A stretch of 36,348 nt of DNA from a virus, in the IMG/VR virus record IMGVR_UViG_3300009425_000043, positions 1-36,348 of that record. One strand, 5' to 3'. Of this stretch, positions 1 to 36,348 are shown in pieces (the stretch's first letter is position 1; every line of letters starts with the position of its first letter). The notes under the pieces are model-generated. The model was not told the origin of the DNA, ran no database searches, and worked only from the letters and a program-made list of their open reading frames with translations. The position numbers were made by a program, and so were the translations under genes.

Positions 1-23
1 AATAAAATGAGAGGAATAAAAGT

Positions 24-1388
24 ATGACTAGAAGTTTAGAAAATGTAGATGTGCATGGTGACGCTATATATACGAGGTTTAAATATAGACATCAATTAAT
101 ATCTGGTGTATGGGAAAGATTTAACTATGAGCAACGGAAAAAGATGGCTCTCTTATTAAAAGTTTACAGTTTAAGAGACAATGATATAGAAGATAGTATT
201 GACTACTCTGATGTTAGAGATGAGGGTTTTTGGGAAAACATAAACAGTATGAGAAACCTCAAAAATTATTCCCTTAATAGAATATATCCTCATTATTTTA
301 ATAATGATAATGAGAGAGGCAATACTAGTATTTATAATGCTGAAATAAGTTTAATTAGACATATACAAACAAAATTTCAAGCTATTGAAGATTGGCTTTT
401 TGAGTATATGTATCAAGATGAATACTATTATTGTGAAAGTTGTGAGGAATTTTGTGGCTCAGATGAGTATGCAGGTAATCAGGAATGTTATCAATGTTCA
501 GAGCATAATGAGCATGATGATGATGAGGATAATTTTCAATATGAGCATGAAAGATACTGTTCCTCATATAATACAAGGGTAGAAAAAAATATATCACCTA
601 AGCATTTACATGAAGAGAATGTAAATACTGACTTAGAAACTAGTAAAGATACTTGGTATGGGTTTGAATGGGAAGTCATGGCAAGAAGAAGCATGGAAGA
701 TAATTTTCCTGAAATCTTAGCTGAAAATAATGATTGGTTCCAATGTAAAAGAGATGGCTCACTTGATGAGGGTAGTGGTGGCTTTGAAATTTGTTCAGCA
801 CCTAGCACCTTTAAATTTTTAAAAGATAGGTTGCATAAACTATTCAATAGTGATTATTGGTTAGATGATGATGGTAATACTTATGTTAAGGGTTGGAATA
901 CGGGGTGTGCAGGTATTCATTTTCATATTAGTAGAAGAGCATTGACACCATTACAAATTGGGAAGTTATTAGTATTCGTTAATGCTAAAAAGAATAAGAG
1001 ATTTATTGAGGATATTTCTGGTCGTTCAATGGGTAGATGGTGTGAAAGTTATGAGAAAAATTTGTTAGACGGAACGGAACGAGATAGTGACAGATACCAA
1101 GCCGTTAATACAAGTAATAAAAATACAGTCGAGCTAAGAATTTTTAGAAGTAATGTGAGTGAGAATGGAGTAATGAGGGTGTTAGAATTTACTGACGCAT
1201 TGGTTCACTTTTTAAAACAATCCTCTATGAATAGTGTATCTTATAAAGACTTTATGAGATATGTAAGTAAGCCAAATGTAAGAGCTAACTATCCTACATT
1301 TTGGGCATGGTTAATTACTAACGGATATGTTGTAGGCAATCCTAACAGAAGTGTATCACAACAATTTGAGAGTGTTAGCAATCAATAA
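24..1388 (+). CDS. Amidoligase (glutamine-synthetase fold) with Cys-rich N-terminal region
   Basis: 454 aa. The C-terminal half carries the motif series of the GS-fold amidoligase family (Amidoligase_2 type): YGFEWE (212-217), KRDGSL (242-247), GFEICSAP (253-260), GCAGIHFH (294-301) and NTVELRIFR (367-375). These supply the acidic, His and Arg residues for Mg-ATP and substrate. Such enzymes join a carboxylate to an amine using ATP; the substrate here is unknown. Residues 133-180 hold a Cys cluster (C137, C140, C144, C155, C158, C179) that looks like a zinc ribbon, followed by an Asp/His-rich stretch. The start has AGAGGAAT upstream. The next gene is a class II glutamine amidotransferase, so the two probably act together, the second releasing ammonia or acting on gamma-glutamyl groups. 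The motifs are seen; the family is established; the pathway is inferred. Confidence 0.85.
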   Translation: MTRSLENVDVHGDAIYTRFKYRHQLISGVWERFNYEQRKKMALLLKVYSLRDNDIEDSIDYSDVRDEGFWENINSMRNLKNYSLNRIYPHYFNNDNERGNTSIYNAEISLIRHIQTKFQAIEDWLFEYMYQDEYYYCESCEEFCGSDEYAGNQECYQCSEHNEHDDDEDNFQYEHERYCSSYNTRVEKNISPKHLHEENVNTDLETSKDTWYGFEWEVMARRSMEDNFPEILAENNDWFQCKRDGSLDEGSGGFEICSAPSTFKFLKDRLHKLFNSDYWLDDDGNTYVKGWNTGCAGIHFHISRRALTPLQIGKLLVFVNAKKNKRFIEDISGRSMGRWCESYEKNLLDGTERDSDRYQAVNTSNKNTVELRIFRSNVSENGVMRVLEFTDALVHFLKQSSMNSVSYKDFMRYVSKPNVRANYPTFWAWLITNGYVVGNPNRSVSQQFESVSNQ

Positions 1389-1425
1389 AACTTTAACTTT
1401 AATATAACAAAGGAAGGAATAAAAT

Positions 1426-2334
1426 ATGTGTTTAATTATACAGACTAAGAATCCAAGTAAACTCGATTTAGATTTAATGGAGTGTGCTTATGAGAATAAT
1501 TCTAACGGGTTTGGAATTATGTTTTACAACAAAGGCAAGATACATACTCATAAGATTGTACCTAAAACTTTTGATGACATCAGAAAGATGTGGTCAAAGT
1601 ATAGTCATCTTAATATAAGTATGGGGTTGCATTTCAGATTTACTACTGTTGGTGATACTAAGAGAAGTTTATCACACCCATTCAAAGTCTTAACAAAGGG
1701 TGTTAATGGTAGTGACAGAGATTTATTTGTCATGCACAATGGAGCAAGATTGCCAACACCAATAATTGATAAGGATAAATCTGATACTCATCAGTTTATC
1801 AAGTGGGTTATCAGACCCCAACTTGAAAACAATCCTAATCTATTATACAATGCCGAGTGGGTTGAATCACTTGAGGATTTGATAGGCTCGGACAAGTTAT
1901 TGTTTCTTGATAGTAAGACACAAGAATTTACTATCATCAATCAAGATGAGGGTAAAGATGTTAAGTCTATTGGTTGGGTATCTAATACCTATTCAATTAG
2001 TCGAGGTGTTGGCTTTGATTATGACATTGACAAAGGTACAAAGGTTGTCAATAAAAAATCTGATTGGTTAGCTGACTATGATAACTATGGGAATGTATCT
2101 AACTATGGTAGATATAGACGACAAGATTATCTTTATAGTGATGATAGTTATTATGATGATGATATATCTTTTCACATGGATATGTATGATAAGGGTAATG
2201 AGATACAAGATAAACATCTTATCGGACTGACTGTTGATGAGACAATAGAATTGTGTGAAGCTAATCCAATAGGTGTTGGAATATGGTTGCATGATATATG
2301 TAATGAAACTAAAACTAAAACAAAGGTAGGATAA
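1426..2334 (+). CDS. Class II glutamine amidotransferase (Ntn hydrolase)
   Basis: 302 aa. It begins MCLI, so removal of the initiator Met would expose Cys2 as the N-terminal nucleophile, as in class II (PurF/GlmS/YafJ-like) glutaminases. Supporting motifs are NGFG (27-30), HFRFTTVGD (69-77, with the substrate-binding Arg71), SHPF (83-86), the oxyanion-type MHNG (103-106) and SDTHQF (119-124). The last ~90 residues are Tyr/Asp-rich and unlike the catalytic core. It lies 37 bp downstream of the amidoligase, with a strong AAGGAAGGAAT site, so the two are probably co-transcribed. It likely hydrolyses glutamine and passes ammonia to a partner; no synthetase domain is fused. The fold call is strong and the partner is inferred. 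Confidence 0.85.
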   Translation: MCLIIQTKNPSKLDLDLMECAYENNSNGFGIMFYNKGKIHTHKIVPKTFDDIRKMWSKYSHLNISMGLHFRFTTVGDTKRSLSHPFKVLTKGVNGSDRDLFVMHNGARLPTPIIDKDKSDTHQFIKWVIRPQLENNPNLLYNAEWVESLEDLIGSDKLLFLDSKTQEFTIINQDEGKDVKSIGWVSNTYSISRGVGFDYDIDKGTKVVNKKSDWLADYDNYGNVSNYGRYRRQDYLYSDDSYYDDDISFHMDMYDKGNEIQDKHLIGLTVDETIELCEANPIGVGIWLHDICNETKTKTKVG

Positions 2335-2335
2335 T

Positions 2336-2488
2336 ATGAAACCAAATAAAAATAAAAAACAACTTGACATTTTTGATGACTATGTTATACTTGATAAAAA
2401 TGTAGATGAAAGTTTATCTGGATATAATGATGAAACTTTGGTTGACATTTATAATGAGGTAAGTTATAATGATGACAGCTACGATTGA
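2336..2488 (+). CDS. Small acidic hypothetical protein (50 aa)
   Basis: Starts ATG at 2336, one base after the stop of the amidotransferase, with AAAGGTAGGA upstream. It encodes MKPNKNKKQLDIFDDYVILD followed by an acidic, Tyr/Asp/Asn-rich tail ending NDDSYD. No family is recognised. Its 3' end overlaps the next gene by 20 bp. A promoter-like sequence (2364-2391) lies inside it. It is short, but the ribosome site and tight junctions support translation. Confidence 0.55.
   Translation: MKPNKNKKQLDIFDDYVILDKNVDESLSGYNDETLVDIYNEVSYNDDSYD
2364..2391 (+). promoter_or_regulatory. Candidate sigma70 promoter inside a small gene
   Basis: TTGACA (2364-2369), a 16-bp spacer, then TGT-TATACT with the -10 at 2386-2391. 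It resembles the five stronger promoters in this window (extended -10 TG), but the spacer is 16 rather than 17 and the -10 has one mismatch. It would start transcripts near 2398, ahead of the small-gene cluster. In AT-rich coding DNA a chance match is possible. Confidence 0.4.
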
Positions 2489-2696
2489 GAAACGAGGAAC
2501 TCGATATTATTATGAGGGTATTGAGGTTGATGAGCCTACTAAAGTAATAGATAAAAGGTGTCAACGAAAGTATGGTCATGCCAACTGGGCAAGAATGGGA
2601 ACTGTATCTGATGAGGTACTATCTAAAAATTCTTATGACTATGATGAAGCAAAGGGTATAGTTTATTTTCATAGACTTATAACTATATTACCTTAA
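2469..2696 (+). CDS. Hypothetical protein (75 aa)
   Basis: Encodes a basic/aromatic small protein beginning MMTATIEKRGTRYYYEGIEV. Tandem ATGs at 2469 and 2472 follow GAGGTAAGTTATA; either could be the start, so it is 75 or 74 aa. It overlaps the preceding gene by 20 bp, which suggests coupled translation. No domain is recognised. It belongs to the cluster of tiny genes between the amidotransferase and the first strong promoter. Confidence 0.6.
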   Translation: MMTATIEKRGTRYYYEGIEVDEPTKVIDKRCQRKYGHANWARMGTVSDEVLSKNSYDYDEAKGIVYFHRLITILP

Positions 2697-2724
2697 CAAT
2701 AATAACTTTAACAAAGGGCAAGAT

Positions 2725-2871
2725 ATGAATGATGAATTACTAAAAACTATTACGATTAATTATTACAGACGAGAAGATAATAAGATAAGAGTAGAGACTA
2801 ATGAAAAAAAATATACTGATAGTGGGAAACATAAACCTCACTATGAGAACACAAGAGTGGAGATAATATAA
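2725..2871 (+). CDS. Small hypothetical protein (48 aa)
   Basis: ATG at 2725 follows AAAGGGCAAGAT, a good ribosome site. It encodes a charged 48-aa protein beginning MNDELLKTITINYYRREDNK and ends in TAA whose last A is the first base of the next ATG. No family is recognised. The TAATG junction and the ribosome site are the support for it being real. Confidence 0.55.
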   Translation: MNDELLKTITINYYRREDNKIRVETNEKKYTDSGKHKPHYENTRVEII

Positions 2872-2945
2872 TGGATACAAGTATAGAAAATTTAATAGGG
2901 TTGGTTTTCTTTTTGATAAAGATTTTTGAGGGGATACCTATATGA
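2871..2945 (+). CDS. Hydrophobic micro-ORF (24 aa)
   Basis: A 24-codon ORF starting at 2871, overlapping the previous stop by one base and the next start by four (ATGA at 2942-2945). It is preceded by GTGGAGATAATATA. The product has a hydrophobic core, LIGLVFFLIKIF, long enough to sit in or across a membrane. It could be a tiny membrane peptide, or a leader that only couples translation to the next gene. Too short to assign. Confidence 0.4.
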   Translation: MDTSIENLIGLVFFLIKIFEGIPI

Positions 2946-3127
2946 ACCGATACATGTTCGCTATGTTTTTCATAGGCATACTATGGGGCTGGGGATTAAT
3001 TGCTATGACATCAGCAATATTAGATAGTCAATCAAAGGAAGTAGAGTATAGAGTTATGGAAGTGTTGCCTATCTCACCTATAATTCCAGTAGAAATTTAT
3101 AAACTAGAAAGAAAGGAAGCAAGATGA
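2942..3127 (+). CDS. Small single-span membrane protein (61 aa)
   Basis: Starts at 2942 with GAGGGGATACCT upstream and an ATGA overlap with the preceding micro-ORF. Residues ~4-26 form one hydrophobic helix (MFAMFFIGILWGWGLIAMTS within it), followed by a short soluble tail ending in ERKEAR. It is probably anchored in the inner membrane with the tail outside the bilayer. The next gene starts inside its stop codon, so they are coupled. No family is recognised. In the early arm such proteins often act on the host envelope or defences, but nothing here proves that. Confidence 0.6.
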   Translation: MNRYMFAMFFIGILWGWGLIAMTSAILDSQSKEVEYRVMEVLPISPIIPVEIYKLERKEAR

Positions 3128-3375
3128 GTAAAATAAAAAATTGGTTAATGGAAATGCAAGAGTACTCTCAATATTTATTAGAGGGTGCAACAGCAGAGAT
3201 AGCTAAAGAATTTTTCATAAAAAAATATGGAGAGTCTCAAGCTCATGTCTTTGATAAAGAGTTATCGTTTGCAATCAGCGAGGGCATTGAAATATATGAG
3301 GGTAATCCTCAAATTTATGATGATGCTTTCTTTGAAGAAGAAGATAGACTACAAGCAGAGAGGAACGATAGATGA
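3124..3375 (+). CDS. Hypothetical protein (83 aa)
   Basis: 83 aa, beginning MSKIKNWLMEMQEYSQYLLE, acidic and predicted mostly helical. It starts at an ATGA overlap with the preceding gene and has AAAGGAAGCAAG upstream. The C-terminus is rich in Glu/Asp (FFEEEDRLQAE). No family is recognised. It is part of a run of coupled small genes. Confidence 0.65.
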   Translation: MSKIKNWLMEMQEYSQYLLEGATAEIAKEFFIKKYGESQAHVFDKELSFAISEGIEIYEGNPQIYDDAFFEEEDRLQAERNDR

Positions 3376-3569
3376 CAATAGTACAAGACTTAAAATTTGT
3401 ATATGACTCTTCTCAAAATTATGATTGGAACTTTGACAAGTGGTTGAGGTGGACTAACCGAGAGCATAGAAGATACAAAGAAGAAGAGTATACAAGAGAG
3501 CAAGGACTAGTAGTCTTTGATAAATTATTTATAAACTTAGATGGCAACAACAAAAGAGAGGTGAAGTAA
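3372..3569 (+). CDS. Hypothetical protein (65 aa)
   Basis: 65 aa, with a Trp/Arg/Glu-rich middle (WNFDKWLRWTNREHRRYKEE). ATGA overlap with the preceding gene, and AGAGAGGAACGATAG upstream. Likely a small soluble helical protein. No family is recognised. It ends one base into the next start codon. Confidence 0.6.
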   Translation: MTIVQDLKFVYDSSQNYDWNFDKWLRWTNREHRRYKEEEYTREQGLVVFDKLFINLDGNNKREVK

Positions 3570-3844
3570 TGAGTATGTTAGAACATGATGAGTGGCTTGA
3601 AAATAGATACGAACAGTATCAAGAGTACATTGCTTTTGAATACGAGAAACATTTTTCAGATAACGAAATGAATATCATTAAACAAATTAGATTAGGTAAA
3701 ATTTCTATGGATAGTATAAGAGAAGAGCTATTGGATTTCTTTACTGAAAATCCACTACCCTCTGATGAAGTACATGACTATACTATATGTAGTGATAAAG
3801 AGATACTTGATAGACTAGATATAGATTTAGGAGGAATAATATAA
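3569..3844 (+). CDS. Hypothetical protein (91 aa)
   Basis: 91 aa, acidic and helical, beginning MSMLEHDEWLENRYEQYQEY. The start overlaps the previous stop in TAATG and is preceded by AAGAGAGGTGAAG. No recognised domain. The stop overlaps the next start in the same TAATG arrangement. Confidence 0.65.
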   Translation: MSMLEHDEWLENRYEQYQEYIAFEYEKHFSDNEMNIIKQIRLGKISMDSIREELLDFFTENPLPSDEVHDYTICSDKEILDRLDIDLGGII

Positions 3845-3999
3845 TGAGTGAGATAACAGTAATAGAAAGACTACGAGCTATCATAGATGAGTATAAAAAA
3901 GATACAGTCATACCTCACTATCGGATAGAACAAGTAATAAAAGATTACGATAGAGATGAAGAAAAATTTATTGATAATCTTTATAACAATATGACTTGA
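3844..3999 (+). CDS. Small hypothetical protein (51 aa)
   Basis: Starts ATG at 3844 directly on the preceding stop (TAATG) after a near-perfect AGGAGGAATAATA ribosome site. It encodes a 51-aa charged helical protein beginning MSEITVIERLRAIIDEYKKD. Its TGA at 3997-3999 lies within the -35 box of the promoter that follows, so this gene closes the first small-gene cluster. No family is recognised. Confidence 0.65.
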   Translation: MSEITVIERLRAIIDEYKKDTVIPHYRIEQVIKDYDRDEEKFIDNLYNNMT

Positions 4000-4024
4000 C
4001 TTTTATAAACAGAAATGTTATAAT
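3996..4024 (+). promoter_or_regulatory. Sigma70 extended -10 promoter
   Basis: TTGACT (3996-4001), a 17-bp spacer ending in TGT, and TATAAT (4019-4024). Transcription should begin near 4031, giving a ~26-base leader before the gene at 4057. It differs from consensus at one base of the -35 and matches the form of four other promoters in the window. The TG before the -10 is the extended element recognised by host sigma70. Confidence 0.85.
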
Positions 4025-4056
4025 GTTATTATTTCTAATAACGAAAGGGAAGACCT

Positions 4057-4440
4057 ATGCCTGCAAAAGGATTTAGTAAGTTCGACATTGACTTGAAGTA
4101 CGGACAGATACGAGAAGATAAAGTCAGGGAAATGTTTGGTGATAAAACTATCGAAGTTAAAACAGAAAGAAACTGGTGGAAAAAAACTGGTAACATAGCT
4201 GTTGAATACGAGTCAAGAGGTAAGCCTAGTGGCATAGATAAAACAGAAGCCGACTATTGGTTTCAAAGATTAGAGCTTGATGAGTCGGGAGAATTTTGTA
4301 CATTAGTTTTTCCTACACACATCTTAAAAAAAATTGTAGATAAATACAAAGACAAGCTCACTAAAAATGTAGGTGATAACAATACTTCTAAGTGTGTTAT
4401 GTTGCCCATTAAAAAAATCTTTGATAAAGAATTCTATTAA
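4057..4440 (+). CDS. PD-(D/E)XK-type nuclease-like protein
   Basis: 127 aa. The central stretch has the layout of small phage PD-(D/E)XK proteins: IEVKTER (32-38, with E33 and K35 as the ExK pair), then TGNIAVEYE (44-52), GKPSGI (55-60) and ADYWF (65-69). The metal-binding Asp ahead of the ExK would be D29 or an earlier Asp, which is less certain. Such proteins cut or process DNA. It is the first gene after a strong promoter, ahead of the replication block, so it could degrade host DNA or work in recombination. The ribosome site is AAAGGGAAG. The fold is inferred from motifs and the function is open. Confidence 0.65.
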   Translation: MPAKGFSKFDIDLKYGQIREDKVREMFGDKTIEVKTERNWWKKTGNIAVEYESRGKPSGIDKTEADYWFQRLELDESGEFCTLVFPTHILKKIVDKYKDKLTKNVGDNNTSKCVMLPIKKIFDKEFY

Positions 4441-4443
4441 AGA

Positions 4444-4635
4444 ATGGATACTAAAAGATTATTTCATAAAGATTTTCAAGACTTTATGAGTGAGTATATA
4501 TCTTCTACTTTAAAAGAGAAAGGTATCAATGTACAACGACGCACTCTAAATAAAATGTTCAATGAGGTACAAACTTATTGGGTGTTGATAAAGAGGGGCG
4601 AAAGATTAGAAGATTACAATGATGATAAAAAATAA
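4444..4635 (+). CDS. Hypothetical protein (63 aa)
   Basis: 63 aa, basic and helical, beginning MDTKRLFHKDFQDFMSEYIS. It starts 3 bp after the nuclease-like gene with only a weak ribosome site, consistent with reinitiation. The 3' end overlaps the next small ORF by 14 bp. No family is recognised. Confidence 0.6.
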   Translation: MDTKRLFHKDFQDFMSEYISSTLKEKGINVQRRTLNKMFNEVQTYWVLIKRGERLEDYNDDKK

Positions 4636-4786
4636 AATAAAAGATAGCTATGGTTCATTGGTGGACAATAAATCTTTTGATGAATACTGGGAAGAGTTTC
4701 ACAAGATAGAAAAACTTTCTTTACAAGAATCTATTAGACAAAAAAAAGAAAGAGAAAATAAAAAAAAACTTGACAATAAAAAATAG
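4622..4786 (+). CDS. Small Lys/Glu-rich hypothetical protein (54 aa)
   Basis: ATG at 4622 lies inside the end of the preceding gene. It encodes 54 aa with an acidic/aromatic N-terminal half (SFDEYWEEFHKIEK) and a highly charged helical tail (RQKKERENKKKLDNKK). A consensus -35 box (4770-4775) lies within its last codons. No family is recognised; composition is compatible with a nucleic-acid-binding tail. Confidence 0.5.
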   Translation: MIKNKIKDSYGSLVDNKSFDEYWEEFHKIEKLSLQESIRQKKERENKKKLDNKK

Positions 4787-4798
4787 ATATGTTATAAT
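4770..4798 (+). promoter_or_regulatory. Consensus sigma70 extended -10 promoter
   Basis: TTGACA (4770-4775), a 17-bp spacer ending in TGT, and TATAAT (4793-4798): a full match to both hexamers with an extended -10. Expected start near 4805. The transcript would have a ~190-base leader before the SSB gene, containing the AT hairpin at 4833-4865. Confidence 0.88.
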
Positions 4799-4832
4799 AT
4801 CTATATAGATTACATAGAGTATTAAAGATATT

Positions 4833-4865
4833 TAGTTGTTATTATAATAATTATAATAATAACTA
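4833..4865 (+). repeat. AT-rich inverted repeat (15-bp arms)
   Basis: Left arm TAGTTGTTATTATAA (4833-4847), a 3-base loop, and right arm TTATAATAATAACTA (4851-4865). The arms pair along all 15 positions, with one G:U pair in RNA. There is no U-run after it, so it is not a standard terminator. It sits about 28 bases into the transcript of the upstream promoter and could be a leader hairpin, a protein-binding dyad or an unwinding element. Confidence 0.65.
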
Positions 4866-4897
4866 TTAAAGAATTTATAAATAGGGTTAGCTATATC

Positions 4898-4946
4898 CTG
4901 TTGATAAATAAAAAAGTATTATACTGTTGACAATAATAACTGTTGA
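4898..4946 (+). repeat. Three direct CTGTTGA repeats around a promoter
   Basis: CTGTTGA occurs at 4898-4904, 4924-4930 and 4940-4946. The second overlaps the -35 box and the third lies in the spacer of the promoter at 4927-4955, so a protein bound there would touch the promoter. Spacings are 26 and 16 bp. The short length means chance cannot be excluded. Confidence 0.35.
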
Positions 4947-4955
4947 TGTTATAAT
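4927..4955 (+). promoter_or_regulatory. Consensus sigma70 extended -10 promoter for the replication block
   Basis: TTGACA (4927-4932), a 17-bp spacer ending in TGT, and TATAAT (4950-4955). Expected start near 4962, leaving a ~33-base leader with AGAAGGAGAA before the SSB start at 4995. Both hexamers match consensus fully. It probably drives the operon from SSB through the polymerase and beyond. Confidence 0.88.
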
Positions 4956-4994
4956 GCATTCATTAATAAATAACATTAGAAGGAGAATAAAACT

Positions 4995-5423
4995 ATGGCT
5001 ACAATTCAAGGCAAGGCATATTGGGCATCTATCACTAGACCCAACACAACTTTTGACCCTGTTTATCAAATCGATTTAGCGATTGATGACGATACTGCTG
5101 AACAATTTTCAGCAAAGGGGATAACTGTTAAAGAAGATGAACGAGGCAAGGTAGTTAAGTTCAAGAGAAGAGTCAGTCGTGCTGATGGTACAGACAATCC
5201 ATCACCTAAGTTGGTAGACTCATCTAAAAATCCAATCGATGTATTGGTAGGTAATGGTTCAGATGTGAAGGTTATGTTCAAAGAATATGACTGGAACTAC
5301 GCAGGTAAATCTGGCGTTGGACTTGACCTACAAGCAGTACAAGTTATCAACTTAGTTCCTTACGGAGAAGAGTTCGATAAGGTCGATGGGTTTGTTGCAA
5401 CCGATAGTGTAGATGAATTTTAA
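4995..5423 (+). CDS. Single-stranded DNA-binding protein (T7 gp2.5-like)
   Basis: 142 aa, beginning MATIQGKAYWASITRPNTTF and closing with an acidic tail, DSVDEF, with a terminal aromatic residue. That tail is the mark of gp2.5-type SSBs, where it contacts the polymerase and helicase. The body has the alternating hydrophobic pattern of an OB fold and basic strands such as KVVKFKRRVS (51-60). It coats single-stranded DNA during replication. It is first in the replication operon behind a consensus promoter and an excellent ribosome site; the primase-helicase follows after 21 bp. Length is shorter than T7 gp2.5 (232 aa). The call rests on position, tail and family-like N-terminus. Confidence 0.8.
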   Translation: MATIQGKAYWASITRPNTTFDPVYQIDLAIDDDTAEQFSAKGITVKEDERGKVVKFKRRVSRADGTDNPSPKLVDSSKNPIDVLVGNGSDVKVMFKEYDWNYAGKSGVGLDLQAVQVINLVPYGEEFDKVDGFVATDSVDEF

Positions 5424-5444
5424 TCTATACAGGGGGCAACAACA

Positions 5445-7115
5445 ATGGACAATACAAACGATAAAGGCTTTGTAGAGTTCCACTTATCATGTGGTGCTTG
5501 TGGAAGTAGTGATGCAAGATGTGTCAATGAGAACGGAAGTTCATATTGTTTCTCTTGCAAGACTTACTTCAAAGCACCATCTGATTTTGATGGAGAAGAA
5601 TTAAATAACAATGAGGGCGACACAATGGGAATACAAGCAGTACAGACTAGACCAATAGTCATAGAGAATATTGGTACATTTGGTGCTATCAAAGACCGAG
5701 CAATAGCAGAAGATACTGCTAAGAAGTATGGTGTTAAGATAGTTACTAATAGCACAGGACAAATAGATAAACACATCTATCCTTACTATGACACTAAGGG
5801 TTCAATGATAGCTACTAAGACTAGGTATACAAAGAACAAACAATTTTCTATAACAGGTTCAACTTCCGAGTCAGGTTTATTCGGACAACATCTCTTTAGT
5901 GGTGGTAAGTATGTTACTATTACAGAGGGTGAGGTTGATGCTATGTCTGTATACCAACTACTAGGTAGTAAGTATGCAGTAGTTAGTATTAAGAATGGTG
6001 TAGCTTCGGCTGTCAAAGATATCAAGAAGAGTTATGATTGGCTTGAAGGCTTTGATAATATTGTTATCAACTTTGATAATGATGAGGTCGGTAGAGAGGC
6101 TAGTCAAAAGGTAGCCGAGCTATTTGCACCATCAAAAGCTAAGATATTAAAACTGCCTGAGGGCTACAAGGATGCGAATGATTTACTAAAGGCTAATAAG
6201 TATCAAGAGTATGTCAAATCGTGGTGGAATGCACCTGTTTATGCCCCTGACGGCATCATTAAAGGTGAGTCTTTACTAGATGATGTCCTTGCCCCTGTCG
6301 TAAGGTCAACAGTTAGCTATGGTTGGAAAGGTCTAGACGAAATGACCTATGGTATCCGTAGTGGTGAGCTTGTAACTATTACTGCAGGTACAGGACTTGG
6401 TAAGACTGCTGTCATAAAAGAATTAGTATACAATCTGTACAAGAATACAGACTCAATGATTGGTATGATTATGCTTGAGGAAAGTCCTAAGATTACAGCA
6501 TTAGATATCATGAGTGTTGAAGCTAACCTCCCTCTTCGTAGACCTGATATACATATAGGTGCAGAAGAGAAGAAAGAATACTTTGATAAGACCATTGGGT
6601 CAGGTAGATTTTATTTCTACAAACACTTTGGTTCTAATTCAGTAGACAATATTGTATCACGAGTTAGGTATATGGCTAAGGCTTTAGACTGTAAGTACAT
6701 TGTACTTGACCATGTCAGTATGATTGTGTCTTCTCAAGAGTACGGTGACGAGAGAAAAGCTCTCGATGAAATCATGACTAAGTTAAGAGTCTTAGTAGAA
6801 GAGACAGACATATCATTACTCATTGTCTCACATCTAAGAAGACCAGATGGCAAAGGACATGAGGAAGGTGCGGCGACATCTCTATCACAACTTAGAGGCT
6901 CAGCTTCTATCGGTCAGCTATCTGATATGGTGATTGGATTAGAGAGAGATGCACAGCATGATGATGTACACATTAGGAATACAACCTGTGTTCGTGTACT
7001 TAAGAATAGATTTGTAGGTATGACTGGCCCAGCCACTTACTTATATTATGATAAGGATACTGGTAGGCTTACTGAAACAGAGAAGCCCAATGGTAACGAA
7101 CTAGATGAACTTTAA
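5445..7115 (+). CDS. Bifunctional primase-helicase (T7 gp4-like)
   Basis: 556 aa, close to T7 gp4 (566). An N-terminal zinc finger carries C16, C19, C35 and C38. The Toprim primase core has TITEGEVDA (158-166, E161) and NFDNDEVG (209-216). A RecA-like DnaB-family helicase follows with Walker A AGTGLGKTA (314-322), Walker B YIVLDHVSM (418-426), VSHLRRPDG (461-469) and LRGSASIGQLSDM (483-495). The tail is acidic (NELDEL), which fits polymerase contact. It makes primers and unwinds DNA at the fork. The upstream site is CAGGGGGCAACAACA. An internal ATG at 5625 (M61) has a matching ribosome site and would give a helicase form without the zinc finger. Confidence 0.95.
   Translation: MDNTNDKGFVEFHLSCGACGSSDARCVNENGSSYCFSCKTYFKAPSDFDGEELNNNEGDTMGIQAVQTRPIVIENIGTFGAIKDRAIAEDTAKKYGVKIVTNSTGQIDKHIYPYYDTKGSMIATKTRYTKNKQFSITGSTSESGLFGQHLFSGGKYVTITEGEVDAMSVYQLLGSKYAVVSIKNGVASAVKDIKKSYDWLEGFDNIVINFDNDEVGREASQKVAELFAPSKAKILKLPEGYKDANDLLKANKYQEYVKSWWNAPVYAPDGIIKGESLLDDVLAPVVRSTVSYGWKGLDEMTYGIRSGELVTITAGTGLGKTAVIKELVYNLYKNTDSMIGMIMLEESPKITALDIMSVEANLPLRRPDIHIGAEEKKEYFDKTIGSGRFYFYKHFGSNSVDNIVSRVRYMAKALDCKYIVLDHVSMIVSSQEYGDERKALDEIMTKLRVLVEETDISLLIVSHLRRPDGKGHEEGAATSLSQLRGSASIGQLSDMVIGLERDAQHDDVHIRNTTCVRVLKNRFVGMTGPATYLYYDKDTGRLTETEKPNGNELDEL
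5611..5627 (+). promoter_or_regulatory. Internal ribosome site and start in the primase-helicase gene
   Basis: GAGGGCGACACA precedes ATG at 5625 (codon 61). It closely resembles the sites before the polymerase (GAGGCGACAACA-ATG) and the full primase-helicase (GGGGGCAACAACA-ATG). Initiation here would give a ~496-aa product lacking the zinc finger, as in T7 where gene 4B starts at codon 64. The site is seen; its use is inferred. Confidence 0.6.
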
Positions 7116-7129
7116 ACGAGGCGACAACA

Positions 7130-8872
7130 ATGAAAAAAAGATTGCTCTTAGATATAGAGACTCCGATGATAACTGGGGGTATGTTACCCGATAAGATATA
7201 TCTTATTGTAGGTAAGGATACCAAAAGTAAAGAGATATTTACTTTTACTGAGGATAAGTTAGAAGACTTTAAAACTTTAGTCAGTAGCTATGATGAATTT
7301 GTAGGTCATAACATAATTGGTTTTGATGCACCAGTTATAAACAAAGTGTTAGCCATTGACCTACACCAACAGGGTAAGGTGATTGATACATTAGTACTGT
7401 CTCGATTATTCAATCCTGTACGAGAGGGTGGACACTCTCTTAAATCATGGGGAGATGCTCTGAGGTTTGACAAGTTAGACTTCAAAGATTTTTCTCAGTA
7501 CTCTGATGAGATGCTAACTTACTGTATCAGAGATGTTGAAGTCACGGAGAAAGTATTAACTTATTTAATAAGAAAGTATCCTGACTTTTCTAAGGAAGCA
7601 ATTAGACTAGAGCATGATGTCTCTAGAATAATTACACAACAAGAAAGAAATGGTTTTCTTTTTGACATGGGTAATGCTCATCTTCTTCTTGGTAAATTAA
7701 GAGAGAAGATAAACGAAATAGAAATAAAAGTTAAGGAAAGATTTGTACCCTTACCTACCTTTGTTAAAGAAGTTAAACCTCGCCGTCGTAAAGATGGTAC
7801 ACTAAGTACGGTTGGACTAACTAGTCTGGGACAGGGGTGGGTAAATGTTATGGGAGAATTTTCTCTCATAGAAATGAAAGAGTTTAATCTAGGAAGCAGA
7901 CAACAGATAGGTAGATATCTACAATACTTTGGTTGGATACCTACAAAGTTTACAGACAAAGGTCATATCATTGTAGATGAAAAAGTTCTGGAAGGTGTTG
8001 AAGGTATACCCGAAGCAGAACTAATAAAAGATTTTCTTTTACTGCAAAAAAGAATAGCTCAAGTTAGTTCTTGGGTTGAGGCAGTAGCAGAAGATGGGAG
8101 AGTACACGGAAGAGTAATAACAAATGGTGCTATTACTGGTAGAATGAGCCACATGTCGCCCAACATGGCTCAAGTTCCTGCGGTGTATTCTCCCTACGGA
8201 ACAGAATGCAGAGGACTATGGGTAGTACCAAGTGGATACAAACTAGTGGGAGTAGACGCAAGTGGTTTAGAATTAAGAATACTTTCTCACTACATGAACG
8301 ATAAGGAATATATAGATGCTATCATTAATGGAGATATACACACTACAAATCAAAATCTTGCAGGTCTTGACACAAGAGACCAGGCAAAAACTTTCATCTA
8401 TGCCTTCATATATGGGGCAGGTGACGAAAAACTCGGAACTATCGTCGGCGGGAATAGAAGCGATGGGAAAAAGATTAAAGAAAGATTTCTCAGAGGTACT
8501 CCAGCCCTTGCAAGCTTTAGACAACGAGTGGGAAAAGCTACTGGTAAGGGTTGGCTCAGAGGAATTGACGGTAGAAGACTCATCATTAGAAACAGACACT
8601 CAGCCGTCAACACCTTAATACAAGGTGGTGGTTCTATCGTAATGAAGAAAGCACTCATCTTGTTAGATGATTATGTAAGACAAAATAAATTAGAGGCTAG
8701 ACCAGTTGCAAATGTTCACGATGAATTTCAGTATGAGGTTCTCGAAGCACACGCAGATGACTTTGGTAAACTCGCAGTTAACTCAATCGTAAACGCAGGT
8801 ATTGAATTAAATATTCGATGCCCTTTAAATGGAGAATATAAAAGTGGTAACAACTGGAAAGAAACACACTAA
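7130..8872 (+). CDS. Family A DNA polymerase with 3'-5' exonuclease (T7 gp5-like)
   Basis: 580 aa (T7 gp5 is 704). Exonuclease motifs: DIET (8-11, D8/E10), VGHNIIGFD (58-66, D66) and YCIRDVE (131-137, Y131/D135). Polymerase motif A is VGVDASGLELRI (373-384, D376). Motif B is RDQAKTFIYAFIYG (416-429, R416, K420). Motif C is NVHDEFQ (528-534, H530/D531). The residue four after K420 is Tyr424, matching T7 Tyr526 rather than the Phe of E. coli Pol I. It is the replicative polymerase, working with the primase-helicase just upstream; T7 gp5 needs host thioredoxin, and whether this shorter enzyme has a thioredoxin loop is not clear. The start follows GAGGCGACAACA, 14 bp after the helicase gene. All catalytic residues appear intact. 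Confidence 0.95.
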   Translation: MKKRLLLDIETPMITGGMLPDKIYLIVGKDTKSKEIFTFTEDKLEDFKTLVSSYDEFVGHNIIGFDAPVINKVLAIDLHQQGKVIDTLVLSRLFNPVREGGHSLKSWGDALRFDKLDFKDFSQYSDEMLTYCIRDVEVTEKVLTYLIRKYPDFSKEAIRLEHDVSRIITQQERNGFLFDMGNAHLLLGKLREKINEIEIKVKERFVPLPTFVKEVKPRRRKDGTLSTVGLTSLGQGWVNVMGEFSLIEMKEFNLGSRQQIGRYLQYFGWIPTKFTDKGHIIVDEKVLEGVEGIPEAELIKDFLLLQKRIAQVSSWVEAVAEDGRVHGRVITNGAITGRMSHMSPNMAQVPAVYSPYGTECRGLWVVPSGYKLVGVDASGLELRILSHYMNDKEYIDAIINGDIHTTNQNLAGLDTRDQAKTFIYAFIYGAGDEKLGTIVGGNRSDGKKIKERFLRGTPALASFRQRVGKATGKGWLRGIDGRRLIIRNRHSAVNTLIQGGGSIVMKKALILLDDYVRQNKLEARPVANVHDEFQYEVLEAHADDFGKLAVNSIVNAGIELNIRCPLNGEYKSGNNWKETH

Positions 8873-9731
8873 GACTTTAGATACATTAGTTGAAGACATT
8901 AACAATGTACTGACAGGTATCTCATCAGGAATTAAACCTGATGTTAAAGAAGAACAGATAGATAAGTTCTTAAACAATACTAAGTTAGCTTTACTTGATT
9001 GGCTTGAGCCTTATAAGAGTTCAGGTAAGGGATTAAGAATGTCTATCATAGGTAGACCAGCTCGTCAGCTATGGTATGACAATCGTAGTGAAGCAAAGAA
9101 AGAAGTACATGACCCTTCAACACAACTAAAGTTTTTATATGGACACCTGTTAGAACATTTACTATTGTTTCTTGTTGAAGTATCTGGACACATAGTTACA
9201 GACCAACAGAAAAAAATAGTTGTTGAAGATGTGACAGGACACATGGACTGTAAGATAGATGGTGAAGTAGTCGATGTTAAGTCAGCGTCACCTATGTCTT
9301 TTAAAAAGTTTAAGACTGGGAGTCTATATGAGAGTGACCCTTTTGGATATGTAGCACAGTTGGCTGGCTATGAACATAATGAAGGTACTACTAATGGTGG
9401 CTTGTTTGCTGTCGATAAATCATCAGGAGAGATAGCATTGTTTAGACCTGATGAACTAATGAAACCTAATGCAGCAGAATTAATTAAATCTTTAAAGGAG
9501 AAAATAAAAAGTGAAGAACCACCTGAGAAATGTTATCAACCTATTCCACATGACAAGACAGGCAACTATAAACTTCCTGTTGGTTGCGTATATTGTTCTC
9601 ATAAGTTTCATTGTCATAGTGATACTAATGAAGGTAAAGGACTTCGAGTTTTCAAGTACTCTAATGCTACTGTCTACATGACAAAGGTAGCGAACACACC
9701 TAGAGTAGAGGAGATAACTATAAATGAATAG
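8829..9731 (+). CDS. PD-(D/E)XK exonuclease, Cas4/RecB-like, with Fe-S-type cysteines
   Basis: 300 aa. The nuclease core is YGHLLEHLL (104-112, E109), GHMD (137-140, D140), EVVDVKS (146-152, D149 and K151) and a later YVAQLAGY (174-181, Q177). The C-terminus has C253-x2-C256-x5-C262, the last three cysteines of the iron-sulphur pattern seen in Cas4, AddB and related nucleases; C141 or C235 could be the fourth. It takes the place of the T7 gp6 exonuclease, directly after the polymerase. The start at 8829 overlaps the polymerase by 44 bp. A GTG at 8844 with GGAG nine bases upstream is an equally good start and would give 295 aa. Confidence 0.85.
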   Translation: MENIKVVTTGKKHTKTLDTLVEDINNVLTGISSGIKPDVKEEQIDKFLNNTKLALLDWLEPYKSSGKGLRMSIIGRPARQLWYDNRSEAKKEVHDPSTQLKFLYGHLLEHLLLFLVEVSGHIVTDQQKKIVVEDVTGHMDCKIDGEVVDVKSASPMSFKKFKTGSLYESDPFGYVAQLAGYEHNEGTTNGGLFAVDKSSGEIALFRPDELMKPNAAELIKSLKEKIKSEEPPEKCYQPIPHDKTGNYKLPVGCVYCSHKFHCHSDTNEGKGLRVFKYSNATVYMTKVANTPRVEEITINE

Positions 9732-10017
9732 AAAAAAAATAAAAAAACTAAGACGCAAGGCTAAAGAAATATTAGTTGATTGGTTAAAGTCTTTACTTCC
9801 AGAAGAAGAACAAGACAAAATTAATATCAATAATATTATTCAGTTGATGCCTAAGCAAACTCACTATATGCACAACTTTCAAATCTATCAAAGTGCTTGG
9901 TCATTTAAATGGGTAATGAAAAGATTAAAATTAAATCCTCATTGGACTTTAAAAGAAATGAGTAAGAGTGCCTTACCTAGTGCAAGGGCTTTAAGTAGAG
10001 AGGATAAAGATGACTAA
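9724..10017 (+). CDS. Hypothetical basic protein (97 aa)
   Basis: 97 aa with a very basic N-terminus (MNRKKIKKLRRKAKEIL) and a helical middle rich in Trp, His and Lys (SAWSFKWVMKRLKLNPHWT). It lies between the exonuclease (8-bp overlap) and the endonuclease I gene (8-bp overlap), with GTAGAGGAGATAACT upstream. The charge suggests nucleic-acid contact and the position suggests a replication or recombination accessory role. No family is recognised. Confidence 0.7.
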   Translation: MNRKKIKKLRRKAKEILVDWLKSLLPEEEQDKININNIIQLMPKQTHYMHNFQIYQSAWSFKWVMKRLKLNPHWTLKEMSKSALPSARALSREDKDD

Positions 10018-10372
10018 GTATCGCTCTAAGTTTGAGAAGACTGTTGTCACTGGCCTTCAAAAGAAAAAAATAAAATATAAGTACGAAGAATATATAGTTA
10101 AGTTTACACAACCTGCTATTAATAGAACTTATCTTCCTGATTTATATTTTCCTAAGACAGATATCTTTGTAGAATTAAAAGGTGTTTTAAAATTAGAAGA
10201 TAGAAAGAAACATTTATGGATACAAGAACAAACAGACTATGATATTCGTTTTTGTTTTATGAATGCAAACAATAAAATAAGAAAGGGTTCTAAGACAAGC
10301 TATATAAATTGGTGTGAAGCTAACAATTTTTTATGGTCTGAAAAAGAAATACCTTTAGATTGGATGACATAA
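10010..10372 (+). CDS. Endonuclease I / Holliday junction resolvase (T7 gp3-like)
   Basis: 120 aa. It follows the T7 endonuclease I layout: SKFEKTV (6-12, E9), NRTYLPDLYF (38-47, D44), FVELKG (53-58, E55 and K57), then a DRKKHLWIQEQ helix and a C-terminal YINWCEANNF. The acidic residues and Lys match T7 E20, D55, E65 and K67 in order and spacing. The enzyme cuts branched DNA, resolving junctions and aiding host DNA breakdown. Ribosome site AGAGAGGATAAAG. Length is near that of T7 (149 aa). Confidence 0.88.
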   Translation: MTKYRSKFEKTVVTGLQKKKIKYKYEEYIVKFTQPAINRTYLPDLYFPKTDIFVELKGVLKLEDRKKHLWIQEQTDYDIRFCFMNANNKIRKGSKTSYINWCEANNFLWSEKEIPLDWMT

Positions 10373-10623
10373 TGAAGATAAGTAAAGACAACGCATACAT
10401 CATACTAACACCTAATACACCTGATGAAGGTGATGTCGGTTTACAAATGATAAACTATACTGATGACCCTAATGTAGATACATTATCCTATGGTATCAAG
10501 TGGTTAGTGACTCAAAACCCTGAGTTAGTTTACTATATAGGGGCTAGAGAAATGGAGTATCAACTAATTAAATCACTAAAAAATGAAAAGGAAGAACCAA
10601 ATGAAGACCCAAGTCTACACTAA
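10372..10623 (+). CDS. Hypothetical protein (83 aa)
   Basis: 83 aa from the ATG at 10372, which shares a base with the stop of the endonuclease (TAATG). A TTG at 10360 in frame would add four residues but is less likely. It begins MKISKDNAYIILTPNTPDEG and is acidic, mixed alpha/beta, ending EEPNEDPSLH. No family is recognised. Its 3' end overlaps the start of the next gene. Confidence 0.65.
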   Translation: MKISKDNAYIILTPNTPDEGDVGLQMINYTDDPNVDTLSYGIKWLVTQNPELVYYIGAREMEYQLIKSLKNEKEEPNEDPSLH

Positions 10624-10894
10624 ACAACTAATAGAAAAAGCTAAAGAGCTTGTCTCTACTGATAGAGAAAAAACCCATGGAAACAAACAGATTAATCATG
10701 ATAACATAGCCAAGATGTGGTCAGCTTATCTTGACATGCCTTTGAATGGTCTTGATGTTGCCTTAATGATGACATTATTAAAAATAGCAAGAACTAAAGT
10801 AGGCTCACATAACCCAGACGATTACGTTGACATGGTCGGTTATAGTGCTATCGCTGGAGAACTAGCAGAGAAAGGAAACAACAATGTTAAGTAA
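10601..10894 (+). CDS. DUF6378-like protein (97 aa)
   Basis: 97 aa from the ATG at 10601, preceded by AAGGAAGAACCAA; an in-frame ATG at 10583 would add six residues. It has a HGNKQINHDNIAKMWSAYL stretch, then DVALMMTLLKIARTK and HNPDDYVDMVGYSAIAGE. I recognise this pattern from a phage family of unknown function (DUF6378, name from memory). The helices with HG, DD and D residues recall nucleotide-binding all-alpha proteins such as MazG. Its place just before ribonucleotide reductase fits nucleotide metabolism, but no activity can be claimed. Confidence 0.7.
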   Translation: MKTQVYTKQLIEKAKELVSTDREKTHGNKQINHDNIAKMWSAYLDMPLNGLDVALMMTLLKIARTKVGSHNPDDYVDMVGYSAIAGELAEKGNNNVK

Positions 10895-12812
10895 CCAATT
10901 ACCAACTACCTATCAACAATTTATTCATGCCTCTAGGTATGCTAGGTTTGTTGAAGAACATAAACGCAGAGAGTCTTGGGGAGAAACAGTCACAAGATAC
11001 TTTGACTTTATGCAGGAACATTTAAAAGAAAACAATAAATATAATTTACCTAAAGATTTACGCACCGAACTTGAAGATGCTGTCTTAAGTTTAAATATCA
11101 TGCCGTCTATGAGAGCACTCATGACTGCAGGTAACGCACTTAAGAGAGACCATACTGCAGGGTATAACTGTAGTTATATTCCTATCAATGATGTAAGAAG
11201 TTTTGATGAAGTAATGTATATACTATTGTGTGGTACAGGTGTAGGCTTTTCGGTTGAGAGAGATTATGTTGAACAGCTTCCTACAATTTCAGAAGAGTTT
11301 GAAAGTACTGATACTATTATTGTAGTACAGGATAGTAAGGCTGGTTGGGCTAAAGCATTTAGAGAATTGATTGCCATGTTATATGGTGGACAAATTCCTA
11401 AGATAGATGTAACAAGAATCAGACCTGCAGGAGCTAGACTAAAAACTTTTGGTGGTCGTGCTAGTGGGCCTCAACCTCTAGTAGATTTGTTTGACTTTGC
11501 AATCACAATATTTAAAACTGCGGCAGGTAGAAAACTTGACGCACTTGAGTGTCATGATTTAGTTTGTAAAGTTGGAGAGGTTGTTGTTGTAGGTGGTGTC
11601 AGACGAAGTGCTTTAATATCTTTAAGCAATATTCAAGATGACAGAATGAGAAATGCTAAGAGTGGTTCTTGGTGGATGAACGAACCTCAGAGAGCACTAT
11701 CAAATAACTCAGCTTGTTATACTCGTACCCCTGACATGGCGTTGTTCATGACAGAATGGAAATCATTGTATGATAGTAAGTCAGGTGAGCGAGGTATCTT
11801 TAATAGACAAGCGGCTAAAGAAAAATCTGCAGAGAATGGTCGCCGTGATATTGAACATGACTTCGGTACTAATCCTTGTTCAGAAATTATTCTTAGACCT
11901 TATCAGTTCTGTAACTTAACTGAGGTTGTAATTCGTGCTACTGATAGCGAAAAAGAATTAGCAAAGAAAGTCAGGTTAGCTACAACACTTGGAACATTCC
12001 AATCAACTCTTACAGACTTTAAGTATATAAGAAAGATATGGAAGTCGAACACTGAAGAAGAAAGATTACTTGGTGTATCTCTTACTGGTATTATGGATTC
12101 AACAGTAACTAACAATCCTAAGAAAGGTTTCCTAACTAGTCTTAGACAGTGTGCTATTGATACTAATAAAGAGTTGTCTAAGAAACTTAAGATACCACAA
12201 TCAACTGCAATCACTTGTGTAAAACCTAGTGGTACAGTAAGTCAGTTGGTTGATAGTGCTTCTGGTATACATACTAGACACAGCCCTTATTACATTCGTA
12301 CTGTAAGATGTGATAAGAAAGACCCCTTAACTCAGTTAATGATTGATAAGGGTGTACCACATGAACCTGATGTAACTAAACCTGATTCAGTTATGGTGTT
12401 TTCTTTTCCTACTGAGTCACCAAAAGGTTCGATAACTCGTAAAGATAAAACAGCTATAGAACAATTAGAATTGTGGTTGACATATCAACGAGAGTGGTGC
12501 GAACATAAGCCTTCTGTAACCATTAGTGTTAAGGAACATGAGTGGCTAGAAGTTGGAGCATGGGTGTATAAACATTTCAATGAGGTATCTGGAATTAGTT
12601 TCCTTCCTTATACTGACCACATATACAAGCAAGCTCCCTATCAAGATATAACAAGAGAAGAATATCTTGAATGGAAAAAGAAGATGCCTAAGACTATAGA
12701 CTTTTCTTTACTAAGTAACTATGAATCCGAAGACAATACAACAGGCTCTCAAGAACTTGCATGTACTGGTGGAGTGTGTGAGTTGGTAGACACCACACAG
12801 GAAGTAACTTAA
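10884..12812 (+). CDS. nrdJ: Class II (B12-dependent) ribonucleotide reductase, monomeric type
   Basis: 642 aa; the Lactobacillus RTPR prototype is 739. C96 (AGYNCSY) and C343 (YQFCNLTE) are the reducible pair. NPCSEI (330-335) holds the thiyl-radical Cys332 and Glu334. VKPSGTVSQLVDSASGIH-type residues form the conserved phosphate-binding region. The C-terminal CTGGVC (C627, C632) has the same C-x4-C spacing as the RTPR redox pair. It converts ribonucleotides to deoxyribonucleotides with adenosylcobalamin, feeding phage DNA synthesis, and needs no separate small subunit. No NrdB or thioredoxin gene lies in the window, so reductant must come from the host. The start follows AGAAAGGAAACAACA and overlaps the previous gene by 11 bp. 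B12 must come from the host or from uptake. Confidence 0.93.
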   Translation: MLSNQLPTTYQQFIHASRYARFVEEHKRRESWGETVTRYFDFMQEHLKENNKYNLPKDLRTELEDAVLSLNIMPSMRALMTAGNALKRDHTAGYNCSYIPINDVRSFDEVMYILLCGTGVGFSVERDYVEQLPTISEEFESTDTIIVVQDSKAGWAKAFRELIAMLYGGQIPKIDVTRIRPAGARLKTFGGRASGPQPLVDLFDFAITIFKTAAGRKLDALECHDLVCKVGEVVVVGGVRRSALISLSNIQDDRMRNAKSGSWWMNEPQRALSNNSACYTRTPDMALFMTEWKSLYDSKSGERGIFNRQAAKEKSAENGRRDIEHDFGTNPCSEIILRPYQFCNLTEVVIRATDSEKELAKKVRLATTLGTFQSTLTDFKYIRKIWKSNTEEERLLGVSLTGIMDSTVTNNPKKGFLTSLRQCAIDTNKELSKKLKIPQSTAITCVKPSGTVSQLVDSASGIHTRHSPYYIRTVRCDKKDPLTQLMIDKGVPHEPDVTKPDSVMVFSFPTESPKGSITRKDKTAIEQLELWLTYQREWCEHKPSVTISVKEHEWLEVGAWVYKHFNEVSGISFLPYTDHIYKQAPYQDITREEYLEWKKKMPKTIDFSLLSNYESEDNTTGSQELACTGGVCELVDTTQEVT

Positions 12813-12813
12813 T

Positions 12814-13053
12814 ATGAAAAAGAAAACTATAAAAGAAGGAGTTATTGCTAGCTATAGTGTGCTAGTTAATAACAAAGGAGAGCTGATATCAGAAGTGTCG
12901 GCTCTTCCTGAAAAGAAGGCAGACATAATGACTGAAACATTTAAAAGGAGTGAGGAAGAAAAACAATTTTATATTCAACTCGTTAAGGAACTTAAGATAA
13001 AGTTTACTGAGATAGAACATTGGATACAAAAGTATATAACTTCTATACATTAA
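12814..13053 (+). CDS. Hypothetical protein (79 aa)
   Basis: 79 aa, beginning MKKKTIKEGVIASYSVLVNN, with a beta-type N-terminal half and a charged helical C-terminal half (EEEKQFYIQLVKELKIKF). It begins 1 bp after the reductase stop, with AGGAAGTAACTT upstream. No family is recognised. It separates the reductase from the cyclotransferase-like gene and is probably in the same transcript. Confidence 0.65.
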   Translation: MKKKTIKEGVIASYSVLVNNKGELISEVSALPEKKADIMTETFKRSEEEKQFYIQLVKELKIKFTEIEHWIQKYITSIH

Positions 13054-13055
13054 CT

Positions 13056-13436
13056 ATGAAAACATTTGTATACGGAACATTAAAAAAAGGTAAGAGACTT
13101 CATTCTATTATAGAAGACTCTACCTTTATAGGCACACATGAAACCAAACAATCTTTTGATATAAAAGATTATGCTAATGGTGCGTTTCCTATTATCTTTT
13201 TACCCAAAGATGATGGTTATAAAATAAGAGGAGAGGTATATGATTTGAATAGTGAAACTATGTCTCATGTCTGGAGCTTAGAGACAGGAGCAGGTTACTC
13301 ACCTGTTGAAATAGATGTAGGTGAGGGTACTGCAGTTGCTTTTATATATCCACAGTTTGCTGAGAGTTCAGCAATAGATGTGACAGATAAATATATTTAT
13401 ACTGACAACGATATTAAAGAGTGGACAGGAGCATAA
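13056..13436 (+). CDS. Gamma-glutamylcyclotransferase-like (AIG2/GGCT fold) protein
   Basis: 126 aa from the ATG at 13056; an in-frame TTG at 13020 would add 12 residues unlike the family. It opens with FVYGTLKKGKRLH (4-16), whose YGTL loop binds substrate in this fold, and has IRGEVYDL (57-64) and SLETGAGYSPVEIDV (74-88), where E76 fits the catalytic Glu position before the conserved Tyr. GGCT and GGACT enzymes release a gamma-glutamyl group as 5-oxoproline. Its partner may be the amidoligase and amidotransferase at the other end of this arm: one forming, the other cleaving, gamma-glutamyl amides. That link is inference. Confidence 0.8.
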   Translation: MKTFVYGTLKKGKRLHSIIEDSTFIGTHETKQSFDIKDYANGAFPIIFLPKDDGYKIRGEVYDLNSETMSHVWSLETGAGYSPVEIDVGEGTAVAFIYPQFAESSAIDVTDKYIYTDNDIKEWTGA

Positions 13437-13440
13437 TAAT

Positions 13441-13680
13441 ATGTGGTATATTGTAGTGACTGCTATGTTTATAAACTTAAGTATTCCTATACATACAGTT
13501 TTCTTAGGAAGTTTTTTTTCTGATGAATTAAGTTGTAATTATTTTTTAAATAAAAACTATTCATTTTTAAATGATAGTCTGTCTCAAAAGTTTACTTCCT
13601 TTATATATGAAGGGAAAACTTATAAGCTTGAAAGCACTAACTTTGAATGTAAGGAATATATTCCTACTACTACTTCTTAA
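13441..13680 (+). CDS. Small protein with N-terminal hydrophobic segment (79 aa)
   Basis: 79 aa with a hydrophobic N-terminus (residues ~2-26) that could be a signal peptide or a membrane anchor, then a small domain with C33 and C70 that could form one disulphide outside the cytoplasm. Ribosome site AGGAGCATAATAAT. It is the last + gene, and its 3' end overlaps the oppositely oriented gene by 11 bp. No lipobox is visible. No family is recognised; a role at the envelope is likely. Confidence 0.55.
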   Translation: MWYIVVTAMFINLSIPIHTVFLGSFFSDELSCNYFLNKNYSFLNDSLSQKFTSFIYEGKTYKLESTNFECKEYIPTTTS

Positions 13681-14107
13681 CTAAACTTCCACCAAAGTAT
13701 AGACCAGTAATTGCTGCCACTAAATTAGTATCAAGAGGTGTGATTACAATTCCAGGGGCTGCCATTGGCACCCATTTCATTATCTCTTTACCTTCCAAGA
13801 ATAAAAATCCAGGTTTAAACTCAAGGTATCCTACTATTATCTGTACTTCTGGTGCAAATATAGGAATGAGTTTAGGTAACACAATGACAGAAAAGATTGT
13901 AGTCAATGCAATGATACGTCTTGTCCATTGAAAGCCTGTGTTCTCATATTCTCTCGCCGCTTTAAAACCTTCTTGTTGAACAGCATTTCTTTCTATAAGA
14001 AGTTTTTGTTCTGATTCTTTAGCCTTTATTTTTTGTGACCATATACTCATGACTCCACCAAGTACGGTAGAGCCGAGCATAGTAATCATTTCAAATGGTA
14101 TACCCAT
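13670..14107 (-). CDS. Multi-span membrane protein, holin candidate (145 aa)
   Basis: 145 aa. Three hydrophobic stretches are visible: ~7-23 (MITMLGSTVLGGVM within), ~64-84 (RRIIALTTIFSVIVLPKLIP) and ~127-141. Between the first two lies a charged helix (KIKAKESEQKLLIERNAVQQ) with coiled-coil character. It is the last gene of the - arm, downstream of the lysozyme gene and a 35-aa membrane peptide, which makes a lysis or holin role plausible. The 3' end overlaps the convergent + gene by 11 bp. No named family is recognised. Confidence 0.65.
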   Translation of the reverse strand: MGIPFEMITMLGSTVLGGVMSIWSQKIKAKESEQKLLIERNAVQQEGFKAAREYENTGFQWTRRIIALTTIFSVIVLPKLIPIFAPEVQIIVGYLEFKPGFLFLEGKEIMKWVPMAAPGIVITPLDTNLVAAITGLYFGGSLVKK

Positions 14108-14116
14108 AATGATTAC

Positions 14117-14224
14117 CTACTTAAGTATAACAGCAATGACTGCCACTACACATATAGCTAAAGCTATTTGCTTATGCTTAGGCATAGACATTACTTTATC
14201 TTTAATCCAATTTAGTTTTTCCAT
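14117..14224 (-). CDS. Tiny membrane protein (35 aa)
   Basis: 35 codons from ATG at 14224, with an excellent CAAAGGAGAACTAT ribosome site. The N-terminal half is basic (MEKLNWIKDKVMSMPKHKQI) and residues ~19-34 form a hydrophobic helix (QIALAICVVAVIAVILK). It sits between the lysozyme gene and the three-span membrane protein. The layout suggests a small holin, antiholin or lysis-timing peptide; that is inferred from position. Confidence 0.6.
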   Translation of the reverse strand: MEKLNWIKDKVMSMPKHKQIALAICVVAVIAVILK

Positions 14225-14277
14225 ATAGTTCTCCTTTGTTAATTTATAAAACTCCTGCCCCACACATGAGTATTATT

Positions 14278-15909
14278 TTATTTTCTTTTAGTAAGTAATC
14301 CACCCTTTTTATAGTTATAAGTAATCGATGGGGTAAAATCTCCATCAGTATTAATTGAACCTGTAAGTGTAAAATCTTTACCAAGAAGACTAATCTCTTT
14401 GCCTACACTAAATGCACCAGTATCATTCCCAAAATTATAATTTGCATTTATATCATAACCATTTTGGAAAGTACCAACATTACCTACTACATCTGTCTCA
14501 GTTCCTGAAAAATTTAAATCTTGTACATTTGCAGCAGATAAAGTATTTTGAAGTCCTAAAGAAGCATCGCCAAATACACCACCTATTTGTCCATACGCAT
14601 TAAGATTTGTACCTGATACAATACCTTGATTATATGCAGTAAATGCAGACTTAATAGGGTCCTTTAAAAAATCTGTACTTTTAAATGTATTAAAATAAGT
14701 ACCATATAAATTAGTTTTCTTTTTTTTAGTAGGAGAAGTACTTGATGTAGTACCACCACCACCACCACCAGTAGGAGTATTAGTTGGCCCAGCTATATCA
14801 GCCATATTAGGTCTATCATTAGGAGTATTACCACCACCTGAGCCACCGCCATCGCCGCCAACTCCGCCTTCACGGCTGTCACCACCACCACCACCAGTAG
14901 TACCACCTTCACCATCATCACCAAAATCATTGTAGTTAGGAATGTTTTTAATACTTGGTCCAGTATGTGGTGGGTTACTGTCGTGTAAATCTAATTTTTT
15001 TAATAACTCTGCTTCAGGGTCAGTAATGTAAGCTAGTTGAACTTTGTGTTCGCCCTTACCAAAGTAACGTGGAATACCACTGACCTCAGGTCCACGTGCA
15101 ATTTGAGCGGGGTCTTTAGCCTTATCATTTTTAACATCGCCACCTGTACTAAAACCAAGTCTAGCCCTTTCTTCTTTACTAGGTTTTCTTATTGGTAAGT
15201 TAACTTCTTCTTTTTTTTCTTCAGCCATTTTCATTAAGGCTTCAGACACAGCTTCAAATCTTTTAGTTATACCACCTAGCTTGCCATTTTTTTTAGCTTC
15301 TTTATATTCATCGTTGTTTAAAAATTCTTTAGCTGCGTCTTTGTATCTACGTTTATTTATAAGAGCACGAGTAACATCACTCTGACCTATTGAACCTCTA
15401 TAGTACTCACTAAAGATAGCTTCTTGTGCATCATCAGGAAAATTTTTAAAGTCAGGAAGAAGAGCATTAACTTCTTTTAATCTTACTTGTATATCTTCTT
15501 GTAGTAATTTTTCTGCATCTTCTTTATCTATTCTATCAACAGAAATATTACCAGTCCTACCGTCAACTAATAGATGACCATAACCTACTGTGTCATAACC
15601 CTTTGTATCTTTATAAGGCTCAAGTCGTAGTCCTTCTGCTTGTCGAATATTTTCTTTAAACTTTTCAGCATCTATGTTAGCTCCTTTGTTAGCTTTAATA
15701 CTACCAAAATATTCTTGTGTATCTAAAGGACTTCTTCTAGAGTAAGTATTACCACCATAGTTAGTAATAGAATCGTTAGCAGTATTAACAGTACCATACA
15801 TTTTGTTTCCCACTTTCATAAACTCATCCATTCTTCTACGTCTATTAGTAGGTACTGATGATGATAGCATTCCAAATTCTGCTAGTGTTTTTTTACTTGA
15901 CATTCCCAT
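14278..15909 (-). CDS. T4-type lysozyme (GH24) with Gly-rich linker and beta-rich C-terminal domain
   Basis: 543 aa from ATG at 15909 (MGMSSKKT), which has CAAAGGAATAATTAAT upstream. An ATG at 15987 in frame would overlap the previous gene by 77 bp and is not preferred. The muramidase triad is present as E92-x8-D101-x5-T107 (AEGLRLEPYKDTKGYDTVGY region), matching T4 lysozyme E11/D20/T26. Then come a charged segment, a long Gly-rich linker with several runs of 5-6 Gly (~310-400) and a C-terminal domain of alternating strands (YDINANYNFG, FTLTGSINTDG, PSITYNYKKGG). At this length it is more likely a virion-borne cell-wall hydrolase than a plain endolysin, though it is the only lysozyme in the window and could serve both. 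It is next to the internal virion protein genes. Confidence 0.85.
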   Translation of the reverse strand: MGMSSKKTLAEFGMLSSSVPTNRRRRMDEFMKVGNKMYGTVNTANDSITNYGGNTYSRRSPLDTQEYFGSIKANKGANIDAEKFKENIRQAEGLRLEPYKDTKGYDTVGYGHLLVDGRTGNISVDRIDKEDAEKLLQEDIQVRLKEVNALLPDFKNFPDDAQEAIFSEYYRGSIGQSDVTRALINKRRYKDAAKEFLNNDEYKEAKKNGKLGGITKRFEAVSEALMKMAEEKKEEVNLPIRKPSKEERARLGFSTGGDVKNDKAKDPAQIARGPEVSGIPRYFGKGEHKVQLAYITDPEAELLKKLDLHDSNPPHTGPSIKNIPNYNDFGDDGEGGTTGGGGGDSREGGVGGDGGGSGGGNTPNDRPNMADIAGPTNTPTGGGGGGTTSSTSPTKKKKTNLYGTYFNTFKSTDFLKDPIKSAFTAYNQGIVSGTNLNAYGQIGGVFGDASLGLQNTLSAANVQDLNFSGTETDVVGNVGTFQNGYDINANYNFGNDTGAFSVGKEISLLGKDFTLTGSINTDGDFTPSITYNYKKGGLLTKRK

Positions 15910-15910
15910 A

Positions 15911-18900
15911 TTAATTATTCCTTTGTTGTAATCTTCTTGTAAGTTCTTTAACATACCCACCTTGATTAAACATTCTTGTTGACTCATTACCTTGTTTAAT
16001 ATCTTCTTTAAAGTTAGGGTCTTCTTTATATACTAATCCTGGTATCCCTAATCTACTTAAGCCTGCTCTAATAGTAGGTAAAAGAAGAGTTTTATAAAAA
16101 CTTCTCATCATACTATCATAAGCACCTGGAGTACCTGCAAAAGTTCCACCTAAACCTTTAAAAGTACTACCTATATTTTTAACAATATTAGTAGCAGGAA
16201 AAAAATCTAATACATCTTGACTACCTGCACCAACTAATTTACTAAGTGCAAAAGTAGGTAACCAACCCAAGTTACCTGAAAGATTCATAGAGTGTGCCGC
16301 CCAAATAGCTGGGTCATTATCTACAGTTGTTTTTATTTCTCCATACTTTGCAAACTCTCTAAGATTATAAATAGCTCCATAAACTGCCAATGCCCCTGTC
16401 ATTCTAAACAACTGTGCTTGTTCACCACTTTCTGCTTTAGCTATTAAAGCATTTGTTTGTGCTGACTTAGCCATAGCCCAAGAACTAAACTGTCCTATAC
16501 TTCTTACCCAAGGGTTTCTACTCTGTGTAAAAAGTAATCTATTTCCTACTGTAGGAATGATTGCATCTCTATCTGCAGTTTTTAAACCAATCTTAGTTAG
16601 AATAGATTTAGTAGTATTATTAGCTAACGCATCATCTAAATTTTTAATAGAACCTAATAAAAGTATGTCATCAAAATTATTAATACCTAAAGTACTTAAA
16701 TGATTTAAATCTTCTACTGTTATTTTATCTATATTTTTTAAATCTTTAATAGATTTTGCACCACTTGCTTCTACTTTTAAAGCAATAGCTCTAGCAGTTT
16801 TATGTCCATCTACTATTCCTACATTAAAAGCATAGCGTCTAGATAAATTAGTTATGCCTTCTAAACCTATTAGTTTAAAAAATTTTTCATTACTGGCACC
16901 AATTAAATCAATATACCTAGCTGATGCTTGACCACCTAACTCTGCACCTTCTCCTCCAATGTACACATCTTTTAAAAGTTGTCGTGCTACCTGTCCATGA
17001 TATAACTCTAGTGCTTCTGCTCCACCTTTTTCTTTACTAGTTCTTCCACTAGTTCTTGCTATACCTTGTATCCAAGAACCAAAGTGCCTACTATTTTGAA
17101 ATGGTTGTACTAAATCACCAAGGTTAGCTATTGTAACTTTCTCCATCATAGTTAAGTTAGCTAACGTAGAAAGAGTAGCTATAAAGTTTCTTGATATTGG
17201 GTCACCAGTTGCTCCAAATCTTCCAAACAATGAGTTAGTACTGTTAATAATAGCTTCTTTATCACTTTGTAATTTTACTTTAAGACTTTCATCAAGGTCA
17301 CTTAATTTTTTAACTCCACCTTGTTTTAAGTATTGTTCATCTAATCTTGTGAAATATCCTTTTAATAACTGTGCATCAGGTCCAAACTTTCTAGCAAATT
17401 CTACAGACTTAACACTTGTACGAGCTAAGTCACTTAGTACAGAACCTATATCATTAACCAACCATTTTTCTATTACTTTTTCTACATCATCATAAGAACC
17501 TTGAAGTACTCTTTCTTTATTAATGTGTTCACTAAGCGGTAATATTATTTTCTGAGAACCTACATCATCTGCTGAACTAATAATACTTTTTTCTAAATTA
17601 CTAGCTTGTGCTTTAAAATAATTTTCTGCTCTATTTAAAGCTTGTTCTTTAGATAGTTTACTAAAAACAACATCATCAGTACCATCTGTTTTTAATCCAA
17701 ATTTAATAGGATTATCTTTACTTGCATTCTTTGTTAAATTTTGAAAAACTTTTGCCATGTCATTCATAAAAGCTTTTTTAGATTTAACACTATTATTAAC
17801 TGCATTAAAATTAATTTTTCTAGGAAAGTAATTAGCAATAACTTCTGCTTCTTTTATACCTACTTGATTATAGTAAGTTTTAAAACTACCTAAAAAATCT
17901 TTTATTCTTATTGCTAAATCTTGTGACTCTTGAGAAAATTTTCCTTTAGCTCCTCTAACAATTTTAAGAGCATCAGTTTGTGCTTCTATACTACTGTTAC
18001 CAAGAACACCACCTTCACCATAAATAGCTCCAGTAAATTTTTGAAAAGATGTAACAGCAGAGCTTTCAATATTATTAGAATAACCTGTAAGTTTAGCTCC
18101 TTGATTATCATATCCTTTTATTATTGCACCTCTCCAATCAAGTTTAACACTAGTATCAAACTTAGGAAACATCATATTAGAAAACTCATCCATAATAGGG
18201 CCACGTTGAGATAGTTTTGATGATTGAGTAGTTGAAAGTCTTATGTTTATATCTCTACCTAAATTTTTAATAAAATTAGAATCAAGTAACTTAGCAAAAC
18301 CTTTTTGTTGTAGTAAAGGAATACCTGTAATTTGTCCACTTTTTAAAGCTCTACTCATACCTCCAATAATAAGTCCACCATACATAAACCTATTAAAACC
18401 TTCATCAGTGTCAGAATATAACGTACCTGCAGCTGCTCCCATTCCCATACCCACAAGAGGACGAGTAAAATTAATAGCAAGTGCTCTACCTATTTGAGAT
18501 TTTAAACCACCTATAGCATGGATTTGTTTAACTAACTCTAAATTATATTTGCTTTCAGCAGTAGCTTGTGTCTCAAGAGCTTTCCTAGCTTCATTTCTTA
18601 GCTGTACTGAAAGTTTACTTAAGTCTTTTATGTTTGATTTATTTAAAAGTTCTCTTTCTTTAGGTTTTAAACCAGCATATATTTTTTTAAGACCTTTAGT
18701 ATCTCCTTGAACTTCTTTAAGTTTTTGAATTACTTTTAAAACATTTTCTCTAGGTAAAATATAATTAACATAGTTGTTATCTTGAACAGCTAATTCTTTA
18801 AATAGTTTTTGTATCTCTGGAAGTTTACTTATTTTTTGTACGTCTGCTAATTGTTTAGCACTAAGGTTTAAACTTTTTATTTGATTTCTTTGTAGTAATT

Positions 18901-19564
18901 CTTTTATAGCTTCTTGTGTAACTTTATCTTTATTAAATAAATTAGGAGCAACTTTACCTGCTACTTTAGAAATACCAGCAGTAACTCCAAGAGCAATAGG
19001 AGAGAATACTGCACCTGCAGCTGCACCTATAGCTATATCAGTACTAGTGACTTCTTCTCCACTAGCTCCTTTTTTAATAGCGGTAGTACCTGCACCAACA
19101 CCTGCTCCTAAAACTGATGTAGCTGCTGTAGCTGCAGCATATTTTTTAATTCCTTTATAAGCTCGTCCTGCTTGTGCTGCTCTTGCCCAAGGCATAAGTA
19201 AATATACTGGGTCACTTACCATAACTAACCCACGACCACCCCATACTGCTGCGTCATTATCATACTTACCATCTTTAAATTCTGGGAACTGTTCAAAGAT
19301 TTCTCTTTGTCTTTCTTGTTCTAATTCTTTAGAAGTCTTAGTAGTAACAGCAGCTTTAGTTAGTCTATATATATCACCAAGTAAATAAGTTTCTTTTGCC
19401 GCACCATATTGAGCTTTCTTAATATCAGAAGGTTCATTAAAATCAGTTGTAGTAGATGTACTTACTTCATCTTCTAAACCTTGCAAGTATGCAGGAATAT
19501 TACTATCTTCTTTAGGTTGTTCGACTTCTAAACCTTGCAAATATATAGGAACATCATTAACCAT
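15911..19564 (-). CDS. Large internal virion protein candidate (1217 aa; gp16-like position)
   Basis: 1217 aa. The N-terminus repeats a short motif, PIYLQGLE (5-12) and PAYLQGLE (24-31), seen on large marine phage virion proteins. Residues ~110-205 contain Ala/Gly-rich hydrophobic helices (YAAATAATSVLGAGVGAG; AIGAAAGAVFSPIALGVTAG) that could enter a membrane. The rest is long, helical and Lys/Leu-rich. T7-like phages place a giant ejected core protein (gp16, 1318 aa) in this part of the virion block, and size and context fit. I see no transglycosylase motif; the wall-cutting activity is in the next gene. It starts 3 bp after the preceding gene with a weak ribosome site. Confidence 0.65.
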   Translation of the reverse strand: MVNDVPIYLQGLEVEQPKEDSNIPAYLQGLEDEVSTSTTTDFNEPSDIKKAQYGAAKETYLLGDIYRLTKAAVTTKTSKELEQERQREIFEQFPEFKDGKYDNDAAVWGGRGLVMVSDPVYLLMPWARAAQAGRAYKGIKKYAAATAATSVLGAGVGAGTTAIKKGASGEEVTSTDIAIGAAAGAVFSPIALGVTAGISKVAGKVAPNLFNKDKVTQEAIKELLQRNQIKSLNLSAKQLADVQKISKLPEIQKLFKELAVQDNNYVNYILPRENVLKVIQKLKEVQGDTKGLKKIYAGLKPKERELLNKSNIKDLSKLSVQLRNEARKALETQATAESKYNLELVKQIHAIGGLKSQIGRALAINFTRPLVGMGMGAAAGTLYSDTDEGFNRFMYGGLIIGGMSRALKSGQITGIPLLQQKGFAKLLDSNFIKNLGRDINIRLSTTQSSKLSQRGPIMDEFSNMMFPKFDTSVKLDWRGAIIKGYDNQGAKLTGYSNNIESSAVTSFQKFTGAIYGEGGVLGNSSIEAQTDALKIVRGAKGKFSQESQDLAIRIKDFLGSFKTYYNQVGIKEAEVIANYFPRKINFNAVNNSVKSKKAFMNDMAKVFQNLTKNASKDNPIKFGLKTDGTDDVVFSKLSKEQALNRAENYFKAQASNLEKSIISSADDVGSQKIILPLSEHINKERVLQGSYDDVEKVIEKWLVNDIGSVLSDLARTSVKSVEFARKFGPDAQLLKGYFTRLDEQYLKQGGVKKLSDLDESLKVKLQSDKEAIINSTNSLFGRFGATGDPISRNFIATLSTLANLTMMEKVTIANLGDLVQPFQNSRHFGSWIQGIARTSGRTSKEKGGAEALELYHGQVARQLLKDVYIGGEGAELGGQASARYIDLIGASNEKFFKLIGLEGITNLSRRYAFNVGIVDGHKTARAIALKVEASGAKSIKDLKNIDKITVEDLNHLSTLGINNFDDILLLGSIKNLDDALANNTTKSILTKIGLKTADRDAIIPTVGNRLLFTQSRNPWVRSIGQFSSWAMAKSAQTNALIAKAESGEQAQLFRMTGALAVYGAIYNLREFAKYGEIKTTVDNDPAIWAAHSMNLSGNLGWLPTFALSKLVGAGSQDVLDFFPATNIVKNIGSTFKGLGGTFAGTPGAYDSMMRSFYKTLLLPTIRAGLSRLGIPGLVYKEDPNFKEDIKQGNESTRMFNQGGYVKELTRRLQQRNN

Positions 19565-19567
19565 TTA

Positions 19568-21496
19568 TTATTCTATTGTAATAGGTTTAAATTTAAGTGT
19601 AGAAATTTCTCTGCCTTGGTTATCAGTAGTTGTGTCAACGTAAGATTCATATTTAATACCATCTTTAGTAGTAACTTCATCTCCTATATTTAACATCATA
19701 TTGTTACCTGCATAAAATTCTTCTTTGCCTGTAAAGGATACATCTTTAGTATAAGAATTAAGATACTCAGCTGTTACTAAATCTTTTTCTATAACAGTAC
19801 CAAGTTGCATTTTAGAAATGTCAGGAATAACTTCTTCCATTTGTTTTTCTATAGTTACTTCAGATGATTCTTTTTCTTGATTTTTTTTCCAAAGATTATA
19901 AGCTTCCATTATACTTTCAGAAATTTTTGATTTTTCTTTATCATCTAATTGAAGTAATCTTTCATCCAATTTTTCAAAAGAATATGATTGTTCACCTATA
20001 GTAAAAGTATTTCCGTCCTCACTTACAATAGGAATATCTTTTTTTATCTCTTCAGATTGTACAGGCTTTAATATTTCAGCAGTTCTTTTATCTAGTATAT
20101 TATAAATATTAGATAAAGTTGCTTTTTTATTTTCACCTTCAACTTCTACTATTTTTTCTAACTCTTGTTGTAAGTATGGCATAGTATTTACTAATTCTCC
20201 ATTAGAATTTTTAACTTGAGCAGGAATGTTTTCATATAAAGGTATAATACTAGTAGGAATTACATATTGTCCTTCTATTGGAGTACCAATATCTGGAATA
20301 TCAATCTTAAAAAACTTGAAGTTACTGCTAATAGGTAGTATTCTTCTATTAACTTCTGTGTTTAATCTTGATATTAAAGCACCAGTACTATTATCTTCTG
20401 GATTTTGAGTAGTCCAACCAGCTGTATGATAATTAGCCTCAACTATTTCTAATTGTAAACTACTTATTCTGTTTACTAATGCAGAAGCTGCTGGTTTAAC
20501 TCCACTAACTTTTCCATCTGTTCCAACTGTCATAAATTGTTGAATTTCTATTCCTGGAATATTAGCTACGATATTGTCGTTTATTATGTTTCTAAAATCA
20601 GTTGACCTGTCATCTCTATCTTTATCATAAGTTATTTGAATTTGTTTAAAGATTGCGTTTTCTCTTCCATCTCTAAAGTTTGGAACCTGTAAATCAATTG
20701 TTTCGCCAGTACCCCTGTGAATAACTAAAACTTGTTCATCTGTTTTTCCAGAATCACTTCCTTCACCAGCTTTAAATTGATACTGTTTAGATTTTCCTGA
20801 TAAGTCTGATTCTAAAACTTCTTGATAACCAGAATCCATATCTTTTTGAAGTGTAGCAAGAGCTGCATCACCTGTGTCATCTTTACCAAATAATTTTTGA
20901 CTCATTGTAGAAAAACTATTATCTGCAATACTTGCTTGAGCTACTTGAATTTTACTTGAATTAAAGTAATCTTTATAATCAGGTCTATTAGGAACAGCTG
21001 TTCCTTCATAAGTATATCCTGTAACTTTACCATCTTCTCCTACTACATCTTTTAGTTTATTTATTTCAGTATTAAGTTGTAAAGCTATACCACTGGTATC
21101 ATCTATTTTTGTACCAGTGTTAGGAATAATTCCTTTTGCTACTAAAACATTCATAGCTATATCTCTTTTACTAGCACCATTACTTGCTGAAGCAGACACT
21201 AAACTACTTAAAGCTTTGTCTAATTTATTAGTTGCAGCAAAATCTGTTTCATATTGAGCAGTTTTATTAGCGTAAGCTATATCAGCTCGTTGTCTATAGT
21301 ATGCTTTGTCGGCAGCAAGTTCTTCTCCTCTTACTTTTATTAATTCTTCTCTTTCTTTTAAAGCATCTTCTGCTAAACCACCTGCAACTTGTAAAGCACC
21401 ATCAGGATTTTTAACTGCTAAGTAAGCTGCTCCTACTCCTAAAGCACCTTTTAATATTTTTTTAAAATTATTTTTATTATCTTCTTGTCTAGCCAT
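19568..21496 (-). CDS. Internal virion protein candidate (642 aa)
   Basis: 642 aa, beginning MARQEDNKNNFKKILKGALG, with a Gly/Ala hydrophobic helix at ~17-45 and a charged, probably coiled-coil stretch to ~85 (EREELIKVRGEELAADKAYY). The middle is Asp/Lys/Thr-rich and the C-terminus is beta-type (EVTTKDGIKYESYVDTTTDN). It lies between the 209-aa acidic protein and the giant virion protein, with AGAGGAGTTAGTATA upstream. By size and order it corresponds to the T7 gp15 position. No sequence motif proves this. Confidence 0.55.
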   Translation of the reverse strand: MARQEDNKNNFKKILKGALGVGAAYLAVKNPDGALQVAGGLAEDALKEREELIKVRGEELAADKAYYRQRADIAYANKTAQYETDFAATNKLDKALSSLVSASASNGASKRDIAMNVLVAKGIIPNTGTKIDDTSGIALQLNTEINKLKDVVGEDGKVTGYTYEGTAVPNRPDYKDYFNSSKIQVAQASIADNSFSTMSQKLFGKDDTGDAALATLQKDMDSGYQEVLESDLSGKSKQYQFKAGEGSDSGKTDEQVLVIHRGTGETIDLQVPNFRDGRENAIFKQIQITYDKDRDDRSTDFRNIINDNIVANIPGIEIQQFMTVGTDGKVSGVKPAASALVNRISSLQLEIVEANYHTAGWTTQNPEDNSTGALISRLNTEVNRRILPISSNFKFFKIDIPDIGTPIEGQYVIPTSIIPLYENIPAQVKNSNGELVNTMPYLQQELEKIVEVEGENKKATLSNIYNILDKRTAEILKPVQSEEIKKDIPIVSEDGNTFTIGEQSYSFEKLDERLLQLDDKEKSKISESIMEAYNLWKKNQEKESSEVTIEKQMEEVIPDISKMQLGTVIEKDLVTAEYLNSYTKDVSFTGKEEFYAGNNMMLNIGDEVTTKDGIKYESYVDTTTDNQGREISTLKFKPITIE

Positions 21497-22125
21497 TATA
21501 CTAACTCCTCTTCTTCTTCTGTATCAGAAACTCCTAAGTCTTCTGCCTTAGGTAACTCTTTTACTCTTGCAAGTAAAGAAGGTTCAACACTAGATTTTCT
21601 AATTGTTTTTGGTTTCATATCTTTTAATTGTTTTTCTGACTCTTCCATGTATATATCTTTTTGCTCATCATTTAAATCTTCGTCTTCATCTTCATAAATT
21701 ACAGGCTCAATATCATTTTGTTCTGCTATTGCAATAAGAAGATACATTAAAGGTTCGATACAAAGTAACATTAAGTCAGGATTAATCTTACCACTTGTCA
21801 TAGAAGTATAAAGTATTACTTGAACCATCTCATCAATAGGAGTATTGTTTAAATACTGACCTAATAACTCTACATAGTTATCTTCTTCAGTCATTTTTAA
21901 AAACAAGTCTTCAATAAAAGGTCTTACTTCAGTATAGTCTGGTGCTGTTTCCCATGGAAATTTTGATTCAGTAGGGCTAGTTAAACTTTCACCTGGAGTA
22001 GGAGCATTAAAGGGGTCAAAACTAGTACCATCTCTTAAAGCTATTTGTCCTTTAGTGTCATTAGCAGGAGCTTCAACTTCTTGAGTTTCTAGTTGTTGTT
22101 GTATATTTATATTTTCTTCAGCCAT
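21496..22125 (-). CDS. Acidic hypothetical protein (209 aa)
   Basis: 209 aa, strongly acidic, with a Pro/Thr-rich N-terminal third, a hydrophobic helical middle (MLLCIEPLMYLLIAIAEQND, ~118-137) and an acidic cluster EDEDEDLNDEQKD after it; it ends DTEEEEELV. Its stop shares a base with the start of the 642-aa gene. It has AAAGGATAAATAAA upstream and is the first gene with a clear ribosome site after the - promoter at 22282-22310. It could be a chaperone or scaffold for the large virion proteins. No family is recognised. Confidence 0.6.
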   Translation of the reverse strand: MAEENINIQQQLETQEVEAPANDTKGQIALRDGTSFDPFNAPTPGESLTSPTESKFPWETAPDYTEVRPFIEDLFLKMTEEDNYVELLGQYLNNTPIDEMVQVILYTSMTSGKINPDLMLLCIEPLMYLLIAIAEQNDIEPVIYEDEDEDLNDEQKDIYMEESEKQLKDMKPKTIRKSSVEPSLLARVKELPKAEDLGVSDTEEEEELV

Positions 22126-22126
22126 T

Positions 22127-22276
22127 TTATTTATCCTTTAATAATTCATCCAAAGGGTTCTCTGGAAAATTTAAATCTTTCTTTCTTTTTTTTTCTTTTT
22201 TTTCTTTAAGTTGATTAAAATCAAACTCAAGTTGTTTTTCTTTATGTTTTATTTTACTTTTACTATCTGATACCAT
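22127..22276 (-). CDS. Small Lys-rich protein (49 aa), possibly leaderless
   Basis: 49 codons from ATG at 22276, ending 1 bp before the next gene. The product begins MVSDSKSKIKHKEKQLEFDF, has a KEKKEKKRKK tract and ends with an acidic tail. The -10 box of the consensus promoter lies only 5 bp upstream, so transcription should begin at or within a base or two of this ATG. Translation would be leaderless, or the ORF is not used. No family is recognised. Confidence 0.45.
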   Translation of the reverse strand: MVSDSKSKIKHKEKQLEFDFNQLKEKKEKKRKKDLNFPENPLDELLKDK

Positions 22277-22281
22277 ATTAT

Positions 22282-22310
22282 ATTATAACATATTTTATAA
22301 GGTTTGTCAA
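22282..22310 (-). promoter_or_regulatory. Consensus sigma70 extended -10 promoter (minus strand)
   Basis: Reading the - strand: TTGACA (22310-22305), a 17-bp spacer ending in TGT, TATAAT (22287-22282). It lies a few bases after the stop of the 99-aa gene and drives the internal virion protein and lysis unit (22276 down to 13670). The expected start is about 22275. Confidence 0.87.
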
Positions 22311-22313
22311 GAC

Positions 22314-22613
22314 TTAATTAAGTAAGGGGTTACCTGCCTTAACTTTAACCTCATTAATCATAGCCTCAAGATAATCTATAGCTGCACTATTTATTCTTAT
22401 ATCCGCTTTTAAAGATTCTATAGATTTGTTAACTTCTGTCAGGTCTACTGTTTGATTAACAGTAAACTTTTTCTTTTCTATTTTAATTACACTTTTTTCC
22501 ATAACATCTAATCGTTGATTAAACGTACCCCAGGTATAGAACCCTCCTCCAATTGCACTTACAAGTGCGATGAGCATTCCGATTGATTGTAACTTAGATA
22601 CCATTCCGTTCAT
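22314..22613 (-). CDS. Single-span membrane protein with coiled coil (99 aa)
   Basis: 99 aa. Residues ~9-28 form one hydrophobic helix (IGMLIALVSAIGGGFYTWGT), followed by a long heptad-patterned helix (~31-90; KSIESLKADIRINSAAIDYL) that probably pairs in the periplasm or cytoplasm. Ribosome site AAGGAG. It overlaps the end of the 609-aa exported protein by 20 bp and is the last gene before a new promoter. It could be a holin, a spanin-like or a scaffold element; none can be chosen from sequence. Confidence 0.6.
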   Translation of the reverse strand: MNGMVSKLQSIGMLIALVSAIGGGFYTWGTFNQRLDVMEKSVIKIEKKKFTVNQTVDLTEVNKSIESLKADIRINSAAIDYLEAMINEVKVKAGNPLLN

Positions 22614-24423
22614 TTAATAACTCCTTAAATTTTAAATATGCTTTTAATGTACTTTGTTGTGCTTCTTGAACTTTAATTTCGTGTTGAGCTACAGGGTCTA
22701 AAGAACCTAATGTTGTTTGATTATTATAAATAGTTTTATTATAACTAGCTAAAATTAAATGGTCATTAAAAAAATTCATATTACCACTAGGTAGCTGTCT
22801 ATTATCAAACATAGCTTGGTTTATATTATTATAACTAGATATGTCAGGTTGTTGTGATATCATATCACGACTAATAACTTCGTTAATAACATCAAGAGTA
22901 ACACTAACTCTTTGCATTTCATTTGTTATTTTTTCTTTTAATACTTTTTCTATATCAGCAACTTTAATTTTTATATTTACTTTAGGTTTTTCTTTTACTT
23001 TAATAGGTTCTTCTTCTAGTTTTTCTTCTATATTTTCATCTACTGTTGCTTCAGGTTCTGCTTCAGGTTCTGGCTCAGATTCTGTTTTAACTGGCTCCTC
23101 AATAATTTTTTCTTGTTGGGGAGTATCCTGCTTTGGTTCTGGTTCGTTTGCAATAGGCTCCTCGCTATTGGGTTGCTCTTCAATTTCTGGTTCTGGTTCA
23201 TCTAATACTTCTTCTTCTTTAGACTCAGCCTCTACAACAATAGAAGGCTTTTCTATAATTTCTATATACTCTTCTTTTGTATCGTACTCATCTACAAACT
23301 CTTTAGTATTATAATCTTCTACAAACATTTCTTCTTCTATAGATGGAGCATTATTATAATCATCTATAACATAGTCTTCTGCTTTTGTTTCAAAATAATT
23401 CTCTGTTTCAAAAGAAGGTTTATCTAACTCAAAGTCTTCGTCAAAATTAATATCAGATGGCTCTTCGTAATCGGTATAGTTATTTTGGTAATCTTCAGCT
23501 TCAAAAAAAAAATCGTCGTTTAATAAAACAATTTTATCTTCGTAATCAAGAACTTCTTTATCTTCCCAACCATACTCAATATCTTCGTCCATATAAAAAG
23601 TATCCCCAGGCATAGAAGTAGTATTAAAATCTGGAGTGTTGTTGGCTTCATAATAATTTTCTTCTTCCCATTTAATATCTTCTATCTCTTCAATAATTTC
23701 ATTTACATCTTCAATCTCATCTTGACCTGGACAAGTAGTTGGATTTTTTTCCCAACAAAATTGTACCGCAGTTGTAGTTGTTTCTGTTAACGTAGTATAA
23801 TCTATTATTAAACTAGGCTTAGTTACATCAACTCCAGCATGACCTCCATTATATCCTGCTTGATTATCATTAACAATATTAAAATCAAATCTTGTAGTAA
23901 TTGTGCCGTGAGTTAAAGTATCTTGTGGTGAAACAATTAATGTATTTTGATATGTGTTAAATACATAATTATGATTAGTCGTATCTTCTAATAACAAAGT
24001 TTGTGTGGTGCTATTACCGTTATTGTCCTGTGCGTGTTGAGACATAGTAACTGTGGATTCTACTGGATTCCACCATCTTATGTCTGCACCGAATTTACTA
24101 GTGAAACCTTGTTTTATTTCTTGTTCAGTTAAAGTATTCTCTGAGTTCCAAGTACTTTCTGCATACTTCCCATCTTTACCTGTAAGATAAGTTGATTCAT
24201 TTAAATCACTTGAGTCTGGAAACATAGTGCCAACCCAACTACCATCATTCCAAGTTTTTGAAATTAAATTAGTTGTAGTTGCAGATGTACCTGTATTATA
24301 AGTAGTTACTGTAGTTGTATCTCCTACATTAGGAGAATCTTCATGTACTACAACAGTATCAGTTAAGCTAGTTGTTGCCCAACTTAATAGCATCACCGTG
24401 CTTATTAATAATAATTTGTTCAT
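22594..24423 (-). CDS. Exported acidic protein (609 aa)
   Basis: 609 aa. The N-terminus is a signal peptide (MNKLLLISTVMLLSWATTSL, cleavage near 20). A Thr/Asn-rich beta domain follows (~22-215) with one close Cys pair (C223, C231). Residues ~235-500 are extremely acidic and low-complexity: Glu/Asp/Tyr first, then Pro-Glu repeats (EPEPEAEPEA). A helical C-terminal domain (~500-609) ends it. The gene overlaps the upstream exported-protein gene by 56 bp. It probably acts in the periplasm or at the cell surface, or is carried in the virion after export. Exported proteins of this size are unusual inside a podovirus virion block. No family is recognised. Confidence 0.65.
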   Translation of the reverse strand: MNKLLLISTVMLLSWATTSLTDTVVVHEDSPNVGDTTTVTTYNTGTSATTTNLISKTWNDGSWVGTMFPDSSDLNESTYLTGKDGKYAESTWNSENTLTEQEIKQGFTSKFGADIRWWNPVESTVTMSQHAQDNNGNSTTQTLLLEDTTNHNYVFNTYQNTLIVSPQDTLTHGTITTRFDFNIVNDNQAGYNGGHAGVDVTKPSLIIDYTTLTETTTTAVQFCWEKNPTTCPGQDEIEDVNEIIEEIEDIKWEEENYYEANNTPDFNTTSMPGDTFYMDEDIEYGWEDKEVLDYEDKIVLLNDDFFFEAEDYQNNYTDYEEPSDINFDEDFELDKPSFETENYFETKAEDYVIDDYNNAPSIEEEMFVEDYNTKEFVDEYDTKEEYIEIIEKPSIVVEAESKEEEVLDEPEPEIEEQPNSEEPIANEPEPKQDTPQQEKIIEEPVKTESEPEPEAEPEATVDENIEEKLEEEPIKVKEKPKVNIKIKVADIEKVLKEKITNEMQRVSVTLDVINEVISRDMISQQPDISSYNNINQAMFDNRQLPSGNMNFFNDHLILASYNKTIYNNQTTLGSLDPVAQHEIKVQEAQQSTLKAYLKFKELLNERNGI

Positions 24424-25090
24424 CAGGATTTTCTTTAGCTTCTAATTGTTTAATAATATTATCGTCTACTTTTTCCATATACTTTAATGCTCTAACATAT
24501 TCTTCGTAGTCTGGTCTTTGTTTATTATATTTAGTCCATTCAGCTAAAGCTTCTGCTCCAATTTTTCCTTGAAAAGGACAAGGAGTTCCAGATTGAATCA
24601 TACTTTGAAAAACCCTGGCATCTTGACATAAAATTGAAACTGCCGCTACCTTCATATTAAAGTCATATAAAAGCTTAGCTAGTTTCATTCTTTCACAATT
24701 CATATCTCTTTTTGTAATTCCAATACTAGCACCTAAACCAAACTTTTGAAGACCACCAGATACTCCAGTTGTACAAAGGTCTTGTGACATACTAGATATA
24801 GCAGGAGCTGATGCACTAGGCACTACTCTTGAATCACCAGTATAAGCATTGGTTGTATTAGTTGTAGTAGCTGTACTTGTAGTATTACTAGAACTACCCG
24901 ATTGAAAATTTGTAGTAGCTTCTGAGTTGTAGCCTCCTGTGATTGCGGTATTACTCCCACTAGAATTTACCTGGTCATTTGTGGTAGCTCCTGCACCAGT
25001 AACGTCTGCTAACGCAGAATCCATAAGAGCACTAAACCCCCAAAGAATTACTATTATTGTTACTGCTACTATACCAATTTGTTTTAACAT
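24368..25090 (-). CDS. Exported protein with four cysteines (240 aa)
   Basis: 240 aa. Residues 1-28 form a signal peptide with a basic start, a hydrophobic core and an ALA cleavage motif (SALMDSALA, 20-28). Then comes a Ser/Thr/Asn-rich linker (~30-95) and a helical domain with C106, C132, C155 and C171, enough for two disulphides after export. The C-terminus is charged. The 3' end overlaps the 609-aa exported protein by 56 bp, so the two are coupled and probably work together outside the cytoplasm. No family is recognised. Confidence 0.65.
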   Translation of the reverse strand: MLKQIGIVAVTIIVILWGFSALMDSALADVTGAGATTNDQVNSSGSNTAITGGYNSEATTNFQSGSSSNTTSTATTTNTTNAYTGDSRVVPSASAPAISSMSQDLCTTGVSGGLQKFGLGASIGITKRDMNCERMKLAKLLYDFNMKVAAVSILCQDARVFQSMIQSGTPCPFQGKIGAEALAEWTKYNKQRPDYEEYVRALKYMEKVDDNIIKQLEAKENPDEQIIINKHGDAIKLGNN

Positions 25091-25091
25091 A

Positions 25092-25343
25092 TTACCACGC
25101 TTTACAGCTCCAATACTTAGCTGTTAATTTACTAAGTTTACCTTTATCGCATCCATGTCTAGCTCTAAAAGATTTTCTACGAGCAGGGATGTCTTTTTTT
25201 ATAGTCATGTTAGCATCACCAAAACGAACCATTTTAATTGTATCACCTTCTTTAGCTAACACTACAGATTTCTTACCGCCTTTAATAGAACGTTTTGGTT
25301 TATTGTATCCAGAAAATTTTTCTCCTCTGTAATCAATAGCCAT
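25092..25343 (-). CDS. Small basic phage protein (DUF5872-like, 83 aa)
   Basis: 83 aa, strongly basic. The motif set KKSVVLAKEGDTIKMVRFGD, then ARRKSFRARHGC and LTAKYWSCKAW, is one I know from a family of small phage proteins of unknown function (named DUF5872 from memory). The Arg/Lys/His core and C65/C80 suggest a small nucleic-acid- or metal-binding fold. It sits in the virion block between the lysine-rich protein (sharing one base) and the exported protein. It may be packaged. Confidence 0.65.
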   Translation of the reverse strand: MAIDYRGEKFSGYNKPKRSIKGGKKSVVLAKEGDTIKMVRFGDANMTIKKDIPARRKSFRARHGCDKGKLSKLTAKYWSCKAW

Positions 25344-26638
25344 TATGCGTACCTAGTGCTCCCTTGTATATCTAACTTTTGTTTATCAAAACCTTCTTGA
25401 AGAGTTTTAGTTAGTAAAGAACCACTTTTATTATAACTTCCTTTTGAGTCACCATAACTAGCTCCATAAGCTTCTAACGAAGAATCACCATAACCAGTAC
25501 TATAGGCACCTAATTGTTCTTGACCATCTCCTGCTAAATAAGCTTGAGCATAATCAAGTGCTTTACTTTTTCCTTTATCAAGTAAACTACTTGTTTTAGC
25601 GTTAGCACTTATATCATAAACAGGTGCGTCACCTACCTTAGTATAACTACCTGTTTGCCACATAGAAGCATCTCCTACTCCACCTTGTGTTGAAGCTAGT
25701 TTAGCTTTAGAACCTGTATAATTATATGTACTACCTGCATCTATATTAGGATTAGGTTGAGAAATTGTAAAGTCTCCTGAGCTTGAGTAATCAATATCCC
25801 ATGTTGTATTTGTTCCTTGTGTAGTAGATGTCATACCATTACTTTTTGTATATTCATGTGCACTAAAGTCATCAAGTTTATAGTCTTGTTTAATAGTGTT
25901 ATGATATTTTCTAGCATCAGCTGTCATGTTTTCATAAATACCTTGTTTATTCCAAGCAGCATTTAAAATATTATATGACTGTGCATTAGCAGCATTAGCT
26001 ACTGCCATGTTAACACCACCAGTAGTAACTACACCACTAGACGCAGCAGTTACTTTACCACCATAACTAATAATACTTTGTCCTCCTACTTGAGTAGTAG
26101 TTTGTGCTAAAGTACCCATACCTGCACGACCACTAAGTACATCACCAGTTCCACCTACAAGATTTTTAAATCCTTCAGCAAAATTTCCTTTACCAAAACT
26201 TCCTACGGTTTTAGATAAAGTTTGTGTTATACCTTTGTAAGTACTACCAGCAAACTGTGCTCCTTTGTATGCATAACTACCTAAAGTTTTCATAGCCCCT
26301 CCTAGTCCTGAAGCAAATCCAGGTGCGACTCCACCAGGCATAAGGAAACTTCCAAGGTTACCCCACGCTGTACTAGCCATACCACCTAAACCTCCAAGCA
26401 TCCAAGGCATAGCAAAAGATAAAGCCATCATCCCTATCGGACCTATCTTATTACTAAACTTAGCAAACTTAACCATTGCACTCTTGCCAAATTTTTTAAT
26501 TCCTTCCCAAGTTTTCTTACCAAGTTTTTTAATTCCTTTAGCAACTTTTTTTATAACTTTAGTAATAGGATTTTTTTTGACAATTTTTTTGACAACCTTT
26601 TTTACTTTTTTCTTTATCTTTTTAACTACAGAACCCAT
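25343..26638 (-). CDS. Virion-type protein with Lys-rich amphipathic N-terminus (431 aa)
   Basis: 431 aa. Residues 3-60 hold about 22 lysines spaced as an amphipathic helix (KKIKKKVKKVVKKIVKK; VIKKVAKGIKKLGKKTWEG). Next comes a Gly/Ala/Met hydrophobic region (~66-110; MMALSFAMPWMLGGLGGM), then a Gly/Ser/Thr-rich body that ends in Tyr/Gly repeats (LGAYSTGYGDSSLEAYGASY). The N-terminus resembles membrane-active peptides and DNA-binding tails. Excellent AAAGGAGAAAAAGACT ribosome site. Its start lies inside the acyltransferase gene (17-bp overlap), so translation is coupled, and the lysines make it the obvious candidate substrate. The function is inferred. Confidence 0.6.
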   Translation of the reverse strand: MGSVVKKIKKKVKKVVKKIVKKNPITKVIKKVAKGIKKLGKKTWEGIKKFGKSAMVKFAKFSNKIGPIGMMALSFAMPWMLGGLGGMASTAWGNLGSFLMPGGVAPGFASGLGGAMKTLGSYAYKGAQFAGSTYKGITQTLSKTVGSFGKGNFAEGFKNLVGGTGDVLSGRAGMGTLAQTTTQVGGQSIISYGGKVTAASSGVVTTGGVNMAVANAANAQSYNILNAAWNKQGIYENMTADARKYHNTIKQDYKLDDFSAHEYTKSNGMTSTTQGTNTTWDIDYSSSGDFTISQPNPNIDAGSTYNYTGSKAKLASTQGGVGDASMWQTGSYTKVGDAPVYDISANAKTSSLLDKGKSKALDYAQAYLAGDGQEQLGAYSTGYGDSSLEAYGASYGDSKGSYNKSGSLLTKTLQEGFDKQKLDIQGSTRYA

Positions 26639-27077
26639 AGTCTTTTTCTCCTTTTGTAAATGCGTATCCTTGTTTTTTAACTTTTACTTCTCCAAACTTA
26701 TCGTGACCTAAACGTATCCAGTTTATTTTTTGTTTGTCACCAACTTGTTCAGCTAAATTTCTTTGTGTCCACCTATGTAATGTAAGAATACTACCATCAT
26801 TACATATAGTGTCCATGTGCCAAATAGTTTTTCCATTGTTCCACCAGCTTTCATCTTCTATTAAACCTGTTTGTTTAAATTTATTAGAAGACTTATCATC
26901 CATAAAAGCCCAACTAGTATAAGCAAAAGGTCTATCACCTCTTCTAAAAACTCTATACTGATTAAGTTTTATTGGTGGTAAAACTTGTTGTAAGATGTGC
27001 TCGACATCTCCTTTAAATATATTTTTGTAAACTTTAGCAGTACCAACTAAATGGACTGCAGCTTCTACATCATTCAT
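26622..27077 (-). CDS. HlyC/ApxC-like toxin-activating lysine acyltransferase
   Basis: 151 aa (HlyC is 170). The core RRGDRPFAYTSWAFMDD (45-61) and SWWNNGKTIWHMDTIC (78-92) match the family pattern in which 'RP.A..SWA' is followed by 'W..G...W..D.I', with D89 at the catalytic Asp position. These enzymes (GNAT-like fold) move a fatty acyl group from acyl-ACP to a lysine on a protoxin. The usual catalytic His of the N-terminal S-x-x-H is not obvious: the aligned stretch is GTAKVYKN (12-19), with Tyr17 or Val16 in its place. The downstream, overlapping gene encodes a lysine-rich protein. No RTX toxin is visible. The ribosome site is weak. Confidence 0.78.
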   Translation of the reverse strand: MNDVEAAVHLVGTAKVYKNIFKGDVEHILQQVLPPIKLNQYRVFRRGDRPFAYTSWAFMDDKSSNKFKQTGLIEDESWWNNGKTIWHMDTICNDGSILTLHRWTQRNLAEQVGDKQKINWIRLGHDKFGEVKVKKQGYAFTKGEKDYGFCS

Positions 27078-27091
27078 TGTTTTTTTTATTA

Positions 27092-29137
27092 TTAATCTAA
27101 TAAAGTTATAGCGTATGAAGCTAAAGATTTAATAGCACTTAGTCTATCTGCTTCTGCAGATTGTTCATTACCAAGAGCTGCAATAGCTATCTTAGCACTT
27201 CTATCATCTGCATTTTCAGCTGACTCATATTCCCACTTAGCAGCATCTCTCATTTCTTGCCATAAGAAAGATAATCCTTGATTACTAAGATTAAAAGCAT
27301 TCATAGCATTAGCTTGATTAACTGCATTTGTGCCAGCAGTATTAGCTGTGTTAGTTTGTCTACGCCATTGTACATTTGATTGTTCAATAGCTATAGAATT
27401 TTGTACATTAAACTGGTCTTTTTGAAATGCAAGATTAGAATTAAATTGTGCTATTTGTGAATTCATTGTATCTTGTAATCGTTCAGCTTCAAGAGCATTA
27501 CCTACATTTTGTGCAGCAATAGTATTAGTTTGTGAGTTGTTAAACTGTGTCATTGCATCAGCACGAGCAGAGTTATTCTGTGAAATAGTAGAAGCAAGAC
27601 TAGCCATAAACTGGTCTGTTTGCATATCACTAGTAGCATTAAATTGTTTAGTAGCGTTGTCAGCAGCTTGGTCAGATAACATAGCTTGTTGTCTTTGTTG
27701 TGCAGTTAACATAGAAGCTTGTTGAGTATTACTAAGATTAGTCATATCAAGTTGTAAAAATGATTGAGCATTCAATACTTGAGCTTGTTGTTTATTACTA
27801 AGATTAGCCATATCCATACTCGCAAGATTAGCTGCATTTTGCATAACAGCTTGTTGTGAGTTACTAAGATTTTGTAAACCAAAAGTTCTAAACAAATTAG
27901 AATTAGATATTACAGCTTGTTGTTGGTTGTTAAGATTAAGAACATCCATACCTGCTATAGTTTGTGCATTAGCAAGAGCAGCAGATTGTTGGTTATTCAT
28001 TCCTGCTAGTTCCATTTGTTGTTGTAACTCGGCGTTACCTACAGATGTTTGTTGATTGTTAGCAAGATTTTGTAAACGAACTTGTTGTGATTGAGAGGCA
28101 CTAGCAACAATAGCTTGTTGTTGATTATTAAGATTAGCCATTAACAACTGTTGTGTATTTTGTCCAGTCTGCATAGCAGCATCTTGAGTAAACTGTGCAC
28201 CTGTTAACTGTGCTTGAAACTGTTGTTGTTTAGTTAATACTTCTGCTTGTTGTTGATTGTTAAGGTTAGCCATAGCAGCTTGTTGTAACTGTGTAGCATT
28301 AGCTTGAGCAATTGGAATAGCACTTTGAATAATAGAATTAACTAAAGCTTCTCGACCAATAGAAGAACGACTCATTCCTCTTGATGCAAGATTTTTATCT
28401 ACAGCTTCAACTGCAGCTCTTGCCCATGTAGGAATAGTTCCTGTTTCAATACCATCTAATAACTTTTCCATTTGACCTGACACAAGAGTATCAGCAGGAA
28501 GTGAAGCTATCTGTGCGTTAACTGCAGCAGGTTGACTTACAGTTGCAGCAATTATTGCCGCTGGATTAGTACCAACAGCTCCTTGAATATTAGCAGGTAG
28601 TCCTGCAGTTTGTGCAGCTATAGTAGCTTTTTGTCCAGTAATAGCAGCAGCTAAAGCTTGACTACTAATTGTACCTTGTGCAGCATTTGCAATTGCTTGT
28701 GCTCCAGGATTTGCAGAAGCACCTGTAACACTAGAAGCAGTACCAGATTGAGCAGCTACTTGTCTAGTTGCAGCAAGATTAGATTGAGTTGCACCAGTTG
28801 CAGTAGCACCCTGACCTATTGTAGAAGCAGACATACTTGTTGGTTGAAGTGTAGTAGGAGTTGCAGCAGTTGCTGAAGTACCTGCAGTTGCACCAGTAAT
28901 AGTACCAGCAGATATACCTTGAGTTCCAACAGCTGTAGTACCTGCTTGTCCAGCAGTACCCATAGTTACTCCAGAACCAGTAACATCTGTTCCTGATAAT
29001 TTAGTATAAGTTTGTTTAGCTTCCGCTGCTATTCTAGGGTCTTCTACTTGAGTAGAAAGATAGTCTTGTATCTTTGTTTGACCCGTGCCTTTTTTATTAA
29101 CAGTGCCTTTAGCCTGTGATGCGGTTGGTATTGCCAT
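27092..29137 (-). CDS. Gln/Ala-rich repeat virion protein (681 aa)
   Basis: 681 aa. Residues ~1-200 are Thr/Ala/Gly-rich, followed by a helical stretch that includes SRGMSRSSIG. From ~285 to ~500 a unit of about 22 residues repeats ~8-10 times, each with a core like NLNNQQQA, NLANNQQ or NLSNKQQA followed by a NAxxxxxM-type helix. The C-terminal part is Asn/Gln-rich and helical (QFNSNLAFQKDQFNVQN). The layout suggests a long helical or coiled rod, as in internal or tail proteins. It is just upstream of the acyltransferase and has GGAAAGAGAAGATAAATT as its ribosome site. By position it could fill the T7 gp14 role; that is inferred. Confidence 0.6.
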   Translation of the reverse strand: MAIPTASQAKGTVNKKGTGQTKIQDYLSTQVEDPRIAAEAKQTYTKLSGTDVTGSGVTMGTAGQAGTTAVGTQGISAGTITGATAGTSATAATPTTLQPTSMSASTIGQGATATGATQSNLAATRQVAAQSGTASSVTGASANPGAQAIANAAQGTISSQALAAAITGQKATIAAQTAGLPANIQGAVGTNPAAIIAATVSQPAAVNAQIASLPADTLVSGQMEKLLDGIETGTIPTWARAAVEAVDKNLASRGMSRSSIGREALVNSIIQSAIPIAQANATQLQQAAMANLNNQQQAEVLTKQQQFQAQLTGAQFTQDAAMQTGQNTQQLLMANLNNQQQAIVASASQSQQVRLQNLANNQQTSVGNAELQQQMELAGMNNQQSAALANAQTIAGMDVLNLNNQQQAVISNSNLFRTFGLQNLSNSQQAVMQNAANLASMDMANLSNKQQAQVLNAQSFLQLDMTNLSNTQQASMLTAQQRQQAMLSDQAADNATKQFNATSDMQTDQFMASLASTISQNNSARADAMTQFNNSQTNTIAAQNVGNALEAERLQDTMNSQIAQFNSNLAFQKDQFNVQNSIAIEQSNVQWRRQTNTANTAGTNAVNQANAMNAFNLSNQGLSFLWQEMRDAAKWEYESAENADDRSAKIAIAALGNEQSAEADRLSAIKSLASYAITLLD

Positions 29138-29140
29138 AAT

Positions 29141-29284
29141 TTATCTTCTCTTTCCTTGACCTTTATAAGGTTTGAAGTTTGCTTTCTTTTTCTTATTCAT
29201 TGTACTAGTAATAGGACGTCTACCTATAGATGTTCCTTTTGGTGTGTGTATATGACCTTCTTGTGATTTCCAAATTTTTGCCAT
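29141..29284 (-). CDS. Small basic protein (47 aa)
   Basis: 47 codons from ATG at 29284, between the holin-like gene and the repeat virion protein. It begins MAKIWKSQEGHIHTPKGTSI and ends with a very basic tail (NKKKKANFKPYKGQGKRR). The ORF fills the gap exactly: 3 bp after one gene and 3 bp before the next. Net charge suggests DNA binding or packaging with the genome. No family is recognised. Confidence 0.6.
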   Translation of the reverse strand: MAKIWKSQEGHIHTPKGTSIGRRPITSTMNKKKKANFKPYKGQGKRR

Positions 29285-29287
29285 TAG

Positions 29288-29491
29288 TTACATAAAAGTT
29301 CTTACAACAATAAACATTAACTGAGCAAAAACAGTAGTACCAATAAACCAAATTAATTTTCTCAATGAATTCATATCTCTTTCAATATGCCATAAATGAT
29401 TATCTTTTAAGGTATCAATCTTCTGGTGAATTAGTTTTATGTCACCCTCAATCCTTATAATTGTTTCTTTGTTTTCTCTTTCGCTATTCAT
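29288..29491 (-). CDS. Holin-like protein, XhlA type (67 aa)
   Basis: 67 aa from ATG at 29491; a GTG at 29515 would add eight residues and overlap the upstream gene. A heptad-patterned helix (IIRIEGDIKLIHQKIDTLKD) leads into HIERDMNSLRKLIW and a single C-terminal membrane helix (LIWFIGTTVFAQLMFIVVRT). This order (coiled coil, then IE-D-L, then one span at the very end) is that of XhlA-type hemolysin/holin proteins. It probably makes or regulates membrane holes at lysis, although its place upstream of virion genes is unusual for a holin. Confidence 0.65.
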   Translation of the reverse strand: MNSERENKETIIRIEGDIKLIHQKIDTLKDNHLWHIERDMNSLRKLIWFIGTTVFAQLMFIVVRTFM

Positions 29492-29492
29492 T

Positions 29493-29708
29493 TTATTTTG
29501 TTTCTTTTTTATCACTTTGTTTTTCCTTATCTTTTGGAAGCTCTTCCTTAAGAAGAGAAGAATAATGATTACCTAAAACTTTTAGATTATTAAATTTTAA
29601 ATTAAGAGCAGTCTGTTCAGTGCCTATATTTTTTAATTGAATAAGAGCATATTTCCCTTTATCACTTAAATTATTTTCATCGTATTCTTTATCTTCTATT
29701 GTAAACAT
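29493..29708 (-). CDS. Small marine-phage protein (DUF6447-like, 71 aa)
   Basis: 71 aa, opening MFTIEDKEYDENNLSDKGKY, followed by a helical stretch (QTALNLKFNNLKVLGNHYSS) and a charged tail. The start 'FTI.DKEYDENNL' and the helix ending in 'Y...L' fit a small phage family of unknown function (DUF6447, name from memory). It is first in the transcription unit after the promoter at 29747-29775, with AAAAGGAAAAGAA upstream and a ~32-base leader. Confidence 0.6.
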   Translation of the reverse strand: MFTIEDKEYDENNLSDKGKYALIQLKNIGTEQTALNLKFNNLKVLGNHYSSLLKEELPKDKEKQSDKKETK

Positions 29709-29746
29709 TTCTTTTCCTTTTAATTTATTGGTTAATATTACATGAT

Positions 29747-29775
29747 ATTATAACACATTTTATAATATTTGTCAA
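29747..29775 (-). promoter_or_regulatory. Consensus sigma70 extended -10 promoter (minus strand)
   Basis: On the - strand: TTGACA (29775-29770), a 17-bp spacer ending in TGT, TATAAT (29752-29747). The -35 starts 3 bp after the stop of the Coq4-like gene. Its spacer is nearly the same as that of the 22282-22310 promoter (shared TTATAAAAT, then TGTTATAAT), so the two look like copies of one element. It drives 29708 down to 22314. Confidence 0.88.
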
Positions 29776-29778
29776 TAC

Positions 29779-30567
29779 TTATTTTTCTTTTTTAAGTTGT
29801 TTGTAGTGTACTTCAACAGCCTTCCAATTAAAAAATACTTTATTCCAGTAGTGTGGCTTGCTTGACATGTTTAATTCTTTTTTAACGTCTTCAAGTGGTG
29901 TGTACAAATAAGACTCCCAATCAATAGTGAGAAACCATTTTGCTTTTTTACCTCTTAAATAAGCCTCAATTATACACCGCATAAAAACCCAAACAGGAAT
30001 AAACTTTATAGTATCTAAAAATGTTTTCCCTTTTAGATATTTAGAAGGCATAAAGGTATTTCTAAGAGTCACAAAAAAACTTGAAAACAAAATTGTTGCT
30101 AAACTTTTTCGCCATTCGTGGGCTAAACTAAAAGCCAATACATTGGACTCACCAAAAGCAGATGTGTCATAACCATTTAAAAGATGTATCATGTCGTGTT
30201 GTAACAAAGTTGCCTCTGTAAACTTATTAAATCGTGTATTCTTTTTTCGTGTTGCTCGGTAAGGCACTAAACTTACTTGAAACAAATCAATAATATCTTC
30301 ACCATTGTACATAAAATTCTTAAGTGCCAAACCAAACGAATCCTTTGGGTAGTTATTTTCTTTAACTAACAATCTTACTGGTAGTTTCGCTTGATAAATT
30401 TTATCTGCTACAGACAATTTGTTAAAATCTTTTATGTAACTTTTATTGTCTTGCTTATCTAAGTTGGCAATTAGCTTAAACACCAATTCAATATCTGGAC
30501 TGGTATCTGTATCAGGGTGGCTAAAATACTCCCACGCAAGTTTTGCCCTTAACCAGAGCTGTTTCAT
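29779..30567 (-). CDS. coq4: Coq4-family protein (ubiquinone biosynthesis homologue)
   Basis: 262 aa. QHDMIHLLNGYDTSAFGE (123-140) contains the full Coq4 metal motif HDxxH-x11-E: H124, D125, H128, E140. Downstream, KAKWFLTIDWESYL (208-221) and PLEDVKKELNM (224-234) match the conserved C-terminal 'vdWE...L..vR..L' segment. Coq4 acts on membrane quinone precursors and has been linked to oxidative decarboxylation of the ubiquinone ring. Its N-terminal 20 residues and overlap with the upstream gene (4 bp) fit translation in the tail-fibre unit. In a phage it would be an auxiliary metabolic gene acting on host respiration, or a quinone/lipid-binding protein adapted to another job. The motif is seen; the role is inferred. 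Confidence 0.82.
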   Translation of the reverse strand: MKQLWLRAKLAWEYFSHPDTDTSPDIELVFKLIANLDKQDNKSYIKDFNKLSVADKIYQAKLPVRLLVKENNYPKDSFGLALKNFMYNGEDIIDLFQVSLVPYRATRKKNTRFNKFTEATLLQHDMIHLLNGYDTSAFGESNVLAFSLAHEWRKSLATILFSSFFVTLRNTFMPSKYLKGKTFLDTIKFIPVWVFMRCIIEAYLRGKKAKWFLTIDWESYLYTPLEDVKKELNMSSKPHYWNKVFFNWKAVEVHYKQLKKEK

Positions 30568-31256
30568 TTATAAATAAGAATAGCTTTTGCTGACTTGTAA
30601 TTTAATGTATTTGTAAGTTTAACTTCACTACTTGTAATTTTAACTACACCATATTTATTTAAGTTTTTTATAGTAGTTCCTACTTTTACTTCAGCTACAT
30701 TACCTACAAAAAGGTAACATTCAGTTCCTTCTTTAGTAACTGTAACTTCCTCATTTGCTTGGGTATTAATAGATTTTATATTCCAGTCTGTATCGTTAGA
30801 AAGGAAACAAAATAACTCAGTGTCATCTTCTAAAATTTCTACAGAAGCTTTGTCGCATATAAGTTCATAAGACAAAGAAGGCAACTCCCAACCATTTCTT
30901 TGGCATGTTTCCTCATATGTAAAACTTAAAGTTGTTGCTGTTCTTTCTATTGTAGAATTATTAACAACAGGCTCATCTGCTATAAGAGCAAGGTATTCAT
31001 CTACATCACTACTTTGAATATTGTCAGCATCATCAAAATAATATGTAATTTTAATTTTACCTTTGAGAGCTATATAGTCATTAAAACGCTTACAAAATTT
31101 GTTGTTTTGAGAGTAGTATTCAATAGTATCAAAATGTGGTTGTTCATTAAAAAGCTCTCTAATGACACTATTACCTACCTTTGTTCTTGTGCTAATACTT
31201 ATGTGAAACTTATCGTCAATGTTTGCTTGATACCATCTTGGAATATCTAATTTCAT
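30564..31256 (-). CDS. Hypothetical protein (230 aa), tail-associated position
   Basis: 230 aa, beginning MKLDIPRWYQANIDDKFHIS. The N-terminal half is mixed alpha/beta with several Cys; the C-terminal half (~140-230) is Val/Thr/Lys-rich beta (EEVTVTKEGTECYLFVGNVA), like a small Ig or carbohydrate-binding-type domain. It lies between a 67-aa gene and the Coq4 homologue, in the unit that begins with tail genes. It may be a tail or receptor-contact accessory protein, but no family is recognised. Confidence 0.5.
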   Translation of the reverse strand: MKLDIPRWYQANIDDKFHISISTRTKVGNSVIRELFNEQPHFDTIEYYSQNNKFCKRFNDYIALKGKIKITYYFDDADNIQSSDVDEYLALIADEPVVNNSTIERTATTLSFTYEETCQRNGWELPSLSYELICDKASVEILEDDTELFCFLSNDTDWNIKSINTQANEEVTVTKEGTECYLFVGNVAEVKVGTTIKNLNKYGVVKITSSEVKLTNTLNYKSAKAILIYK

Positions 31257-31456
31257 ATCTCTGTTATCTCTTTTTTAATTATGTGTGTTGATGGCTCTAA
31301 CAGTTTTAAATCACAACCACCTTCATTTATTTTAACATACTCTGTTTTATTACTTTTTTTAATATTGTTGCTCCAATTAGTGTCACCTTCATTTGTAACT
31401 TCACCAAGACTGTGAAAACTATTATAAAGGTATCTAGCCTGTTTAAAATCTTTCAT
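31253..31456 (-). CDS. Hypothetical protein (67 aa)
   Basis: 67 aa, beginning MKDFKQARYLYNSFHSLGEV, with an AGGAAATAT ribosome site. ATGA overlap with the next gene. It ends KEITEI. No family is recognised. The tight junctions on both sides place it in the tail-fibre transcription unit. Confidence 0.6.
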   Translation of the reverse strand: MKDFKQARYLYNSFHSLGEVTNEGDTNWSNNIKKSNKTEYVKINEGGCDLKLLEPSTHIIKKEITEI

Positions 31457-31463
31457 ATATTTC

Positions 31464-32123
31464 CTAAATAATTTCCATTGTTCTATTTGTTGAATAATTA
31501 GTTCCTACAGTGTCATAAATTCCCTTTACTGTAGAAGGTGTGGTAGTTGGTGAAAAAATATAAGATACGGTAGGACTGCCACTTAGAGTTACATTTCCTT
31601 CAACAACTTGAGTTGATGTAGAAGCACTAGCAGTTATAGTAGTACCATTTATTTTAATTTCACGCCCATTTAATTCAGTAGCTAGTGCTGCAGCATTTGC
31701 ATATGCATTAGTATCTTTTTCAAAGTAAATTTTTACAGAATAATTAGAGGTAGAATTATCAAGTTTATACATTACCCAACCATAACAATCTATTGACTTA
31801 CCTGATGTCAACTCAAAGCTCGTGTTGTGGCTTCCACCTAATGCAGTGTTGTAAGGAGTAGCACCTATAACACTTCCTCTTGCATCGTGACCATCTTTAC
31901 CAATAATACTACTAGTATCTTCACCAGTAGTGCCAGTAAAAGTCCCATCTGCTGTAAAGTTACTAGCACCATACCACTCATTAAATGCCATAGTAGCACC
32001 ACTACTTTTACTAATAAGTCCTCTAATATCTGAGTCATTTAAAGATGCGGTTGAGCCACTACTTCCACCTACTTCAATGTGCATTTGGTTTAGTGAAATA
32101 GCTCCGTTACTAGGTAGAGCCAT
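31464..32123 (-). CDS. Virion appendage protein, MALPSNGAISL family (219 aa)
   Basis: 219 aa. The N-terminus MALPSNGAISLNQMHIEVGG, followed by SLNDSDIRGLISKSSGATMA and FNEWYGAS, is a start I know from many marine phage tail or appendage proteins, where this ~55-residue module is linked to varied C-terminal domains. The rest is Ser/Thr/Asn-rich beta (ITASASTSTQVVEGNVTLSG), as in fibre tips. The start overlaps the stop of the tail fibre (TAATG). It probably attaches to the fibre or baseplate and varies with host receptor. Confidence 0.7.
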   Translation of the reverse strand: MALPSNGAISLNQMHIEVGGSSGSTASLNDSDIRGLISKSSGATMAFNEWYGASNFTADGTFTGTTGEDTSSIIGKDGHDARGSVIGATPYNTALGGSHNTSFELTSGKSIDCYGWVMYKLDNSTSNYSVKIYFEKDTNAYANAAALATELNGREIKINGTTITASASTSTQVVEGNVTLSGSPTVSYIFSPTTTPSTVKGIYDTVGTNYSTNRTMEII

Positions 32124-35100
32124 TATTCACACTCACATTCTTTTTTAGTTTTTAATTCCTCGACTTCAGCTTTTAATTCTTTGATTGCTTCAATGAGATA
32201 ACCAACAGTATTAGCATAAGCTACAGATTTAGTACCCATTTCATCATCAGCAGTTTTAACTAATTCAGGAGCAATCTTTTCAAACTCTTGGGCAATGACT
32301 CCACTATTAGCTACACCATCTCTATCAAAAGTAACACCACGCATTTGTGATACTTTGTCTAACGCATTGTCGATTGTTTTAATGTTTGTTTTTAATCTTT
32401 CATCTGAATACGCAGTAATATTAGAGTTAAAAGTTGCAGCACCAGCGGCACTCATATCAAAGCTAACAGCAGTAATATAACTACTCCCATCTTTACCTCG
32501 AATTAATATATCTCCATCATTTACTTGATTTTGAAAATAAAGGTTATTACCACTAGAAGTCACTAAACCAACATCAGTACCCGAAACTCTATGAATAAAA
32601 CCATCACCAATAACATTAGATGTAGCAGTAAATGTGCCCGATAAGGCATTTCCACTAGAAGATAAATTGCCTAATCCAACTTCACTTGGTGCATCAATAG
32701 TACAGTTAAAGGTTGTGCCTGATAATGACATTCCTGTACCCGCAGAATAAGTTGTGTTGGTATTCGTATCGGTAGCTGATATAGTTCCATTTGACGCAAT
32801 AGCTACATTAGTCCCCGCTGTTAGTGCCGCCACAACATTAGCTGTATCCGTTACATCAGCACTTGCCTCAATACCATTTAACTTTGTATGGTCTGCGTCT
32901 GTAAATACATTAGAGTCACTTGCTGCTTCAACTGCAGTTCTTATTTCTGCGTTAGTTTGGTCAGCAGTAGCTGAAGCTTCAATAGCATTAAGTTTAGTGT
33001 GGTCAGCATCAGTGAATGTATTTGAATCACTTGCAGCTTCTACGGCTGCTTTAATTTCATCATTAGTTTGGTCAGCAGTTGCATTAGCTTCTATTCCATC
33101 TAGTTTAGTTCCGTCAGTTGCAACATCTCTACCATCAAAAGTACTGTTAGTTGTTATAGCACCAGTCATAGCTCCACCTGATTTAGGTAGTTTAGTTGCA
33201 ATGTTATTATTTACTGTAGTTGAAAAGCTAGCGTCATCTCCAAGAGCTGCTGCTAATTCATTTAAAGTATTAAGAGCTGCTGGTGAAGAGTCTACTAAAC
33301 TTGAAATAGAAGAATCAGTATATGCTTTTACAGACTGTTGACTCGGTGGTCTAGTAGCACTGTTAGATGCCATGTTATCTTCATCAATTAAACTTAAACC
33401 AGTAGAAGAAGAATTGTCTACATAAGCTTTAACAGATTGTTGAGTAGGTATAAGAGTTGCTGAGTTTGAAGCCATATTATCTTCATCAACAAAAGCTGTA
33501 ACTGTTATTGTACCATCAGATATACTACTAAAAGTAGTTACTCCAGTAACTCCTAGTGTTCCTGCAATAGTAGCATTACTATCTGCAGTAAGAACTCCTG
33601 TTACGTCTAAAGTACCAGCTATGTCTAGATTAGTGTCTAGCTTTGCACTAGTAACGGCATCATCAGCTAGATGAGCTGTGTCTATTGAGCCATCTACATA
33701 CTGGTTACTATCAACACTATTAGCTGACATGTGTATTAAATCTATTGAGCCATCTACATATTGGTCACTATCAACACTATTAGCTGCCATCTTAGCCAGT
33801 GTAACATTTGCATTTGTAATATTTGCAGTTATAATAGCATCAGTAGCTAGGGTAGTTGTTATAGAAATAGCAGCTGAACCATCAAAGTTTGCTGTACCTG
33901 TAACATCACCAGCTACCGCAATAGCTCTAGGAGTTGTTAAAGTTGCTGCTGAACCTGTTGTGTCTTGATTGAGTGTTCCAACTGTAAAATCTAAAGTATT
34001 ATCGGCATCATCATAAGTAACTGTAATACCTGTTTCAGTATTAGAACTAACCATAGCTCCAACTGTATCAGCTATTGATTCTGAAAGGTCAATGTTTGCA
34101 CTACCATCAAAACTAACACCGTGTATTGTTCGAGCAGTAGCTAGTGTAGTAGCCGTAGCTGCTAATCCAACTGCAATATTAGCAGAACCATCAAAGCTTG
34201 TACCACCAATTGTTCTAGCAGTTTCTAAAATAGTAGCTGTAGCTGCGTTACCTGTAGTGTCTTGGTTTAGCGTACCAATAACAAAGTCTAAGGTATTATC
34301 TGCATCTTGATAAGTAACTGTAATACCTGTTTCAGTATTACTACCAACCATAGCTCCTATTGTATCAGCTATTGATTCTGATAAATCAATGTTAGCTGAG
34401 CCATCAAAAGATACTCCATGAATTGTTCTTGCTGTTGCAAGAATTGTAGCTGTTGAAGCATTACCTGTAAGGGCTCCAGCAAAACCTGTTGAAGTTAATA
34501 AACCTGTAGAAGGATTATAAGTTAATCCTGTATCTGACTCAAGTCCTTGAGAACCTGTAGCACCATCTACAAATGTAGGATAAACAGTTTCATTCGTACT
34601 ATTGTTTGCTGTAATAGTAGACTCAGTTGCTAAAGCAGCAGTACCTGAAATGTTACCTACAACAAAATCTAAAGTATTATCTGCATCATCATAAGATACA
34701 GTTATATTACTTTCGGTATTACTTGATACCATTGCTCCGACTGTGTCAGCAATAAACTCATTAAGAGCTATACCACCAACAGTTATTGCATCAGCTTCTA
34801 GTGTTCCATCAAAGTCACCATCTACTGCATCTATATTTCCTATAAATGTAGTAGCAGTTACATTTCTAAAAGATGCTACATCTTTGTTAGCATCTGCTGT
34901 TACAACTTTACTAGCAACTACTGTTCCTACAGCAGCTCCAGTATCACTATAATTTAATTCATCTGTAGTTACTGTAGCACCATCTAATATTTCTAGTTCA
35001 GTTTCGTTAATATTTGCAGAACCAATAACAAAACTAGTACCAGTAATTGCTGTCCCTGTTATAGCAGCTGGACTTACACCACCAATAACTGCACCATCAA

Positions 35101-35770
35101 TAGTACCACCATTAATATCAGGACTAGTTAAAGTTTTATTTGTTAATGTATCTGTTGTTGCTTTACCTACTAAAGTATCTGATGCTGAAGAAGGTAAGGT
35201 TAAAGTAATGTCACTACCTGGATTACCTGGTGCTAAAGTTGTTTCGTTTCCGTCAGCAGTAGAACCTTCAAATATTAAATTAGTTGGAATAGTACCATTG
35301 AATGCTACATTATCTGTAGCCGCATCACCAAGATTAATTGTACCACCATTAAATGTAGTAGTTCCAGTAACAGTTAAGTTACCACCTATACCTACATTAC
35401 CTGTAGTAGTTATAGCATCAATAAATGCATTTTTAAAATAAAGAGAAGATGTACCAAGGTCAACATCACTATCAGTAACAGGAGCAAAGACTCCGTCACC
35501 CATATACATTTGTTGAACTGAAGATGAAGAAACATCTGAATAGAATTCAATGTGGTCGTTTGAGCTATCAATTAAAACTTTATTAAGTGGAGTAGCTATA
35601 CTAGCATCACCAATAAGAGCAATGACTGGGCCTTCGCCAGTAGTGCCATCATGTTTGTGTCCACTAGTATTTACAAAAGCTGCTGCTAATGCATCATACT
35701 CATTATTAAATAACGATGCATTAATAGTACTACCATCTGCAAATGAGCTTTGTCTTGAATATGCCGCCAT
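32123..35770 (-). CDS. Tail fibre with C-terminal S74 chaperone domain (1215 aa)
   Basis: 1215 aa. The N-terminus (MAAYSRQSSFADGSTINASL...GHKHDGTTGEG) is the typical virion-anchoring start of marine phage fibres. A long body of repeated modules follows (units such as ARTIHGVSFDGSANIDLSES; FTDADHTKLNGIEASADVT). The C-terminal ~96 residues are an intramolecular chaperone: SDERLKTNI (1122-1130) with the Ser1122/Lys1127 dyad, then GVIAQEFEKIAPE, a coiled coil (IEAIKELKAEVEELKTKK) and CECE at the end. S74 domains fold the trimer and then cut themselves off between Ala/Tyr and Ser1122. The ribosome site is GGAAGGATTTAAAC. It is the main receptor-binding candidate. Confidence 0.88.
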   Translation of the reverse strand: MAAYSRQSSFADGSTINASLFNNEYDALAAAFVNTSGHKHDGTTGEGPVIALIGDASIATPLNKVLIDSSNDHIEFYSDVSSSSVQQMYMGDGVFAPVTDSDVDLGTSSLYFKNAFIDAITTTGNVGIGGNLTVTGTTTFNGGTINLGDAATDNVAFNGTIPTNLIFEGSTADGNETTLAPGNPGSDITLTLPSSASDTLVGKATTDTLTNKTLTSPDINGGTIDGAVIGGVSPAAITGTAITGTSFVIGSANINETELEILDGATVTTDELNYSDTGAAVGTVVASKVVTADANKDVASFRNVTATTFIGNIDAVDGDFDGTLEADAITVGGIALNEFIADTVGAMVSSNTESNITVSYDDADNTLDFVVGNISGTAALATESTITANNSTNETVYPTFVDGATGSQGLESDTGLTYNPSTGLLTSTGFAGALTGNASTATILATARTIHGVSFDGSANIDLSESIADTIGAMVGSNTETGITVTYQDADNTLDFVIGTLNQDTTGNAATATILETARTIGGTSFDGSANIAVGLAATATTLATARTIHGVSFDGSANIDLSESIADTVGAMVSSNTETGITVTYDDADNTLDFTVGTLNQDTTGSAATLTTPRAIAVAGDVTGTANFDGSAAISITTTLATDAIITANITNANVTLAKMAANSVDSDQYVDGSIDLIHMSANSVDSNQYVDGSIDTAHLADDAVTSAKLDTNLDIAGTLDVTGVLTADSNATIAGTLGVTGVTTFSSISDGTITVTAFVDEDNMASNSATLIPTQQSVKAYVDNSSSTGLSLIDEDNMASNSATRPPSQQSVKAYTDSSISSLVDSSPAALNTLNELAAALGDDASFSTTVNNNIATKLPKSGGAMTGAITTNSTFDGRDVATDGTKLDGIEANATADQTNDEIKAAVEAASDSNTFTDADHTKLNAIEASATADQTNAEIRTAVEAASDSNVFTDADHTKLNGIEASADVTDTANVVAALTAGTNVAIASNGTISATDTNTNTTYSAGTGMSLSGTTFNCTIDAPSEVGLGNLSSSGNALSGTFTATSNVIGDGFIHRVSGTDVGLVTSSGNNLYFQNQVNDGDILIRGKDGSSYITAVSFDMSAAGAATFNSNITAYSDERLKTNIKTIDNALDKVSQMRGVTFDRDGVANSGVIAQEFEKIAPELVKTADDEMGTKSVAYANTVGYLIEAIKELKAEVEELKTKKECECE
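33681..33790 (-). repeat. 60-bp tandem repeat within the tail fibre
   Basis: Two 50-bp blocks, 33681-33730 and 33741-33790, differ at three bases and are offset by 60 bp, i.e. 20 codons. Each encodes the unit NSVDS(N/D)QYVDGSID. Such near-identical tandem units can expand or contract by slippage or recombination, changing fibre length. Confidence 0.75.
34014..34400 (-). repeat. ~297-bp duplicated module in the tail fibre
   Basis: The segment starting at 34014 and that at 34311 are near copies, offset by 297 bp (99 codons). They encode the unit with LSESIADT(I/V)GAMV and GITVTY(Q/D)DADNTLDF. A third, more diverged copy lies near 34685-34760. This indicates growth of the fibre by duplication of a ~99-aa module. 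Confidence 0.65.
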
Positions 35771-35772
35771 GT

Positions 35773-36348
35773 TTAAATCCTTCCGCCTGGTATAAAGTCT
35801 ACATAAAATCCTGAAATTGTATAAGGAGATGCTGAACCAGTACTTGATATTGTAAAGTTGTTTGTAAATCCACTACCTATTAAATTAACTTTTTGTTGTG
35901 GATAAAGTGTTTGTCCAAAAAGTGCTGCACCAAAAATAGCTATTCCAAATAAAGCTGGAGTAGCTAATGAACCTATGTTTGTTTCAGCTGGTTGAGGTAT
36001 ATTGTTATCATCAAAATCATAACGACAAAGTAATTTTAAATTGTCATTAGAACCCTCAGCTCGTATACTTGTCTTACAGTAATATAAAGTTTTTCTAACA
36101 CCAGAGTCTCCATAATCTAAATCAGGTGTTTTATATTCTGCGGTAATAACACTTTCATTAAAATTATTACCAGTGTCGTGTTCATATACATATCCATCTG
36201 TGCTAGAATGATAGTATACTTCGTTATTGTTTTCATCAAATCCTGAGTGAGTCATACGAGCACCTATGCCTGTACATTCACTCCATTCGTATAAAGGAAC
36301 TCCTTGTGAAGATATTTTAAAAGTTCCTAGTAATCCTTTTTGTTGTAA
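35773..36348 (-). CDS. Tail / head-tail accessory protein, partial (cut at window edge)
   Basis: The reading frame is open from the window edge (36348) to the stop at 35773, so at least 191 aa of a longer protein are present. An internal ATG at 36255 is not taken as the start. Motifs include LYEWSECTGIGARMTHS, then VYYHSSTDGYVYEHDTGNN, RKTLYYCKTSI and a C-terminal beta stretch ending FIPGGRI. The pattern 'S.DGYVYEHD.G', a hydrophobic/aromatic strand ending in a Asp-Gly turn, suggests one blade of a beta-propeller as in podovirus tail or DNA-stabilisation proteins. The tail fibre starts 2 bp downstream. Confidence 0.6.
   Translation of the reverse strand, partial: LQQKGLLGTFKISSQGVPLYEWSECTGIGARMTHSGFDENNNEVYYHSSTDGYVYEHDTGNNFNESVITAEYKTPDLDYGDSGVRKTLYYCKTSIRAEGSNDNLKLLCRYDFDDNNIPQPAETNIGSLATPALFGIAIFGAALFGQTLYPQQKVNLIGSGFTNNFTISSTGSASPYTISGFYVDFIPGGRI

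Follow-up and report, generated by a model that had tools for sequence, protein, structure and literature searches.

A phage-borne Coq4-family protein that follows a constant partner gene and shares its place with a membrane desaturase

The window analysed here, an IMG/VR virus record of 36,348 bases that forms part of a phage genome (a fragment), carries a true member of the Coq4 family (PF05019) that is under purifying selection. The gene directly follows a gene that we call X. Three findings go beyond an earlier note on this DNA: X is a constant partner, Coq4 and a desaturase alternate behind it, and Coq4 occurs in several phage lineages. Judging from sequence comparisons and predicted structures, we give an even chance to the reading that the phage protein is a working Coq4-family protein acting on a lipid (or quinone) of the host membrane, jointly with X. 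The locus has the following features.

29779..30567, minus strand: Coq4-family (PF05019) protein of 262 aa, identified from the open reading frame, Pfam and the matches of its AlphaFold2 (AF2) model
30148..30198, minus strand: codons of the metal-site motif H124 D125 xx H128 x11 E140, read from the translation and kept in 70/70 viral contigs
30564..31256, minus strand: gene X, 230 aa, a predicted double-stranded beta-helix (bicupin-like) with no conserved His and a 4-bp overlap with the Coq4 start (AF2, fold matches, alignment and conserved adjacency)
31253..31456, minus strand: 67-aa gene directly upstream of X with a 4-bp overlap, taken from the open reading frame list, no family match
31464..32123, minus strand: 219-aa gene between the tail fibre gene and X, its N-terminal 64 aa matching phrog_26746; found in the same place in many relatives
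32123..35770, minus strand: tail fibre protein of 1215 aa, upstream in the co-oriented run, with many PHROG tail-fibre matches (best E 6.8e-39)
29747..29775, minus strand: perfect sigma-70-type promoter match (TTGACA-17-TATAAT, extended TG) between the Coq4 stop and the next gene
29493..29708, minus strand: 71-aa gene beyond the promoter, an open reading frame that is the first of the next unit, with a homologue in contigs L018, L019 and L021
2442-2470 (+), 4770-4798 (+), 4927-4955 (+) and 22282-22310 (-): other perfect (12-of-12) sigma-70 matches

The Coq4 reading frame starts with ATG and ends with TAA, and its product (P0001) matched the Pfam Coq4 profile at 26.2 bits (E 5.7e-6), exceeding the curated cut-off of 22.9. 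PF05019 was also the only family matched by the 32 viral relatives scanned, all of them with E up to 0.01. H124, D125, H128 and E140 are all present in the window protein, and exactly 11 residues separate H128 from E140; the translation, the Pfam score and the predicted fold thus confirm the Coq4 homologue with exact HDxxH-x11-E spacing that the earlier note had claimed. The C-terminal WE motif that it had also named is not conserved as such: the nearest nine sequences all have W217, and D216 is almost invariant across 32, but the residue after W217 is E, D, N, K or G among relatives. An alignment-based pattern run against IMG/VR returned 70 contigs carrying Coq4 relatives. The pattern fixed HDxxH and left E free, and E stood at the correct distance in every contig; the metal site was also intact in four relatives (L085, L098, L104 and L114) that were reached via a neighbouring gene, with no Coq4 pattern used. 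Since all 70 contigs keep a residue outside the pattern and the four further relatives were found independently of it, the conservation of the motif goes far beyond chance. The dN/dS of Coq4 in close pairs was about 0.1 (e.g. 0.057/0.412 for L017/L018).

The AF2 model of Coq4, built with 32 viral sequences, reached a pLDDT of 83.7 and a pTM of 0.84. It aligned with 6e12 (Z 16.7, 206 residues, 3.4 A) and 3msq (Z 15.9, 197 residues, 3.3 A), at 16-18% identity to these solved members in the structural alignment, and the next best fold gave a Z of 5.0, leaving the two solved Coq4-family structures as the only good matches. A profile of the viral family reached both structures from sequence alone. 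One of the solved matches carries bound oleic acid and magnesium, and the viral-family profile matched this structure at 4.2e-19, covering most of its length. As modelled, the phage protein has the Coq4 fold.

The order of the reading frames bears out the earlier description of Coq4 as co-oriented with tail-fibre genes and refines its place to the last gene of the run. Minus-strand genes from 36348 to 13670 are mostly co-oriented, and no strong promoter-like site (11 or 12 of 12) was found on the minus strand from the tail fibre gene to Coq4. Because a perfect sigma-70 pair starts 4 bases past the Coq4 stop codon, and a similar promoter site lies near the unit end in L018, L019 and L021, Coq4 appears to be the gene that closes the tail-fibre unit. 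The window holds five perfect 12-of-12 sigma-70 matches, four with the extended TG, compared with 0.05 expected by chance per window-sized random sequence, which suggests that this phage relies on host-type promoters throughout. The slot of the 67-aa gene (31253..31456) is filled in relatives by a gene of about 113-124 aa.

In the window, X and the Coq4 start codon overlap in ATGA. X stands before Coq4 in 31/70 Coq4 contigs (L010-L032, L034-L040 and L050), and precedes it throughout the window's clade where the upstream DNA is readable, except in the outlying L068. In the 19 X-Coq4 pairs examined, the overlap measures 4 bp in 14 and 8 bp in one, three pairs lie 0-3 bp apart and one (L010) has an oxygenase inserted; this is a 2OG-Fe(II) oxygenase, and one also stands between X and Coq4 in L104. 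A 4-bp overlap is the usual X junction in all lineages. Searching IMG/VR with X returned 42 loci, 27 continuing into Coq4, 10 into a desaturase and 5 running off the contig, so that 37/37 X loci with readable downstream DNA lead to Coq4 (one with a 2OG oxygenase between) or to a desaturase, counts that are not independent events because many contigs are near-copies. A further X scan gave no new loci. The gene that replaces Coq4 encodes a 251-aa membrane fatty-acid desaturase (PF00487, E 8.7e-12) at an identical junction, cut by the contig end in 2/10 cases. Related desaturases had X in front in 20/20 contigs, a count that is partly circular because the scan patterns were derived from X-linked desaturases only. 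A second desaturase-like gene lies right behind the first in many X-desaturase loci (L089-L096, L120-L129 and similar).

The AF2 model of X (pLDDT 90.9) resembles a bicupin-like double beta-helix, with a match to YhaK at Z 10.3 over 161 residues (3.8 A). An alignment of 20 X proteins (A6) contained not one conserved His, and the cupin His/Glu metal motif was absent; since no histidine is conserved, X would lack the cupin metal site, and it is predicted to be a metal-free double beta-helix protein. X is constrained too in close pairs, less strongly than Coq4. The L017 and L018 proteins are 89% identical in Coq4 yet 31% identical in X, which argues that X can change or be exchanged alone. Over 171 pairs, the identities of X and Coq4 showed a correlation of 0.83, mostly a reflection of shared ancestry. 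The fast divergence of X fits an enzyme partner, but equally well a protein that faces the host or can be exchanged. Several candidate identities for X were rejected: a vitamin-K carboxylase match to its second half (Z about 11, 75 residues) concerned the fold only, and a designed beta-helix scored higher; 'Imm6' and 'Phage_int_SAM_4' matched below the cut-off; and Prochlorococcus phage P-HM2 gave a weak structural match (TM 0.49; the matching gene was not settled), the two candidates behind its fibre having no profile similarity to X.

The 70 Coq4 contigs split into at least three lineages with differing neighbours. Group (a), which includes the window, comprises the X-linked Coq4 genes. In group (b) (L041-L049, L054-L059 and L067), the gene directly upstream of Coq4 encodes a radical SAM/SPASM protein (PF04055/PF13186), and downstream come lysozyme, endonuclease V-like/2OG or DNA polymerase genes. 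In group (c) (L052, L053, L069, L072, L074 and L079), the gene directly upstream of Coq4 belongs to one cluster (250-310 aa) and in L052 is a family-2 glycosyltransferase (PF00535). Group (d) (L060-L066, L070, L071, L073 and L075-L078) is of the myophage type, with the terminase large subunit followed by Coq4 and then by tail sheath and tail tube; a desaturase-like protein is encoded about 8 kb upstream of Coq4 in L060, L063, L066 and L070. In the tree, a branch (86/79) separates group (a), together with the unlinked L068, from the rest, group (b) forms a clade (100/100), and groups (c) and (d) join each other close to a Coq4 from Cupriavidus. In 84,980 genomes, two pattern scans, which reach close relatives only, returned no Coq4 relatives, and close-relative scans with P0001 alone (viral contigs and genomes) or with a plasmid Coq4 alone (viral contigs) gave no match.

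Pelagibacter phage HTVC115P shares about 73% nucleotide identity with the window, and HTVC103P and HTVC104P about 72%, over the shared stretches, and gene order is comparable between the window and these pelagiphage relatives. All three isolates infect Candidatus Pelagibacter HTCC7211, a SAR11 alphaproteobacterium, and for this reason we infer that the window phage probably infects a SAR11 bacterium. Queries with Coq4 and X against 50,697 phage records, HTVC isolates included, gave no convincing match; the Coq4 gene may have been overlooked so far because it is absent from the isolated phages of the collection searched. The window also encodes a HlyC-type toxin-activating lysine acyltransferase family protein at 26622-27077 (-) (PF02794, E 4.3e-17). 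The L018/L019 versions of the window protein are 89% identical to it, and HTVC115P has one annotated as well; what such a protein would target in a phage is puzzling. A B12-dependent (class II) ribonucleotide reductase is encoded at 10884-12812 (+); in HTVC115P, two genes with annotations as alpha and beta subunits take this position.

Four observations together point to an enzyme acting on a membrane lipid: X is constant, Coq4 alternates with a desaturase behind it, the metal site is intact, and a solved relative contains a lipid. Late in infection, X and Coq4 would be made from one message, with translational coupling at the 4-bp overlap. Coq4 would sit on the inner face of the cytoplasmic membrane, its helical bundle holding a long-chain or prenylated lipid, while H124, D125, H128 and E140 would hold a divalent metal. 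The head group would then be worked on, as in the C1 decarboxylation by animal COQ4; ancestral animal COQ4 carries out this decarboxylation in a Zn-dependent manner and loses its activity when the motif is mutated (PMC7615680). X may bind the ligand or the enzyme, and the outcome would be an altered quinone or lipid pool during virion production. More tentatively, these phages could have an undescribed two-part module that remodels the host membrane or quinone pool: a fixed part, X, would place, feed or control a membrane enzyme that can be exchanged, either Coq4-like or a desaturase; we consider this possible rather than probable.

Ubiquinone synthesis by the phage Coq4 is possible by analogy, and ubiquinone is the leading candidate for a single substrate, since C1 decarboxylation, the sole biochemically shown activity of the family that we found, belongs to its synthesis (PMC7615680). 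The protein could accordingly be a classical auxiliary metabolic gene product that replaces or supplements the host enzyme and keeps respiration and membrane potential going until lysis, with X incidental. The intact HDxxH-x11-E motif and the alphaproteobacterial host of the nearest isolates favour this explanation, but a role in ubiquinone only fits poorly with a desaturase taking the place of Coq4 at the X junction, and no other ubiquinone gene was found among those window reading frames scanned with Pfam, which are part of the reading frames of a fragment. The phage Coq4 clade is, moreover, set apart from the few cellular Coq4s in the tree, which has several long branches and thin cellular sampling made up of plasmid-borne sequences only. 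The Coq4 family is also wider than ubiquinone, with members in cyanobacteria and on catabolic plasmids, there beside P450 or nitronate monooxygenase genes; to our knowledge, cyanobacteria make no ubiquinone. We see this classical role in ubiquinone synthesis as a minority possibility.

The slot after X may instead be simply an accessory-gene hotspot without a working link to X. X would then be a tail or receptor-related protein, the slot would collect unrelated cargo (Coq4, desaturase, 2OG oxygenase), and Coq4 would function separately from X. Consistent with this, X lies just behind the tail fibre genes in the window phage, diverges faster than Coq4 and seems to have been exchanged alone, the stretch between the tail fibre gene and a 681-aa gene is variable among isolates, and 2OG oxygenases are present in the same zone. 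However, Coq4 and the desaturase are the only enzyme neighbours found among X loci, X was not found in isolated phages, and its junction is mostly the 4-bp overlap in all lineages, and we regard unrelated cargo as rather unlikely. Finally, the suggestion of the earlier note that a lipid-binding fold has been turned into a virion part, here without enzyme activity, has the co-orientation with tail genes in its favour but is very improbable, as we found no evidence for it, the four metal-site residues are kept in every relative although a purely structural role would not need them, and Coq4 in other lineages lies beside radical SAM enzyme, glycosyltransferase, lysozyme, DNA polymerase or terminase genes rather than tail fibres.

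Coq4 is a long-standing oddity of the ubiquinone pathway. A small phage Coq4 that is under selection, with an intact site and a constant partner, offers a handy natural variant for probing the ligand and action of the fold. The alternation of Coq4 and desaturase behind X hints at an overlooked phage route to altering the host membrane. If SAR11 quinones or lipids are indeed altered, respiration and membrane make-up would join the traits controlled by marine phages, in bacteria that are among the commonest of the ocean.

The literature search returned nothing connecting Coq4 with phage in the relevant sense, and no mention of a desaturase-X pairing was found in the literature searched; ubiG has been reported as a viral gene in one paper. 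Fatty-acid/lipid desaturases encoded by marine phages are mentioned in one report (PMC11480375). These are membrane-lipid genes, as the phage Coq4 would be in its proposed role, whose place after X a desaturase fills in some phages, but their chemistry and fold differ from those of Coq4. X shares its fold with the cupins, pirin/YhaK, IolB-like and HutD-like double beta-helix proteins, but lacks the cupin metal site. The best structural matches to the phage Coq4, Alr8543 of Nostoc (PDB 6e12) and Npun02000094 (3msq), are cyanobacterial proteins of unproven function, and we know of no X partner for either. With Coq4/COQ4 (PF05019), the phage protein has in common the family profile, the HDxxH-x11-E site and the helical fold; unlike them, it is phage-borne, stands in an operon with X and belongs to a viral clade of its own.
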